Shown here: positions 1-64,000 of the stretch, piece after piece
How the letters are laid out: each line of letters opens with the position of its first letter
Position numbering within the stretch: position 1 is the first letter of the stretch
From: Streptomyces sp. TG1A-60
Lineage (GTDB): Bacteria > Actinomycetota > Actinomycetes > Streptomycetales > Streptomycetaceae
Direction of reading: 5' to 3'
NCBI RefSeq assembly: GCF_037201975.1
Contig: NZ_CP147520.1
Span: 6,324,001-6,388,000, forward strand
DNA length: 64,000 nucleotides
Translations under genes and position numbers: made by a program
Notes under the pieces: model-generated
Told to the model about the DNA's origin: nothing
Databases searched by the model: none
The model's input: the letters and a program-made list of their open reading frames with translations, nothing else

Positions 1-1
1 G

Positions 2-154
2 CGACGGCAGCCGCCGCACCATCGCGCGGAAATTCAGCTCCAGGAACGCGTCGGCATGCTGCGACCAGCCCATGTCGGACCGCAGTGGCCCGCCGAACAG
101 CAGCAGCTCCGACTCGGACGTCTCCGGCTTGCCCCTGTCACGCGCCTTTCGCAC
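2..154 (-). CDS. N-terminal fragment of a probable ABC-type transporter protein (runs off the window)
   Basis: The first 51 codons of a minus-strand gene are visible, starting at a GTG at 154 and running off the left edge. The peptide begins with a charged segment and continues SELLLFGGPLRSDMGW and FLELNFRAMVRRLPS. This has real-protein composition and Streptomyces third-position GC. The 'GG.LR.D.GWSQH' opening resembles N-termini of Streptomyces ABC exporter ATPase/permease proteins, but neither a membrane segment nor an ATPase motif is inside the window. The start codon and coding status are fairly secure; the functional call is a weak resemblance from memory. Confidence 0.45.
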   Translation of the reverse strand, partial: MRKARDRGKPETSESELLLFGGPLRSDMGWSQHADAFLELNFRAMVRRLPS

Positions 155-436
155 CCGCGGCCTCCCCGTCGTCGCCGACGGCCACTATTGCGGCACCCCC
201 CGTTCCCGGCCAGGGCGCACGGTAGTGATATCCCGGCCCACCCGGAGCGCGCGGGGCGCGCGGAGGCAGGAAGGCGTGCGCGGCGGACCCACAGGCTTTC
301 GAGGGGCTGAAGGCTCCTTCAGGGGCGCGGGGAACCGCGCGACGAGCGCCCACACACCCGCAGCGGTGAAACCACCGCACATCCCTGGACGCCAAGTGCG
401 GGGCTCTTGGCAGTAAGGCCCCCACCCGGCGGAGTC

Positions 437-904
437 CTACGCGATCATCGTCCGCGACCAAGCCGGCGTAGTCCCGGTGACCCGGCACAACGCCAGATAC
501 AGCGGTATCGGCGGCGTGTAGGGAATGGCGCCCTCCGGCCGCAGGATCAGCCCGGGCACGGCCGAACCGTCGGAGACCAACGCTCCGGTGGTGTAGCGGA
601 CCGGCGCGGGCCACTCCAGCGCGTGGTCGGAGTCGGCCGGCACGATCCACCACCAGTGCGCGCGGTCGGCGTAGACACAGCCCACACGGGGCAGCCGGGG
701 CAGGACCTGCGGTCCGAAACGGGCCGGGACGGCAACCGCGTCGCACCCCATGGGCGCGGTCATGCCCTCGGGCAGGGGAAGCGGGCGCGACGCCGGGGCG
801 GGACGGGCGCGGCGCAGACGGGTCAGGGTGTCGAGGCTCACCACGCGAGCCACTCTGCCCCCGCCGGGGAGCGGAGCGGGACCGATCGACGCGCTCACAC
901 CCAT
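437..904 (-). CDS. Conserved Streptomyces hypothetical protein, partner of the upstream ATPase
   Basis: A 155-residue soluble protein with no recognised catalytic motif. It has a GCVYADRAHWWWIVPADSD segment around residues 76-94 and ends with an IPYTPPIPLYLALCRVTG segment. The start is ATG at 904, embedded in the stop region of the upstream ATPase gene (ATGGGTGTGA), so the two are very probably translationally coupled. I recognise it as a protein regularly found next to SpoIIAB-like ATPases in Streptomyces but know of no assigned function. Its position suggests a role with the ATPase in the adjacent regulatory locus; this is inference from context only. Confidence 0.7.
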   Translation of the reverse strand: MGVSASIGPAPLPGGGRVARVVSLDTLTRLRRARPAPASRPLPLPEGMTAPMGCDAVAVPARFGPQVLPRLPRVGCVYADRAHWWWIVPADSDHALEWPAPVRYTTGALVSDGSAVPGLILRPEGAIPYTPPIPLYLALCRVTGTTPAWSRTMIA

Positions 905-1653
905 TCGGCCCCCGTCCGACGTCCCGCGTCCCCGCGAACGTCCACTTCCGTACGACGTTCGGCACCCGGATGCCGCCCGGACGCCGTACGGCCCTCGGCA
1001 CCTACGTGGCCCTCCACACCCACACACCCCCCGGCGCCCGTTCGGCGGAACGCCTCCGCCTCGTCCTCGCGGTCCTCCGTGGGCGGCTTCTTCGCGCCCC
1101 AGCCCAGGTCGGACCGGGGGGCCGGCATGCCCGTGCCCGCGTCGGGGGAGACGGCACCGGCGACGAGCGCACGCGGTACCTCCGCCCACACCAGGAGCCC
1201 CAGACCGACCGGCTGTGCGCCCCAGGAGCGGCAGAGGGCCTCTATGAGGAGCAGTCCCCTTCCGTGTTCCTCCTCCGGCCGCTGCGGCGAGGGGTGCGGC
1301 TCACCGGGAGCGCAGCCCTCGTCCCGTACCGCTATGCGCACCGTGTCGGCGCCGGCCTGCAACTCGCAGACGATCTGGGTGCTCGCGGTGTGCACGATCG
1401 CGTTGGTCACCAGTTCGGACACGACCAGGGCCGCCGTGTCGCAGGTGTCCTCGCAGAGGGCCCAGCCCGTGAGCTGGGTACGGGTCACACGCCGGGCCTG
1501 GGCCACGGCACCCGGGTGCGCGGCCAACTCGAATCGAAACCGGCGCTCGGCGATTTTCTTCTCGGGGCGCGCCCCGGCGGCCGGACCGGGACCGACACGG
1601 TCTCCGGCGGCGTCTGTTCCTAACGGCGCGGGGGGCGGAATCACGCTTGCCAC
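895..1653 (-). CDS. SpoIIAB/RsbW-like ATP-binding protein (anti-sigma-factor kinase fold)
   Basis: The protein carries a GHKL/HATPase_c_2 domain over about residues 35-165. SELVTNAIVHT is the N-box, VAVRDEG-like IAVRDEGC the G1 box, and EEHGRGLLLIEAL the G2 region. Such small ATPases in Streptomyces bind and phosphorylate anti-anti-sigma partners, or act as accessory proteins of WhiJ-like regulators. The C-terminal ~90 residues are charged and low in complexity. GTG at 1653 is preferred because GAGGCG lies just upstream; an in-frame TTG at 1680 would add nine residues. The gene is divergent from the WhiJ-like regulator across two dyad-symmetric sequences. No particular sigma factor can be assigned. 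Confidence 0.8.
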   Translation of the reverse strand: MASVIPPPAPLGTDAAGDRVGPGPAAGARPEKKIAERRFRFELAAHPGAVAQARRVTRTQLTGWALCEDTCDTAALVVSELVTNAIVHTASTQIVCELQAGADTVRIAVRDEGCAPGEPHPSPQRPEEEHGRGLLLIEALCRSWGAQPVGLGLLVWAEVPRALVAGAVSPDAGTGMPAPRSDLGWGAKKPPTEDREDEAEAFRRTGAGGCVGVEGHVGAEGRTASGRHPGAERRTEVDVRGDAGRRTGAEWV

Positions 1654-1967
1654 TATCGCCTCGCCGTGAACACTTGGCAAGTGTCACTCTGAAAATTGCA
1701 GAGTGCCGTGTGACTCTTTGAACGGTCATGGCACACTGCACGCAACAGCACGTGTAGCGGCGCCAGTTGGATATCCCTCGCACAACGTCCGTATGTACGC
1801 GCAGTGTTCGTTTGTGTACATGGGCATGTGTGGCCCGCGAGGGCTTCCGAACGGCGCCGCCGGGCTGTCAGGACCCGGACGGCCGGAGGCCGGCGCAGGT
1901 CAGTACGGCTTCATGGGGTCAAGGCAGTCACAGGGTCAGTGGGTTCAGGGTCGGATGGAGGGGCGAG
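1654..1967. promoter_or_regulatory. Divergent control region of the WhiJ-type locus with two adjacent inverted repeats
   Basis: This 314-bp gap separates the ATPase gene from the divergent HTH regulator. It holds a perfect 7-1-7 dyad, ACACTTGGCAAGTGT, at 1670-1684. Immediately after it is a second dyad with arms CACTCTG (1685-1691) and CAGAGTG (1699-1705). They lie 17-50 bp upstream of the ATPase start. The regulator's start has a strong RBS (GGAGGGGCGAG, about 1957-1967). The dyads are seen directly; that they are operators for the neighbouring HTH protein is inference. Confidence 0.5.
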
Positions 1968-2828
1968 ATGAGCGAGCCGAGGTCCGCGCCGACGGTCGGC
2001 CAGGTCGTCCTCGGCCGACGTCTGCTGGACCTGCGTGAGCGCGCGGGCATCAGACGTGAGGACGCCGCGCGCGTCCTGCATGTCGCCGCCGCCACGATCC
2101 GCCGTATGGAGACCGCCGAGGTCGCCCTCAAGATCCCCTACCTCCAGCTCCTGCTGAAGGCGTACGGGGTCGGCGACGAGGAGGCCGAGACCTTCGTCCG
2201 GCTCGCCGAGGAGGCCAACAAGCCCGGCTGGTGGCAGCGTTACCACGACATCCTGCCGGGTTGGTTCTCGATGTACGTCAGCCTGGAGGGCGCGGCCGGT
2301 CTGATCCGCGGCTACGATCCCCACTTCGTCCCCGGGCTGCTGCAGACCGAGGACTACGCGCGGGGTGTCATGACCTCGGGCGCCATCGGCCAGACCCGGC
2401 CCGAGGACATCGAGCGCCATGTCGCCCTGCGCATGCGACGGCAGGAACTGCTCACCCGTGAGGACGCGCCCCGGCTGTGGTTCGTGATGGACGAGACCGC
2501 CCTGCGCCGCCCCATCGGCGGGCCGCGGGTCATGCGCGACCAGCTCGACCGACTGCTGGAGGCCATGGAGCTGTCCCATGTGACGCTGCAGGTCGCCACG
2601 TTCGACACAGGACCGCATCCCGGCACGTACGGGCCGTTCGTCCTGTTCCGTTTCGCCGTGCCCGAACTTCCGGACATGGTCTACAGCGAGTACCTGACCG
2701 GCGCCGTCTACCTGGACGACCGCTCCGAGGTGGCGACCCACCTGGAGGTCATGGACCGCATGGCGGCGCAGGCCGCCACGGCACAACGCACGAAGGAGAT
2801 CCTCCGGGATCTCCGCAAGGAGCTCTGA
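1968..2828 (+). CDS. WhiJ-like helix-turn-helix (XRE) transcriptional regulator with DUF5753 domain
   Basis: A 286-residue cytoplasmic DNA-binding protein. The N-terminal HTH_31/XRE domain covers about residues 10-75 (LGRRLLDLRERAGIRREDAA, then VAAATIRRMETAEV as recognition helix). The rest is the DUF5753 ligand/partner domain, with hallmarks FVPGLLQTEDYAR and YGPFVLFRF. Together with the divergent ATPase and the following DUF397 gene it forms the WhiJ/AbaA-type triad that Streptomyces duplicates many times and uses in development and antibiotic control. ATG at 1968 follows a GGAGGGGCGAG ribosome-binding site; upstream in-frame ATGs lack one. Which paralogue this is cannot be told from sequence alone. 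Confidence 0.85.
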   Translation: MSEPRSAPTVGQVVLGRRLLDLRERAGIRREDAARVLHVAAATIRRMETAEVALKIPYLQLLLKAYGVGDEEAETFVRLAEEANKPGWWQRYHDILPGWFSMYVSLEGAAGLIRGYDPHFVPGLLQTEDYARGVMTSGAIGQTRPEDIERHVALRMRRQELLTREDAPRLWFVMDETALRRPIGGPRVMRDQLDRLLEAMELSHVTLQVATFDTGPHPGTYGPFVLFRFAVPELPDMVYSEYLTGAVYLDDRSEVATHLEVMDRMAAQAATAQRTKEILRDLRKEL

Positions 2829-2837
2829 AGACACCGA

Positions 2838-3116
2838 ATGGAACTCATCAAGTCGCAGTCGCGCACGCACACGCAGTCGCACATACGCGTCTACAACGGC
2901 ATGCCCGCCCGGGAGCTGGGCAGCGAGGGCTGGCACAAGCCCTGGAGCGGCGGCAACGGAGGCAACTGCCTGGAGGCCATGAAGCTCGCCGACGGCCGTA
3001 TCGCCGTACGGCAGTCCACCGACCCCGACGGGCCGGCGCTGATCTACTCGCCCGACGAGATGAACGCCTTCATCGAGGGCGCGAAGGCGGGGGTGGCCGA
3101 CTTCCTGCTGTCCTGA
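2838..3116 (+). CDS. DUF397 domain protein
   Basis: A 92-residue protein in the DUF397 family, small acidic partners of WhiJ-like regulators. Typical features are WSGGNGGNCLEAMKLADGR followed by VRQSTDPDGPALIYSPDE and a C-terminal helix ending in FLLS. It starts 10 bp after the regulator stop, in the same transcription direction, so it is almost certainly cotranscribed. In characterised loci the DUF397 protein contacts the DUF5753 regulator; that role here is inferred from synteny. The N-terminal ~25 residues are unusual for the family (KSQSRTHTQSH), and an internal ATG start is possible. Confidence 0.8.
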   Translation: MELIKSQSRTHTQSHIRVYNGMPARELGSEGWHKPWSGGNGGNCLEAMKLADGRIAVRQSTDPDGPALIYSPDEMNAFIEGAKAGVADFLLS

Positions 3117-3207
3117 GACTTGTTGCGCACTCCCTGTTGTTCAGCCGATTCCCCTATGTTGGCCCTGAGTTGATCACCTACTGCCGCAGAACGTCATGGA
3201 GCTAGTC

Positions 3208-3423
3208 ATGAGCGGGCGTCCCCCCGTCGGCATCAACACGAGCAGACCCCATCCCGCGCGGATGTACGACTGGTACCTCGGCGGCAAGGACAACTACCCG
3301 GTGGACGAGACGATGGGCAAGCAGATGCTCGACCTCGGCTCAGCGGGACGACGTGAGAACCGGGTGCGGCGCCGTCCCGGGGGCGGCGCCCCGCCGCGCG
3401 CACCTTCTCCGTGTTCGCCGTGA
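3208..3423 (+). pseudogene. Truncated SAM-dependent methyltransferase (DUF574/Methyltransf_19) remnant
   Basis: The first ~43 codons match the N-terminus of the Streptomyces S-adenosylmethionine methyltransferases of the DUF574 family: INTSRPHPARMYDWYLGGKD followed by NYPVDETMGKQMLDL. Family members are about 260-280 residues. Here the match ends near 3340 and the frame runs into unrelated arginine-rich sequence and a stop at 3423. No Rossmann glycine motif or C-terminal strand is present downstream in any frame. A GGAG lies seven bases before the ATG at 3208. These genes commonly sit beside WhiJ-type triads, so this looks like a decayed fourth member of the locus. Confidence 0.65.
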
Positions 3424-3669
3424 GGTTCGTCGTCATCGAGCACTCTCCAGGACCGGAGGTCGACAGGGGGACGCGAGGGAGGGGCCCTGCGCCTGACGAC
3501 GGAACGAAGGACGGGCGCAGATCACCGCCGGATCGTATGGCCCCATGACGTGCAGGGTGACGTACCTCCTGGCGTCAGTGATCCCACCGTCGTCGTTCGC
3601 CTTACGACCGCGGGCCGCCTGCCCGCCAATGGTCCACCGGCCGCCGACGGCCGACTGTCACCGCGTCGC

Positions 3670-5082
3670 TCACCTGGGCGGCAGCACCCCGCACAGCGCC
3701 TCCACCGCCGCCCCGTACGCGTGCTCCGCGGGCGTCGCGTACCCCACGACGAGCCCGTCCGGCGCGGCCCCCGTCGCCTCGGGGTGCCGGAACCCGGCCA
3801 GTCCGTCCAGCGCGACGCCCCGCCAGGCCGCCGCCTTCACCGCGGACCGCTCGGTCCCGGGCGGCAGCCGCAGCACCGCGTGCAACCCGGCCGCGATCCC
3901 GGTGACCTCGATGTGCGGCGCCTGCGCGGCGAGAGTCGCGACCAGACGGTCACGCCGTACCCGGTACCGCTGCCGCATGCGCCGCACATGACGGTCGTAC
4001 GCCCCGGAGACCACGAAGTCCGCGAGCGCCAGCTGATCCGGGACGCTCACCCACGCCTCCCGCTCGCCCTTCGTCTCCAGCACGGCGTCGACGTAGCGCT
4101 CCGGCAGGACCATCCACCCCAGGCGCAGCGCCGGCGACAGGCTCTTGCTGACCGAGCCGATGTGCACGACCCGCTCGGGATCCAGCCCCTGCACCGCCCC
4201 GACGGGCTTGCGGTCGTAGCGGAGCTCCCCGTCGTAGTCGTCCTCCAGGATCACCCCTCCACGCGCGCGTGCCCAGTCCACGACGGCGGCACGCCGGGCG
4301 GCATGCAGCGGCCCGCCCGTGGGGAACTGATGCGCGGGCGTGAGCAGCACGGCCCTCTCCCGGCCCAGCCCGTCCACACGGGCACCGTCCTCGTCCAGCG
4401 GCAGCGGAACGGTCCGTACGGAGGCCGCCGCCAGCAACTCCCGGTGGAAACCCAGACCGTACGACTCCACGGCCAGCGGCCCCCGCAGTACCCGGCCGTG
4501 GAACAGCAGCCGCAGCGCGTGCGCGAACCCGGAGCAGATCACGATCCGCGACGGCTCGGTACGCACCCCACGCGCGCGTGCCAGGTACTCGGTGAGCGCC
4601 TCGCGCAGCTCGACCCGCCCGGCCGGATCGCCCGGCCCGAACGCCTCGCTGGGTGCCCGCGCCAGCGCCCTGCGGTACGACGCGGCCCAGGCCGCCCGCG
4701 GGAACGCCGACGCGTCCGGTGTGCCCTGCCGCAGGTCGTGCAGCGGCCCACGCGCGCGTGGCGGCGCCTTTCGGGGTACGCGCGAGGGCGCGCCCAACGG
4801 TTCGGCCCGCTCGGCGACCCGCGTACCCGAGCCCTGCCGCGCCGTCAGCCAGCCCTCGGCGACCAGCTCCGCGTACGCGTCGGCAACCGTGTTGCGGGCG
4901 ACACCGAGGTCCGCCGCCAGCGAGCGGTACGGCGGCAGCCGGGCCCCCGGAGCGAGCCGTCCATCACGCACCGCATCCCGCAACGCCCGGATCAGCGCCG
5001 CCCGCCGCCCACCGGAACCGGACAGTTGGAGATGCAGGTCGGCCCCGATCCGCTCCGCCGAATTGACCCACGAATCCACCAT
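3670..5082 (-). CDS. MocR/PdxR-family transcriptional regulator (GntR HTH fused to aminotransferase fold)
   Basis: The 470-residue protein has an N-terminal GntR-type winged helix (residues ~20-90; LRDAVRDGRLAPGARLPPYR and DLGVARNTVADAYAELV). A fold-type-I aminotransferase domain follows from ~115 to the end. HIGSVSKSLSPALRLGW holds the expected PLP lysine (about Lys313), and ILEDDYDGELRYD holds the conserved aspartate region. MocR proteins sense PLP or amino compounds and usually control a divergent neighbour. The divergent neighbour here is the IS-interrupted AhpD-like gene, so the natural target is broken. A TAGGGT (-10-like) ends eight bases before the ATG, so the mRNA could be leaderless. 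Three CACGCGCGCGTG palindromes lie inside this gene. Confidence 0.88.
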   Translation of the reverse strand: MVDSWVNSAERIGADLHLQLSGSGGRRAALIRALRDAVRDGRLAPGARLPPYRSLAADLGVARNTVADAYAELVAEGWLTARQGSGTRVAERAEPLGAPSRVPRKAPPRARGPLHDLRQGTPDASAFPRAAWAASYRRALARAPSEAFGPGDPAGRVELREALTEYLARARGVRTEPSRIVICSGFAHALRLLFHGRVLRGPLAVESYGLGFHRELLAAASVRTVPLPLDEDGARVDGLGRERAVLLTPAHQFPTGGPLHAARRAAVVDWARARGGVILEDDYDGELRYDRKPVGAVQGLDPERVVHIGSVSKSLSPALRLGWMVLPERYVDAVLETKGEREAWVSVPDQLALADFVVSGAYDRHVRRMRQRYRVRRDRLVATLAAQAPHIEVTGIAAGLHAVLRLPPGTERSAVKAAAWRGVALDGLAGFRHPEATGAAPDGLVVGYATPAEHAYGAAVEALCGVLPPR

Positions 5083-5331
5083 GGAAATGCACCCTACGGC
5101 AGGTCCTTCCGCCTCGTAGATTCATGGTCATGACGACGAACGCGACGACAGACGTGACGACGAACAGCAGCGCGGCGGCGACCCCGGTGGCCGCACCCCC
5201 TCGCCTCGACTTCGCGAAGTCCGCCCGGAACGTATTCCGCGCCCTCATCGGCTTCGACGCGGCGGCCCGTGAGGGCATCGACCCGGCCCTGGTCGAACTG
5301 ATCCAGATCCGCGCCTCCCACCTCAACCACT

Positions 5332-5434
5332 GAGGCTCCGCCAAGCTCGTTTCCGCAGTTCAGTGGGGCTGGTGTGATGCGTTGGTGAGGTCCTCACGCT
5401 GGCAGGTGGCGTGATCGTCGGGGCGAGATCATCC
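5332..5434 (+). repeat. Left terminal inverted repeat of the insertion sequence
   Basis: The outer 48 bp are a perfect inverted match of the right end; the match continues with a few substitutions to about 5434. An internal 13-bp palindrome, GTGAGGTCCTCAC, lies at 5385-5397. The length is much greater than the 15-30 bp usual for IS5-family ends, so the inner part may be a subterminal transposase-binding region. Confidence 0.85.
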
Positions 5435-5444
5435 GCCCGCTCCG

Positions 5445-6278
5445 TCAGCGCTGTACTTCGCTGTTCGCCAGAACGAGCAGGGCCCGCAGGAGCGTGGTCG
5501 CCTGCCGGGTGTCCGTGCGGAGTTTGGTCAGGATCCGCCATGACTTGAGGTTCGCGAAGCCATGTTCGTTGGCGGCGCGTTCGCGGCTGACCAGGCGGTT
5601 CGCTTCCCTCTCGGCGACGGTCAGCTTGTGGTTGCGGGTGGCCTTGCGGCCGGTGATGATCACCGGGTCGTCTTCGGGCTTGTCGTCGAGGCCGACGAAG
5701 CCGAGGTCGGCCAGGGCGCCGAGGCCGGCTTCCCTCAGGTGTCCGGTGATCTTGTTGTGGCGGGCGGTGGTGATCTCGCTGGACCGGCCGGGCTTGGCCG
5801 CGGAGATCCAGATCAGGTTGCCCTTCTCGTCGGTGACAGCGAGAAACAGCAGGCCATGGGCCTTATGTTTGCCGGAGTAGTTCTTCCGGTCGTCCCTCCC
5901 GGTGCGGCGGTGGGTGCGGATCAGGGTGCCGTCGAGGAGGACCACGACCCCGCCGCTGCGGGCGATCTTCTTGCATGCGCGGTCCAGGCGCGGGGCGCGG
6001 GCGGCCAGCAGCTTGACGACTTCCTTCACCCAGCGGCGGACGGTGGATTCGCCGACCTGGTTGCCGCCGGCCATGTCGGCCAGGCGCTGGTCGTGACGGA
6101 GTACGGCGAGCACGATGACGGCCTGCTTACCGGGTTCGGCCTTGCGCCAGACAGAGCGCATCCGGTTGCGGCGTTGGCGTATCAGGTCGGCGACGAGATC
6201 GATGGTCCGCTTCGACAGCGGGAGGCGGACCTGGTAGACAACATCCCGAGGGCCCTCGGCGGGCTGGTTTTTGGTCAC
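5445..6278 (-). CDS. IS5-family transposase (DDE_Tnp_4 type)
   Basis: A transposase of about 277 residues. An N-terminal helix-turn-helix region (GGNQVGESTVRRWVKEVVKL) is followed by an RNase H-like DDE domain. Candidate catalytic residues are Asp116 in VVLLDGTLIRTHR, Asp191 in ALADLGFVGLDD and Glu238 in ANEHGFANLKSWRIL. It catalyses cut-and-paste movement of the surrounding element. GTG at 6278 has GGGAG nine bases upstream; an in-frame GTG at 6305 would add nine residues but has no RBS. It lies downstream of the passenger gene on the same strand. The frame is intact, so it is probably active. Confidence 0.9.
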   Translation of the reverse strand: MTKNQPAEGPRDVVYQVRLPLSKRTIDLVADLIRQRRNRMRSVWRKAEPGKQAVIVLAVLRHDQRLADMAGGNQVGESTVRRWVKEVVKLLAARAPRLDRACKKIARSGGVVVLLDGTLIRTHRRTGRDDRKNYSGKHKAHGLLFLAVTDEKGNLIWISAAKPGRSSEITTARHNKITGHLREAGLGALADLGFVGLDDKPEDDPVIITGRKATRNHKLTVAEREANRLVSRERAANEHGFANLKSWRILTKLRTDTRQATTLLRALLVLANSEVQR

Positions 6279-6351
6279 ACACTTACCAACTCCCGCCGGG
6301 GGCACTCGCGTTATGGCAGGAATCGGCCCGTCCGGCCAGCGGCGTTACTGG

Positions 6352-6876
<525 letters not shown>

Positions 6877-6951
6877 GAACATCCCTCCCAGCGCAGAACC
6901 TACGCGGCGACCCCCGAACCTCACTCCAGAACCCACGAGAACACCTGCGCC

Positions 6952-7054
6952 AGACGATCTCGTGCTAACGATCACCCCACCTGCCAGCGTGAGGACCTCA
7001 CCGACCCATCACACCAGCCCCACTGAACTGCGGAAACGAGCTTGGCGGAGCCTC
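6952..7054 (-). repeat. Right terminal inverted repeat of the insertion sequence
   Basis: Reverse complement of the left end: perfect for 48 bp, then about 90% matching to roughly 100 bp, including the GTGAGGTCCTCAC palindrome. It lies upstream of the passenger gene and so probably also contains the element's promoter. Confidence 0.85.
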
Positions 7055-7488
7055 ACTGCGCCTACTGCCTCCACATGCACACCAACGACGCCCGCAGGGC
7101 CGGCGAGAGCGAGGACCGGCTTCACATGATCCCGGTGTGGCGCGAGGCCCGGCACTTCTTCACCGCCCGCGAACAGGCGGCCCTCGCCCTCACCGAAGCC
7201 GTCACCCTCATCGCCGACGGAGGCGTCCCCGACGACGTCTACGCCGACGCCGCCACCCACTTCGACGAGACCGAAGTAGCCCACGTCCTCGCCCTCGTCC
7301 TCACCATCAACACGTGGAACCGCATCGCCCTCGCCACGGGCAAGCAGGCGGGCACGGACGACCGTTAGAACCCGGGACCGCCCAGGCGGCGACGCGCCGG
7401 GTGCGAACAGCGCCGCTCGCGGCTCGGCGGTGCCGAACCGGGCCGCAACCCGACGACCTCGTGGGCGACTCGCCCCCACCGTTGACCT

Positions 7489-8976
7489 CTACGTCGTCAT
7501 CGGCCGGTCGTACGGTCCGATCGGAGCCGGGAGCCGGCCGGCCCCGGTCAGCCGGTGGTCGACCGCGGCGGCCACCGCCCGCCCCTCGGCGATCGCCCAG
7601 ACGACCAGGGACTGCCCGCGAGCGGCGTCCCCGGCGGCATACACTCCGGGCGCGTTCGTCGCGAAGTCCGGCCCCCGCGCGATCGTCCCGCGCGGATCGA
7701 GATCGAGGCCGAGCTGGTCGACGAGCCCGTCACGGCGGTCCGGCCCGGAGAAGCCGAGGGCGAGCAGGACGAGGTCGGCGGGCAGCGTCCGCCCGGTGCC
7801 GGGCCGCGGCTGCCGCCTCTCGTCCACCTCGACCAAATGCAGCGCCCGTACGTGCCCCGCCTCGTCCCCCGTGAAGCGGAGCGTGGACGCCGCGAAGAGC
7901 CGCACGTCCGCGTCCGCCGCGGGTGCCGTCCGAAGGTCGTGCGCCTCCTCGTGCGCCGCCGAGAGCCGGTAGACCTTCGGATACGTCGGCCAGGGGTCGA
8001 CGTCCTCGTCCCGCTCCGTCCCCGGCAGCGGATAGATGTCCAGCTGGGTCACGGACGCGGCCCCTTCCCGGACCGCCGTCCCCAGGCAGTCCGCCCCCGT
8101 GTCACCACCCCCGACGATCACGACATGCTTCCCGGCCGCCGACAGCGGCGACACCTCCAGATCCCCCTCGCACACCCGGTCGGCCAGCGGCAGATACTCC
8201 ATCGCCTGATGGATCCCGTCCAACTCCCGCCCAGGCACGTCCAGTTCCCGCCAGGCCGTGGCACCCGTGGCTATCACCAGGGCGTCGTACCTGGCGCGAA
8301 GCCCGGCCGCCCCGATGTCCCTCCCCACGGCGGTCGACGTACGGAACTTCGTGCCCTCCGACCGCATCTGGTCCAACCGCCGGTCCAGATGCCGCTTCTC
8401 CATCTTGAACGCCGGGATCCCGTACCGCAGCAACCCCCCGGCTCGGTCGGCCCGTTCGTACACGGCCACCGTGTGCCCGGCCCGCGTCAGCTGCTGCGCG
8501 GCCGCCAGCCCGGTCGGGCCGGACCCGATGACGGCGACCGTCCTCCCCGTCAGCCGGTCGGGCGGCCGGGGTGGTGTGAGCCCGTCCTCCCAGGCCCGGT
8601 CCGCGATGGCCACCTCCACGTTCTTGATGGTCACCGCGGGCTGGTTGATCGCCAGTACGCACCCCGTCTCACACGGCGCGGGACACAACCGCCCGGTGAA
8701 CTCGGGGAAGTTGTTCGTCGCGTGCAGCCGGTCGCTCGCCGCCCGCCAGTCCTCCCGTGCCACGAGGTCGTTCCACTCGGGAATCAGGTTCCCCAGCGGG
8801 CAGGCGTCGTGGCAGAACGGGATGCCGCAGTCCATGCAGCGGTCGGCCTGCCTGCTGATGATCGGCAGGAGCGCCCCGGGAACGTACACCTCGTCCCAGT
8901 CCCGCACCCGCTCCTCCACGGGCCTACGGGGCCACTCCTCGCGTGGGGTCGTCAGGAAACCTTTGGGATCGGCCAT
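7489..8976 (-). CDS. gltD: Glutamate synthase small (beta) subunit-like FAD/NADPH oxidoreductase
   Basis: A 495-residue cytoplasmic protein that normally feeds electrons from NADPH through FAD and [4Fe-4S] clusters to the glutamate synthase large subunit. Cysteine motifs are CMDCGIPFCHDACPLG (residues ~50-65) and CPAPCETGC. The FAD-binding Rossmann motif is AVIGSGPTGLAAAQQL, the NADPH-binding motif is VIVGGGDTGADCLG, and the C-terminal flavin motif is GVYAAGDAARGQSLVVWAI. The length is normal for GltD. ATG 8976 follows GAGGGAG. No gltB lies on either side, so it is either a second gltD copy or a GltD-like subunit serving another oxidoreductase; the symbol is by homology. Confidence 0.88.
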   Translation of the reverse strand: MADPKGFLTTPREEWPRRPVEERVRDWDEVYVPGALLPIISRQADRCMDCGIPFCHDACPLGNLIPEWNDLVAREDWRAASDRLHATNNFPEFTGRLCPAPCETGCVLAINQPAVTIKNVEVAIADRAWEDGLTPPRPPDRLTGRTVAVIGSGPTGLAAAQQLTRAGHTVAVYERADRAGGLLRYGIPAFKMEKRHLDRRLDQMRSEGTKFRTSTAVGRDIGAAGLRARYDALVIATGATAWRELDVPGRELDGIHQAMEYLPLADRVCEGDLEVSPLSAAGKHVVIVGGGDTGADCLGTAVREGAASVTQLDIYPLPGTERDEDVDPWPTYPKVYRLSAAHEEAHDLRTAPAADADVRLFAASTLRFTGDEAGHVRALHLVEVDERRQPRPGTGRTLPADLVLLALGFSGPDRRDGLVDQLGLDLDPRGTIARGPDFATNAPGVYAAGDAARGQSLVVWAIAEGRAVAAAVDHRLTGAGRLPAPIGPYDRPMTT

Positions 8977-9174
8977 GGCCGTCTCCCTCACGTAGTGGTA
9001 CGCGTCCGGGCGCGGCCGTACACCGGCGGGCTCGGATCATCGACTTCGGATCAGTGACTTCGGATCAGCGGCTGGGACCGGTGTGAGGCGCGAGGCGCAG
9101 GGCGTATGGGGTGACGCTCGGGCGTTCTCTTGCGGCCCTTCCCGCCACGATACGACGCGTCCGCCGAGCCCGCC

Positions 9175-9654
9175 TCAGGCGAGCGCCAGTAGATACGAGA
9201 GGGCCGCGCCGGCCGAGGCGACCGTCCGGACGTGGTTCCACATCGTCCACTCGCTCACATATCCGCGCCAGTACGTGGCGGCCTCCGAGGTGCCCGCGTC
9301 CAGCTTGGCGAGCCTGTCGTTGCGCGGAACGTTCGCCATTATCGTGACCCCGAAGCAGCCGAACAGATACAGCGCGCTGCCCAGCAGCAACTCCACCCGG
9401 CCCTCGCCCGGCCACAGCACGAACGTCACGACGGCGAGCACCGCGCACAGCACCGCCGTACCTGCGAACACCAGCATGAACGCCGGGGTCAGCGCACTGA
9501 CATTGATCGCCTGCATCGCCGCCACACCCTGCGCCGACGGCAAGGACGCCAGCCCCTTCATCACGAACGTCGAGAACCCGCAGAACACGCCCGCCACGAC
9601 CCCCGTCCCGAGCAGTCCCAGCACCGTCAGCACGAAGTACGGCCCATCGATCAT
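9175..9654 (-). CDS. Anthrone oxygenase-like (DUF1772) membrane protein
   Basis: A 159-residue integral membrane protein with four predicted helices: VLTVLGLLGTGVVAGVFCGF, AFMLVFAGTAVLCAVLAVVT, LLLGSALYLFGCFGVTIMAN and a C-terminal segment around VASAGAALSYLLALA. The NVPRNDRL loop and the WRGYVSEWTMWNHVRT motif are typical of DUF1772, a family that includes proteins called anthrone oxygenases. ATG 9654 has GGGAGCGGAC just upstream. The substrate is unknown, and no aromatic polyketide genes are adjacent. The gene is monocistronic, between gltD and a uridine kinase remnant. Confidence 0.8.
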   Translation of the reverse strand: MIDGPYFVLTVLGLLGTGVVAGVFCGFSTFVMKGLASLPSAQGVAAMQAINVSALTPAFMLVFAGTAVLCAVLAVVTFVLWPGEGRVELLLGSALYLFGCFGVTIMANVPRNDRLAKLDAGTSEAATYWRGYVSEWTMWNHVRTVASAGAALSYLLALA

Positions 9655-9788
9655 GTCCGCTCCCGCCTCGATCCCCAGCCCCAAAGATCCTGCCCACCAC
9701 CTGTCATCACCACAAGTGAACAACCGACCGACGACGGTCACCATGGCCGAGACACGCGGCTCCGTACATGAGCGTCCACGCCGATGCG

Positions 9789-10207
9789 GCAACCGCCTTC
9801 CGCTGGAGTGCGGCCACGAGGACGCGGAGGCGTACTACGACGGCTGGTTCGACACCGCCGCCCTGTGGCGCGAGGTATTCGGCCCACTCGACCCCGGGGG
9901 CACGGGCCGGGTCCTGCCCGACCTGTGGGACCCCACCACCGACCGCGCGACCCGCAGCGCCTACGTCCAACTCCCTGCCGACTCCATCCTGTTGATGCAT
10001 GGCCCCCTCCTCCTGAAGCACTGGTTCCCCTTCGATCTGACCGTGCACGTCCTTCTCTCCGCGGGCGCCCTGCGCCGCCGGACACCCGAGAACGAGCAGC
10101 GGACCCTCCCCGCCTTCGAGCGCTACGCGACCGAGACCGATCCGGCCGCCACCGCCGATGTTTTGGTGCGCGCCGACGACCCGCGACACCCGGCGTGGAA
10201 CGCCTGA
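9789..10207 (+). pseudogene. Uridine kinase-like gene lacking its N-terminal half
   Basis: From about 9810 the frame gives EDAEAYYDGWFDTAALWREV, then GRVLPDLWDPTTDRATRS, ending ADDPRHPAWNA. This is the C-terminal two thirds of the actinobacterial uridine/nucleoside kinase family. The region that should hold the phosphate-binding loop and the first ~90 residues is missing; the upstream sequence in frame is unrelated to the family and there is no good start or RBS. I therefore treat it as a 5'-truncated remnant. It is possible, but less likely, that a short protein is still made. Confidence 0.6.
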
Positions 10208-10495
10208 CGGACGGGAGGATCCCCGATCCATCAGGCCCATCACGACGCCTTTACCTGCGCGATCGCAGGAAGCGCGTCGACCCTCCCGAGGAGAAGGACG
10301 ACGAGGTCCGCGTGATCATCCGTCTCGTCCCGGAGCGGATCGTCCACGTCGCTGCCTGGACCGCAGCCCGGGGCGCGTCGTGCGGGGCCGTGTCCTTCCG
10401 CATGCGGTTCCCCCGGGGCGCGGCAAGAATGTAGGACGCCGGGACTAGCGGTGCACCCTGCGCCGCGCCGGCCGTCCGGCATCGGGAGGTACTAC

Positions 10496-10924
10496 ATGAC
10501 CACCGCCGGAGACATCATGCATCGTGGCGCCCAGTGGATCCCCGCCCACGAGACCCTGGACCGCGCCGCCCAGCTGATGCGCCAGCTGAACGTCGGAGCG
10601 CTCCCCATCAGCGATCAGAACGAACGGCTCTGCGGCATCCTCACCGACCGCGACATCGTCGTCGGCTGTGTCGCCCTGGGCCGTGACCCGTCGAAGATCA
10701 CAGCGGGCGAGCTGGCGAAGGGGACACCGCGCTGGATCGACGCGAACGCCGACGTCAGCGAGGTGCTGGAAGAGATGAAGGGCCACCAGATCCGCCGACT
10801 CCCGGTGATCGAGAACAAGCGCCTCGTCGGCATGATCAGCGAGGCCGACCTGGCCCGGCATCTCCCCGAAGACCAGATCGCCTCCTGGGCCGAGAGCGTC
10901 TACGCGAAGGGCGCGACGCACTGA
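10496..10924 (+). CDS. CBS domain-containing protein
   Basis: A 142-residue soluble protein made of two CBS motifs forming one Bateman module: residues ~5-60 (AGDIMHRGAQWIPAHETLDR to LCGILTDRDIVVG) and ~75-130 (TPRWIDANADVSEVLEEM to RLVGMISEADLARHLPE). Such modules bind adenosine nucleotides and sense energy status; free-standing ones are often linked to hypoxia or stress. The start at 10496 follows GGGAGGT. The gene is followed convergently by corA; no shared function can be shown. Confidence 0.85.
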   Translation: MTTAGDIMHRGAQWIPAHETLDRAAQLMRQLNVGALPISDQNERLCGILTDRDIVVGCVALGRDPSKITAGELAKGTPRWIDANADVSEVLEEMKGHQIRRLPVIENKRLVGMISEADLARHLPEDQIASWAESVYAKGATH

Positions 10925-10967
10925 CCCGAACGATCCCCTTCTCTCCTCGCTGCCGCTGGTCCCGGAG

Positions 10968-12095
10968 TCACAGCCAGCCGTTGCGCTTGAAGCCCCGGTA
11001 GAGGGTGATGCAGCCGACGGCTATGACTCCCAGGACCAGCGGGTAGCCGAATTTCCAGTGCAGCTCGGGCATGTGCTCGAAGTTCATGCCGTAGACCCCG
11101 CACACCATGGTCGGAACCGCGATGAGCGCCGCCCACGCCGTGATCTTCCGCATGTCCTCGTTCTGCGCGACGCTGACCTGCGCGAGGTGCGCCTGCAGAA
11201 TCGAGTTCAGCAGTTCGTCGAACGCGGCGATCTGCTCGGTGGCTCGCAGCAAGTGGTCGGACACGTCCCGGAAATAGGCCTGTATCTCCGGATCGACCAC
11301 CCGGATCGGCCGTGAGGTGAGCTCCAGGAGTGGGCGGGACAGCGGGGCCACCGCCCGCTTCAGTTCGAGCAGTTCGCGCTTGAGCTGGTAGATGCGCCCA
11401 GGGTCGACACGTGCGCCGTTCGCGGCGAACACATCGGTCTCGACCTGGTCGATGTCCGTCTGCACGGAGTCCGTGACGCTCAGATAGTCGTCCACCACAT
11501 GGTCCGCGACCGCGTGCAGGACCGCCGCCGGCCCCTTGGCCAACTGCTCGGGATCCGCCTCCAGTTCCTCGCGCAGCGGGCCGAGTGAGCCGTGCCGTCC
11601 GTGCCGTACCGTGATCACGAAGTCGGAGCCGACGAAGACCATGATCTCGCCCGTGTGCACCACCTCGCTGGTCGCGGTGAGTTCGGTGTGCTCGACATAG
11701 CAGACCGTCTTGAACACCGCGAACAGAGTGTCGCCGTACCGTTCCAGCTTCGGGCGCTGATGGGCCTCGATCGCGTCCTCGACCGCCAGGGGATGCAGGT
11801 CGAAGAGCTCGGCGATGCCGGCGAACTCCCGCTGCGTCGGCTCGTGCAGACCGAGCCAGACGAAGCCGTGGTCATGCCTGCGGACCTGTTTGACGGCCTC
11901 GACGACATCGCGACCGCCGGGGGAGCGGACGCCTTTGTTGTACGTCACGCAGTTCACCACGGAGGTGCCCAGCGGGGAGCGTGCCGGGTGGCTGAGGTCG
12001 ACGCGAGGGCGACGCCGGGCCAGCCGTGCCATTCTGCTCAGGCCGCCTACCTTGTCGAGGCCCGTGACCTTTCGCAGATTCCCTGCCATGGACAT
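10968..12095 (-). CDS. corA: CorA-family magnesium/cobalt transporter
   Basis: A 375-residue protein with a long cytosolic N-terminal domain and two C-terminal membrane helices. The first helix ends with the diagnostic YGMN in MVCGVYGMNFEHMPE; the second is YPLVLGVIAVGCITLYRGF. A helical stalk with LLELKRAVAPLSRP and YFRDVSDHLLRATEQI precedes it. CorA pentamers import Mg2+ down the membrane potential. ATG 12095 follows AAGGAGATCC; ATG 12089 is close by. The gene is divergent from the methyltransferase at 12338 over a control region with a 12-bp palindrome and a short tandem repeat. Confidence 0.9.
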   Translation of the reverse strand: MSMAGNLRKVTGLDKVGGLSRMARLARRRPRVDLSHPARSPLGTSVVNCVTYNKGVRSPGGRDVVEAVKQVRRHDHGFVWLGLHEPTQREFAGIAELFDLHPLAVEDAIEAHQRPKLERYGDTLFAVFKTVCYVEHTELTATSEVVHTGEIMVFVGSDFVITVRHGRHGSLGPLREELEADPEQLAKGPAAVLHAVADHVVDDYLSVTDSVQTDIDQVETDVFAANGARVDPGRIYQLKRELLELKRAVAPLSRPLLELTSRPIRVVDPEIQAYFRDVSDHLLRATEQIAAFDELLNSILQAHLAQVSVAQNEDMRKITAWAALIAVPTMVCGVYGMNFEHMPELHWKFGYPLVLGVIAVGCITLYRGFKRNGWL

Positions 12096-12191
12096 CTGGA
12101 TCTCCTTGCGTGGATCTCCTCGCACCCGTACCTCGTGCCTTGTCGCGTCAGTTTGCCAGGGTCGAACGAGGGCCGGGTAAGGCTGTGGGAA

Positions 12192-12203
12192 CGGAACGTT
12201 CCG
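12192..12203. promoter_or_regulatory. Perfect 12-bp palindrome between corA and the methyltransferase gene
   Basis: CGGAACGTTCCG lies 97 bp upstream of corA and 135 bp upstream of the divergent methyltransferase start. It is a candidate operator; no regulator is known for it. Confidence 0.3.
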
Positions 12204-12222
12204 CTTCACTTGTGGCGTTCCC

Positions 12223-12258
12223 GGCCGCTCGGGCCGCTCGGGCCGCTCGGGCCGCTCG
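12223..12258 (+). repeat. Tandem repeat, four copies of GGCCGCTCG
   Basis: Four perfect 9-bp units in the intergenic region between corA and the divergent methyltransferase gene, followed by a partial unit. Non-coding as annotated. Confidence 0.9.
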
Positions 12259-12337
12259 GGCCGCCGCCGGAGCGGACCTCGCGTACTGCGGGAGAGTCGT
12301 TATTACTGACAAGCGGATCAAATGGGATGATCACGAC

Positions 12338-13135
12338 ATGATGCGCACCGACGGGTATCTCCTCGACCACCGGCAGGCCGAGACGGGGCGGAGCCCCGAC
12401 GCCTTCGCCACGCTCTTCGACCGCACGACCTTCCGGCACCTGGAGGGCTTCGGCCTCGGCTCCGGCTGGCGCTGCTGGGAGGTCGGCGCGGGCGGTGCCT
12501 CCGTGGTCTCCTGGCTGGCGAAGAAGGTCGGACCTACCGGCAAGGTCATGGCGACCGGTACCGACATCTCATGGGCCGTTCCCTCGGTCACCCGCCCCCC
12601 GGTCGAGGCCCTCGTCCACCATGTGGGCGTCGACCAGTCGCCGGGGGAGGGCTTCGACCTCGTCCACGCCCGGCTGGCCCTCGTCCACGCGCCCGACCGC
12701 GAGCAGGCGTTGCTGTCGATGATCAAGGCGCTACGTCCCGGCGGGCGGCTCCTGATCGAGGACGCCGATCCCGCCCTCCAGCCCTTGGCCTGCCTCGAAG
12801 AAACCGGACCCGAGCAGCAACTCGCCAACCGGCTCCGCCAGGCCGTCCGCGCCCTGCTCGCCGAACGCGGGGTCGACCCGGCGCACGGCCGCAGACTTCC
12901 GCGCCTGCTGCGCGCGGCGGGCCTGCGCGGTGTCGAGGCCGACGCCTACTTCCCCGTCGCCTCACCCGCCTGCGCCGCCCTGGAGTCCACGACGGTCCAC
13001 CGGCTCCGCGAAGCGCTCGTCACGGCTGACCTCGCCACGGACGAGGAGATCGACCGGCATCTGGCCAACGTGGCCTCCGGCACGATGGACCTCGCCGCTC
13101 CACCGCTGATCTCGGCGTGGGGGCGCAAGGTGTAA
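12338..13135 (+). CDS. SAM-dependent class I methyltransferase
   Basis: A 265-residue cytoplasmic protein with a Rossmann methyltransferase fold. Motif I appears as CWEVGAGGASVVSWLA (residues ~48-63), an acidic position as MATGTDIS, the post-motif strand as FDLVHARLALVHAPDRE, and motif III as ALRPGGRLLIEDADP. The C-terminal part resembles Streptomyces methyltransferases of unknown acceptor. ATG 12338 has only a weak GGGA about ten bases upstream, and ATG 12341 is an alternative. Divergent from corA. Confidence 0.8.
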   Translation: MMRTDGYLLDHRQAETGRSPDAFATLFDRTTFRHLEGFGLGSGWRCWEVGAGGASVVSWLAKKVGPTGKVMATGTDISWAVPSVTRPPVEALVHHVGVDQSPGEGFDLVHARLALVHAPDREQALLSMIKALRPGGRLLIEDADPALQPLACLEETGPEQQLANRLRQAVRALLAERGVDPAHGRRLPRLLRAAGLRGVEADAYFPVASPACAALESTTVHRLREALVTADLATDEEIDRHLANVASGTMDLAAPPLISAWGRKV

Positions 13136-13203
13136 CTGAGGTACGGGGGCCTGCTCTGCCCCATGGCGGGGCGGTCCACGTCGCACCGTCGACGGCACGG
13201 ACA

Positions 13204-14166
13204 TCAGTGGGGCGACGGCGGCCTCCCGCCCACCTTCTCCACCGCCAGCGCCCCCGCCCCGCACCCTTCGGCCGCCGCTTCCTCAACCCCCGCGCCCGCG
13301 AGCAGCGCGGCCAGGAACGCCCCGGTGAAGGCGTCACCCGCGCCGGTGGTGTCGTGGGGCGTGGCGGGGACCGCCGGCACCCGGGACTCGACGCGGCCCG
13401 CACGGGCGACCAGCGCACCGTCGGCCCCCTGCTTGGCGACGACCAAGGGAACGAGACGGCTCAACTTGGCCGCCGCGTCGGCCGGATCGGGCAGCCCGGT
13501 CAGCAGGAACGCCTCGTCGCGATTGGGCAGCAGTACGTCGGCCCCCTCGATGAGCCCGAGGAAACGGTCCACACCGAGCCGCGTGAGGAACCCCGCCGAC
13601 GCGGGATCCACACTCACCGGCACCCCACGCGCGCGTGCCGACTCCAGCGCCACGGCGACCAGCGCGCGGCTCGACTCGGAGAAGAACAGATAGCCCGACA
13701 GATGCAGTCGCGCGACCCCGTCGAGCAGGGACGGGGCCCAGTCGGCCGGGTCCAGCCGCAGCGAGGCCCCGCTGTCCGTGAGGAATGTGCGCTCGGCCGC
13801 GTCGCACGCGTCCACCAGGCAGATCACCGTCCCCGTCGCCGCCGCCGGATCGACGACCAGGTGGGGCCGCACTCCCGAAGCCCGTAGCTCCCGCTGGTGC
13901 CACTCGGCCCCGTCCGTGCCCACGCGCCCGAGCAGCCGCACGTCCGCGCAGCCCCGATAAGCCGCCCAGCAGGCCACGTTGGCACCCGCCCCGCCCGGTA
14001 GGGTCCGGATCGCGGAGGCCGTGTCGGTGCCCGGCGAGAGCGGCCCGCGGTGCCGGGCGACGACATCCGTGACCACGTCACCCACGACGAGCAGCGCCCC
14101 ACCCACCGCACAGCCGGGCCCGTGCACCCCACCCTCGGACCCGGCGGCCCCGCACCGCCGTCTCAT
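13204..14166 (-). CDS. psuK: PfkB-family kinase, probable pseudouridine kinase
   Basis: A 320-residue ribokinase-type sugar kinase. The glycine-rich substrate lid is TLPGGAGANVACWAAYRG; the catalytic/anion-hole motif is DTTGAGDAFTGAF, with the catalytic base in GAGD. ATG at 14166 overlaps the psuG stop as ATGA, so the two genes are translationally coupled. Pseudouridine kinase makes pseudouridine 5'-phosphate, which PsuG then splits to uracil and ribose 5-phosphate. The pairing with psuG drives the specific call; the sequence alone would only give PfkB kinase. A GTG at 14106 would remove 20 low-complexity residues. A CACGCGCGCGTG palindrome lies at 13626. Confidence 0.8.
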   Translation of the reverse strand: MRRRCGAAGSEGGVHGPGCAVGGALLVVGDVVTDVVARHRGPLSPGTDTASAIRTLPGGAGANVACWAAYRGCADVRLLGRVGTDGAEWHQRELRASGVRPHLVVDPAAATGTVICLVDACDAAERTFLTDSGASLRLDPADWAPSLLDGVARLHLSGYLFFSESSRALVAVALESARARGVPVSVDPASAGFLTRLGVDRFLGLIEGADVLLPNRDEAFLLTGLPDPADAAAKLSRLVPLVVAKQGADGALVARAGRVESRVPAVPATPHDTTGAGDAFTGAFLAALLAGAGVEEAAAEGCGAGALAVEKVGGRPPSPH

Positions 14167-15068
14167 GCCCCGGCCCAGGCCGCCGCGATGCGCGACGCGA
14201 GCCGTACGTTGCCCCGTACCGCCGCCAGGTTGGCGCCGAGGGAGGCGCCGTCGGTGTGCCGTACCAGGTAGCTCAGCAGGAACGGTGTGACCGCCTGGCC
14301 CGTGACGCCCTCCGTCTCGCACGCCCGCAGCGCCTCGTCGAGCACCCGCGCGTGCAGTTCGGGATCGAGCTGCTCCTCCTCGGGGACGGGATTGGCGACG
14401 ATCAGCGCCGACTGCGGGCCGTCGAGTGCGTCTTGCGCGCGCATGACGTCCGCGACCTCGCCCGGCGACCCGAGCGTCCACTCCACCGGGTGACCCGAGT
14501 CGGACAGATAGAAGCCGGGGAAGCGCTCCGTGCCGTACCCGGCGACCGCGACACCCAGCGTCTCCAGGCGCTGCAAGGTCGCCGGCACGTCCAGGATCGA
14601 CTTCACGCCCGCGCACACCACGGTGATCCGGGTACGTGCCAGAAGCCCCAGATCGGCGGACTCGTCCTGGGTCACCGTCCACTCCCGGTGCACGCCCCCG
14701 AGCCCGCCCGTCGCGAACACCCGTACGCCCGCCAGGGCCGCCAACTGGGCGGTCGCCGACACCGTGGTCGCACCGCTCGCCCGCGAGGCCACGGCGAGCG
14801 GCAGATCGCGGTGGCCGAGCTTGCGGATGCCGTCCTCGTTCGCGACCCGCTCCAACTGCTCCTTGTCGAGGCCGATGTGGGGCCGCCCGTCGAGGACGGC
14901 GATCGTCGCCGGTACGGCGCCCTCCCGCCGTACGACGTCCTCCAGCTCCAGCGCCACCCGCAGGTTGCGCGGTCGGGGCAGCCCGTGCGCGACGATCGTG
15001 GACTCCAGCGCCACCACGGGGCGACGCGCGTCGAGCGCTTCCCGCACATCTTCGGACATCAGCAGCAC
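14163..15068 (-). CDS. psuG: Pseudouridine-5'-phosphate glycosidase
   Basis: A 301-residue enzyme that reversibly cleaves pseudouridine 5'-phosphate to uracil and ribose 5-phosphate. Family signatures are RRPVVALESTIVAHGLPRP near the N-terminus, VPATIAVLDGRPHIGL, ASRASGATTVSATAQLA with the phosphate-binding region, VFATGGLGGVHRE and VCAGVKSILDVPATL (catalytic lysine). GTG 15068 is seven bases after a strong AGGAGG; ATG 15059 is an internal alternative. It is the first gene of a two-gene operon with psuK. Confidence 0.9.
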   Translation of the reverse strand: MLLMSEDVREALDARRPVVALESTIVAHGLPRPRNLRVALELEDVVRREGAVPATIAVLDGRPHIGLDKEQLERVANEDGIRKLGHRDLPLAVASRASGATTVSATAQLAALAGVRVFATGGLGGVHREWTVTQDESADLGLLARTRITVVCAGVKSILDVPATLQRLETLGVAVAGYGTERFPGFYLSDSGHPVEWTLGSPGEVADVMRAQDALDGPQSALIVANPVPEEEQLDPELHARVLDEALRACETEGVTGQAVTPFLLSYLVRHTDGASLGANLAAVRGNVRLASRIAAAWAGA

Positions 15069-15167
15069 GCGCTTGCCTCCTGTCAGACGTTCTTCCCTCA
15101 TCTCTGGCAGACGGCGCGCCCGGCCAAACCCTTGCGAGCTGTGGTGCGGGACACCAGCCTGGAACGC

Positions 15168-15596
15168 ATGACCGACAACACGATGCGTCTCGACCATGTC
15201 GTCCTCTGGGTCCAGGAGCCGGTCACCGCTGCCGACTTCTACGAGAAGGCCGTCGGCCTGGAACCCTTGAGGATCACCGAATACGCCGCAGGACAGGTCC
15301 CCTTTCCCTCCATACGCCTCAACGACGAGACCATCCTCGACCTCATGCCGCTCACCATGGCCGAGCGTATGAGGATGGTCCCCGGCGCCGCAGACAGCGC
15401 CGGCCACCCCGTCAACCACGTCTGCCTCGCCATGCCGGCCGACGACTTCGACGAGCTGCGCGCCCGCCTGGAGGAACGCGCGGTGCCCGTCTCGGACATC
15501 TCGAACGACTCCTTCGGAGCGCGTGGAAAGGCCCGGCGCAACTTCTACTTCCGCGACCCCGACGGCAACGTCTTCGAGGTACGGCACTACGCGTAG
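15168..15596 (+). CDS. VOC-family (glyoxalase/bleomycin resistance fold) protein
   Basis: A 142-residue protein with paired beta-alpha-beta-beta-beta modules. It opens LDHVVLWVQEPVTAADFYEK and closes NFYFRDPDGNVFEVRHYA. The usual metal-ligand positions are recognisable: His in LDHVVL, His in NHVCLAM and Glu in VFEVRHY. VOC proteins include dioxygenases, isomerases and resistance proteins, and the substrate cannot be read from sequence. It is transcribed away from psuG; the 99-bp gap separates divergent starts. Confidence 0.82.
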   Translation: MTDNTMRLDHVVLWVQEPVTAADFYEKAVGLEPLRITEYAAGQVPFPSIRLNDETILDLMPLTMAERMRMVPGAADSAGHPVNHVCLAMPADDFDELRARLEERAVPVSDISNDSFGARGKARRNFYFRDPDGNVFEVRHYA

Positions 15597-15650
15597 TGTC
15601 CGAACGTCCGAACGTCCGGACAATAAGGGAACTTCAGGGCCCGCGGCCCC

Positions 15651-16205
15651 TCAGAACAGCGGCTCCGGAAGGATCCCTTCGAGTGCCAGCAGCTTCCGCT
15701 TGGTCTCCAGGCCGCCGCCGAATCCGCCGATGCCGCCGGCGCTCTCGACCACGCGGTGGCACGGCACCACCACCGGCAGCGGGTTCGACCCCATCGCGAC
15801 GCCGACCGCCTGGGCCGCGCCGGGCTGCCCCACACGCCGTGCCAGGTCGCCGTAGCCCACGACCGAGCCGTACGGCACGCCGGAGGCGAGCTCGCGCAGC
15901 ACCTGTCGGTTGAACCCGGATATCAGCGACCAGTCCAGCGGCAGCTCGAAGTCCTGCCGCCGACCCGCGAAGTAGGCCTCGACCTGGCGTATGGCCTCGG
16001 CCAGCTGAGGGGCGGCGGGGTCCTCGACGGGCGCGGTGCCGAGACGTGAGGCGAGCCGGTCGAGCGCCGTGTCCCGCACCGCCTCCGTGGCGTGGAACAC
16101 GACGTTCACCAGGCCGTCGTCCGTCGAGGCCAGCAGCAGCGGGCCGATGCCCGTGCCGACGACGGCCCACACGACCTGCTGCTCGTCCCGCGCATGACTG
16201 TTCAT
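15651..16205 (-). CDS. ogt: Methylated-DNA--[protein]-cysteine S-methyltransferase
   Basis: A 184-residue DNA repair protein that transfers alkyl groups from O6-alkylguanine to its own cysteine. The active-site motif is NPLPVVVPCHRVVESAGG (Cys in PCHR), followed by GFGGGLETKRKLLALEG. The helix-turn-helix segment is VPYGSVVGYGDLARRVG. The N-terminal domain is a degenerate Ada-like fold. The protein acts once per repair event. ATG 16205 has a weak GGTGG upstream. It lies downstream of the GDPD gene on the same strand, 83 bp apart. Confidence 0.9.
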   Translation of the reverse strand: MNSHARDEQQVVWAVVGTGIGPLLLASTDDGLVNVVFHATEAVRDTALDRLASRLGTAPVEDPAAPQLAEAIRQVEAYFAGRRQDFELPLDWSLISGFNRQVLRELASGVPYGSVVGYGDLARRVGQPGAAQAVGVAMGSNPLPVVVPCHRVVESAGGIGGFGGGLETKRKLLALEGILPEPLF

Positions 16206-16288
16206 GCGACCACCGTACGGTCCGCCACTGACAACGCCCCTGGCGTGCGCCCCGCCCGGGAACGCACGCCACCGGTCAGGCCGCCCCG

Positions 16289-17155
16289 TCAGCTCCGTGT
16301 GGCCTCGCTGACCACGTCCGGCTTGTTGGTGATGATGCCGTCCACGCCGTAGCCCGCCACCTCGCGGGCGTTGTCCGCGTCGTTCACGGTCCAGGCGAGG
16401 ATCTCCAACGGCTTTCCGTGCGGACCGTCGAGTGCGTGGATCGTGGCGACGTACGACTCGGAGATGGTCGTGTACGAGGAGTTGATCTGGTCGCTGAACG
16501 TCGCGTACTCGGGCAGGTCGGCGATGTCCGGGGTGCCGAGGAAACCGGTCTTCACCGCCGGGCGCAGCTCGTGGATCCGCCGTACGGTGTCGGCACTGAA
16601 GCTCTGGATCACCAGTTTCCTGAGCCGCGACGGGCTGAGCCAGCCCTCGTTGCCGAGCACCTTCAGGGTCTGCTGTTCGATGCCCGGATAGAGCCGGGGG
16701 TTCTTGATCTCCAGGACGAGCTTCTGGTGATTGCGTGACACACGCCTCATGTACTGCTCCAGCGTCGGCACGCGCGCGCCCGCGTAGTCGCTGCCGAACC
16801 AACTGCCCGCGTCCAGGCGGGCGATCTCGGCGGCGGTGAAGTCCGCCACGTTCCAGGGCGCGCGGTCCGGATAGAGCTCCTCGACATCGGTCGTCCGCGC
16901 CAGTGACGCGTCGTGGACGATGACGAGCCTGCCGTCCTTGGTCCGCTGGACGTCGTTCTCGACCCAGCTGAAGCCCATCTCGTCGGCCTTGTCGACGGCG
17001 GCCAAGGTGTTCTCGGGCGCGTACGCGGAGGCTCCGCGGTGCGCGACGACCAGCGGACCGTCGGTGTCGGGAGCCGCGTGGGCGGCGGAGGTGGGGAGCA
17101 GGAGGACGGCCCCCATGAACACTGTGGTCGCGGCGGCAACTGCGCGCACGTGCAT
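16289..17155 (-). CDS. Secreted glycerophosphodiester phosphodiesterase
   Basis: A 288-residue protein with a Sec signal peptide (VAAATTVFMGAVLLLPTSAA, likely cleavage after AHA near residue 27). The GDPD TIM barrel begins at LVVAHRGASAYAPENTL, with the catalytic His-Arg and metal-binding Glu. It continues with WVENDVQRTKDGRLVIVHD, carrying the second metal ligand and catalytic His. The enzyme hydrolyses glycerophosphodiesters to glycerol 3-phosphate and an alcohol outside the cell, supplying phosphate and carbon. PhoP control would be expected, but I see no clear PHO box. Confidence 0.9.
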   Translation of the reverse strand: MHVRAVAAATTVFMGAVLLLPTSAAHAAPDTDGPLVVAHRGASAYAPENTLAAVDKADEMGFSWVENDVQRTKDGRLVIVHDASLARTTDVEELYPDRAPWNVADFTAAEIARLDAGSWFGSDYAGARVPTLEQYMRRVSRNHQKLVLEIKNPRLYPGIEQQTLKVLGNEGWLSPSRLRKLVIQSFSADTVRRIHELRPAVKTGFLGTPDIADLPEYATFSDQINSSYTTISESYVATIHALDGPHGKPLEILAWTVNDADNAREVAGYGVDGIITNKPDVVSEATRS

Positions 17156-17434
17156 GCGTACTCCTCGCGTCGATCGATCACTGTCAGCTCAAGAGTTACA
17201 GCAGAGAGTCAACGGCAGGAGGGCGCAGGATGGCCATGAAATGAATGGAGTTGTCCAAGTCCAATCACGAGCACCGCACAAGTGGGGCAAGGACGTGTTT
17301 CTTTGCCGGAAAATCGTTCGACCATTCCGGTGGGGGTCATACTCTCTGCGACAACCCTGACCGTCGTGGCGGTCCTGGGGGTGGGGCATCGCAGGGAATC
17401 CAGGGACGCGACAGGACGGGAAAGGCAGCCGCGG

Positions 17435-18301
17435 ATGCAGGGCACGATCGACGGCTTCAGCTACGGACTCGTCACACCGGTGGTGGCCTATCTCATGGCC
17501 TGCCTCGGGGGCGCGCTCGGCCTGCGCTGCACCACCAGGTCGATGTTCGCCGACGGCCGCCTGCGGATCGGCTGGCTGGCGCTGGGCTCGGCGGCCATCG
17601 GCTCCGGCATATGGACCATGCACTTCGTCGCGATGATGGGGTTCAAGGTCCTGCAGACCCCGATCCACTACGACCCGCTGACGACGTTCGCGAGCCTCGC
17701 CGTCGCGATCGTCATGGTCGGCATCGGGATCTTCATGGTCGGCTCCAAGGGGGCGAACGGAGCCGCGCTCTTCACCGGCGGCACCGTCACCGGCCTCGGC
17801 ATGGCCTCCATGCACTACCTGGGCATGGCGGGAATGCGCCTCAACGGCACGCTGCAGTACAACACCCTCACGGTGGCCGCCTCGGTCGTCATCGCCGTGG
17901 TGGCCGCGATCGCCGCCCTGTGGGCCGCCGGGCAGATCCGCGGCTTCCTGTGGAGCGTGGGCGCCAGTCTCGTCATGGGGGTCGCGGTCAGCGGCATGCA
18001 CTACACGGGTATGGCCGCCCTCAGCGTCCACCTGCACAGCGCGTCGCCCGCCCCGGTCGAGGGCTCCTCGTCCGCCGCCCTGCTCGCCCCGCTGATGATC
18101 GGCCCGCTGGTCTTCCTGCTCCTCGCGGGCGTCGTCGTGATGTTCGACCCGTTCATGATCATGTACAGGTTCCACGCCCACCCCGTCGAGCGGCGGCCGG
18201 GCATCCCGGCCCAGGCAACCGCCCACACCTGCCGACGCCAGGAGTCCCACACCGCTCACAAGCACCGCGAGCGGAGTTCCCGCACCCCGCAGCGCCGCTG
18301 A
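17435..18301 (+). CDS. MHYT-domain integral membrane protein
   Basis: A 288-residue membrane protein with seven hydrophobic segments and three MHYT-type motifs: WTMHFVAMMG, SMHYLGMAGM and GMHYTGMAAL. MHYT domains are proposed to coordinate metal and sense O2, CO or NO. There is no attached GGDEF, EAL or kinase domain; the C-terminus is only a ~50-residue basic, His/Arg-rich tail. ATG 17435 is chosen because the first helix begins soon after; an upstream in-frame ATG at 17282 would add 51 residues of poor composition. Confidence 0.8.
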   Translation: MQGTIDGFSYGLVTPVVAYLMACLGGALGLRCTTRSMFADGRLRIGWLALGSAAIGSGIWTMHFVAMMGFKVLQTPIHYDPLTTFASLAVAIVMVGIGIFMVGSKGANGAALFTGGTVTGLGMASMHYLGMAGMRLNGTLQYNTLTVAASVVIAVVAAIAALWAAGQIRGFLWSVGASLVMGVAVSGMHYTGMAALSVHLHSASPAPVEGSSSAALLAPLMIGPLVFLLLAGVVVMFDPFMIMYRFHAHPVERRPGIPAQATAHTCRRQESHTAHKHRERSSRTPQRR

Positions 18302-18364
18302 CCGCGCTCCCGGGAAACCACTGATCGGAGCCCGTTGTCAGTGCGGGGCCGTACGGTGGATTGC

Positions 18365-20494
18365 ATGCGGCCCGTTTCCAAGATCGAACGCACGGTGGCG
18401 CCCTTCGAGGTCGTCAGTCCCTACCAGCCGAGCGGCGACCAGCCCACGGCCATCGCCGAGCTCGCCCAGCGCATCGGAGCGGGTGAGAAGGACGTCGTCC
18501 TGCTCGGCGCGACCGGCACCGGCAAGTCCGCCACCACCGCGTGGATGATCGAGAAGCTCCAGCGCCCCACCCTCGTGATGGCGCCGAACAAGACCCTGGC
18601 CGCCCAGCTGGCCAACGAGTTCCGCGAGCTGCTGCCGAACAACGCCGTCGAGTACTTCGTCTCGTACTACGACTACTACCAGCCAGAGGCCTACGTCCCA
18701 CAGTCGGACACCTACATCGAGAAGGACTCCTCGATCAACGAGGAGGTCGAACGCCTGCGCCACTCCGCGACGAACTCGCTGCTCACCCGCCGCGACGTGG
18801 TCGTGGTCGCCTCCGTCTCCTGCATCTACGGCCTCGGTACGCCGCAGGAGTACGTGGACCGCATGGTCCCGCTCAGGGTCGGCGACGAGTTCGACCGGGA
18901 CGAGCTGCTGCGCCGCTTCGTGGACATCCAGTACACGCGCAACGACCTGGCGTTCACCCGCGGCACCTTCCGCGTCCGCGGCGACACCGTCGAGATCTTC
19001 CCGGTGTACGAGGAGCTCGCCGTCCGCATCGAGATGTTCGGTGACGAGATCGAGGCCCTCTCCACCCTCCACCCGCTCACCGGCGAGATCATCAGCGACG
19101 ACGAGCAGTTGTACGTCTTCCCGGCCTCCCACTACGTCGCCGGCCCCGAGCGTCTGGAGCGCGCCGCCGACGACATCGAGAAGGAACTCGGCGAGCGCCT
19201 CGCCGAGCTGGAGAAGCAGGGCAAGCTCCTGGAGGCCCAGCGGCTGCGCATGCGCACGACGTACGACCTGGAGATGCTCCGCCAGATCGGCTCCTGCTCC
19301 GGCGTGGAGAACTACTCGATGCACTTCGACGGCCGCGAGCCCGGCTCACCGCCGAACACCCTGCTGGACTACTTCCCGGACGACTTCCTCCTCGTCATCG
19401 ACGAGTCCCATGTGACCGTGCCGCAGATCGGTGCGATGTACGAGGGCGACGCCTCCCGCAAGCGCACCCTCGTCGACCACGGCTTCCGGCTGCCGTCCGC
19501 CCTGGACAACCGCCCCCTGAAGTGGGAGGAGTTCCAGGAGCGCGTCGGCCAGACGGTCTACCTCTCGGCGACCCCCGGTCAGTACGAGCTGTCCCGCTCG
19601 GACGGCCATGTCGAGCAGATCATCCGTCCCACCGGCCTGGTCGACCCCGAAGTCGTCGTCAAGCCCACCGAGGGGCAGATCGACGACCTGGTGCACGAGA
19701 TCCGGGCACGCACCGAGAAGGACGAGCGCGTCCTCGTCACCACCCTCACCAAGAAGATGGCCGAGGACCTCACCGACTACTTCCTGGAACTCGGCATCCA
19801 GGTCCGCTATCTCCACAGCGACGTCGACACCCTCCGTCGCGTCGAACTGCTGCGCGAGCTGCGCGCCGGAGAGTACGACGTCCTGGTGGGCATCAACCTC
19901 CTCAGGGAGGGCCTCGACCTTCCCGAGGTCTCCCTGGTGGCGATTCTCGACGCCGACAAGGAGGGCTTCCTGCGCTCCGGGACCTCGCTGATCCAGACCA
20001 TCGGCCGCGCGGCGCGCAATGTGTCGGGCCAGGTCCACATGTACGCCGACAAGATCACCCCGGCGATGGAGAAGGCCATCGACGAGACCAACCGGCGCCG
20101 GGAGAAGCAGGTCGCGTACAACAAGGCGAACGGCGTCGACCCCCAGCCGCTGCGCAAGAAGATCAACGACATCGTGGCGCAGATCGCCCGTGAGGACGTC
20201 GACACCGAGCAGCTGCTCGGCACGGGCTACCGCAGGGGCAAGGACGGCAAGAGCGCCAGGTCCCCCGTGCCCTCCCTCGGAGGCAAGGGGACCAGGTCCT
20301 CCGAGGGCAAGGCCAAGGAGACCGTCCCGACCGACCGCCCCGCGGCCGACCTCGCCCAGCAGATCGAGGAGATGGCGGAGCGGATGCGCGCGGCAGCCGC
20401 CGATCTGCAGTTCGAGATCGCCGCCCGGCTGCGTGACGAGGTCTCCGAGATGAAGAGGGAACTGCGGCAGATGAAGGAGGCGGGCCTGGCCTGA
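18365..20494 (+). CDS. uvrB: Excinuclease ABC subunit B
   Basis: The 709-residue UvrB helicase-like subunit receives damaged DNA from UvrA and recruits UvrC. Walker A is [11 protein letters not shown] (residues ~53-63). The beta-hairpin is [12 protein letters not shown], Walker B is [11 protein letters not shown], motif V/VI are [16 protein letters not shown] and QTIGRAARN, and the C-terminal UvrC-binding coiled coil is [21 protein letters not shown] Lys/Gly/Ser-rich linker of about 45 residues precedes the coiled coil. ATG 18365 matches the family N-terminus. All three excinuclease genes occur in this window. Confidence 0.97.
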
Positions 20495-20665
20495 CGGCCC
20501 CGGTCAGCGCGGGGAAGAGATCCTGCCCCCGGCACGGGCGCGCCGTGTTGCAAGACCGACACGAAGTGCGACACCGGCTGCGGCAATGTCAGTGCCGCTG
20601 CGTAAGGTGCTGCACATCCGTGGACTCCGCGGAAGCGGGGGACAGTTCGAGAGGGGAATCAGCGC

Positions 20666-21241
20666 GTGACCGTCAACATGACCAAGGGTCAGGCCATCAG
20701 TCTGCAGAAGCACGACGGCGGCAACCTGACCGCGGTGCGCATGGGTCTCGGCTGGCAGGCTGCTCCCCGGCGCGGCCTGTTCGGCTCCCGCACCCGCGAG
20801 ATCGACCTCGACGCCTCCGCCGTGCTGTTCGCGGACAAGCAGCCCGTCGACGTCGTCTTCTTCCGCCACCTGGTGAGCGACGACGGCTCCGTCCGTCACA
20901 CCGGCGACAACCTCGTCGGCGGTGTCGGCGCAGGCGACGACGAGGCGATCCTCGTCGACCTGGCCCGGGTCCCGGTCCACATCGACCAGATCGTCTTCAC
21001 CGTCAACTCCTTCACGGGCCAGACCTTCCAGGAAGTGCAGAACGCGTTCTGCCGCCTGGTCGACGAGACCAACGGCCAGGAGCTCGCGCGTTACACCCTC
21101 GCGGGCGGCGGCCAGTACACGGCCCAGATCATGGCCAAGGTTCACCGCGCGGGCACGGGCTGGCAGATGACCGCCATCGGCTCGCCCGCAAACGGCCGCA
21201 CCTTCCAGGACCTGATGCCGGCGATCGTGCCGGTCCTGTAG
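20666..21241 (+). CDS. TerD-family protein
   Basis: A 191-residue cytoplasmic Ca2+-binding TerD domain protein. The motif HTGDNLVGGVGAGDDEAILV includes the acidic calcium loop, followed by RVPVHIDQIVFTVNSFTGQT. TerD proteins belong to a stress-response system linked to tellurite, phage and oxidative stress tolerance. The GTG start follows GAGGGG. It is followed after 45 bp by a second TerD-domain gene and then terC, so the three probably form one functional module. Confidence 0.9.
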   Translation: MTVNMTKGQAISLQKHDGGNLTAVRMGLGWQAAPRRGLFGSRTREIDLDASAVLFADKQPVDVVFFRHLVSDDGSVRHTGDNLVGGVGAGDDEAILVDLARVPVHIDQIVFTVNSFTGQTFQEVQNAFCRLVDETNGQELARYTLAGGGQYTAQIMAKVHRAGTGWQMTAIGSPANGRTFQDLMPAIVPVL

Positions 21242-21286
21242 GCAGCCCGACGCACCACGCAGGAAGCGACACAGGGGGACGAGTCG

Positions 21287-23347
21287 ATGACGGCCGAGCT
21301 GGTCCGGGGGCAGAACCATCCGCTGCCCGAGGTCCGACTGGAGATCCGCGTCGCGGCCGGCACGCCGATCGTGGCCGGAGCCACCCTCGTCGACGAGCAC
21401 GGCCGGGTGCGCGGCGTGGAGTGGATCGCCCACCCGGGGGCGCCCACCCTGCCGGGCATCGAGGTGTCCCAGCAGGCGGCGGCCGACCACCGCCTCGCCG
21501 TGGACCTCGACGCCGTGGCGCCGTCCGTGCACCGGCTGACCGTGCTGCTAGCCCTGCCGTCCGGGACCGGCGGCCCGGCGCGATTCGGCACCGTCGCCGC
21601 GCCTTTCGTCGCGGTCACCGGCCTCGACGGCACCGAGGTCGCCAGCTACACGATCACCGACCTGGAGGCGGAGTCCGCCGTCATCGCCCTTGAGCTGTAC
21701 CGCAGGCAGGGCGCCTGGAAGGTCCGCGCGGTCGGCCAGGGGTACGCGGGCGGCCTCGCGGAGCTGCTCACCGACCAGGGCCTGCCCGAGGCCCAGCAGC
21801 TCGCCGGCCGCATCCACGAGGCCGTGGCCCGGGGCCTCGCCCGCTCGGTGGCCACGCCCCCGCCCCGCCCGCCGGACACGGACCGCTCCCGCCAGACGAC
21901 CGCACCCGCAGCGGGCCCCGACCAGGCCCACGGCGGTACGCCACCCCAGGGCGTGACCGGGAGCACATCACCGCAGCGGGGAGACCGACCCACCTCCCCG
22001 TACGGCAGCACGCCCCCGTACGGCGCCCACGCCGCCACGCCGCCCGACCATGCGGCGGCCCAACACGGTGGCCCCGATCCGGTCGACCCGTCCAGCGGTA
22101 CCCACCCCGCCGCGCCCACCGCCGGCGGCTCCGTCGACTACGCTCACCCCCGCCGCCGGACCACCGCATCGCCGCCGCCCCCGCCGACCGCGCGTTCGGC
22201 CCAGCCGGGACAGCCCGCGCAGCCCGTCGCCGGTGACGCGACCGGCTGGTCCATGGACGAGCGGCTCTACAACCAGGTGTGGGGCATGTTCGAGGATCTG
22301 TCCCGCACCACCGCCGCTTACCGCAGCGCCGTCGACTTCGCCGAGTCGCGCATGGAGCAGGAGCTCGACAAGGTCCTCTCCGACCCGCGCAGCCGCATCG
22401 GCGGTCAGGGCGACGCCGCGCGAGAGGCCGCCCGTGACAAGCACGCCCAGCTCGTCGACCAGGCCAGGACCGCTCTCGACCGCGACCTCGTCCAGCTCCG
22501 GGCCGAGGCCGAGGTCGTCGAGCCCGCGCTGCCCCCGGCGTACGCGAGCTGGGACAACCCGGTCTGGCACGGCTACCGGGTGCCGATGGAGATCCCGATG
22601 GCCCTGCGCCTCGGCGACCTCCGGCTGCCGGAGAGCGAGGGCGTGCGCATCCCGATGCTGGTCCGGTTGCCGCTGGAGCGCGGCCTGTGGGTGGACAGCG
22701 GCCGCTCAGGTTCCCGCGACGCGCTCGTCGACGCCGACGAACTGCGCCGTCTGGCGCTGGACACGGCGGTGTCGCTCGCGGCACGCCTGCTCGCCGTCCA
22801 TCCGCCGGGCGAGTTCGCGGTGCACGTCGTCGACGCGGCCGGGGCCGCTTCCTCCGCGCTGGCACCGCTGGTGCAGACCGGTGTGCTCGCCGGGCCGCCC
22901 GCCGCCGGGGCCGCGGGAGCCTCGGACGTCCTGGGGCGGCTCACCCAGCGGGTCGACCTCGTGCAGATGGCGGTGCGCGGCGACGCGGCCGACTCACTGC
23001 CCCCCGGCCTCGACACGGCCGAGCAACTGCTGATCGTCAATGACTTCCCGCACGGTTTCGACGACCGCGCCGTGACCCAGCTCCGCTACCTCGCGGACGA
23101 GGGCCCGGCCGTGGGCGTCCATCTGATGATGGTCGCGGACCGGCAGGACGCCGTCGCGTACGGGCCGCTGCTGGACCCGCTGTGGCGTTCGCTGCTGCGA
23201 CTCACGCCGACCCCCGACGACCACCTCGCCGACCCCTGGGTCGGGCACGCGTGGACGTACGAGCCGTCGAGCGTCCCACCCGGCAGTCGGGTTCTGCACC
23301 ACGTACTGGACCGGGTCGCCGACGCCCGCCGCTCCTGGAACCGCTGA
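21287..23347 (+). CDS. TerD domain fused to a degenerate FtsK/HerA-like domain
   Basis: A 686-residue multidomain protein. Residues ~1-190 form a TerD-type beta-sandwich (ITDLEAESAVIALELYRRQG, WKVRAVGQGYAGGL). About 190-320 is a Pro/Gly/Thr-rich linker. From ~325 an alpha-helical segment leads into a domain resembling the FtsK/SpoIIIE motor core, with LLIVNDFPHGFDDRAVTQL as a Walker-B-like strand and RYLADEGPAVGVHLMMVADR as the following conserved region. No GxxxxGK[ST] P-loop is present. It may act as a structural partner in the Ter membrane complex; this is inference. Strongly linked to the flanking terD and terC. Confidence 0.75.
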   Translation: MTAELVRGQNHPLPEVRLEIRVAAGTPIVAGATLVDEHGRVRGVEWIAHPGAPTLPGIEVSQQAAADHRLAVDLDAVAPSVHRLTVLLALPSGTGGPARFGTVAAPFVAVTGLDGTEVASYTITDLEAESAVIALELYRRQGAWKVRAVGQGYAGGLAELLTDQGLPEAQQLAGRIHEAVARGLARSVATPPPRPPDTDRSRQTTAPAAGPDQAHGGTPPQGVTGSTSPQRGDRPTSPYGSTPPYGAHAATPPDHAAAQHGGPDPVDPSSGTHPAAPTAGGSVDYAHPRRRTTASPPPPPTARSAQPGQPAQPVAGDATGWSMDERLYNQVWGMFEDLSRTTAAYRSAVDFAESRMEQELDKVLSDPRSRIGGQGDAAREAARDKHAQLVDQARTALDRDLVQLRAEAEVVEPALPPAYASWDNPVWHGYRVPMEIPMALRLGDLRLPESEGVRIPMLVRLPLERGLWVDSGRSGSRDALVDADELRRLALDTAVSLAARLLAVHPPGEFAVHVVDAAGAASSALAPLVQTGVLAGPPAAGAAGASDVLGRLTQRVDLVQMAVRGDAADSLPPGLDTAEQLLIVNDFPHGFDDRAVTQLRYLADEGPAVGVHLMMVADRQDAVAYGPLLDPLWRSLLRLTPTPDDHLADPWVGHAWTYEPSSVPPGSRVLHHVLDRVADARRSWNR

Positions 23348-23454
23348 CGTCCCACCCCGTACCAAGCGCTCGTAAAGCCATCCGACCAGTGGTTTTGATG
23401 CTTTCTCTGCCTCGCTCTTTACCTAATCTTGGTGATTGGGGTACTCTTTTCGGA

Positions 23455-23622
23455 CGGAGGGGAGTACTCCCTACATGCTGCGGCGCACCCGTCAATACGG
23501 ATCGATCCGATCCCGGGGCGTCGGCCCGGCGACACCAGGCGGTGTGGAACGCCCTGGAGGACCGGGTGGAAGAGACCTCCGGCAGCGACGACGCTGAATT
23601 TGCCGTTACGTACTGCCGGAGG
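23455..23622 (+). promoter_or_regulatory. yybP-ykoY (manganese) riboswitch with RBS-sequestering expression platform
   Basis: P1 is formed by CGGAGG (23455-23460) and CCTCCG (23576-23581). The conserved first loop GGGGAGTA follows directly after the 5' strand (about 23459-23466). CGTCAATACG (23490-23499) matches the conserved internal segment, and GGAAGAGACC (23568-23577) matches the conserved third-loop motif. Downstream, CCTCCGGCAG (23576-23585) is perfectly complementary to CTGCCGGAGG (23613-23622), which contains the ribosome-binding site of terC. When Mn2+ stabilises P1, the RBS would be released; without metal it would be paired. This aptamer class is known to precede TerC/Alx-type genes. 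Confidence 0.82.
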
Positions 23623-23626
23623 CGCA

Positions 23627-24628
23627 GTGGATGTTTCCACGACCCTATGGGTCCTGACAGTTGTGGGCCTTGCCGCCCTCATCGCGGTCGACTTCTTCAT
23701 CGGCCGCAAGCCACATGACGTGTCCATCAAGGAAGCCGGAATCTGGACGGTCGTCTGGATCGTCCTGGCCGCCCTGTTCGGACTCGGGCTGTTCGTCCTC
23801 GCCGGCGGCCAGCCGGCCGGAGAGTTCTTCGCGGGCTTCATCACCGAGAAGTCCCTGAGCGTCGACAACCTCTTCGTCTTCGTCCTGATCATGGCGAAGT
23901 TCTCGGTGCCCTCGCAGTACCAGCAGCGGGTGCTGCTGGTCGGTGTGCTCATAGCTCTGGTGCTGCGCGCCATATTCATCGCCGCGGGCGCGGCGATCAT
24001 CGCCAGCTTCTCCTGGGTCTTCTACATCTTCGGCGCGTTCCTGATCTACACCGCCTGGAAGCTGATCCAGGAGGCCAGGGCGGACGAGCCGGAGGAGGAG
24101 TACGAGGAGAACAAGCTCCTCAAGGCCGTCGAGAAGCGCTTCGGTGTCGCCGACCGCTACCACGGCACCAAGCTGTGGATCGAGCAGAACGGCAAGCGCG
24201 TCATGACGCCGATGCTGGTCGTGATGCTCGCCATCGGTAGCACGGACATCCTCTTCGCATTGGACTCCATTCCGGCGATCTTCGGCCTGACCCAGGACCC
24301 GTACATCGTCTTCACGGCCAACGCGTTCGCGCTCATGGGCCTGCGACAGCTGTACTTCCTCATCGGCGGTCTGCTGAAGAAGCTGGTCCACCTGTCCTAC
24401 GGTCTGTCCGTGATCCTCGGCTTCATCGGCGTGAAGCTGGTGCTGCACGCCCTGCACGAGTCCGGGGTGCATGTCCCCGAGATCTCCATCCCGGTGTCGC
24501 TCGGCGTGATCTGCGCGGTCCTGGTCATCACCACGATCAGCAGCCTGATCGCCTCCAAGAAGCAGGCGGCGGCCGAGGCCGACCAGGAGAAGGACGAAGA
24601 CGCCGAGAAGGACAGCGTCGAGGCCTGA
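23627..24628 (+). CDS. TerC/Alx-family integral membrane protein
   Basis: A 333-residue protein with about nine membrane helices. Family signatures are EKSLSVDNLFVFVLIMAKF near residue 70 and AIGSTDILFALDSIPAIFG near 205, with the intramembrane acidic residues typical of TerC/Alx/YkoY. Relatives affect manganese homeostasis or metallate exported proteins. The C-terminus is an acidic Glu/Lys/Asp-rich tail. GTG 23627 lies just after GGAGG, which is part of the riboswitch switch helix. The upstream frame is aptamer, not protein. Confidence 0.88.
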   Translation: MDVSTTLWVLTVVGLAALIAVDFFIGRKPHDVSIKEAGIWTVVWIVLAALFGLGLFVLAGGQPAGEFFAGFITEKSLSVDNLFVFVLIMAKFSVPSQYQQRVLLVGVLIALVLRAIFIAAGAAIIASFSWVFYIFGAFLIYTAWKLIQEARADEPEEEYEENKLLKAVEKRFGVADRYHGTKLWIEQNGKRVMTPMLVVMLAIGSTDILFALDSIPAIFGLTQDPYIVFTANAFALMGLRQLYFLIGGLLKKLVHLSYGLSVILGFIGVKLVLHALHESGVHVPEISIPVSLGVICAVLVITTISSLIASKKQAAAEADQEKDEDAEKDSVEA

Positions 24629-24738
24629 CGGAGGCCGATACCGCAAGCACATCACTGATGGGTCGGGGCCCCGCACGACCGGAGACGCGGATCACCGCGT
24701 CGACCCGGAGTGCGAGGCTCCTTCCACGTCTGGCAGGC

Positions 24739-25655
24739 TCACCGCCTGCTCGCTCGACTCCGGTCGCCGGTGACGTGACGGACTGCCGTCGTCCCGGTGA
24801 CCGCGGTGGTCCTGCGCGCTCCCACCTGGAGTCGCGATCTGCCCGGCGTGGCCGGCGTGATCACCGAGGCCGACCACGCCGAGGCGCCGTCGGCGCGCAC
24901 CTCCGGGAACAGCGTCGGACTGCTGGGCCTTTGCGCTCGCCGATGTGGTCGGCCTCGCCGAGGGAGTCTCGCCCACCATCGAGTCCGGCGTCGGGGCGGC
25001 CCGGCCTGCCGCACACCGTCGTCGGTGTGATCATCGCGCTGCTCGTGCTGCTGCCCGAGCATGGGGAACATCCACAGCGCGGCGGCGGCGCAGCCCGTCA
25101 GACACATCGGGCGCCGCCCGTACCGGTCGCCGAGGACCGCCACCAGCGGCATCAGGGCGACCCTTCACCCACCACGGGGCCCAGGACGCAGGTCAGCATG
25201 ACGGTAGTACGGCTCACGCCGAGCCGTTCGGTCCCGTAGGAGAGGGGCCAGGTCGTCACCGAGTAGAAGATCGCGTATCCGATAGAGAGCGCCCCGGCCA
25301 TCAGCAGGACGAGGCGCCAGTGCCCGCGCACCACCTCGGCGAGCGGCACGCGCGCGTGGTCGTCGATCTCCAGGAACTGGAAGCTCTTCGTGAGCGACGA
25401 GCGCAGCCAGAGTGCCGCGACGGCCAGCACGCCCGCCGCCCAGAACGGTACCCGCCATCCCCAGGCGGCGAACTGCGCCTCCGTCAGGCCTGCCGACAGC
25501 GCCAGCATCACCCCGTTGGCCAGCAAAAATCCCACGGCGGACCCGACCTGCGGGAAGCCCGACCACAGCCACGCCGCTCGGCGGCGCGTGCTCGTGAGCG
25601 AGGCGGTCGCCAGTCGCAGCATGGAGGGCGGTTTCACAGCGCGTGCAGCGCGCAT
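24739..25655 (-). pseudogene. Decayed MFS transporter of the metabolite:H+ symporter (MHS) type
   Basis: The better preserved part (25152-25655) encodes LWSGFPQVGSAVGFLLANGV, WGWRVPFWAAGVLAVAAL and SIGYAIFYSVTTWPLSYGTE, typical of central helices in MHS-family transporters. The N-terminal helices are missing. Near 25152 the frame breaks; a shifted frame gives GDRYGRRPMCLTGCAAAALW, and further on LFPEVRADGASAW, the decayed equivalent of the usual 'LFPTRVRYSGAS' segment. At least one frameshift plus N-terminal loss makes this a remnant. No substrate can be assigned. Confidence 0.7.
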
Positions 25656-25745
25656 GCCGCGTCAACTGCCCACGGTGACGGGCGGCTACGGAGGCGCGCG
25701 GAGGCCCGTTCGACGTCGGTGCGTCCCAGGAGGCGTCAACGCGTC

Positions 25746-26792
25746 TCAGTAGGTCACGGTGATGCGCCGGGCGGGCCCGTCCACCCGGATCACACCTCCG
25801 TAGGGGATGACGAGCTGTGGGTCGGTGTGCCCGAAGTCCACGTCGAAGACGATCATGCTGTCGGGGGCGTACGTCCGCATGGCGCGCAGTACGGCCTCCC
25901 GCTGACCGGCCGCGTAACGGGCCGCCTCCTCGGGCGTGTTGGGCCGCTCGAAGGACCAGCTCTTGGGGCGGCCCATCAGCAGCGCGGCGAAGCGCCGGAG
26001 CAGGCCGCGCTCGCCCATATTCCGCAGGATGCGGAAGACCTCCTCGCCGCTCGGCAGTTCCTCCGAGGTCTCCAGGAAGAGCACACCGCCGTCGAGGACG
26101 GACAGGTCGCGCGGTACCTCGCGGTCGGCCATCAGCAGCCAGCCGAGGATCTCCAGACAGCCGCCCCACGTGCGCCCCTCCACCACACGCTCGGGGTTCA
26201 CCCAGGTCCATCCGGTGCCGGGCACGGTCTCCGGCTCCGCGTCGAAGGTCGCAGGGTCGGCCCAGTCGCGGTTGACGTCGTTGAAACGCTCGGCGGGGCG
26301 CAGCTCGTACGGCCCCGAGGTGAACAGCGCCGCGCGCAGGGAGTCGGCGGTCAGCCGGTCCATGGCGCCGGGCCGGCCCAGCGAGGTCATCACGGTGCCG
26401 CCGTGATAGCCCACGACACCGGCGTTGTACAGGAACGCCAGCAGGTTCGTGTTGTCGCTCATGCCGAAGAACGGCTTGGGACGGTCCCGCAGCAACTCCC
26501 GGTCGAGCAGCGGCAGCACGCTGATCTGGTCGTCGCCGCCGATGGATGTGAAGACGGCCTTGACGTCCGGGTCGGCGAAGGCCGCGTGGATGTCGTCGGC
26601 CCGCTCCCGCGGCGTCGTGCCCATCTTCCGGGTCGTCGGGTACTCGACCGGTTCGAGGCCGTACTCCTCGCGCAGCCGCTCCAGGCCCAGTTCGTAAGGG
26701 CGCGGGAACAGCTCCGGCAGACCGGCGGACGGCGATATGACGGCTACGCGATCGCCGGGGGCGGGCTTCGGAGGACACGAGGGGGGTGTCAT
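25746..26792 (-). CDS. S66-family LD-carboxypeptidase/MccF-like peptidase
   Basis: A 348-residue soluble serine peptidase of family S66, which includes cytoplasmic LD-carboxypeptidases for murein recycling and MccF immunity proteins. The N-terminal strand is [18 protein letters not shown]. The nucleophile is Ser112 in [11 protein letters not shown], a Glu candidate lies in [12 protein letters not shown] (about 240), and the His candidate is in [17 protein letters not shown] near the C-terminus. The long '[21 protein letters not shown]' region is closer to MccF-like than to classical LdcA members. Either peptidoglycan recycling or detoxification is possible. Confidence 0.82.
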
Positions 26793-26893
26793 GTGGGGAG
26801 GGTACGGCCTCTCACCGTGCTGTTCACCGTGATAAACCGGGTCCGAGCAGCGGTCCCCGGCGGGCCGCGCACCCCGAACGGACCGGAGGAAAC

Positions 26894-27367
26894 GTGCCCC
26901 GCACCCTGGCCAACGCCCCGATCATGATTCTCAACGGCCCCAACCTGAACCTTCTGGGGCAGCGGCAGCCCGAGATCTACGGTTCCGACACGCTCGCCGA
27001 CGTCGAGGCGCTGTGCGCGAAGGCGGCGGCGGCGCACGGCGGCACGGTGGACTTCCGGCAGTCCAACCACGAGGGCGAACTGGTCGACTGGATCCACGAG
27101 GCGCGGCTCAACCACTCCGGCATCGTCATCAACCCCGGTGCCTACTCGCACACCTCCGTGGCCATCCTGGACGCCCTCAACACGTGCGACGGGATGCCCG
27201 TGCTGGAGGTCCACATCTCCAACATCCACCGGCGCGAGACGTTCCGGCACCACTCCTATGTCTCCCTGCGCGCCGACGGGGTCATCGCCGGGTGCGGGGT
27301 GCAGGGCTATGTGTTCGGCGTGGAGCGGGTCGCCGTGCTGGTGGGTACGGGGAAGGCCGAGGCCTAG
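26894..27367 (+). CDS. aroQ: Type II 3-dehydroquinate dehydratase
   Basis: A 157-residue enzyme of the shikimate pathway that dehydrates 3-dehydroquinate to 3-dehydroshikimate; the protein usually forms a dodecamer. Catalytic features are [19 protein letters not shown] (Asn and the active-site Tyr plus the lid Arg), [16 protein letters not shown], and [19 protein letters not shown] with the catalytic His. GTG 26894 is preceded by GGAGGA. It is divergent from the S66 peptidase and not in an aro operon; the type II enzyme is also used for catabolic quinate degradation, but no such genes are nearby. Confidence 0.93.
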
Positions 27368-27720
27368 CAGCGTCGACTTGCCGGAGCGACACCAGGTCGT
27401 TGAGGAGGGGCGGCACCTGTCGGCGTACCGCCTGGGGAGCACGACGTGCCGCAGCGCCTGCCGGTTGGCGGGGCGTGCCGGAGGGCATCGCGGGAGAGTG
27501 CGGGCGGGGCCGCCGGCCGAGGGCGGGGATGGAGAGGCCGGCGGCCCGTCCGCGCGGGAGCCGTCATCCCGTGCGGACCTGCCTCCAGTGGACTACGCCA
27601 CGGGGTGCGACGGGAGCGCGCGCGTGCCACCGGCGCGTGCGTTCGATTCACACGGGGCGCGTGCGAGGTCCGCCGCGCCCGGGGCGGGCGGCTCACCGGC
27701 TGCCGTTCGGCGCGGGGGGG
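27368..27720. other. 353-bp gap between convergent aroQ and the MBL-fold gene; no gene seen
   Basis: Very G+C-rich sequence with no open frame showing convincing codon usage or family resemblance, and no strong hairpin followed by a U-tract. It contains several GCGCGCG-type runs. It may contain the transcription ends of the convergent genes. Confidence 0.4.
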
Positions 27721-28377
27721 TCACCAGCCCCGCGCGTGCCACTCCGGCAGGTGGGGGCGCTCCGCGCCGAGCGTCGTGTCGTCGCCGTGGCCCGGGTAGA
27801 CCCAGGTCTCGTCGGGCAGCACGTCGAAGATCTTCGTCTCCACGTCGTGGATCAGACGGGCGAACGCCTTCGGGTCCTTGCGGGTGTTGCCCACGCCGCC
27901 CGGGAAGAGGCAGTCCCCGGTGAACACATGCGGATGCCCGTGCGGGTCGTCGTAGACCAGGGCGATCGAGCCCGGCGTGTGCCCCACCAGGTGGCGCGCG
28001 GTGAGTTCCACGCGCCCCACCCGGATCGTCTCCCCGTCGTCGACGGGGACGTCGGTCGCCACCGGGATGCCCTCGGCGTCGTCCCGGCCCGCGTGCGTAC
28101 GGGCGCCGGTGGCCGCCACGACCTCGGCGAGCGCCTGCCAGTGGTCGCCGTGCTGATGCGTGGTGACGACGGAGGCGATCCCGTCGTCACCGATCAGGGT
28201 GAGCAGGGTGCCGGCGTCGTTCGCGGCGTCGATCAGCAACTGCTCGTCGGTGGCCCGGCAGCGCAGCAGATACGCGTTGTTGTTCATCGGACCGACCGCG
28301 ACCTTGGAGATCATCAGGTCCGGCAGCTCGTGCACGTCCGCAGGACCGCCGACCTTCACCGCTCCGCTGTACGTCAT
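27721..28377 (-). CDS. Metallo-beta-lactamase-fold hydrolase (glyoxalase II-like)
   Basis: A 218-residue hydrolase with the metal-binding motif THQHGDHWQAL (HxHxDH, residues ~75-85), then HLVGHTPGSIAL, FTGDCLFPGGVGNT and YPGHGDDTTLGAERPHL, covering all five metal-ligand blocks. The pattern is that of hydroxyacylglutathione hydrolase-like proteins. Actinomycetes use mycothiol rather than glutathione, so the natural thioester is uncertain. It is adjacent to and codirectional with the MDMPI-like gene upstream (9-bp gap), which suggests a joint thiol-dependent role. Confidence 0.87.
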   Translation of the reverse strand: MTYSGAVKVGGPADVHELPDLMISKVAVGPMNNNAYLLRCRATDEQLLIDAANDAGTLLTLIGDDGIASVVTTHQHGDHWQALAEVVAATGARTHAGRDDAEGIPVATDVPVDDGETIRVGRVELTARHLVGHTPGSIALVYDDPHGHPHVFTGDCLFPGGVGNTRKDPKAFARLIHDVETKIFDVLPDETWVYPGHGDDTTLGAERPHLPEWHARGW

Positions 28378-28386
28378 GGTGGCAGC

Positions 28387-29115
28387 CTATAGCGGGGGCA
28401 GTGACGGGAGCGCCCCTCCTTCGACGCGCAGCGCGCTGCCGTCGCGGCGCCCCGCGAGCCAGCCGAGGAGGTCGGCCCGGCTGCCGCTGACCGTGAGGTC
28501 GAGGTGGGGCGGCCGGTAGCCGCTGTCGGGCTGCTCTGCGGTGACGCCCTCGACGGCCCCGGTGGGGATCATGCGCCCGTCGTCCTGCTTGATCAGCAGA
28601 GCGGGGACACCAGGGTGGTCGCGGAACCGGTCGGCGAGGAACTTGATCTCGCGCTGGACGAACTCCGCCGGCAGGTCCTCCAGCTCGTATCCGATCCCCA
28701 GGTCCACATGGTGCAGCTCCACCTCGATCCAGCGCCGGAACGGCAGCCGGGACGCCGAATCCGTGACCCCGTTGCGGAGCTCGACGGTGCGGGACCAGTC
28801 CCCGGTGACCGAGGCGGCGTCCTGAAAGCGGCCCGCGCTGTCGCGTATGTCGGCGAGCTGGGCCTGCAGGGGCCGGGGCGCGTCCCGCTCGATGGCGGCG
28901 TCCCGGGCCTCCCCGGAGACGTACATGGGACGCCCTTCGAGGACGTTCACGAGCGCGTCCGCGTTGCGGGCGAGGTGGGCGAGGATGTGACCGCGGGTCC
29001 AGCCGGGCAGCCGTGACGGCTCGGTCACAGCTGCGTTGTCCAGTTCGGCTGCTGCGGTGAGCAGCCGGTCCGTCGCTTCCCGTACAGAGGCCAGGTCACG
29101 TGCGTGATCCATCAT
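28387..29115 (-). CDS. Maleylpyruvate isomerase-family (MDMPI/DinB fold) protein
   Basis: A 242-residue protein with an N-terminal four-helix mycothiol-dependent domain ([20 protein letters not shown], then [20 protein letters not shown], supplying the His/Glu metal ligands) and a C-terminal domain ending [17 protein letters not shown]. Family members couple mycothiol to isomerisation or detoxification. It is the first gene of a pair with the MBL-fold hydrolase. ATG 29115 and ATG 29112 are adjacent and cannot be separated by sequence. Divergent from uvrA. Confidence 0.85.
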
Positions 29116-29338
29116 GACGCCGACCCTAGCCCCGCCACACCTTCGGGTTGAGGAATCCGGCCAGACCCACAAATCGAATGCACGTGCTATATGGTCGGGT
29201 GCGGCGTCGGGCATGCTGGAAGACCCGGGATTGTTGTGGAACGGGGAAACAGGACCGGTGCTGTCAGTGGCTCCCCCTAGTCTGTGGAAGACGGGGCCCA
29301 GGCCCCTGTCACCTCACTCAAGAAAGGTGCGGACCGGC

Positions 29339-32368
<3,030 letters not shown>

Positions 32369-32689
32369 GCCACCGGGGGCACCAGGTCGTGCCAACTCCA
32401 GCGGGACACGGCGGCCTGTGGGAACTCCCCGCGGGCCGCCACCCGTGCCAGGGGTTTTCACAGCGGCCCCCAGCACCTCGGCAGGCGACGTACGCCCCGT
32501 CTCGACGCGGCGAACGTCGCTTGCCGAGGCACTAGTAGTGCTCCGTTAGGTGGTGCTGACCTGCGGCGATTCGACGACGCGGTGGAACGGACACGCCCGA
32601 GCCACGGTGGTTTCCGCAGGTCGTGACCGAGGGCCTGGCGCCGCCAAGGCCCGGCGCCACTCGGTGGGTCCGCACTTGACGAAGCCCTA
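32369..32689. other. 321-bp gap after uvrA containing a long inverted repeat; no gene seen
   Basis: It contains a 16-bp hairpin stem, arms 32476-32491 and 32514-32529, probably the uvrA terminator. The following stretch, starting at TAGTGCTCCGTTAGGTGGTG (about 32534), resembles the end of a Streptomyces insertion sequence, but there is no transposase frame and no partner end in the window, so this is only a suspicion. Confidence 0.4.
32476..32529 (+). terminator. Long hairpin downstream of uvrA
   Basis: Arms CCTCGGCAGGCGACGT and ACGTCGCTTGCCGAGG pair over 16 positions with one G-U, enclosing a 22-nt loop. There is no U-tract, as is usual for actinobacterial terminators. It is followed by CACTAG, which also follows the hairpin after the NarL-type gene near 42096. 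Confidence 0.6.
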
Positions 32690-33604
32690 CTAGAAGTCCT
32701 CGCCCACCTCCGCCGCGTACGGCGGTTCCGCGCCCGCGCGGGAGCAGGTGATCGCCGCGGCGCGGGCGGCGAAGCGCAGCAACCGGGTCCAGTCGTCGGC
32801 GCCGAGAGCCGCGAGGGCTGCGGCGCAGAGGGTGTCCCGGGCCGACAGACCGTGGAGGAGCGCCGCGTTGACCGTGTCCCCGGCGCCGATGGTGTCGACG
32901 ACGTCGGTCTTCTCGCCCGGTACGGAGTGCTCCGCGCCGGCGCGGGTGTGGACGGTCAGACCGTCACCGCCGTGGGTGATCACTACGGCCGAGGGGCCGG
33001 AGCCCAGCCACTGGCGCGGGGCGCCGCCCAGCCACTCCGCGTCCTCCTCGGAGAGCTTGAGCAACGACACCGAGGGCAGCCAGCTCGTGAATCGGGCCCG
33101 GTAGGCGTCCGCGTCGGGGATCAGGCCCGGCCGGATGTTCGGGTCGAGGGCGGTGAACACGCCCTGGGCGGCCGTGGTGTGCAGCAGCTCCTCGTAGGCG
33201 CTCGCGCCCGGTTCCAGGACGAGTGAGCAGGTGCCGAAGGACACGGCCCGGGTGCCCTCGGGGAGCCGGGCGGGGGCCTCGAACAGGCGGTCGGCGCTGC
33301 CCTCGACGTAGAAGGAGTACCGGGCCGAGCCGCCCTCGCCGATCGAGGCCACCGCGAGAGTCGTGGGCTCGGGGCCGCGCTGTACGGGGGTCACGTCCAC
33401 GCCCGCGTCGCGCAGGCCGTCCAGCAGGGCCTCGCCGTAGGCGTCGTACGACACCCGGGAGCAGAAGGCGGTGGGGGAGCCGAGGCGGCCGAGTGCGACG
33501 GCCGTGTTGTAGGGGCCGCCGCCGCGTGCCGGCCGCAGGTCCACGAGCGGCGCCGCGCCCCGGGGGACCAGGTCGATCAGGGCTTCACCGGCGACGACGA
33601 TCAC
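32690..33604 (-). CDS. PfkB-family carbohydrate kinase (fructokinase-like)
   Basis: A 304-residue ribokinase-fold sugar kinase. N-terminal signature GEALIDLVPRG, substrate-binding glycine motif LRPARGGGPYNTAVALGRLG, and C-terminal catalytic signature DTIGAGDTVNAALLHGL, in which the Asp of GAGD is the base. The N-terminal 'EALIDL' with 'GG.P.N.A' is typical of fructokinases and 2-keto-3-deoxygluconate kinases, but substrate is not certain. GTG 33604 follows AAAGGA. The gene is convergent with uvrA and not part of a sugar operon. Confidence 0.85.
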   Translation of the reverse strand: MIVVAGEALIDLVPRGAAPLVDLRPARGGGPYNTAVALGRLGSPTAFCSRVSYDAYGEALLDGLRDAGVDVTPVQRGPEPTTLAVASIGEGGSARYSFYVEGSADRLFEAPARLPEGTRAVSFGTCSLVLEPGASAYEELLHTTAAQGVFTALDPNIRPGLIPDADAYRARFTSWLPSVSLLKLSEEDAEWLGGAPRQWLGSGPSAVVITHGGDGLTVHTRAGAEHSVPGEKTDVVDTIGAGDTVNAALLHGLSARDTLCAAALAALGADDWTRLLRFAARAAAITCSRAGAEPPYAAEVGEDF

Positions 33605-33721
33605 AAGGCGGATCCTTTCTCGGGGCTCTCGGCCGGAAAGTATCGCAAACGCGTGCGTACCACGACGGGCGACCACCTTCGTGACCGGCGAGTCACTCCC
33701 GGTCCCGGTCGATCCGGCCGC

Positions 33722-34687
33722 TCACTCCCAGTCCCACCCGATCCCCACGATCCCCGTCCGCACCCGGGGTTCGACGAGGTGGACCGAGCGGTGCAGGCCG
33801 CTCAGCGGAAGGGTCTGCCGGTGGCCGCGGGGGGCCGCCGCCGAGTGCTGGCTGAAGCGGTGGCAGCGCACGGGCAGGGCCCGTTCGTCGAAGCGCACCT
33901 GGAGGGCGTACTGCCCGCCCGTGGCGCGGAAGCCGCGGACGTACTCGGTGCAGACACCGGCCGTGCCGTCGTCGAAGCCGTAGCGGAAGAGGAACGTGTC
34001 GCCGCTGCGCAGCCGGGTGTCGAAGAGGAGTTCGGCGGCCAGGACCCCGGTGTCGTGGTCCCACCGCACCCGCCCCCTGCGGCAGTTCTCCAGGGCGCGG
34101 ACGGCCATCCGCTCCGGCGCGCAGCCCGGGTCGCCGTGGTGGACGGCCACGTAGCGGTCCACTCCGTCCCGGTGGGCGCGCACGATGTGCTGGGACTCGC
34201 GGCCCAGCAACTCCCGGGACGCGCCGACGCGGACCCGCTCGTGGTGCCCGATGGTGTGCACCCCGCCGTCGAGCGGCACTCCCAGGTCGGTGACAAGCCG
34301 TTTCAGGACTCCGGAGGCATCCACCACGGAGCGGTACGAGCGTCCGGCGGGCCTCCCCGGCCCGGTGTGGTCGTCGGCCCGGACGAGCAGCCGGATCAGC
34401 GACTCGTCAGGGAGCTGGAGGATCTCCTCCAGGGCCCGCACGGCCCGCAGTGACTCGGGGCGCTGCGGGCGCCGGGCGCCCTGCTGCCAGTAACTGAGGC
34501 TGGTGACACCGACCTTGACGCCGTGGCGCGACAGATGGTGCTGTACGCGCTGCAGCGGCAGCCCGCGGGCGGCGATCGCGGCGCGCAGCGCGACATGGAA
34601 GGGGCCGCCCCGCAGGACCGACTCCAACTGCGCCGTGGCGACTTCCGTGACCGTCGCGACGTCCGCGTGCTCTGTGACGTGCCGCAT
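33722..34687 (-). CDS. XRE-like helix-turn-helix protein of unknown role
   Basis: A 321-residue protein. Residues ~30-95 look like a Cro/C1-type HTH: LRAAIAARGLPLQRVQHHLS then VTSLSYWQQGARRPQRPES, where the second helix would read DNA. The remaining ~220 residues match no domain I recognise; they contain RAHRDGVDRYVAVHHGDPG and FLFRYGFDDGTAGVCTEYVR, a predicted mostly beta region. ATG 34687 has AAAGG seven bases upstream. It lies beside the receiver protein and the lipoprotein/kinase unit on the opposite strand to most of it; a regulatory link is plausible but unproven. Confidence 0.7.
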   Translation of the reverse strand: MRHVTEHADVATVTEVATAQLESVLRGGPFHVALRAAIAARGLPLQRVQHHLSRHGVKVGVTSLSYWQQGARRPQRPESLRAVRALEEILQLPDESLIRLLVRADDHTGPGRPAGRSYRSVVDASGVLKRLVTDLGVPLDGGVHTIGHHERVRVGASRELLGRESQHIVRAHRDGVDRYVAVHHGDPGCAPERMAVRALENCRRGRVRWDHDTGVLAAELLFDTRLRSGDTFLFRYGFDDGTAGVCTEYVRGFRATGGQYALQVRFDERALPVRCHRFSQHSAAAPRGHRQTLPLSGLHRSVHLVEPRVRTGIVGIGWDWE

Positions 34688-34900
34688 GCAGGGGCCTTTC
34701 TGTGGAGGAGTGCGCAACGGCCGGTCGGACCGCACGGGCCGACGGGGGCGCCCGTTGGTCGCTCGGGGGCTCTCGGCGGCCGTCCGTCTTCACATCCGTA
34801 CGACGGCGTTCCTCGCCCCGAGTTCCCCGCATTGAAGCGTGTTGACCAAGTCCCGACAACACCTGGTGCGTGACATGGCCGGACACCGTCGCCGAGATCC

Positions 34901-35284
34901 TCAATGGGCCGGGGACCCGTGATCCGGCCCCAGGAGGTCCCGCAGCGCCTGTCCCGAGAGCTTCGACTTGTGAAGAAATCCCCGGGCGGGACTGGCGGCG
35001 ACGAGTTCCCGGATGTCGTCCAGCGGGTGCGTGGAGGTGAGGATGATGACGACGGACGAGGCGGTGCGCGCGAGCCTCGGCGCGAGCTCCAGCCCGCTCT
35101 CGCCGTTGAGATCGATGTCCAACAGGACGAGATCCGGGGTCAGTTCCACGGCCCGCGCGAGCGCTTGCGCACCGGTGGAGGCCACCCCGACGACACGTAT
35201 CCCGTCACGCTCCAGAAGAGTGCGGGCAGCCTCCAGGAACCGGGCACTGTCATCGACGATGAGACAGCGCATGAACATGGTCAC
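34901..35284 (-). CDS. Stand-alone response-regulator receiver domain (CheY-like)
   Basis: A 127-residue single receiver domain without a DNA-binding output. The acidic pair is in MRCLIVDDSARFLEAA, the phospho-accepting Asp is in LVLLDIDLNGESGLEL, the conserved Thr/Ser is in VVIILTSTHPLDD, and the Lys is in GFLHKSKLSGQ. It could act as a phosphate sink, a connector or a partner of the kinase encoded at 38277. GTG 35284 is best placed for a GGGA RBS; ATGs at 35278 and 35272 are alternatives. It is divergent from the lipoprotein operon across two palindromes. Confidence 0.82.
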   Translation of the reverse strand: MTMFMRCLIVDDSARFLEAARTLLERDGIRVVGVASTGAQALARAVELTPDLVLLDIDLNGESGLELAPRLARTASSVVIILTSTHPLDDIRELVAASPARGFLHKSKLSGQALRDLLGPDHGSPAH

Positions 35285-35312
35285 AGCATCCCAAGGTGCT
35301 CAGGGTCGCACA

Positions 35313-35363
35313 TTCCGGCTAGCCGGAAAGTGTCGCCGCCGCCGCATTCCCGTCAGCCGGAAT
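35313..35363. promoter_or_regulatory. Two operator-like palindromes between the receiver gene and the lipoprotein operon
   Basis: TTCCGGCTAGCCGGAA (35313-35328) is a perfect 16-bp palindrome. ATTCCCGTCAGCCGGAAT (35346-35363) is a related imperfect one; the centres are 34 bp apart, close to three helical turns. They lie 28 bp from the receiver start and about 120-170 bp from the lipoprotein start. A third related sequence, TTCCCGCTAGCCGTAA, occurs at 41311 before the NarL-type gene. Probable shared operator; the binding protein is not known. Confidence 0.55.
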
Positions 35364-35482
35364 GTGCTGAAGTCCTCTGCCGGATCAACCGGTTCCCTCT
35401 CACCCGGGGAACCGCACACAGCACGAGGAGTACCATGTCGCTGCCCTGGGGGCCGTGCAGTCCGGTCGAGTGGGGGTGTGCG

Positions 35483-36868
35483 ATGAAGACGCCGCGCCGG
35501 GACCTCGGAAGAAGTCGTGTCCGCCGTGCCCTGTTCGCGGGCGTGGCGGCCGTCGCCATGCTGTTGGCCGGATGCAGCGGTGTCGGAGACGGCCGGGTGG
35601 ACGGAGGGGACAAGGCGCCGGGCGACACGACCTGCGACGGGAAGATCGACGGCACCGCCCACATCACCATGTGGTTCCACGCGGGACAGAGCGGTGAGCT
35701 GAGTACGCTGCGCAGCCAGGTCAAGGAGTTCAACAAGGCCCAGCGGCAGGTCCGGGTCGAACTGGTCACCCTGCCCGAGCAGCGCCCGTACACCGAACTC
35801 GTCCTGTCCGCGGCGGCCAGTGGAGACCTGCCGGACCTGCTCGACTTCGACGGCCCGAACCTCTACAGCTACGCCTGGTCCGGCACGCTCAGGCCGATCG
35901 ACTCCTGCGTGCCCGCGAAGACCCGCGGCGATCTGCTCCCCTCGATCCGCCGCCAGGGCACGTACGACAAGCGGTTGTGGGGCGTGGGCACCTTCGACTC
36001 CGGACTCGGCCTGTACGTACGGCCGTCGGTACTGAAGGAGGCGGGCGTCCGCGTCCCGAAGGGCATCGACGACGCCTGGACCGCCGACGAGTTGACGAAA
36101 ATCCTGCGCAAGCTGCGCACGGTGGGCTACGAGGCGCCGCTCGACCTGAACTTCGTCGACTCGGCACGGCCCGACGAGTGGAACACCTACGCCTTCGCCC
36201 CGGCGGTGTGGTCCGCGGGCGGCGACCTCATCGACCCCGAGGAGTTCCGCGCGGCCGACGGCTTCCTCAACGGCCCGGAGTCCGTCGGGGCGCTCACCAC
36301 CCTGCAGAAGTGGGTGCGGGAGGGGTACGTCGACAAGGGCAAGGACAAGAGCGCGTTCGTCAAGGGCCGCAGCCCCATCTCCTGGATGGGGCACTGGAAG
36401 TACGGCGAGTTCAGCGAGGCGCACCCCGGTGACGTGGCGATCGTGCCGCTGCCCGACTTCGGCACGGGCACCGTCACCGGCATGGGTTCCTGGCAGTGGG
36501 GCATCCCCTCCGGGGACGCCGACGGCGACGCGGTGTGGCGTTTCCTGGAGTACCTGCTGCGGCCGGAGCAGGTGGTCAGGATGAGCCAGGCCAACGGCGC
36601 GATCCCGGCGACGGAAGGGGCCGTGAAGCTCTCCCCGCTGTACGACGAGGACGGCGCGGAGCGGCTGTTCATCGAGCAGCTGCGCAGCGGCGTCGCCCGG
36701 CCCAGGCCGCAGACACCGGCGTACCCGGCGGTCACCAAGGCATTCGCCGCCGCTGTCGCCGAGATCGTCTTCGCGGGGGCCCCGGCCCGGCGGACGCTCG
36801 ACCGGGCGGTCGAGACCATCGACCAGGACCTGGCCGCCCATGACGGCTATCCGAAGAGCGGACCATGA
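35483..36868 (+). CDS. Extracellular solute-binding lipoprotein (sugar ABC type), first of a tandem pair
   Basis: A 461-residue lipoprotein. The lipobox is LLAGC, with Cys31 expected to be lipidated. The mature part is a family-1 solute-binding fold (ITMWFHAGQSGELSTLRSQV, TFDSGLGLYVRPSVLKEAG, GMGSWQWGIPSGDADGDAVW). A CDGKIDG segment supplies a second cysteine. Such proteins deliver sugars to ABC permeases, but no permease or ATPase gene is nearby; the neighbours are a paralogue and a large sensor kinase, which suggests a ligand-sensing role. ATG 35483 has GGGGGTG upstream; ATG 35434 lacks one. It overlaps the next gene by ATGA. Confidence 0.85.
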   Translation: MKTPRRDLGRSRVRRALFAGVAAVAMLLAGCSGVGDGRVDGGDKAPGDTTCDGKIDGTAHITMWFHAGQSGELSTLRSQVKEFNKAQRQVRVELVTLPEQRPYTELVLSAAASGDLPDLLDFDGPNLYSYAWSGTLRPIDSCVPAKTRGDLLPSIRRQGTYDKRLWGVGTFDSGLGLYVRPSVLKEAGVRVPKGIDDAWTADELTKILRKLRTVGYEAPLDLNFVDSARPDEWNTYAFAPAVWSAGGDLIDPEEFRAADGFLNGPESVGALTTLQKWVREGYVDKGKDKSAFVKGRSPISWMGHWKYGEFSEAHPGDVAIVPLPDFGTGTVTGMGSWQWGIPSGDADGDAVWRFLEYLLRPEQVVRMSQANGAIPATEGAVKLSPLYDEDGAERLFIEQLRSGVARPRPQTPAYPAVTKAFAAAVAEIVFAGAPARRTLDRAVETIDQDLAAHDGYPKSGP

Positions 36869-38403
36869 GCCGTGCCACCGGACCCCGGCGCGGCACTCCG
36901 GGGGCGCCCGGCCGCCCCGGCCCTCCGAGGGCACCCCGCCGTAGGCTGCCGGCACTTCTGCTGTGCACGGCCCTGCTGCTCGGAGGCTGCGACACGGGCG
37001 GGGACGGCACCGACAACACCCGGCGGGGCGCCGACGCGACCTGCGACGGGCGGATCGACGCCCCCACGCAGATCACCATGTGGTTCCACACACCGGCGGC
37101 GCGCGGCGAACTGGAGGCCGTGCGCGCCCAGGTGAGCGCCTTCAACACGTCCCAGGACGAGGTGCGGGTCCGACTGGTCCGGCTCCCGGAGGGAGACTAC
37201 GGCGACCTCGTCCGCACGGCGGCCGACGACGGCGAACTGCCCGACCTGCTCGACTTCGACGCCCCGAAGCTGTTCAGCCACGCCTGGGCGGGCGACCTCC
37301 GGCCGATCGACTCCTGCGTACCCGAGGCCCTGCGGGCGGACCTGCTCCCCTCCGTCCTCGAACAGGGCACCTACCGGGGCAGGCTGTGGGGCCTCGGCAC
37401 GTTCGACTCCGGACTCGGCCTGTACGTACGGCCGTCGGTGCTCAGGAAAGCGGGCGTGCGCGTTCCGAAGGGCACCGGCGACGCCTGGACCGCCGAGGAG
37501 TTCACCGGCATCCTGAAGAAGCTGCGCGCCCTGGGCTACGAGAGGCCGCTGGACCTCCAGCTGACGTGGGCCGGCACCGAATGGGGAACGTACGGGTTCG
37601 CCCCGGCCGTGTGGTCGGCGGGCGGTGACCTGATCGAACGCCCCACCTACCGAACGGCCGACGGAGTGCTCAACGGGCCGCAGTCGGTCAAGGCGCTGAC
37701 GACGCTGCAGGGCTGGGCGAAGGCGGGATACGTGGACGAGAACAAGGACTTCGACGCCTTCCAGAAGGGCCGGAGCCCCGTGTCCTGGACCGGCCACTGG
37801 TGGCTCCGGCGCTACACCGAGGCCCACCCGGACGACGTCGCGCTCGTGCCGCTGCCCGACTTCGGCACGGGCCCCGCCACCGGGATGGGTTCCTGGCAGT
37901 GGGGCATCCCCGCGGGAGCGGCCGACGGCGACGCCGTCTGGCGGTTCCTCGCCTTCCTGCTGCGCCCCGACGAGATCCTGCGGCTGACCGACGCCAACGG
38001 TGGGATACCCGCCACGGGCACCGCGATCGAACGTACCGAGGCGTTCGCCGACGACGGCCCCGGACGGCTCTACATCGAACAGTTGCGCAACGGGACCGCC
38101 CGCCCCCGGCCGCAGACCCCCGCCTACCCGGCGATCACCGAGGCCTTCGCCCGCGCGTTCGAGAAGATCATGCGGGGTGCGGCCGTCAAGCCCGCCCTGG
38201 ACGAGGCGGTGCGCGCCGTCGACAAAAACCTCGCCGACCACGGCCACTACCCCCGACCGGGCCGTGAGGCCCGGCCGTGCTCCGCCCACCGTCCCGCGAC
38301 CGAGGCGCCGCCCCGCGCCCGGCCATGGCGAGATTCCGCCGCCGCACGGCGGACGCCGACACCGCCCCGTTCCTGGCCCGGCTTCGCGTCGGCCCCAAGC
38401 TGA
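36865..38403 (+). CDS. Second, paralogous solute-binding lipoprotein; 3' end probably frameshifted
   Basis: The ATG at 36865 overlaps the stop of the first lipoprotein (ATGA). Lipobox LLLGGC with Cys42. It shares long identical blocks with its neighbour (TFDSGLGLYVRPSVL, GMGSWQWGIP, ARPRPQTPAYPA), so the pair arose by tandem duplication. As given, the frame runs 45 residues past the paralogue's end and overlaps the kinase gene. In the other frame the tail reads YPPTGP and stops at 38267, exactly where the paralogue ends with YPKSGP. One missing C in the run at 38250-38254 explains this. The true end is then 38267. Confidence 0.8.
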   Translation: MSRATGPRRGTPGAPGRPGPPRAPRRRLPALLLCTALLLGGCDTGGDGTDNTRRGADATCDGRIDAPTQITMWFHTPAARGELEAVRAQVSAFNTSQDEVRVRLVRLPEGDYGDLVRTAADDGELPDLLDFDAPKLFSHAWAGDLRPIDSCVPEALRADLLPSVLEQGTYRGRLWGLGTFDSGLGLYVRPSVLRKAGVRVPKGTGDAWTAEEFTGILKKLRALGYERPLDLQLTWAGTEWGTYGFAPAVWSAGGDLIERPTYRTADGVLNGPQSVKALTTLQGWAKAGYVDENKDFDAFQKGRSPVSWTGHWWLRRYTEAHPDDVALVPLPDFGTGPATGMGSWQWGIPAGAADGDAVWRFLAFLLRPDEILRLTDANGGIPATGTAIERTEAFADDGPGRLYIEQLRNGTARPRPQTPAYPAITEAFARAFEKIMRGAAVKPALDEAVRAVDKNLADHGHYPRPGREARPCSAHRPATEAPPRARPWRDSAAARRTPTPPRSWPGFASAPS

Positions 38404-41081
38404 TGCTGCTCGTCCTGCTGCCGGTCACCAGCCTGCTGGCCTTCACGGCCTTCGCCGCCGTCACCCAGTGGGAGGAGGCACGGACCCTGCGCGACTTCGA
38501 CACCGCGATCCAGGTGTCGTTCGCGACCAGCGAGGTCGCCGGCGCCGTCGCCCGCGAGCGGATCGCCGCGGTCGAGGCCCGGCTGAGCGCCGGGCCAGAC
38601 ACCCCGCGCGGGCAGTCCGAGGCCCAGCGGGCAACTGACGACGCGCTGCGGCGGGCCGTCGAGGGAGCCGTCGACCGGCAGGGGCCCGACGTCGCCGGGG
38701 TCCTCGACGCCGTACGCCGGCAACTGCACGCACTCCGGGTCCGGACAGGCACCGGTTCACTCGACGCGCAGACCGTGGCCCGGCGCTACGAGGTCATCGA
38801 GAACAAACTCCTCGACGTCGTCGCCGCCCTCGAATCCGGTCGCCCCACCAGGGCCGCGGGCCGTGCCGCCGACGCCCACATCGCGATGCTGCGGGCCATC
38901 GCCGCCGCCCAGAGCGAACGGGCGGAACTCGCCATCCTGTTCCACGCACCCGGCGAGGGCCACGCCACCGCGGCGGCGGGCCGCTGGACCGAACTGGAGA
39001 AGGCCCAGCTGAGGGCGTTCCGGCAGACCGCCTCCGACGAACTGGACGCCGAACTGCACGCCGCCATCTTCCAGGCCCCCGGACGCGCCGTCCGCAAGGC
39101 CCGCGACCTGCTCGCCGACACCGACCCCCGGCCCGCCGACTGGCCCTCGTACGAGCGCTGGCTGACCGACTCCGAGGCCTACGTCGACGCCCTGCACGGA
39201 ATCCAGGACCGGGCCGCCCGGGATCTCGCCGTCACCGCCGAACGCGATCTGCGCACCGCGCGAACCCGGGCCTTCACCGAACTGGCCGTCTCCCTCGCCG
39301 TCCTGGGCCTGGTCACCCTCCTCGCGCTGGCCCTGCGCCGCTCCATCACCCGCCCCCTCGGACAGGTCTCCGAGGGCGCCCGAGCCCTGTCGGACGGCGA
39401 CCTCTCGTACGACATCCGCTACGCGGGACGCGACGAACTCGGGGACGTCGCCGACACGTTCCGCGAACTGCGGGTGACCAGCGAGCGGCTGGCCGGCGAG
39501 ATCCGGGCCATGAACACGGCGATCGACGCGGGCCGGCTCGGACACCGGGCCGACGTCGACTCCTTCGACGGCACCTGGGCCCAGCTGCTGGGCGGCATGA
39601 ACGGCACCATGGCGTCCTTCGCCGCCGCCCACGGCCGGCGCAGACGCGCCGAACGGGAGCTGGAGGGCATCTTCAACCTCTCCCTGGACCTGCTCTGCAT
39701 CAGCGGCGTCGACGGCTACTTCAAGCGGGTCAACCCGGCCTTCGAACGCACCCTCGGCTACCCGATCGAGACGCTGACCTCCCGGCCGCTGCTGGACTTC
39801 GTCCACAAGGAGGACCGGGACAGCACCCGGGAGGCCATCGCCCTGCTGGCGAGCGGCACCGACGTCGCCGAGTTCGAGAACCGGTACGTCCGCGCCGACG
39901 GCACCGACCGCTGGCTGCAGTGGAGCGCCCGCTCGGTCCCCGAGGAAGGTCTCGTCTACGCCGCCGCCCGCGACGTCACCGACAGCCGCCTGGCCTCGCT
40001 CGAACAGGCCGCGCTGCGCCGGGTCGCCACCGCCGTCGCGCGCGGGGTGCCGCCGTCCGACGTGTTCGCGACGGTGGCGCGGGAGGTGGGGGCCCTGCTG
40101 GGCACGGTCGCGGCCGTCCTGCGGTACGAGCCCGACGGCACCGTCACGACCCTCGGCAGCGCGCAGGCGGGGGCCGACGCCGCGCAGGGCGTCCGCATGA
40201 CGCGCCGTGAGGCTGCCCGGCAGACGATCGACGAGGTGGCCCGGACCCGGTGCGCCGCCCGCTCGGACACCTCCGCGGGCGCCCCCATCATGGTCGACGG
40301 CCGGCTGTGGGGAGTCGTCGTGGCGGCCTCGCTCCTCGACCCGCTGCCCGGGGGCACCGAGTCCCGGCTCGCCGACTTCACCGAACTCATCGCCACCGCC
40401 ATCGCCAACGCCGACAGCCGCGCCCAGCTGACCGCCTCACGCGCGCGCGTGGTGGCCGCCGGAGATGCCTCCCGGCGCCGGATCGAACGCGACCTGCACG
40501 ACGGCGTCCAGCAGCGCCTGGTCTCCCTCCAACTGGAGCTGCGGATGACGGAGAGCCTGGTGCCGGACCGCTCCTCGGAACTCGCCCGGCAACTGGACCA
40601 CCTGGGCAAGGGCCTCGACGACACCTTCCAGGACCTGCTCCAGGTGGCCCGCGGCATCCACCCGTCCGTCCTCTCCAAGGGCGGCCTGGGCCCCGCCCTG
40701 CGCACGCTGGCCCGCCGCTCCGCCATTCCCGTGGAACTCGACCTCGGCTTCGTAGGCGCCCGCTTCCCGGACCAGGTCGAGGTGGCCGCGTACTACGTCA
40801 CCTCCGAATGCCTCACCAACGCCGTCAAGCACGCGTGCGCGAGTGTGGTGACCGTGGCGGCGCGGGAGCACGCGGGCCTGCTGGAGCTGGTCATCCGCGA
40901 CGACGGCGTCGGGGGAGCGGAACCGGACAAGGGTTCGGGGCTGATCGGGCTCATCGACCGGGTGGAGGCGATCGGCGGCCGGTTGACCGTGGCCAGCCCG
41001 CCGGGCAGCGGTACGACGCTGAGCGTGCGCCTGCCGGTGGCCCCGCCCACGGCGGCCGGGGACGTGCCGCCGCGCGGCTGA
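38277..41081 (+). CDS. Membrane sensor histidine kinase (NIT-like sensor, HAMP, PAS, GAF, HisKA_3, HATPase)
   Basis: A 934-residue kinase. The first membrane helix is at ~41-64 (LMLLVLLPVTSLLAFTAFAA). An extracytoplasmic helical region resembling nitrate/nitrite-sensing NIT domains runs to ~330, with the second helix at ~333-355. HAMP is at ~356-408, PAS at ~466-571, GAF at ~581-726. HisKA_3 has phospho-acceptor His741 in RIERDLHDGVQQRL. HATPase has SECLTNAVKHA and RDDGVGGAEPDKGSGLIGLI. GTG 38277 follows GAGG by seven bases; ATG 38325 is the alternative. It is downstream of two binding lipoproteins, which may present ligand to it, and upstream of a NarL regulator. Confidence 0.88.
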   Translation: MLRPPSRDRGAAPRPAMARFRRRTADADTAPFLARLRVGPKLMLLVLLPVTSLLAFTAFAAVTQWEEARTLRDFDTAIQVSFATSEVAGAVARERIAAVEARLSAGPDTPRGQSEAQRATDDALRRAVEGAVDRQGPDVAGVLDAVRRQLHALRVRTGTGSLDAQTVARRYEVIENKLLDVVAALESGRPTRAAGRAADAHIAMLRAIAAAQSERAELAILFHAPGEGHATAAAGRWTELEKAQLRAFRQTASDELDAELHAAIFQAPGRAVRKARDLLADTDPRPADWPSYERWLTDSEAYVDALHGIQDRAARDLAVTAERDLRTARTRAFTELAVSLAVLGLVTLLALALRRSITRPLGQVSEGARALSDGDLSYDIRYAGRDELGDVADTFRELRVTSERLAGEIRAMNTAIDAGRLGHRADVDSFDGTWAQLLGGMNGTMASFAAAHGRRRRAERELEGIFNLSLDLLCISGVDGYFKRVNPAFERTLGYPIETLTSRPLLDFVHKEDRDSTREAIALLASGTDVAEFENRYVRADGTDRWLQWSARSVPEEGLVYAAARDVTDSRLASLEQAALRRVATAVARGVPPSDVFATVAREVGALLGTVAAVLRYEPDGTVTTLGSAQAGADAAQGVRMTRREAARQTIDEVARTRCAARSDTSAGAPIMVDGRLWGVVVAASLLDPLPGGTESRLADFTELIATAIANADSRAQLTASRARVVAAGDASRRRIERDLHDGVQQRLVSLQLELRMTESLVPDRSSELARQLDHLGKGLDDTFQDLLQVARGIHPSVLSKGGLGPALRTLARRSAIPVELDLGFVGARFPDQVEVAAYYVTSECLTNAVKHACASVVTVAAREHAGLLELVIRDDGVGGAEPDKGSGLIGLIDRVEAIGGRLTVASPPGSGTTLSVRLPVAPPTAAGDVPPRG

Positions 41082-41391
41082 CCGCCCGGAGCGTACGCGG
41101 TGAGGCCCGTTCAAAGGGGGGAGTGCGGGACTCGGTACGGACGTGCGTTCCGGGCGGTCGGACCGGACGGCGGAGACGGCCGTCCGGCTCTGGGGGCAGG
41201 CGGTCGGCCCGCCGTCTCTCGCCGGAGTCGGCCGGTCCACCCGCGGCTGCACTCCTTCGAGCATGGCGCGCACCCGTTCAGGTGTCGTCCCGGCCCTCCC
41301 CCAACTAGGCTTCCCGCTAGCCGTAAGACCCGCGTTCCGGCAGGCTGTCGGGACGAACGGGACGGGTCGGGCGAGGGGGAGGCCGAGACCA
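41082..41391. other. 310-bp leader between the kinase and NarL-type regulator genes, with operator-like site
   Basis: No gene is evident. It holds TTCCCGCTAGCCGTAA at 41311-41326, a 13/16 match to the perfect palindrome at 35313, and a half-site TTCCGGCAGGC at 41335. The regulator probably has its own promoter here. A G-rich stretch (GAGGGGGAGG, about 41373-41382) serves as RBS for the TTG start. Confidence 0.5.
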
Positions 41392-42063
41392 TTGGACGCC
41401 GATCAGCATCCGGCGCGCGGACGAGTGGTGCTCGCGGACGACGACGTGCTGCTGCGGGAGGGGCTGGCGAGCCTCTGCGAGCGCGTCGGCTACGAGGTGG
41501 CGGGCCAGGCCGGCGACGCCTCCGGGCTCATGGAACTCGTCGAGACCGAGATTCCGGACATCGCGATCGTCGACATCCGGATGCCTCCGACCCAGTCCAC
41601 CGAGGGACTCAAGGCGGCCGGCACCATCCGGGAGCGGTACCCGTCGGTCGGGATACTGGTCCTGTCGGCGTTCGTCGAGGTCGAGGACGCGCTGGAGCTG
41701 CTGGCCGGGGGCCGCAGCATCGGCTATCTGCTCAAGAGCCGGATCACCGTCGTCGACGAGTTCCTGGAGACCCTCGACCGCATCCGCCGGGGCGGCTGCG
41801 TCGTCGACCCCTCGCTGGTGCGGGAACTGGTCGCCGCGCAGCGCCGCGACGACCCCCTGTCCATGCTCAGCAACCGGGAGCGCGAGGTGCTGGCGCTCAT
41901 GGCGGAGGGGCGCTCCAACGCCGGCATCGGCAGACGCCTGTGGGTCACCGAGGGCACGGTCGAGAAGCATGTGCGCAGCATTCTGGGCAAGCTCCGCCTG
42001 CCCGGGGAACCGGACGACCACCGCCGGGTCCTGGCCGTGCTGACGTTCCTGGAGACACGCTAG
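41392..42063 (+). CDS. NarL/LuxR-family response regulator
   Basis: A 223-residue regulator. The receiver domain has acidic residues in VVLADDDVLLREGL, phospho-accepting Asp61 in IAIVDIRMPP, and Lys in GYLLKSRI. The C-terminal LuxR-type HTH is LSNREREVLALMAEGRSNAG then VTEGTVEKHVRSILGKL. TTG 41392 is chosen because residues from DADQHPARGRVVLADDD fit family N-termini and a G-rich RBS precedes; upstream codons have poor composition. It is most likely the cognate regulator of the kinase encoded just upstream, and may bind the TTCCGGCTAGCCGGAA-type sites. Confidence 0.87.
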   Translation: MDADQHPARGRVVLADDDVLLREGLASLCERVGYEVAGQAGDASGLMELVETEIPDIAIVDIRMPPTQSTEGLKAAGTIRERYPSVGILVLSAFVEVEDALELLAGGRSIGYLLKSRITVVDEFLETLDRIRRGGCVVDPSLVRELVAAQRRDDPLSMLSNREREVLALMAEGRSNAGIGRRLWVTEGTVEKHVRSILGKLRLPGEPDDHRRVLAVLTFLETR

Positions 42064-42098
42064 TGCCGCGACAGGCCACGTTCGCCCCGTCGCACTAG
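42064..42098 (+). terminator. Hairpin after the NarL-type regulator gene
   Basis: TAGTGCCGCGAC can pair, with a bulge, to GTCGCACTA around a loop CAGGCCACGTTCGCCCC (approx.). It matches the uvrA-distal hairpin region over 19 of 23 positions (32482-32504 versus 42072-42094). Actinobacterial-type terminator without a U-tract. Confidence 0.45.
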
Positions 42099-42167
42099 AC
42101 CCCGGCGGGCGCGGCCCCCGTCCACAGGCGCCCCGCGATGTCGGTGCCCGCCAGTAGGCTGTGGAAC

Positions 42168-44275
42168 ATGGCCGATCCCTCCAGCTACCGCCCCGCCCCG
42201 GGGCAGATCCCGGACTCTCCCGGGGTGTACAAGTTCCGTGACGAGCACCGCCGGGTGATCTACGTCGGGAAGGCGAAGAGCCTGCGCCAGCGCCTGGCGG
42301 CCTACTTCCAGGATCTGGCGGGCCTCCACCCGCGCACCCGCTCGATGGTCACCACGGCCGCCTCCGTGGAGTGGACCGTGGTGTCCACGGAGGTCGAGGC
42401 GCTGCAGCTGGAGTACTCCTGGATCAAGGAGTTCGACCCCCGGTTCAACGTCAAGTACCGCGACGACAAGAGCTACCCGTACCTCGCGGTCACGATGAAC
42501 GAGCAGTACCCCCGCGTGCAGGTGATGCGCGGTCACAAGAAGAAGGGCGTGCGCTACTTCGGGCCGTACGCGCACGCGTGGGCGATCCGCGACACCGTCG
42601 ACCTCCTGCTGCGCGTCTTCCCCGTCCGCACCTGCTCGGCCGGCGTCTTCAAGAACGCGGCCCGCACCGGCCGCCCCTGTCTCCTCGGCTACATCGGCAA
42701 GTGCTCGGCCCCCTGCGTCGAGCGGATCTCCGCCGAGGACCACCGCGAACTGGCCGAGGAGTTCAGCGACTTCATGACGGGGCGGACGGGCGCGTACATC
42801 CGCCGCCTGGAGAAGCGGATGACGGACGCGGCCGAGGAGATGGAGTACGAGCGGGCCGCCCGCCTGCGCGACGACATCGAGGCCCTGAAGAAGGCCATGG
42901 AGAAGAACGCGGTCGTGCTCGCCGACGCGACCGACGCCGACCTGATCGCCGTCGCCGAGGACGAGCTGGAGGCGGCCGTCCAGATCTTCCACGTACGCGG
43001 CGGACGCGTGCGCGGCCAGCGAGGCTGGATCACCGACAAGGTCGAGGCCGTCACCACCGGTGACCTCGTCGAGCACGCGCTCCAGCAGCTCTACGGCGAG
43101 GAGACCGGGGACTCCGTGCCCAAGGAGGTCCTCGTCCCGGCGCTGCCCGACCCCGCCGGGCCCGTCCAGGAGTGGCTCACCGGGCGCCGCGGCGCCCAGG
43201 TGTCCCTGCGCGTCCCACAGCGCGGCGACAAGAAGGCCCTCATGGAAACCGTCGCGCGCAACGCCCGCCAGTCGCTCGTCCTGCACAAGACCAAGCGTGC
43301 CTCCGACCTCACCACCCGCTCCCGCGCCCTGGAGGAGATCGCCGAGGCCCTCGACCTCGACAGCGCCCCCCTCCGGGTCGAGTGCTACGACATCTCCCAC
43401 CTCCAGGGCGACGACGTCGTGGCCTCCATGGTCGTCTTCGAGGACGGGCTGGCCCGCAAGAGCGAGTACCGCCGCTTCCAGATCAAAGGCCGTGCCGGAG
43501 ACACGCAGCTCTGGCACGGCCAGGGGCAGGACGACGTCCGCTCCATGCACGAGGTGATCACCCGCCGCTTCAAGCGGTACCTCGCCGAGAAGGAGAAGAC
43601 CGGCGAATGGGGGACGGCGCGGCCGAGCCCGCCGGAGCCGCCGGGGACGGTCCCGGCGGCCCCGCGAACGCCCTCAAGGACGAGGACGGCCGTCCCAGGC
43701 GCTTCGCCTACCCGCCCCAGCTCGTCGTCGTCGACGGCGGGCAGCCGCAGGTCGCCGCCGCCCGCCGCGCCCTCGACGAGCTGGGGATCGACGACATCGC
43801 CGTGTGCGGCCTCGCCAAGCGCCTGGAGGAGGTGTGGGTGCCCGGCGAGGACGACCCGGTGATCCTGCCCCGCACCAGCGAGGGGCTGTACCTGCTCCAG
43901 CGCGTCCGCGACGAGGCCCACCGCTTCGCCATCACCTACCAGCGCACCAAACGGGCCAAGAGGTTCCGGGCGAGCCCCCTGGACGACGTGCCCGGCCTCG
44001 GGGAGGCGCGCAAGCAGGCCCTGCTGAAACACTTCGGCTCGCTGAAGAAACTGCGCTCCGCCACGATCGACCAGATCTGCGAGGTCCCCGGCATAGGCCG
44101 AAAGACGGCCGAGACGATCGCCGCGGCCCTCGCCCGGGCGGCTCCGGCGGCCCCCGTCGTGAACACGGCCACTGGAGAGATCATGGAGGAAGAGGAGCCC
44201 GGCACGACGGCGGACCCCTCTGGGGATCCCGTGACCGCGGGCCTCCCGGACCGGCGGCGAGGGCAGGAGCCATGA
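42168..44275 (+). CDS. uvrC: Excinuclease ABC subunit C, interrupted by an apparent one-base frameshift
   Basis: UvrC makes both incisions around a lesion. The first frame (42168 to ~43610) contains the GIY-YIG domain ([20 protein letters not shown]), the UvrB-binding UVR motif ([20 protein letters not shown]) and the start of the RNase H-like domain ([20 protein letters not shown]). The frame then runs into Ser/Pro-rich nonsense ending at 43862. The second frame resumes at once with [37 protein letters not shown] and the HhH domain ([18 protein letters not shown]), ending at 44275. Adding one G to the run of five at 43609-43613 joins them. Either a sequencing error or a real inactivation. 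Confidence 0.9.
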
Positions 44276-45324
44276 CCGAGCACACAGAGCGCCCAGAACT
44301 CCCCGGACGCGCGGAGCGTCCGGAAGAACAGCACCAAGAGCACACAGCGGGGCGCGGGGAAACCCACACCGCGGTGGGCGACCATGCCGCACAGCACCCT
44401 GCGCCACAGGAAGACGGAGCACACGTGAGTACGGGCATCGAAACGGCCGGGGTCCCCGAGGCGGCCATCCCCGAGCTGGTCATCATCTCCGGCATGTCCG
44501 GCGCCGGACGGTCCACGGCCGCCAAGTGTCTGGAGGACCTCGGCTGGTTCGTCGTCGACAACCTGCCGCCCGCGCTGATACCCACCATGGTGGAGCTCGG
44601 CGCCCGCTCCCAGGGGAACGTGGCACGGATCGCGGTCGTCGTCGACGTCCGAGGCCGCCGCTTCTTCGACAACCTCCGCGACTCCCTCGCCGACCTGGAG
44701 ACGAAGAACGTCACCCGGCGGATCGTCTTCCTGGAGTCCTCCGACGACGCCCTGGTGCGCCGCTTCGAGTCGGTGCGCCGCCCGCACCCCCTCCAGGGCG
44801 ACGGCCGCATCGTCGACGGCATCGCCGCCGAGCGGGAACTGCTGCGCGAGCTGCGCGGCGACGCCGACCTGGTCATCGACACCTCCAGCCTGAACGTGCA
44901 TGAGCTGCGCGCCAAGATGGACGCCCAGTTCGCCGGCGACGAGGAGCCCGAGCTGCGGGCCACCGTCATGTCCTTCGGCTTCAAGTACGGCCTCCCGGTC
45001 GACGCCGACCTGGTCGTGGACATGCGCTTTCTGCCCAACCCGCACTGGGTCCCGGAGCTGCGCCCGTACACCGGCCTGAACGAGGAGGTCTCCGCGTACG
45101 TCTTCAACCAGCCCGGCGCCAAGGAGTTCCTCGACCGCTACACCGAGCTGCTCCAGATGATCGCCGTCGGCTACCGCCGTGAGGGCAAGCGGTACGTGAC
45201 CATCGCGGTCGGCTGCACCGGCGGCAAGCACCGCTCGGTCGCCACCTCCGAGAAGCTCGCCGCCCGCCTCGCCTCCCAGGGCGTCGAGACCGTGGTCGTG
45301 CACCGGGACATGGGGCGCGAGTGA
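44272..45324 (+). CDS. rapZ: RapZ-family nucleotide-binding protein (RNase adapter family)
   Basis: A 350-residue P-loop protein. Walker A is [16 protein letters not shown] (about 74-89); the conserved C-terminal domain has [30 protein letters not shown] and [19 protein letters not shown]. In enterobacteria RapZ controls glmS through small RNAs and glucosamine 6-phosphate; the actinobacterial role is less clear. ATG 44272 overlaps the uvrC stop by ATGA, after GGCAGGAGCC. However the first ~50 residues are low-complexity and contain a 13-bp dispersed repeat; GTG 44425, after GGAG, would give a 299-residue protein of more usual length. Both starts are plausible. Confidence 0.93.
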
Positions 45325-46391
45325 CCGGACGTACCGCGTCGCGGCTGGGCAGGCTGCGCCGGGCCACCCCCGAGGGCCGTGAGGGCAGGCCCGTCGAGGC
45401 ACGCGGGGCGAGACCCCGCCGCCGGGGCGCCCAGCCGAAGGTCGTCGCGCTCGGCGGCGGCATGGGCCTGTCCGCCTCGCTCGCCGCGCTGCGCCGGATC
45501 ACCGGTGACCTCACCGCCGTGGTCACCGTGGCCGACGACGGCGGATCCAGCGGGCGCCTCCGCGACGAGCTGGGCGTCCTGCCGCCCGGCGACCTGCGCA
45601 AGGCACTGGCCGCGCTGTGCGGTGACGACGACTGGGGCCAGACCTGGGCCCGCGTCATCCAGCACCGCTTCCAGTCCCAGGGCGACCTCCACGAGCACGC
45701 GGTCGGCAATCTGCTGATCGTCGCCCTGTGGGAGCAGCTCGGCGACCACGTCCAGGCCCTGGACCTGGTCGGCAGGCTCCTGGGCGCCCAGGGCCGCGTC
45801 CTGCCCATGTCGGCCGTGCCCCTGGAGCTCCAGGCCCTGGTCAAGGGCCACGACCCGGCCCGCCCGGACGACGTCGACACCGTGCGGGGGCAGGCGACCG
45901 TCGCGCTCACCCCCGGCGAGGTGCAGTCCGTGCACCTCGTACCGCACGACCCGCCGGCCGTGCCCGAGGCCGTGGCGGCGGTCCGCGACGCCGACTGGGT
46001 GGTCCTCGGCCCCGGCTCCTGGTTCTCCTCGGTGATCCCGCACCTGCTCGTGCCCGAGCTGCTCGACGCCCTCACCGAGACCAAGGCCCGGCTCGTGCTG
46101 TCGCTGAACCTCGCTCCGCAGCCCGGAGAAACCGATGGCTTCTCCCCGCAGCGTCATTTGGAGGTTTTGGTACGACACGCCCCTAAACTCGCCCTGGACG
46201 TGGTGCTGGCCGACGAGGCCGCCGTGCCTGACCGCGACTTGCTGACCGACGCCGCCAAACGGTTCGGTGCCGCGGTCGAGCTGGCGCCGGTGGCCCGGAC
46301 CGATGGATCTCCGAGGCATGACCCGGAGCTGTTGGCCGCCGCGTACGACCGTATTTTTCGGATGCATGGAAGGATCGGCCCATGGCGATGA
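45321..46391 (+). CDS. yvcK: YvcK/CofD-like gluconeogenesis factor
   Basis: A 356-residue protein of the YvcK family (CofD-like fold, binds UDP-GlcNAc in related species and links carbon flux to cell-wall synthesis). Signatures are [40 protein letters not shown] and [19 protein letters not shown]. The N-terminal ~40 residues are basic and poorly conserved. The GTG start overlaps the rapZ stop (GTGA), and its own end overlaps whiA, so it is translationally coupled at both ends. Confidence 0.93.
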
Positions 46392-47371
46392 CGGCAGCGG
46401 TGAAGGACGAGATCTCCCGGCTACCCGTCACCCGGACCTGCTGCAGAAAGGCGGAGGTCTCGGCGATCCTGCGGTTCGCGGGCGGGCTGCACCTGGTGAG
46501 CGGCCGCATCGTGATCGAGGCGGAGCTGGACACCGCGATGGCGGCCCGCCGCCTCAAGCGGGACACCCTGGAGATCTTCGGCCACAGCTCCGAACTGATC
46601 GTGATGGCGCCCGGCGGACTGCGCCGGGGTTCCCGTTACGTCGTCCGGGTGGTCGCAGGCGGTGACCAGCTGGCCCGCCAGACCGGCCTGGTGGACGGCC
46701 GGGGCCGCCCGATCCGAGGCCTGCCCCCACAGGTCGTCTCCGGCGCCACCTGCGACGCCGAGGCGGCCTGGCGTGGCGCGTTCCTGGCGCACGGCTCGCT
46801 CACCGAGCCCGGCCGCTCGTCCTCCCTGGAGGTGACCTGCCCGGGCCCGGAGGCCGCCCTCGCGCTGGTCGGCGCCGCCCGCCGGCTGTCGATCGGGGCG
46901 AAGGCACGCGAGGTGCGGGGTGTGGACCGGGTCGTCGTACGGGACGGGGACGCGATCGGTGCGCTCCTGACCCGGCTGGGCGCCCACGAGTCCGTGCTGG
47001 CGTGGGAGGAGCGGCGGATGCGCCGCGAGGTCCGCGCCACGGCGAACCGGCTCGCCAACTTCGACGACGCCAACCTGCGCCGCTCGGCCCGTGCCGCCGT
47101 CGCCGCCGGTGCCCGCGTGGGCCGCGCCCTGGAGATCCTCGGCGACGACGTCCCCGAGCACCTCGCCGCCGCCGGACGGCTGCGTATGGAGCACAAGCAG
47201 GCATCCCTGGAGGAGTTGGGTGCGCTCGCCGACCCACCGCTCACCAAGGACGCCGTCGCGGGCCGGATCCGCCGGCTGCTGGCCATGGCCGACAAGCGCG
47301 CCTCGGACCTCGGCATCCCGGGCACCGAGTCCAGCCTCACCGAGGAGATGGCCGAGAACCTGGTCGGGTGA
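46382..47371 (+). CDS. whiA: Sporulation transcription regulator WhiA
   Basis: A 329-residue protein with an N-terminal LAGLIDADG-like homing-endonuclease fold ([20 protein letters not shown], then [16 protein letters not shown]) and a C-terminal helix-turn-helix ([20 protein letters not shown]). In Streptomyces, WhiA with WhiB activates ftsZ, ftsW and other sporulation-septation genes. The ATG lies 10 bases inside the 3' end of yvcK, giving an overlapping uvrC-rapZ-yvcK-whiA string. The length is normal. Confidence 0.96.
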
Positions 47372-47374
47372 CAG

Positions 47375-47410
47375 GACGTCAGGGGCGCGCAAGACGTCAG
47401 GGACGCGCAA
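47375..47410 (+). repeat. Two tandem 18-bp units after whiA
   Basis: GACGTCAGGGGCGCGCAA (47375-47392) is followed directly by GACGTCAGGGACGCGCAA (47393-47410), 17 of 18 identical. It lies between the whiA stop and its terminator hairpin. Confidence 0.9.
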
Positions 47411-47413
47411 CTC

Positions 47414-47460
47414 GCCGGTGCCGGCGCCTACTTGGGCTTTCGGCACCGGCTTTCGGCTTT
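47414..47460 (+). terminator. Terminator of the uvrC-rapZ-yvcK-whiA operon
   Basis: A perfect 9-bp stem, GCCGGTGCC (47414-47422) with GGCACCGGC (47442-47450), followed by TTTCGGCTTT. A stem with a partial U-tract at the end of the operon. Confidence 0.7.
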
Positions 47461-47567
47461 CTGCGTGAATTCCGTGGATGGCCCGTGAGGCACCCTTGAC
47501 GCGACCTGGGTCTGACATGAGCCTGGCGTCTGTTCGCTACTGGGGCGAACCACTGCAAGGGGGGCTC

Positions 47568-50519
47568 ATGAGACGAAGAGCGAGATCGGTCCTCGCTGCC
47601 GGCGCGCTCCTGCTGGGCGGCGGTGCGGGACTCGCACCCCTGGCCCAGGCGGCCGAGAACGACGGCTCCGAGGCGGAGGAGGTCAAGGTCTTCCGCGCGG
47701 AGGTGACGAAGCAGCAGGTGCCCCTGCTGCTCGCGGCCGGGCAGGACGGCCACGAACTCAGCGAGCGGGCGCCGGAGAAGGGCACCGCCTCGGTCGAGGT
47801 CTACCTCACCGACAAGCAGGCGGACGCGCTGGAGAAGCAGGGCGTCGACCTGAAGGAGCACAAGCTCACCAACAAGGCGGAGGCGCGCGTGGCCGCCGCC
47901 GGCGACGGGGTCTACCGCCCCTACAGCGGCGCGGGCAACATCAAGGAGGAGATCATCCGGACGGGCCGGAAGCACCCGTCCCTGACCAAGGTGGTCTCCA
48001 TCGGCAAGTCCCTCCAGGGACAGGACATCCTCGCGGTCAAGCTCACCAAGAACGCGAAGAAGACCAAGGACGGCGTCAAGCCGTCGGTCCTGTACGTGTC
48101 CAACCAGCACGCGCGCGAGTGGATCACGCCGGAGATGACCCGGCGCCTGATGCACCACTACCTGGACAACTACAGGTCCGACAAGCGGATCAAGAAGATC
48201 GTCGACACCACCGAACTGTGGTTCGTGATCTCCGCCAACCCGGACGGGTACGACTTCACGCACCGGGACGCCGCCAACCGCCAGTGGCGCAAGAACCTGC
48301 GGGACATCAACGGCGACCACGCCATCACGGTCGGCGACGGCGTCGACCTCAACCGCAACTTCGCCTACAAGTGGGGCTACGACAACGAGGGTTCGTCCCC
48401 GTTCCCCACCAGTGAGACCTACCGCGGCGCCGGCCCCAACTCGGAGCCCGAGACGCAGGCCCTGGACGCCTTCGAGAAGCGCATCGGCTTCGAGTACGGC
48501 ATCAACTACCACTCGGCCGCCGAACTCATCCTCTACGGCGTCGGCTGGCAGGTGGCCACCCACACCCCGGACGACGTGCTCTACGAGGCGCTGGCCGGTA
48601 CGCCGGAGAACCCCGCGATCCCCGGCTACCACCCCCAGCTCTCCTCCGAGCTGTACACGACCAACGGCGAGGCGGACGGCCACGCGGCCAACGTCAACGG
48701 CACGGCGATGTTCACCCCGGAGATGTCGACCTGCCAGACCGTGTCGAGCATCGACCCGGACGACGCCTGGAAGTCCGAGGACTGCGCCTCGGTCTTCACG
48801 TTCCCGGACGACGAGAAGCTGATCCAGCAGGAGTTCGAGAAGAACATCCCGTTCGCGCTCTCCGTGGCCGAGTCCGCCGCCCGGCCCGACCAGCCGAAGT
48901 CGTCGGTCGGCGTCGACGCCCCGGACTTCACCCCGCAGCCCATCACCACCTCGTACTCGCGCGGCGCCGACCAGGCGATCTCCGTCGTCGCCCGCAAGTC
49001 GGTGCGCGACAAGGAGATGAAGTACCGCGTCAACGGCGGCCGTACGCACGACCGGACGCTCAGGCGCTGGAAGGGCGGCGAGACCTTCGGCGGTGAGGAC
49101 AACCTCTACTTCGACGAGTACCGGGCCAAGGTGCGGGACGGCGAACCGGGCGACGAGGTGCAGGTCTGGTTCACCGGCGTGACGAAGAGCGGCAAGCCCA
49201 CCTCCAGCAAGCGCTTCACGTACACGATCGCCGAACGCCCCAGGGCCGACACGCTCGTCGTCGCCGAGGAGGGCGCGACCGCGACCCGGACGCAGGTCTA
49301 TGTGGACGCGCTGAAGGCCAACGGCAGGAAGGCGCTCGTCTGGGACGTCGCGACCCAGGGCGCACCCGACGTGCTGGGCGTACTGAAGCACTTCAAGACC
49401 GTCGTGCACTACACGGGCGCCGTCCGGCCGGGCGTCGCCACCCAGCTCGAACTGCGCGCCCACCTCAACGAGGGCGGCAAGCTGATCGAGGCGGGCGAGA
49501 GCGCGGGCGGCGCCGTCGACCTCGGCGGCGGCACTCTGTCGAACGACTTCAGCCAGTACTACCTCGGCGCATACAGCCGTACCGCCCTGTCCGACGCCAG
49601 GACCTTCGCGGGCCTCGGCAGGCTGGACGGCTTCACGGGGGCGCTCGGTGACGCGCCGGGCAGCCCGCTGAACACCGCAGGATCGTTCGGCGTCACCTCG
49701 GACGCCCTGCCCGTGGAGACGTTCCCGCGGTTCGCGAGCGCCGGCGCGGGCCAGTACCCCGGGACCGTCAACCCCTACGGCCCGTACGAGGGCGCGTCGA
49801 TGGCGGCCGTCACGCACACCGACTACGCCTGGAACCGCCTCACCCGCACCCTGGACCTCACCTCGGTGAGCGCGGCCGACCGGCCCACCCTGCGTACCCG
49901 GATGCTGTGGAGCACGGAGGAGGGCTACGACCACGCGGTGCTGGAGGCGCGCACGGCCGGGGCGGACGACTGGACGACGCTGCCGGAGGCCGGCGGCGCC
50001 ACCTCCACCGCCGTGCCCGTCGAGTGCGAGGCCGGGTACTTCGTCCAGGCCCACCCGGCCCTGAAGCGGTACCTGACTCCCGGTTCCGGCGGCTGCGCAC
50101 CCACCGGCACCAGCGGTACCTGGAACAGCTTCACCGGGGCCTCCGACGGATGGCAGCAGGTCGAGTTCGACCTGTCCGCGTACGCCGGGAAGACGGTCGA
50201 GGTGTCGCTCGGCTACATCACCGACCCCGGCTCCGGCGGTCGCGGCGTCCTCGTCGACAACGCCACCGTCGTGATCGGCGGCACGCCCGGCGCGACCGAG
50301 GGCTTCGAGGCGTCGCTCGGTGCCTGGAGCGTTTCCGGCCCGCCCGCGGGCAGCCCGGCGGTCGTGAAGGACTGGGGTCTGTCGGGTGAACTGTTCAAGA
50401 CGTACGGCGCCGTCACCACGGACGACACCGTGCTGCTGGGCTTCGGCCTGGAGCAGGTCACCACGGCGGCCGACCGCAAGGCGCTGCTCGGCAAGGCGCT
50501 GGCGGCCCTGAAGAACTGA
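47568..50519 (+). CDS. Secreted M14-family zinc carboxypeptidase, large multidomain
   Basis: A 983-residue exoenzyme. A signal peptide (RSVLAAGALLLGGGAGLAPLA) is probably cleaved after AQA. After a ~90-residue propeptide-like region the M14 domain starts near RPYSGAGNIKEEI. Zinc ligands are His and Glu in SNQHAREWITPEM and His in GINYHSAAELILYG; substrate-binding Asn-Arg is in GVDLNRNFAYKWG. The catalytic Glu should lie around 400-425. The C-terminal ~500 residues hold a gatekeeper-like beta domain and an immune-inhibitor-A-like module (VLVDNATVVIGGTPGATEGF). ATG 47568 follows AAGGGGGG. Monocistronic; a nutritional role is likely. Confidence 0.9.
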   Translation: MRRRARSVLAAGALLLGGGAGLAPLAQAAENDGSEAEEVKVFRAEVTKQQVPLLLAAGQDGHELSERAPEKGTASVEVYLTDKQADALEKQGVDLKEHKLTNKAEARVAAAGDGVYRPYSGAGNIKEEIIRTGRKHPSLTKVVSIGKSLQGQDILAVKLTKNAKKTKDGVKPSVLYVSNQHAREWITPEMTRRLMHHYLDNYRSDKRIKKIVDTTELWFVISANPDGYDFTHRDAANRQWRKNLRDINGDHAITVGDGVDLNRNFAYKWGYDNEGSSPFPTSETYRGAGPNSEPETQALDAFEKRIGFEYGINYHSAAELILYGVGWQVATHTPDDVLYEALAGTPENPAIPGYHPQLSSELYTTNGEADGHAANVNGTAMFTPEMSTCQTVSSIDPDDAWKSEDCASVFTFPDDEKLIQQEFEKNIPFALSVAESAARPDQPKSSVGVDAPDFTPQPITTSYSRGADQAISVVARKSVRDKEMKYRVNGGRTHDRTLRRWKGGETFGGEDNLYFDEYRAKVRDGEPGDEVQVWFTGVTKSGKPTSSKRFTYTIAERPRADTLVVAEEGATATRTQVYVDALKANGRKALVWDVATQGAPDVLGVLKHFKTVVHYTGAVRPGVATQLELRAHLNEGGKLIEAGESAGGAVDLGGGTLSNDFSQYYLGAYSRTALSDARTFAGLGRLDGFTGALGDAPGSPLNTAGSFGVTSDALPVETFPRFASAGAGQYPGTVNPYGPYEGASMAAVTHTDYAWNRLTRTLDLTSVSAADRPTLRTRMLWSTEEGYDHAVLEARTAGADDWTTLPEAGGATSTAVPVECEAGYFVQAHPALKRYLTPGSGGCAPTGTSGTWNSFTGASDGWQQVEFDLSAYAGKTVEVSLGYITDPGSGGRGVLVDNATVVIGGTPGATEGFEASLGAWSVSGPPAGSPAVVKDWGLSGELFKTYGAVTTDDTVLLGFGLEQVTTAADRKALLGKALAALKN

Positions 50520-50630
50520 GCGCCGACCGCGCACGGAACAGCTGACGAGTGGCTGATGGGCGGCCCTCGGGACGTCTGGAATCAGATGATCGGAAGGGCG
50601 CTCAAAAGGTAATCACCTCGTAAAACCAGG

Positions 50631-50664
50631 GCGGTCCGTACTCCTACTGGCGAGTATGGACCGC
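50631..50664. promoter_or_regulatory. 13-bp inverted repeat upstream of gap
   Basis: Arms GCGGTCCGTACTC (50631-50643) and GAGTATGGACCGC (50652-50664) pair completely with one G-U, around an 8-nt spacer. It sits about 126 bp before the gap start. It may be an operator for the glycolytic operon or a structured leader; no regulator is known for it. Confidence 0.5.
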
Positions 50665-50678
50665 ACCGGCATGTATAG

Positions 50679-51800
<1,122 letters not shown>

Positions 51801-51830
51801 TCGACAGAGCGCGCACTTCGATGTGAGAGC

Positions 51831-51868
51831 AGGGCTCGGGCGGCGCGGGGACGCGCCGCCCGAGCCCT
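51831..51868 (+). terminator. Strong hairpin between gap and pgk
   Basis: A perfect 17-bp stem (51831-51847 with 51852-51868) closed by a GGGA tetraloop. It lacks a U-tract. It probably terminates most gap transcripts or stabilises their 3' end, so that gap can be expressed above pgk-tpiA. Confidence 0.75.
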
Positions 51869-51935
51869 GACTCACGTACGCAACGGCCCTCCTACGATCA
51901 CGAGCACCACAAGTCCTCTTCGGGAGCCCCCTCAC

Positions 51936-53159
51936 ATGAAGACGATCGACGAACTCCTCGCCGGCCAGGTAGCCGGAAAGCGGGTCTTCGTCCGCGCCGA
52001 CCTGAACGTGCCGCTGGACGGCACGACCATCACCGACGACGGCCGCATCCGCGCCGTGCTGCCCACCGTGAAGGCGCTGGCCGGCGCGGGAGCGCGCGTC
52101 GTCGTCGCCTCCCACCTGGGCCGCCCCAAGGGCGCCCCGGACCCGGCCTTCTCCCTCGCCCCGGCCGCCACCCGCCTCGGTGAACTCCTCGGCAGCGGCG
52201 TGGCCTTCGCGACGGACACGGTCGGCGAGTCCGCCGCGGCCACGGTCGCGGGCCTCACCGACGGCCAGGTCGCGGTCGTCGAGAACCTTCGCTTCAACGC
52301 CGGCGAGACGTCCAAGGACGACGCCGAGCGCGGCGCCTTCGCCGACCGGCTCGCCGCCCTCGCCGACGTCTACGTGGGCGACGGCTTCGGCGCGGTGCAC
52401 CGAAAGCACGCCTCGGTCTTCGACCTCCCTGCCCGCCTGCCGCGCTACGCCGGACACCTCATCGCCACCGAGGTCGGCGTCCTGAAGAAGCTCACCGAGG
52501 ACGTGCGGCGCCCCTACGTGGTCGCGCTCGGTGGCGCCAAGGTCTCCGACAAGCTCGCCGTCATCGACCAGCTGCTCGCCAAGGCCGACCGCATCCTCAT
52601 CGGCGGCGGCATGGCGTACACGTTCCTCAAGGCCAAGGGCTACGAGATCGGCAGCTCCCTGCTCCAGGAGGACCAGCTCGCCGTGGTCACCGAGTACCTG
52701 GAGCGTGCGGAGAAGACCGGCGTCGAACTGGTCCTGCCCGTCGACGCGCTCGTCTCGTCCGCGTTCCCGGACCTGAAGACCAAGGCTCCGGCCCACCCCA
52801 CCCCCGTCGCCGCGGACGCCATCCCGGCCGACCAGATGGGTCTCGACATCGGTCCGGAGACCCGCAAGCTGTACGCCTCGAAGATCACGGACGCCGCCAC
52901 CGTCTTCTGGAACGGCCCCATGGGCGTCTTCGAGCACCCCGATTTCGCCGAGGGCACCAAGGCGGTCGCCCAGGCACTTCTCGACTCGGGGGCCTTCACG
53001 GTCGTCGGCGGCGGCGACTCCGCCGCGGCCGTGCGCATCCTGGGCTTCGACGAGGAGGCTTCTCCGGCGAAATTCGATCACATCTCGATCGGTGGCGGCG
53101 CCTCCCTCGAATACCTCGAGGGCAAGACGCTCCCCGGCCTCGCCGCACTGGAGGACTGA
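51936..53159 (+). CDS. pgk: Phosphoglycerate kinase
   Basis: A 407-residue two-domain kinase making ATP from 1,3-bisphosphoglycerate. N-terminal signature KRVFVRADLNVPLDG; substrate-binding residues in SHLGRPKG; hinge and nucleotide site in VALGGAKVSDKLAVID, and GVFEHPDFAEGT plus VVGGGDSAAAVRILG near the C-terminus. ATG 51936 after GGGAGCCCCCTC. Four bases separate its stop region from tpiA, so the two are cotranscribed. Confidence 0.97.
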   Translation: MKTIDELLAGQVAGKRVFVRADLNVPLDGTTITDDGRIRAVLPTVKALAGAGARVVVASHLGRPKGAPDPAFSLAPAATRLGELLGSGVAFATDTVGESAAATVAGLTDGQVAVVENLRFNAGETSKDDAERGAFADRLAALADVYVGDGFGAVHRKHASVFDLPARLPRYAGHLIATEVGVLKKLTEDVRRPYVVALGGAKVSDKLAVIDQLLAKADRILIGGGMAYTFLKAKGYEIGSSLLQEDQLAVVTEYLERAEKTGVELVLPVDALVSSAFPDLKTKAPAHPTPVAADAIPADQMGLDIGPETRKLYASKITDAATVFWNGPMGVFEHPDFAEGTKAVAQALLDSGAFTVVGGGDSAAAVRILGFDEEASPAKFDHISIGGGASLEYLEGKTLPGLAALED

Positions 53160-53165
53160 CCCTCA

Positions 53166-53954
53166 ATGACTGTTTCCGACAAGGGCCGCCTGCCCCTGAT
53201 GGCGGGCAACTGGAAGATGAACCTCAACCACCTCGAGGCCATCGCGCACGTCCAGAAGCTCGCCTTCGCCCTCGCCGACAAGGACTACGAGGCCTGCGAG
53301 GTCGCGGTCCTGCCGCCCTTCACCGACCTGCGCTCGGTCCAGACCCTGGTCGACGGCGACAAGCTCAAGATCAAGTACGGCGCCCAGGACGTCTCGGCCC
53401 ACGACTCCGGCGCCTACACCGGCGAGATCTCCGGCCCGATGCTGGCCAAGCTCAAGTGCACCTTCGTCGCGATCGGCCACTCCGAGCGCCGCCAGTACCA
53501 CGACGAGACCGACGAGATCGTCAACGCCAAGGTCAAGGCCGCCTACAAGCACGGCCTCACCCCCATTCTGTGCGTCGGTGAGGAGCTGGAGGTCCGCGAG
53601 GCGGGCAACCACGTCTCCCACACGCTCGCCCAGGTCGAGGGCGGCCTCAAGGACGTCCCCGCCGAGCACGCCGAGACGATCGTGATCGCCTACGAGCCCG
53701 TCTGGGCCATCGGCACCGGCAAGGTCTGCGGCGCCGAGGACGCGCAGGAGGTCTGCGCGGCCGTCCGCGGCAAGCTCGCCGAGCTGTACTCCCAGGAGAC
53801 CGCCGACCAGATCCGCATCCAGTACGGCGGCTCCGTCAAGGCGGGCAACGTCGCCGAGATCATGGCGCAGGCCGACATCGACGGCGCCCTCGTCGGCGGT
53901 GCCTCCCTGGACGCCGACGAGTTCGTCAAGATCGTGCGCTTCCGCGACCAGTGA
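53166..53954 (+). CDS. tpiA: Triosephosphate isomerase
   Basis: A 262-residue TIM barrel interconverting dihydroxyacetone phosphate and glyceraldehyde 3-phosphate. Catalytic residues are Asn-Lys in [14 protein letters not shown], His in [13 protein letters not shown], and Glu in [14 protein letters not shown]; the phosphate loop is [15 protein letters not shown]. It follows pgk by six bases. Normal length. Confidence 0.97.
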
Positions 53955-54008
53955 GGGCGACCCGGGAACCGCGAGTAGGCGGCAGGCGCGGAACGTCGTA
54001 GTCTTGCG

Positions 54009-54034
54009 GGGGCATGGCGCTGCCGCCATGCCCC
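54009..54034 (+). terminator. Hairpin between tpiA and secG
   Basis: GGGGCATGGC (54009-54018) pairs perfectly with GCCATGCCCC (54025-54034) across a 6-nt loop. It may end the pgk-tpiA transcript or be a leader hairpin for secG. Confidence 0.5.
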
Positions 54035-54070
54035 TGTCGTCCATCCAGATCCGAGGAAGTTGGTCCAGCC

Positions 54071-54307
54071 GTGGTTATGGGGTTCTCGATCGCCCTGATC
54101 GTCTTCAGCGGGTTGCTGATGCTGCTGGTGCTGATGCACAAGGGCAAGGGCGGCGGCCTCTCCGACATGTTCGGTGGCGGCATGCAGTCGTCCGTCGGCG
54201 GCTCCTCGGTCGCCGAGCGCAACCTCGACCGGATCACCGTCGTGGTCGCTCTGTTGTGGTTCGCGTGCATTGTCGTACTCGGCATCCTGATGAAGGTCAA
54301 CAACTGA
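54071..54307 (+). CDS. secG: Preprotein translocase subunit SecG
   Basis: A 78-residue inner-membrane protein with two helices (FSIALIVFSGLLMLLVLMHK and ITVVVALLWFACIVVLGILM). They are joined by the conserved cytosolic loop KGKGGGLSDMFGGGMQSSVG. It associates with SecYE to stimulate protein export. GTG 54071 or ATG 54077 are both possible; AGGAAG lies 12 bases before the GTG. Linkage to tpiA is conserved in actinobacteria. Confidence 0.93.
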   Translation: MVMGFSIALIVFSGLLMLLVLMHKGKGGGLSDMFGGGMQSSVGGSSVAERNLDRITVVVALLWFACIVVLGILMKVNN

Positions 54308-54363
54308 CCCTCAGGTCGGACACCGGCGAGACAACACGTCACGGACGCACCGATCCGCACGTA

Positions 54364-54412
54364 AAGCCCCATGCTGGGTACGCGACTCCGAGCGCGGCCT
54401 ATCATGGGGCTT
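54364..54412 (+). terminator. Inverted repeat after secG
   Basis: AAGCCCCATG (54364-54373) and CATGGGGCTT (54403-54412) are perfect complements separated by 29 nt that can fold further. It is likely the secG terminator; a structured RNA is also possible. Confidence 0.5.
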
Positions 54413-54443
54413 GCGTCTGGGGGCGGGAGGTAACTCCCATCAC

Positions 54444-54510
54444 TGGACGCGCGTTGGGCCTTACGTAGACTGAGGCGCTCGCAGCGAAGCGAAACGCCGA
54501 CTCGCTTCGC
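54444..54510 (+). promoter_or_regulatory. Probable promoter and leader hairpin of rbpA
   Basis: TGGACG (54444-54449), a 16-bp spacer and TAGACT (54466-54471) fit a vegetative Streptomyces promoter. Downstream, GCGAAGCGA (54484-54492) and TCGCTTCGC (54502-54510) form a 9-bp leader hairpin 27 nt before the GTG start. Positions are seen; promoter activity is inference. Confidence 0.4.
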
Positions 54511-54537
54511 CGCACCATCACGCAGGGAGTTACGACC

Positions 54538-54873
54538 GTGGCAAGTGGCAACGCGATCCGAGGAAGCCGGGTCGGGGCGGGGCCGATGGGCGAAGCCGAG
54601 CGCGGCGAGTCCGCACCCCGGCTGCGCATCTCCTTCTGGTGCTCCAACGGACACGAGACCCAGCCGAGCTTCGCCAGCGACGCACAGGTCCCCGACGCCT
54701 GGGACTGCCCGCGCTGCGGCTTCCCCGCCGGACAGGACCGGGACAACCCACCGGACCCACCGCGCACCGAGCCCTACAAGACGCACCTCGCCTATGTGCG
54801 GGAGCGGCGCAGCGACGCGGACGGCGAGGCGATCCTCGCCGAGGCGCTCGCCAAACTGCGGGGCGAGATCTAG
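54538..54873 (+). CDS. rbpA: RbpA-family RNA polymerase-binding protein
   Basis: A 111-residue protein with the RbpA layout. It has an N-terminal tail with AIRGSRVG. The core RbpA domain is RISFWCSNGHETQPSFASDA, with zinc-ligand candidates in CSNGH and in CPRCG. A basic linker is followed by the sigma-interaction helix (PYKTHLAYVRERRSDADGEA). RbpA binds the beta/sigma region of RNA polymerase and stabilises open complexes with the housekeeping sigma factor. Streptomyces usually have more than one family member, and this may be the paralogue rather than the classical RbpA. GTG 54538 after AGGGAG. Between secG and pgi as in other Streptomyces. Confidence 0.85.
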   Translation: MASGNAIRGSRVGAGPMGEAERGESAPRLRISFWCSNGHETQPSFASDAQVPDAWDCPRCGFPAGQDRDNPPDPPRTEPYKTHLAYVRERRSDADGEAILAEALAKLRGEI

Positions 54874-54882
54874 AAGTCGACA

Positions 54883-54912
54883 CCGGCCGGGCACCCAGGG
54901 GTGCCCGGCCGG
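54883..54912 (+). terminator. Terminator of rbpA
   Basis: CCGGCCGGGCACCC (54883-54896) and GGGTGCCCGGCCGG (54899-54912) are perfect 14-bp complements with almost no loop, ten bases after the rbpA stop. Confidence 0.75.
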
Positions 54913-55138
54913 ACGCGTGTGTGGCGCGTGACCCACGATTCCCGCGTTTCCCCTGGCCAGGCTGATTGTCAGTGGTGCCCCCCACGGTTTGGATACCGGC
55001 GCTCAAGGCGGACGTATCCGTTGTCGAGCCGGACGACGACGGGACGACAGCTCATGCTCCGTCGTGATCAATTAGGTTGGAACCGGCAGCGGGGCAAGGT
55101 ACCGGCAGGACCAGGTAGGAAAGAGGCTGAAGTCCGAG

Positions 55139-56794
55139 ATGAACGCAGAAAGCCGTACCAGGCTCGACCAGACACCCGAGTGGACCGCGCTGGCCGAGCA
55201 CCGGGAGCAACTGGGCGAGGTCCAACTGCGTGAGCTGTTCGCGGCCGACCCCGAGCGCGGCGCCGGTTACACACTGGAGGTCGGCGATCTGCACGTCGAC
55301 TACTCCAAGCACCTGGTCACCGACGAGACGCTGCGGCTGCTGCGCGAGCTGGCCGCCGCGACCGACGTGTTCGGGCTGCGGGACGCCATGTTCCGCGGCG
55401 AGAAGATCAACACCACCGAGGACCGCGCCGTCCTGCACACCGCGCTGCGCGCCCCGCGTGACGCGGTGATCGAGGTCGACGGCGAGAACGTGGTGCCGGC
55501 CGTGCACGCCGTCCTCGACAGGATGACCGCCTTCGCCGAGCGCATCCGCTCCGGCGAGTGGACCGGTCACACCGGCCGCCGCGTCAAGAACATCGTCAAC
55601 GTCGGCATCGGCGGCTCCGACCTGGGCCCGGCGATGGCGTACGAGGTGCTGCGGTCCTACACCGACCGCGACCTGACCGTCCGCTTCGTGTCGAACGTCG
55701 ACGGGGCCGACCTGCACGAGGCGGTGCGGGACCTGGACGCGGCGGAGACGCTGTTCGTCATCGCCTCCAAGACGTTCACCACGATCGAGACGATCACCAA
55801 CGCGACGTCCGCGCGCGACTGGCTGCTCACCGAGCTGAAGGCCGGCTCCGAGGCCGTCGCCAAGCACTTCGTGGCGCTGTCCACGAACGCCGGGAAGGTG
55901 TCGGACTTCGGCATCGACACGGCCAACATGTTCGAGTTCTGGGACTGGGTCGGCGGCCGGTACTCGTACGACTCGGCGATCGGTCTGTCCTTGATGATCG
56001 CGATCGGCCCGGACCGCTTCCGCGAGATGCTGGACGGCTTCCAACTGGTCGACGAGCACTTCCGTACGGCGCCTGCCGAGTCCAACGTGCCGCTGCTGCT
56101 GGGCCTGCTGGGGATCTGGTACGGCAACTTCCATGACGCGCAGTCGCACGCGGTGCTGCCGTACAGCCACTATCTGTCCAAGTTCACGGCCTACTTGCAA
56201 CAGCTGGACATGGAGTCCAACGGCAAGTACGTGGGCCGGGACGGGGTGCCGGTGCAGTGGCAGACCGGGCCGGTGGTGTGGGGCACGCCGGGGACGAACG
56301 GGCAGCACGCGTACTACCAGTTGATCCACCAGGGCACGAAGCTGATCCCGGCGGACTTCATCGGCTTCGCCGAGCCGGTCGCCGAACTCGGTGACCGGCT
56401 CAAGGCCCAGCACGACCTGCTGATGGCCAACTTCTTCGCCCAGACCCAGGCGCTGGCCTTCGGCAAGACGCCGGACGAGGTGCGGGCGGAGGGTGTGCCG
56501 GAGGAGCTGGTGCCGCACAGGACCTTCCGGGGGAACCACCCGACGACCACCATCCTGGCGAAGGAGCTGACCCCCTCGGTCCTCGGCCAGCTGATCGCGC
56601 TGTACGAGCACAAGGTGTTCGTACAGGGCGCCGTCTGGAACATCGACTCCTTCGACCAGTGGGGCGTCGAGCTGGGCAAGGTCCTCGCGAAGCGCGTAGA
56701 GCCGGCGCTGACGGAGGGGGCTGAGGTACCGGGGCTGGACGAGTCCACGCAGGCGCTGGTCGCCAGGTACCGGGAGCTGCGCGGCAGGCGGTAG
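55139..56794 (+). CDS. pgi: Glucose-6-phosphate isomerase
   Basis: A 551-residue enzyme interconverting glucose 6-phosphate and fructose 6-phosphate. Signatures are [75 protein letters not shown], and the C-terminal catalytic His/Lys region [14 protein letters not shown] and [22 protein letters not shown] 55139 is chosen by family N-terminus. It is the last core gene; it converges with the biosynthetic cluster at 56842. Confidence 0.97.
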
Positions 56795-56841
56795 GGGATC
56801 GGGGGAGGGGGAGGCGCCCTCTTCCTCTCCCCACCCGGCTC

Positions 56842-57558
56842 TCAGTGCCCCATACCGGCACCGCCGTCGACCGGGATGACGGCGCCGCGGACGTAACCGG
56901 CGCCGGCGAGGAAGGCGACTGCGTCGGCGACCTCCTCGGGGCGCCCGAGGCGGCCCGCGGGGGTGGCCCGCAGCAGGCCCTGGCGTTGCTCGGGGGTGAG
57001 GGCGCGGCTCATGTCGGTCTCGGTGAGGCCGGGGGCGACGACGTTGCAGGTGATGTCGCGGGGGCCGAGTTCCTGGGTCAGGGAGCGGGCGAAGCCGACC
57101 AGACCGGCCTTCGCCGCCGCGTAGTTGGTCTGACCGGGGGCGCCGTGCAGGGCGGCCGTGGAGGAGATGAGGACGATGCGGCCGTGGCCCGCGCGGAGCA
57201 TGCCGCGCACCGCGCGTCGGGCGACGCGGAAGGCTCCGGTGAGGTTGGTGTCGAGGACGGAGGTGAAGTCCGCCTCGGTCATCCGCACCAGCAGCCGATC
57301 GTGGGTGGCGCCCGCGTTGGCGACCAGGACGGTGACCGGGCCGTGGGCCGCCTCGGCCTCCTCGAAGGCCCGGTCGACCTGTTGGCTGTCCGTCACATCG
57401 CACCGTACGGCGAGGAACGTGTCGCAGGCGGGGGGCTCGTCACCTCGGTAGGTCACGGTGACCTGGTCCCCGGCCGCCGCGAAACGGCGGGCGGTGGCCA
57501 GTCCGATGCCCCTGTTCCCGCCGGTGACGAGGACCGAACGGGCCGTTGGCTGTGTCAT
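56842..57558 (-). CDS. FabG-like 3-oxoacyl-ACP reductase (SDR)
   Basis: A 238-residue short-chain dehydrogenase. Cofactor motif VTGGNRGIGLATARRF (residues ~10-25). Catalytic Ser-Tyr-Lys lie in VLISSTAALHGAPGQTNYAA AAK-type sequence (NYAAAKAGLVGFARSL), with Asn in VANAGATHD. The C-terminus is YVRGAVIPVDGGAGMGH as in FabG. It would reduce beta-ketoacyl-ACP made by the ketosynthase of this cluster. ATG 57558 overlaps the exporter stop by ATGA. Confidence 0.9.
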   Translation of the reverse strand: MTQPTARSVLVTGGNRGIGLATARRFAAAGDQVTVTYRGDEPPACDTFLAVRCDVTDSQQVDRAFEEAEAAHGPVTVLVANAGATHDRLLVRMTEADFTSVLDTNLTGAFRVARRAVRGMLRAGHGRIVLISSTAALHGAPGQTNYAAAKAGLVGFARSLTQELGPRDITCNVVAPGLTETDMSRALTPEQRQGLLRATPAGRLGRPEEVADAVAFLAGAGYVRGAVIPVDGGAGMGH

Positions 57559-59156
57559 CGCGCTGTTCCTCTCCGTGCCGCGTCCGACGACGTCGTCCGC
57601 TCCGGGTTCGGGGGCGCCGCCCGGGTGCGCAGGCCCACGACCGCCACGGCGCACCCGAGAAGGGCCAGGGCCGCGACGGAGAGCGTGGCGGTGTCCATCG
57701 CGTCGAGGAAGGCCCGGTCGGCGACGGCCGCCAGTTCGGGCAGGTTCAGGGAATCGGCCAGGGAACGGGCGGCCTCGGCGGAGGTACGGGCCTGTTCCTC
57801 GGCGGCCGGTGACAACTCTCGCGGGGTACCCGTCAGTTCGGCGTCGGCCATCCGGTCCCGGTACACGCCGGAGAGGATCGAGCCGGCCATCGCCACGCCG
57901 AGGGTGCCGCCGACCTGCCGGGTGACGCTGTTGACGGCGGAGCCGGCGCCCACGAGCCGCGGGGGCACCCCGCGCATCATCACGGCCGTGACCGGGGTGC
58001 CGACCAGGCCCATGCCGAAGCCCTGGATCCACAGCAGTACGACGACCACCCAGAGAGGGGTGCGACCGTCGAGCCACGCGTAGGCGACGTAGGTGGCGGC
58101 GGTGGCGAGGACACCGGACGCGACGGTCCAGCGGGCCGACAGCCGACGGCTCAGCACCGGGGAGGCCTGGCTGCCCAGGACGATGCCGACCGCCGCGGCG
58201 ATCATCACGGTACCGGCGTCGGCGGGGGAGAGGCCACGGGGGCCCTGGAGATAGAAGGCCGCGTAGAACAGATGACCGGCCAGGGACATGAAGGTGATCA
58301 GCAGCACCACGCTGCCCGCCGTGAAGCCGGGCTGCCGGAAGAGCCGCAGGTCCAGGCTGGGCGTCGGGGACCTGCGCTGACCGGCGACGAAGACGGCCAG
58401 CAGGACGCCGCCCAGGACCAGGGGAAGGAGGACGTGGGGGCCGTACCAGGCCCGGCCGCCGCCGAGTTCGATGATGCCGTAGACCACGCCCCCCAGGCCG
58501 AGCACCGACAGGGCGAGGCCCGGCAGATCGAGCACCCGGCGGCGGGAACCGCCCAGGTCGGGGACGACGGCCACGACCGCGAGCAGGCACAGGGCGACGA
58601 TCGGCACATTGACCAGGAACACCGAACCCCACCAGAAGTGGCTGAGCAGTGCCCCGCCCGCCACCGGGCCGATGGCCACGCCGAGACCGCTCGACGAGCT
58701 CCAGATCGCGATCGCCCGGGTGCGTTTCTCCTCCGGGGTGCTCTGCACGATGACCGTCAGCGTCGCCGGCATCAGCAGGCCGCTGCCCGCGCCCATGAAG
58801 GCCCGCGCCACGATCAGCCACTCCGGACTGTCCACGAACGCGCCCGCGCCGGAGGCCACGCCGATCAGCGCCAGCCCGGCGAGAAGCGTGTTCCGGGGGC
58901 CGAATCGGTCGGCCAGCGCGCCGCCCGCGAAGAGGGTGCCGGCGACGACCAGGGTGTAGGCGCTCGCCACCCACTCCAGTTCGCCGGGGGTCGCGCCCAG
59001 ACCCTCCACCGGGTCGGCGAGCGTGGTGACGGCGACATTGAGGATCGAGGTGTCCAGCCAGATCAGCATCTGCGCGCAGACCACGACCAGGAGGACGGGC
59101 CAGGAGCGGGAGGGTGTGGCCGCCGCCTGCTCCGTCGTCCGGCTCACGGCGCTCAT
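57555..59156 (-). CDS. DHA2-type MFS multidrug exporter (14 helices)
   Basis: A 533-residue membrane transporter of the EmrB/QacA type. Early helices contain LVVVCAQMLIWLDTSILNVA and the motif A loop GALADRFGPRN. Motif C is in AIWSSSSGLGVAIGPVAGGA, the diagnostic antiporter signature. About 14 hydrophobic segments fit proton-driven export. It probably exports the product of the cluster and gives self-resistance; substrate unknown. ATG 59156 follows GGAGGCACCCC. Confidence 0.9.
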   Translation of the reverse strand: MSAVSRTTEQAAATPSRSWPVLLVVVCAQMLIWLDTSILNVAVTTLADPVEGLGATPGELEWVASAYTLVVAGTLFAGGALADRFGPRNTLLAGLALIGVASGAGAFVDSPEWLIVARAFMGAGSGLLMPATLTVIVQSTPEEKRTRAIAIWSSSSGLGVAIGPVAGGALLSHFWWGSVFLVNVPIVALCLLAVVAVVPDLGGSRRRVLDLPGLALSVLGLGGVVYGIIELGGGRAWYGPHVLLPLVLGGVLLAVFVAGQRRSPTPSLDLRLFRQPGFTAGSVVLLITFMSLAGHLFYAAFYLQGPRGLSPADAGTVMIAAAVGIVLGSQASPVLSRRLSARWTVASGVLATAATYVAYAWLDGRTPLWVVVVLLWIQGFGMGLVGTPVTAVMMRGVPPRLVGAGSAVNSVTRQVGGTLGVAMAGSILSGVYRDRMADAELTGTPRELSPAAEEQARTSAEAARSLADSLNLPELAAVADRAFLDAMDTATLSVAALALLGCAVAVVGLRTRAAPPNPERTTSSDAARRGTAR

Positions 59157-59259
59157 GGGGTGCCTCCGTCGTTCACGCGGCTGCGCACGTCTTCGTGTCT
59201 GCGGGGGGCCGGTCGATCAGCGCCTCGGCCGCGGACGGTGAGGGCATCGTCAGGGCCGG

Positions 59260-60180
59260 TCATGCACGGCCCAGCCCGTCGCGCCAGCTCGGTCTCACCG
59301 GCTTCCAGCCCAGTGCCGTACGGGCCCGGTCGTTGGCCGCGCCGTGCGCGGACATGAGCTGGTGGGCCATGAACCAGCCGAGGAGCCGGGGCGCGAGCGC
59401 CGCCGGAACCGTACGCGGGGACGGGCCGGCGAGCACACGGGCGAGGTGCGGCAGCCACCGCGCGGCCGGGGCCGGGTCGTCGTCCGTCACATGGAACACC
59501 CCGGTGGCGTCGGCCTCGACGGCCGCCACGGCCGCGCCCACGGCGTCCTCGACGTGCAGGAACGACATGATCCCGGCCCCGTCGCCGGGCAGCGGAAGCC
59601 GTCCGGCCAGCACGGACCGGGCGGTTTCGCCGGTACGGGCGTACGCGGTGCCGGGGCCGTACAGGGTGCCGTAGCGCACCACGACGCCCTCCAGGCCGCT
59701 GCCCGTCACCTGCCGCTCCAGCTCGGCGACGGCCCGTACGGTCGCGGCCCAGCCGGGATCGGGGGCGTCCACGTACAGGGGCGCGTCCTCGTCGAGGACC
59801 GGATCGTCGGCCGGGGCGGCGGCGAAGGCGATGGACTGGGCGACCAGCCGGCGGGCGCCGGCCGCGCGGGCCGCCTCGATCAGATGGGCGGTGCCCTCGG
59901 TACGCAGGCGCGCGGTGCGGGCGAAGGCCTCCGGCGGGTCGTCGCGCAGCAGCCGCAGGGCCGACATCTGGTGGACGACCACCTCGGGCCGGGCGGCCGA
60001 CACCGCCGACAGCACGGCGGCACGGTCGAGGGCGTCGGCCACCACGACCTCGTCCGCCTCGGGGGCCCGGTCCCGGGACTCCTGCCGTACCAGCGCGCCG
60101 ACCTGGTGGCCCCGCGCCCGCAGTGCGCCCACCAGCGGACGCCCGACCACTCCGGTGGCCCCGGCGACGAGTACGCGCAC
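59260..60180 (-). CDS. NAD(P)-dependent epimerase/dehydratase-like SDR
   Basis: A 306-residue extended short-chain dehydrogenase. N-terminal cofactor motif VLVAGATGVVGRPLVGALRA. The usual YxxxK is not clear in AELERQVTGSGLEGVVVRYG, so catalysis may be altered. VRYGTLYGPGTAYA and FLHVEDAVGAAVAAVEA are family features, and the C-terminus (ALGWKPVRPSWRDGL) matches NAD-epimerases acting on polyketide or sugar intermediates. It lies in the cluster three bases after the Cys-rich gene. Substrate unknown. Confidence 0.83.
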   Translation of the reverse strand: MRVLVAGATGVVGRPLVGALRARGHQVGALVRQESRDRAPEADEVVVADALDRAAVLSAVSAARPEVVVHQMSALRLLRDDPPEAFARTARLRTEGTAHLIEAARAAGARRLVAQSIAFAAAPADDPVLDEDAPLYVDAPDPGWAATVRAVAELERQVTGSGLEGVVVRYGTLYGPGTAYARTGETARSVLAGRLPLPGDGAGIMSFLHVEDAVGAAVAAVEADATGVFHVTDDDPAPAARWLPHLARVLAGPSPRTVPAALAPRLLGWFMAHQLMSAHGAANDRARTALGWKPVRPSWRDGLGRA

Positions 60181-60183
60181 GTC

Positions 60184-60738
60184 TCAGCCCTCCGAACCGT
60201 CGGCGGCGGCCGGGGCGACCCGCATGAGCAGGCGGCACGCCTGGTCGCCGTCCCGCAGACAGCTCTCGGCTTTGTTCTCCGTGAGGGCCACGCCGAGCCC
60301 CTCGGACCAGCCGGCGTGGATGGCTGTGCACGGGCAGCGGTAGCCCTCCAGCGAACCGGCCATCCGGACCATGGTGATCGCGAAGTTCCGCCGCAGGGTG
60401 AGGACGATCAGGTCGTCGTCCTCGACCTCGGTGGCGGCGTTGCGCAGCTCCGGCGGGAACATCCGGTCGCCGCAGTCGTCGTAGCGGCGGCGCAGCTCCT
60501 CCAGGTCCTTGCGGGTGTCGCCGGTGCCGGGGAGCGGGCCGGACAGCCGGGCGACCCGCTGCCCGACGTGCCGGGCGACCTTCCTCAGCGCCTCCGCGTT
60601 GATCTCGTTCGCGGTCTCCTGCCCGAACCGCGCGGCCACCCCCTGGTACCAGTGGGCGTCGTGCTGCCACCACAGCCGGTACGCCTCGCCCGCCCGTGCG
60701 CGGTGGTTGACGCCGTCGGCGTCGGTGTGCGTGCTCAT
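60184..60738 (-). CDS. Unknown cluster protein with DUF6125-like helical domain and C-terminal cysteines
   Basis: A 184-residue soluble protein. The N-terminal part (AGEAYRLWWQHDAHWYQGVA, then FGQETANEINAEALRKVA) recalls the DUF6125 family. The C-terminal ~50 residues have YRCPCTAIHAGWSEGLG and AESCLRDGDQACRLLMRV, giving four cysteines and a histidine in a pattern that could bind a metal or cluster. ATG 60738 overlaps the ligase stop by ATGA, so it is coupled to that gene. I do not know its reaction; it is probably a tailoring or partner protein of the cluster. Confidence 0.7.
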   Translation of the reverse strand: MSTHTDADGVNHRARAGEAYRLWWQHDAHWYQGVAARFGQETANEINAEALRKVARHVGQRVARLSGPLPGTGDTRKDLEELRRRYDDCGDRMFPPELRNAATEVEDDDLIVLTLRRNFAITMVRMAGSLEGYRCPCTAIHAGWSEGLGVALTENKAESCLRDGDQACRLLMRVAPAAADGSEG

Positions 60739-62402
60739 GTGCGTTGCTCCTTGGCGGCGAACCGGTCGCGCATCACTCGTTTGAGAACCTTGCCGGTGGC
60801 GCCCTTGGCCACGTCGTCGGGCTTCATCAGCAGGGCCCGGGTCACCGGGGGGAACCCGGCGGCCGTCAGCACGGCGTTGACCTGCCCGGTCCATCCCTCG
60901 TCGCTGTCGCTGCTCTCCTCGTCCGCGAGCTGGAGCAGCGCGTACGCCTCGGCCTCGCCGTCGCCGTCCCAGTCCGCGCGGACGCCGTCGGGGGCGACCC
61001 CCACCACGGTGCAGTCGGCGAGTTCGGGCAGCCCGGCCAGGAGCAGTTCCTCGGTGCGGGTGCTGAAGACGATGCCCTCGCGGGTGCGGATGGCGTCCGG
61101 GGCCCGGTCGAGGTGGTAGAAGTTGCCCTCCTCGTCCTGGTGGGCGAGGTCCCCGGTGAGCCAGTAGCCGCCGAGCCGCATCCGGTTCCAGGTCAGCGAG
61201 TCGTTCCAGTAACCGGGCGTCAGCGTGGGCGACTTGAGGCCCAGGCGGCCGACCTGGCCGGGCGGCAGCGGGGTGCCGTCCTCGGCCAGTACAGCGGCCT
61301 CGGCGAAGCTGATCGGCTTGCCGACACAGCGGGAGTAGGACGAGGTGTCCTTGGTGTGCCGGTTGTGGAAGACCGAGTAGCCGGCCTCCGACGAACCGAG
61401 CCCGTCCACGAAGACCGAGCCGTCGACCCGCACGCGGCTCAGATCCCGCCGGATCTCGATGTGTCCGCCGTGCCGGACGAGCGCCCGGATGTGCGCCTCG
61501 TGCGCCGCGTCCCCGGTGTTGAACCACACCTGCACGCTGGACAGATCACGTGCCGCCAGATCCTCCGCCGCCATCTCGCCGAAGGTCCCGGCGAACGCCA
61601 GCACGGTCGTCGGCCGGAACTCCTCGACGGCGTCCAGCACGTCCGTGCCGCGCTGGCTGGAGAGCAGCTTGATGTCCGTGCGCAGCAGCAGGCAGTACAG
61701 CAGCGTCGCCACCATCGCGTTGTGCGCGCCCGGCAGCCCCACCAGCGTGCGCTCCATGTCGGCGCCGGTGGAGAAACGCAGCCGGTGCACCTGCGCGTAC
61801 ATCAGTGTCCGGTGTGTGTGCGGCACCCCCTTGGGCAGTCCCGTGGTGCCGGAGGAGTGGGAGATCAGCACCGGGTCGGTCTGGTCGTGCCGGTACGGGT
61901 ACGACGGCGGCAGCGACACGCGGTGCTCCGGCCGGATCTCGTCGGCGGTCACACAGAAGCCCAGGCCGACCTCGGTCCCGGACAGCACCGCACGGTGTGC
62001 CCCGTCCGTGAAGGCGCCCACCGCGCCCTGCCGTCGCACATACTCCCGCGCGGCCTGCGGGGACAGATTGCCGTTGACGAACGACGGGACGGCGCCGAGC
62101 GACGTCAGCGCCAGGAAGTTCACCGCGAACTCCGCCGCGCAGTGGGAGTGGATGGCCACCGGGTCGCGGGGCCGCACACCCCGGGCCGCGTACCAGCCCG
62201 CGTACGTCTCGACCACCTCGTACAGCTGCCCGAGCGTCAGTACCTCGGGGCGGCTGCCGTCAGGCGCCCGCCAGGTGCCGTCCGTCCGCAACACCGGCTC
62301 GTCGAGCGGGCGTTCGTAGGCACGCAGCCGCTGCAGGACGTTGCCGGCGCCGAGTTCGGTGTCGGAGCAGATCCGCGCCCGCTCCTGCCTACTGATCAGC
62401 AT
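60735..62402 (-). CDS. ANL-superfamily acyl-CoA/AMP ligase
   Basis: A 555-residue adenylating enzyme that activates a carboxylic acid as acyl-AMP. Core motif A3 is LISHSSGTTGLPKGVPHTHR; A5 lies in LGSSEAGYSVFHN; A7/A8 are YWLTGDLAHQDEEGNFYHLD and RTREGIVFS; A10 is ARGATGKVLKR-like (VAKGATGKVLKRVM, with the catalytic Lys). It probably loads a starter acid onto CoA or a carrier protein for the ketosynthases. ATG 62402 lies 14 bases inside the 3' end of the short KS-like gene. Confidence 0.87.
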   Translation of the reverse strand: MLISRQERARICSDTELGAGNVLQRLRAYERPLDEPVLRTDGTWRAPDGSRPEVLTLGQLYEVVETYAGWYAARGVRPRDPVAIHSHCAAEFAVNFLALTSLGAVPSFVNGNLSPQAAREYVRRQGAVGAFTDGAHRAVLSGTEVGLGFCVTADEIRPEHRVSLPPSYPYRHDQTDPVLISHSSGTTGLPKGVPHTHRTLMYAQVHRLRFSTGADMERTLVGLPGAHNAMVATLLYCLLLRTDIKLLSSQRGTDVLDAVEEFRPTTVLAFAGTFGEMAAEDLAARDLSSVQVWFNTGDAAHEAHIRALVRHGGHIEIRRDLSRVRVDGSVFVDGLGSSEAGYSVFHNRHTKDTSSYSRCVGKPISFAEAAVLAEDGTPLPPGQVGRLGLKSPTLTPGYWNDSLTWNRMRLGGYWLTGDLAHQDEEGNFYHLDRAPDAIRTREGIVFSTRTEELLLAGLPELADCTVVGVAPDGVRADWDGDGEAEAYALLQLADEESSDSDEGWTGQVNAVLTAAGFPPVTRALLMKPDDVAKGATGKVLKRVMRDRFAAKEQRT

Positions 62403-63237
62403 GGGTCTCCGTCTCGTTTCCTTCCGGGCGCCGTTCGGCGCTGAGGCGGAACGCGGGCGTCCGGGCCCCGGTGACCAGGACGTGGGTGCCGCCGTCCCGC
62501 AGCAGCCGTCGGTGTGCGGCGGCCAGGTCGAGCAGGCCCCGGACGCTTCCGGGACGGGGGGCGGGAGGGGTGGGCGCGCCGTCGTGGGTCCCCGTCGACC
62601 GGACGGTCACCGGCGCGCCGGCGCCGGGGCGGGCGAGCAGTACCGCCACCGCCAGGCCGGCGGACTCGGGGAGGTCCGGGACCGGGCTGCCGCGGCCGGC
62701 GGAGAGGTCCCGGTGGACGGCGGCCGGCCGTTCGCCGCCGCCCAGTTCCACGCCGAGCACCAGGACCCGGTCGAGCTCCGGGTCCTCAAGGAGCAGGTCG
62801 GCCATGGCCAGCAGTTCGGTCACCGGGTCGTCGAGGGTGGAGAGGCTCACCATCTGGCCGGTGATCCGGAACTCCCGGCTGATGTGCCCCAGCACGGAGT
62901 TGGGGGTGGCCTGCATGAACAGCAGCGGGTTGTGCACCCGCCCGGAGACCATCCGCCGGCTCGCCAGGTCCGCGGTGGTGGTGTCACCCATCAGACTCGC
63001 CAGCGCGACCGCCGTACGGGAACCGTCTCCGGGCCGCTCGGTCAGACACCGCGCGGCGACCTCGTACGCCAGCGGGCTGAACGCCGACTCCACGAAGCCG
63101 GGCAGCCGCGGCAGCGGGATGTCACCGTCGCGCCCGGTGCCGTGGGTGGCGGTGGCGGTGGTGAGGACGCCGAGGGGCGAACGGAGAGCCGACTTCACGG
63201 CCGGCAGGGTGTTCCCGGTCTTCTCGCTCGTCGTCAC
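62389..63237 (-). CDS. Short ketosynthase-like protein, probable chain-length-factor-type partner
   Basis: A 282-residue protein resembling the N-terminal ketosynthase fold. Conserved blocks are VALASLMGDTTTADLASRRM, NPLLFMQATPNSVLGHISRE and RVLVLGVELGGGERPA. At the place where KSalpha has its active-site cysteine it has ITGQMVSLSTLDDPVTELL, with no Cys, and the C-terminal HGTGT and GH motifs are absent. It therefore cannot condense chains alone and likely pairs with the KS encoded upstream, as chain-length factors do. GTG 63237 overlaps the KS stop (GTGA). Confidence 0.78.
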   Translation of the reverse strand: MTTSEKTGNTLPAVKSALRSPLGVLTTATATHGTGRDGDIPLPRLPGFVESAFSPLAYEVAARCLTERPGDGSRTAVALASLMGDTTTADLASRRMVSGRVHNPLLFMQATPNSVLGHISREFRITGQMVSLSTLDDPVTELLAMADLLLEDPELDRVLVLGVELGGGERPAAVHRDLSAGRGSPVPDLPESAGLAVAVLLARPGAGAPVTVRSTGTHDGAPTPPAPRPGSVRGLLDLAAAHRRLLRDGGTHVLVTGARTPAFRLSAERRPEGNETETHADQ

Positions 63238-64000
63238 GGCCGCTCCAGGACGAGTGCGGTGTTGGCGCCACCGAAGGCGGCGTTGATGGTCAGGGCCCGG
63301 CGGAGGTCGGCCCGGCGGGGCTGGTTCGGCACGTAGTCCAGGTCGCACTCCGGGTCGGCCGTGGTGAAACCGGCGGTCGGCGGCAGTACGCCGTCCATGA
63401 GGGCCAGCATCGTGATCACGAACTCCACGACGCCGGCCGCCTCCAGGAGATGGCCGGTGGTGCTCTTGGTGGAGCTGACCGGGATCGCCTCGGCCCGCTC
63501 CGGGAAGGCGGCGCGCAGCCCGCGGGTCTCGGCACCGTCGTTGTACTTGGTGCCGGTGCCGTGGGCGTTGACATAGCCGAGCGCCGACCCGTCCGGGTCC
63601 CCGGCGAGCCGCAGTGCCTGCCGTGCCGCGCGGGCCAGGCCGACGCCCTCCGGGTGCGGCTGGGCGATGTGGTGGGCGTCGGTGGCCGCGCCCCACCCGA
63701 CGACGCTCGCCAGCGGCCGTGCCCCGCGCCGCCGCGCGTGCTCGGCCGACTCCAGCACGACGGCGGCGGCGCCGTCGCCGAGCAGCAGTCCGCTGCGGTC
63801 GGCGCTGAACGGCCGCACCATGCCGTCACGGGACAACGCCCGCCCCGAGTCGAACTTCCCGAACGTCTCCTCCTCCACCAGGTAGCCGCCGGCACACACC
63901 GCCGCGTCGACCCTGCCGGAGGAGATCAGCCGGCAGGCATGGATGATCGCGGCGGCGGAGGCGACACACGCGTTGGTGAACGTCAGCCGGGGCCCGGTCA
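63234..64000 (-). CDS. Beta-ketoacyl-ACP synthase (KSalpha/FabF-like), 5' end outside the window
   Basis: The C-terminal ~255 residues of a ketosynthase are visible. The active-site cysteine is in LTFTNACVASAAAIIHACRL. The two histidines are in NAHGTGTKYNDGAETRG and KSTTGHLLEAAGVVEF, so the Cys-His-His triad is complete. The C-terminus is NAAFGGANTALVLERP. It would catalyse decarboxylative condensation of malonyl-ACP with an acyl primer. It is coupled by GTGA to the short KS-like gene, as in KS/CLF pairs. The start and N-terminal ~150 residues are beyond 64,000. Confidence 0.9.
   Translation of the reverse strand, partial: TGPRLTFTNACVASAAAIIHACRLISSGRVDAAVCAGGYLVEEETFGKFDSGRALSRDGMVRPFSADRSGLLLGDGAAAVVLESAEHARRRGARPLASVVGWGAATDAHHIAQPHPEGVGLARAARQALRLAGDPDGSALGYVNAHGTGTKYNDGAETRGLRAAFPERAEAIPVSSTKSTTGHLLEAAGVVEFVITMLALMDGVLPPTAGFTTADPECDLDYVPNQPRRADLRRALTINAAFGGANTALVLERP

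Follow-up and report, generated by a model that had tools for sequence, protein, structure and literature searches.

Riboswitches of the yybP-ykoY (Mn2+) class share two loops, L1 and L3, and studies of the L. lactis and X. oryzae aptamers locate Mn2+ at an invariant L3 adenine (UCA41AUUC in L. lactis) and show the metal stabilising the P1.1 switch helix (PMC6754395). Both aptamers fold into a four-way junction, and the X. oryzae one was tested as a transcription antitermination switch (PMC6754395). In E. coli, reporters of both alx and mntP are Mn-responsive, and more so at alkaline pH, and the mntP switch turns on translation initiation (PMC9603457). The alx element also controls translation, in front of a TerC-family gene (PMC3874183, PMC9603457). 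TerC proteins of B. subtilis are described as having Mn efflux activity and as metalating exported enzymes (PMC10550928). In V. parahaemolyticus, mneA, of the GDT1/UPF0016 type, and a terC gene are both Mn-induced and lie behind predicted yybP-ykoY leaders, the mechanism being left open in that study (PMC13274385). The class has been called widespread with tellurium-resistance genes, the actinobacterial sets of that account being those of Corynebacteriaceae and Mycobacteriaceae only (PMC3766115). The leader of Corynebacterium glutamicum cg2157 (terC) was listed in 2013 as RF00080 at 49.13 bits, and its transcript was observed (PMC3890552).

The window, a stretch of 64,000 nucleotides from Streptomyces sp. 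TG1A-60, contains a comparable leader in front of a terC gene. With high confidence we read positions 23455-23629 as a translational ON riboswitch of the yybP-ykoY (Mn2+) class, belonging to the subtype of E. coli alx. Very probably manganese is what this RNA switch senses, the ribosome start site becoming free when the metal is abundant. On re-reading the sequence, the motifs quoted in the first-pass annotation were all confirmed at their positions: GGGGAGTA at 23459-23466, CGTCAATACG at 23490-23499 and GGAAGAGACC at 23568-23577, with the P1 strands CGGAGG (23455-23460) and CCTCCG (23576-23581). The aptamer spans 23455-23582, and the whole switch includes the ribosome-binding site (RBS) and ends at 23629. 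CCTCCGGCAG at 23576-23585 faces CTGCCGGAGG at 23613-23622 in 10 pairs without interruption, and the latter strand contains the RBS GGAGG (23618-23622), with the GTG start of terC at 23627, 4 nt further on. The product is a TerC protein (Pfam PF03741, 184 bits) whose identity with E. coli Alx is 38.6% across 308 aligned positions. Folding of the 196-nt leader gave z = -2.31, which taken alone is modest evidence. Upstream of the element, the blocks CTTTAC and TAct.T are conserved in 53 aligned upstream regions, and transcription would start near 23454. The features are as follows.

23418..23447, + strand: putative terC promoter (TTTACC, 18 nt, TACTCT), read from the sequence; it would start the RNA near P1
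23455..23460, + strand: 5' strand of P1, the switch helix, CGGAGG; invariant in 53/53 element-bearing Streptomyces leaders; in distant ones it and the 3' strand change in concert
23461..23466, + strand: 5' strand of the L1 loop, GGAGTA; invariant in 43/43, with GGGAGTA in 70/70 distant matches
23467..23470, + strand: 5' strand of P1.2, CTCC, the first position here a C-A mismatch; supported by its pairing in distant leaders
23482..23491, + strand: 5' strand of P3 (GGCG, CA, CCCG), from the structure alignment
23492..23498, + strand: L3 loop, UCAAUAC, with an invariant UCA
23499..23513, + strand: P3.2 hairpin, GGATC/GATCC, from the structure alignment
23514..23522, + strand: 3' strand of P3 (CGGG, G, CGTC), from the structure alignment
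23524..23567, + strand: P4 hairpin, GCCC (23524-23527) with GGGT (23564-23567), interior variable, from the structure alignment
23568..23575, + strand: 3' strand of P1.2, GGAA, and 3' strand of L1, GAGA, from the motif-anchored count
23576..23581, + strand: 3' strand of P1, CCTCCG, common to the ON and OFF folds, from covariation with the 5' strand and from the anti-RBS helix
23576..23585, + strand: anti-RBS strand CCTCCGGCAG of the OFF state, from the conserved helix and shuffles
23583..23596, + strand: hairpin CAGCG-ACGA-CGCTG, predicted in the ON fold by energy folding
23613..23622, + strand: RBS strand CTGCCGGAGG, including GGAGG, from complementarity to the anti-RBS strand
23627..24628, + strand: terC, GTG start, 333 aa (PF03741)

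Compared with the described members, the window's L1 carries the 5' GGGGAGUA and 3' (G/A)AGACC of the class, and helices corresponding to P1.1, P1.2, P3.1 and P3.2 surround L1 and L3. The X. oryzae probe target for 3' L1/P1.1 likewise begins GAGACC (PMC6754395). The L1 and L3 core is shared with the L. lactis and X. oryzae aptamers, L3 reading UCAAUAC in the window and UCA41AU43UC in L. lactis (PMC6754395). The invariant L3 adenine that contacts Mn2+ through N7 is present, A23494 being the positional equivalent of L. lactis A41 by sequence alone. The P2 hairpin between P1.2 and P3, found in the crystallised four-way-junction subtype, is absent, and a variable unpaired linker lies there. The alx leader too aligns without P2, so the missing hairpin separates subtypes and does not exclude membership of the class. 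By covariance model the alx leader has the same aptamer, with GGGGAGUA, CGUCANUAC and GAGACC, and what we propose for the window shares with alx the TerC-family gene and the control of translation. The RBS trap differs: in the window it is one long hairpin between the P1 3' strand and the RBS, whereas the alx model has several alternative hairpins and two pause sites (PMC3874183). The E. coli mntP leader belongs to the same aptamer class and, like the proposed switch, acts on translation initiation, but it has another L3 type (GUCAACAUAC), a P2-like hairpin (by eye) and another exporter family downstream. The likeness to C. glutamicum cg2157, an actinobacterial yybP-ykoY leader before terC, is taken from its listing (PMC3890552).

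The first-pass annotation had expected a match to RF00080, and none was obtained. The Rfam 15 model reported nothing in the window at its gathering cut-off of 45 bits, and relaxing the threshold to E 10 brought up nothing in the leader region; the rest of the 7.83-Mb single-contig genome yielded no more than chance-level matches. In none of 296 genomes searched in the class did a match exceed the cut-off, and 7 genomes had one at E <= 0.001. The same model finds members in control genomes (2/14 over cut-off), although it left the E. coli alx locus unmatched at E up to 0.01. It scored E. coli mntP at 41.6 bits, under the cut-off, and showed no signal at E 0.001 in the C. glutamicum control genome. 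Because alx is unmatched and mntP falls below the cut-off, a negative RF00080 result says little here, and we rejected it both as a test of membership and as sound evidence against the call. The standard annotation model overlooks a large branch of Mn2+-class switches. Weak matches of other models, to snoRNA, NLPC-P60 and flavivirus elements, were below their cut-offs and were set down to chance.

Two covariance models of our own were used. R1 was built from 43 Streptomyces aptamers, the window's own included, and R2 from 70 actinobacterial leaders, excluding the window; the only R2 training leader from the window's genus is a GDT1 leader (L079). R2 matched the window at 69.2 bits (E 8e-17), although R1, used to find and align its training leaders, does contain the window's sequence. 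The E. coli MG1655 alx leader (L171:1376-1501) was matched by R2 at 53.1 bits (E 2.5e-12) and by R1 at 36.8 bits (E 3.5e-5), and neither model reported the mntP leader at E up to 10. Homology to an Mn2+-responsive member thus runs through alx, not mntP. Together with aptamer covariation across Actinomycetes and the gene context, these alx matches bear out the yybP-ykoY class call of the first-pass annotation.

We examined the conservation of the element in 61 Streptomyces genomes, all of which have a TerC match, by reading the sequence that precedes the best one in each. Judged by motifs, the element lies 5' of terC in 53 of the 61. In the other eight (L055, L059, L060, L062, L064, L065, L066, L069) the aptamer has been lost to varying degree. 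L060 retains only the CCTCCGGC/GCCGGAGG platform, that is, the anti-RBS hairpin; in L062 both L1 and L3 are gone, but P1-like arms and the platform survive; and in L055, L059 and L066 little remains except the RBS. The decay forms in L060 and L062 predict fixed expression states. The element was absent from the second terC copies that we read (L046, L057, L058, L061, L063, L070), three of which (L046, L057, L070) have a short remnant like GGTGGA(A/G)GA, with the rest of the aptamer gone. Among the 80 closest TerC relatives in a named collection, 78 of which bear the name Streptomyces, 79 carry the aptamer.

For the structure test within Streptomyces we used 43 of the 52 distinct leaders. With the hand-built structure, 96.2% of cells were paired compared to 94.5% after shuffling, and both sides had changed in 26 cells compared to 11.5. 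The L3 UCA was invariant (43/43). Covariation of the aptamer in this set is positive but limited, since P1 never varies. The RNAalifold consensus of the same set contained a small L1 hairpin (columns 7-9 with 14-16), which we set aside in favour of P1.2, a choice later backed by the motif-anchored count below.

A search of 394 genomes of the class with R1 gave a match at E <= 0.01 in 229 genomes, representing 77 of 137 genera. From the listed matches we chose 60 loci, and to these added 7 loci weakly found by RF00080; the 67 loci yielded 70 matches, at least one in each. In this distant set 97.4% of cells were paired, both sides had changed in 21 of 27 pairs, and the covariation score was 0.625 compared to 0.220 for shuffled alignments, with 0/500 shuffles as high, a statistic biased by the fitting of the alignment to the model. 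P1.2 could be counted without fitting, from the L1 motifs only, and its four positions were paired in 51, 54, 54 and 54 of 54 leaders. Six fully paired versions of it occurred (UCCC/GGGA, CUUC/GAAG, UUCC/GGAA, CUCC/GGAG, CCCC/GGGG, CCUC/GAGG). Within Streptomyces the first P1.2 position forms no standard pair in 31 of 43 leaders.

The proposal that the 3' strand of P1 can trap the RBS gained support from the helix that the two strands form. In 300 mononucleotide shuffles, no helix after the 3' P1 strand was as long as the 10 bp of the window. All 53 element-bearing Streptomyces leaders have an uninterrupted helix of 8-10 bp that begins at the first base of the anti-RBS strand and ends at most 12 nt before the start codon; at a threshold of at least 7 bp, dinucleotide shuffles gave a mean of 1.1 and a maximum of 5 such leaders (200 rounds). 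In the set of 80 close TerC relatives the helix reached at least 8 bp in 77 of 78 scored leaders and 7 bp in the remaining one (G-U allowed), and exact 8-nt arms were present in 71 of 76 motif-matched leaders, more if G-U or other partners are allowed. In one Streptomyces leader (L068) most of the platform loop is lost and both 8-nt arms are kept. These counts contradict the objection, foreseen in the first-pass annotation, that the anti-RBS helix might not be conserved in close relatives.

Covariation between 23576-23585 and 23613-23622 depended on the range of comparison. Inside Streptomyces the 8-bp core never varies, and the helix is nearly invariant and hence uninformative as covariation evidence. 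At the level of the class, however, compensated arms appear: CCTCGAAC/GTTCGAGG, CCTTCGGC/GCCGAAGG, CCTCAGA/TCTGAGG and CCTTCGGCAGC/GCTGCCGAAGG. The P1 5' strand changes along with them (CGAGG, GAAGG), as expected if one strand pairs with two partners in turn. A helix of at least 7 bp was found in 40 of 54 distant terC leaders compared to a shuffle mean of 3.5 and maximum of 9 (200 rounds), and was missing in the other 14, so that the anti-RBS platform is not universal among distant terC leaders. The RBS-trap mechanism is supported by this conserved, compensating helix and by an aptamer strand that is complementary to the RBS and excluded from that pairing when in P1.

The two folds are mutually exclusive, as had been proposed, but they are far from balanced in the energy model. 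The unconstrained fold had a predicted energy of -95.1 kcal/mol and paired the RBS, whose unpaired probability was 0.001; with the aptamer imposed, the energy was -83.5 kcal/mol and the RBS was 43% unpaired. Since these predicted energies favour the OFF state by 11.6 kcal/mol, a simple equilibrium toggle is unlikely, and this part of the original ON-switch proposal needs qualification. The gap is probably overestimated, loop motifs and bound metal being outside the model. Because the OFF fold is predicted to be so much more stable, the choice between ON and OFF is probably made co-transcriptionally, as reported for alx (PMC3874183). We envisage that nascent RNA from about 23454 folds P1, L1, P1.2, P3 with L3, and P4, and that Mn2+, with Mg2+, would dock L1 on L3 and keep P1 closed. 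With P1 held, CCTCCGGCAG would be barred from CTGCCGGAGG, the RBS would be accessible and TerC would be made. When Mn2+ is too low, CCTCCGGCAG would leave P1 and form the 10-bp hairpin over the RBS, blocking translation. The decision would have to fall before the RBS strand is synthesised. We infer Mn2+ as the ligand, the co-transcriptional timing and the direction of the response from the class, the folds and the gene context.

A rival reading puts another signal first. In an alx-like switch, alkaline pH could be the main cue, acting by way of RNA polymerase pauses, and Mn2+ would have a secondary or cooperative part. Alkaline pH alone moves E. coli alx, the closest characterised relative, which responds most to pH plus Mn (PMC9603457), and alx is described as a kinetic element controlled by pausing (PMC3874183), a behaviour that the large predicted OFF bias would suit. 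We nevertheless consider it unlikely that pH is the principal signal here, as the loop core that contacts Mn2+ does not vary in Streptomyces and the same type of aptamer occurs 5' of GDT1 genes.

It is less likely still that a yybP-ykoY-fold aptamer has been retuned to another divalent ion (Ca2+, Mg2+, Fe2+ or Co2+). Genes of the sodium/calcium-exchanger family do follow one Streptomyces copy (L257, PF01699) and two actinobacterial ones (L074, L075), and TerD-domain genes adjoin terC. Against this, the L3 UCA is kept, and with it the adenine that we equate with the Mn2+ contact, most of the genes found are terC and GDT1, and the V. vulnificus inner membrane protein gene yrbG is also under a predicted yybP-ykoY element (PMC13274385). 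That the leader is structured for a reason unrelated to riboswitches, for example as a protein-binding or RNA-stability element, would agree with the silence of RF00080, but is scarcely credible given the strength of the alx homology and the L1/L3 core held in common. A manganese-responsive ON switch is the most probable reading of the terC leader.

The first-pass annotation went further and tied the whole Ter module to manganese, which the arrangement of genes does not bear out: the switch acts in cis on terC alone, and the two TerD-domain genes (PF02342; 20666-21241 and 21287-23347), on the same strand, lie upstream of the element. The apparent tail of the second TerD-domain gene is also present 5' of terC in several relatives. 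The switch suggests why terC can respond to metal instead of tellurite.

Gene context outside the window pointed to a second target. TerC was downstream in 54 of the 60 chosen distant matches; six were not 5' of terC. R2 found 106 elements in 58 of the 61 Streptomyces genomes, of which 53 were terC leaders. Among the other 53, 51 are followed at 110-190 nt, on their own strand, by the first match to GDT1 (PF01169), a family of the Mn-exporter type, one is the copy before the exchanger-family gene (L257), and one (G009, C1:927295) has no recognised gene. In all, 59 of the 61 genomes contain a GDT1 match. To judge by gene family only (terC, GDT1), the elements would control Mn homeostasis genes. 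In the window's own genome R2 gave two confident elements, one before each of terC and GDT1, besides a third match whose E was 0.1; no MntP was found in this genome. Its GDT1 element (C1:5863127-5863234; L254:1221-1328) scored 44.2 bits with R2, has an mntP-like L3 (GUCGACACAC) and was missed by RF00080 as well. In that leader an 8-bp partner of the 3' P1 strand lies some 90 nt downstream of it and well ahead of the start codon, so the platform differs from that of terC.

The kind of switch is already known, and a yybP-ykoY leader before terC has been on record for C. glutamicum since 2013; what the records checked do not contain is the Streptomyces member and how broad the branch is. A literature search limited to open-licence papers found no earlier report of the element in Streptomyces, and Table 3 of an RNA-seq-backed Rfam survey of S. 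lividans TK24 names no RF00080 or manganese element (PMC8079986). The terC leader offers a candidate manganese sensor for Streptomyces, and the analysis yields two covariance models and a three-strand switch open to base-by-base testing. More tentatively, we suggest that this actinomycete Mn2+ riboswitch branch, unseen by Rfam 15, could define a small genus-wide Mn regulon, comprising the RBS-trapping kinetic switch of terC and the GDT1 exporter, which may co-sense alkaline pH like alx. It might also mark proteins so far unconnected with Mn, for example a Pfam-less Microbacterium 'cation-transporting ATPase' family.

Several other downstream genes deserve mention. Among the actinobacterial elements found weakly by RF00080 (L074-L080), GDT1 lies downstream in L078, L079 and L080 by Pfam and in L076 and L077 by resemblance, while L074 and L075 are those followed by exchanger-family genes. 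The leaders in L076, L077 and L078 have a hairpin and a T-run before the gene and by eye look transcriptional. Five of the 60 distant elements (L125, L126, L135, L139, L145) precede related proteins without a Pfam match, which are candidates for a new Mn-related family. The L126 protein has 579 relatives; of the 120 that were listed, those bearing a name are nearly all from Microbacterium, and many are called 'cation-transporting ATPase'. Finally, the element at L170:201-297 precedes a PGPGW transmembrane protein (PF09656).
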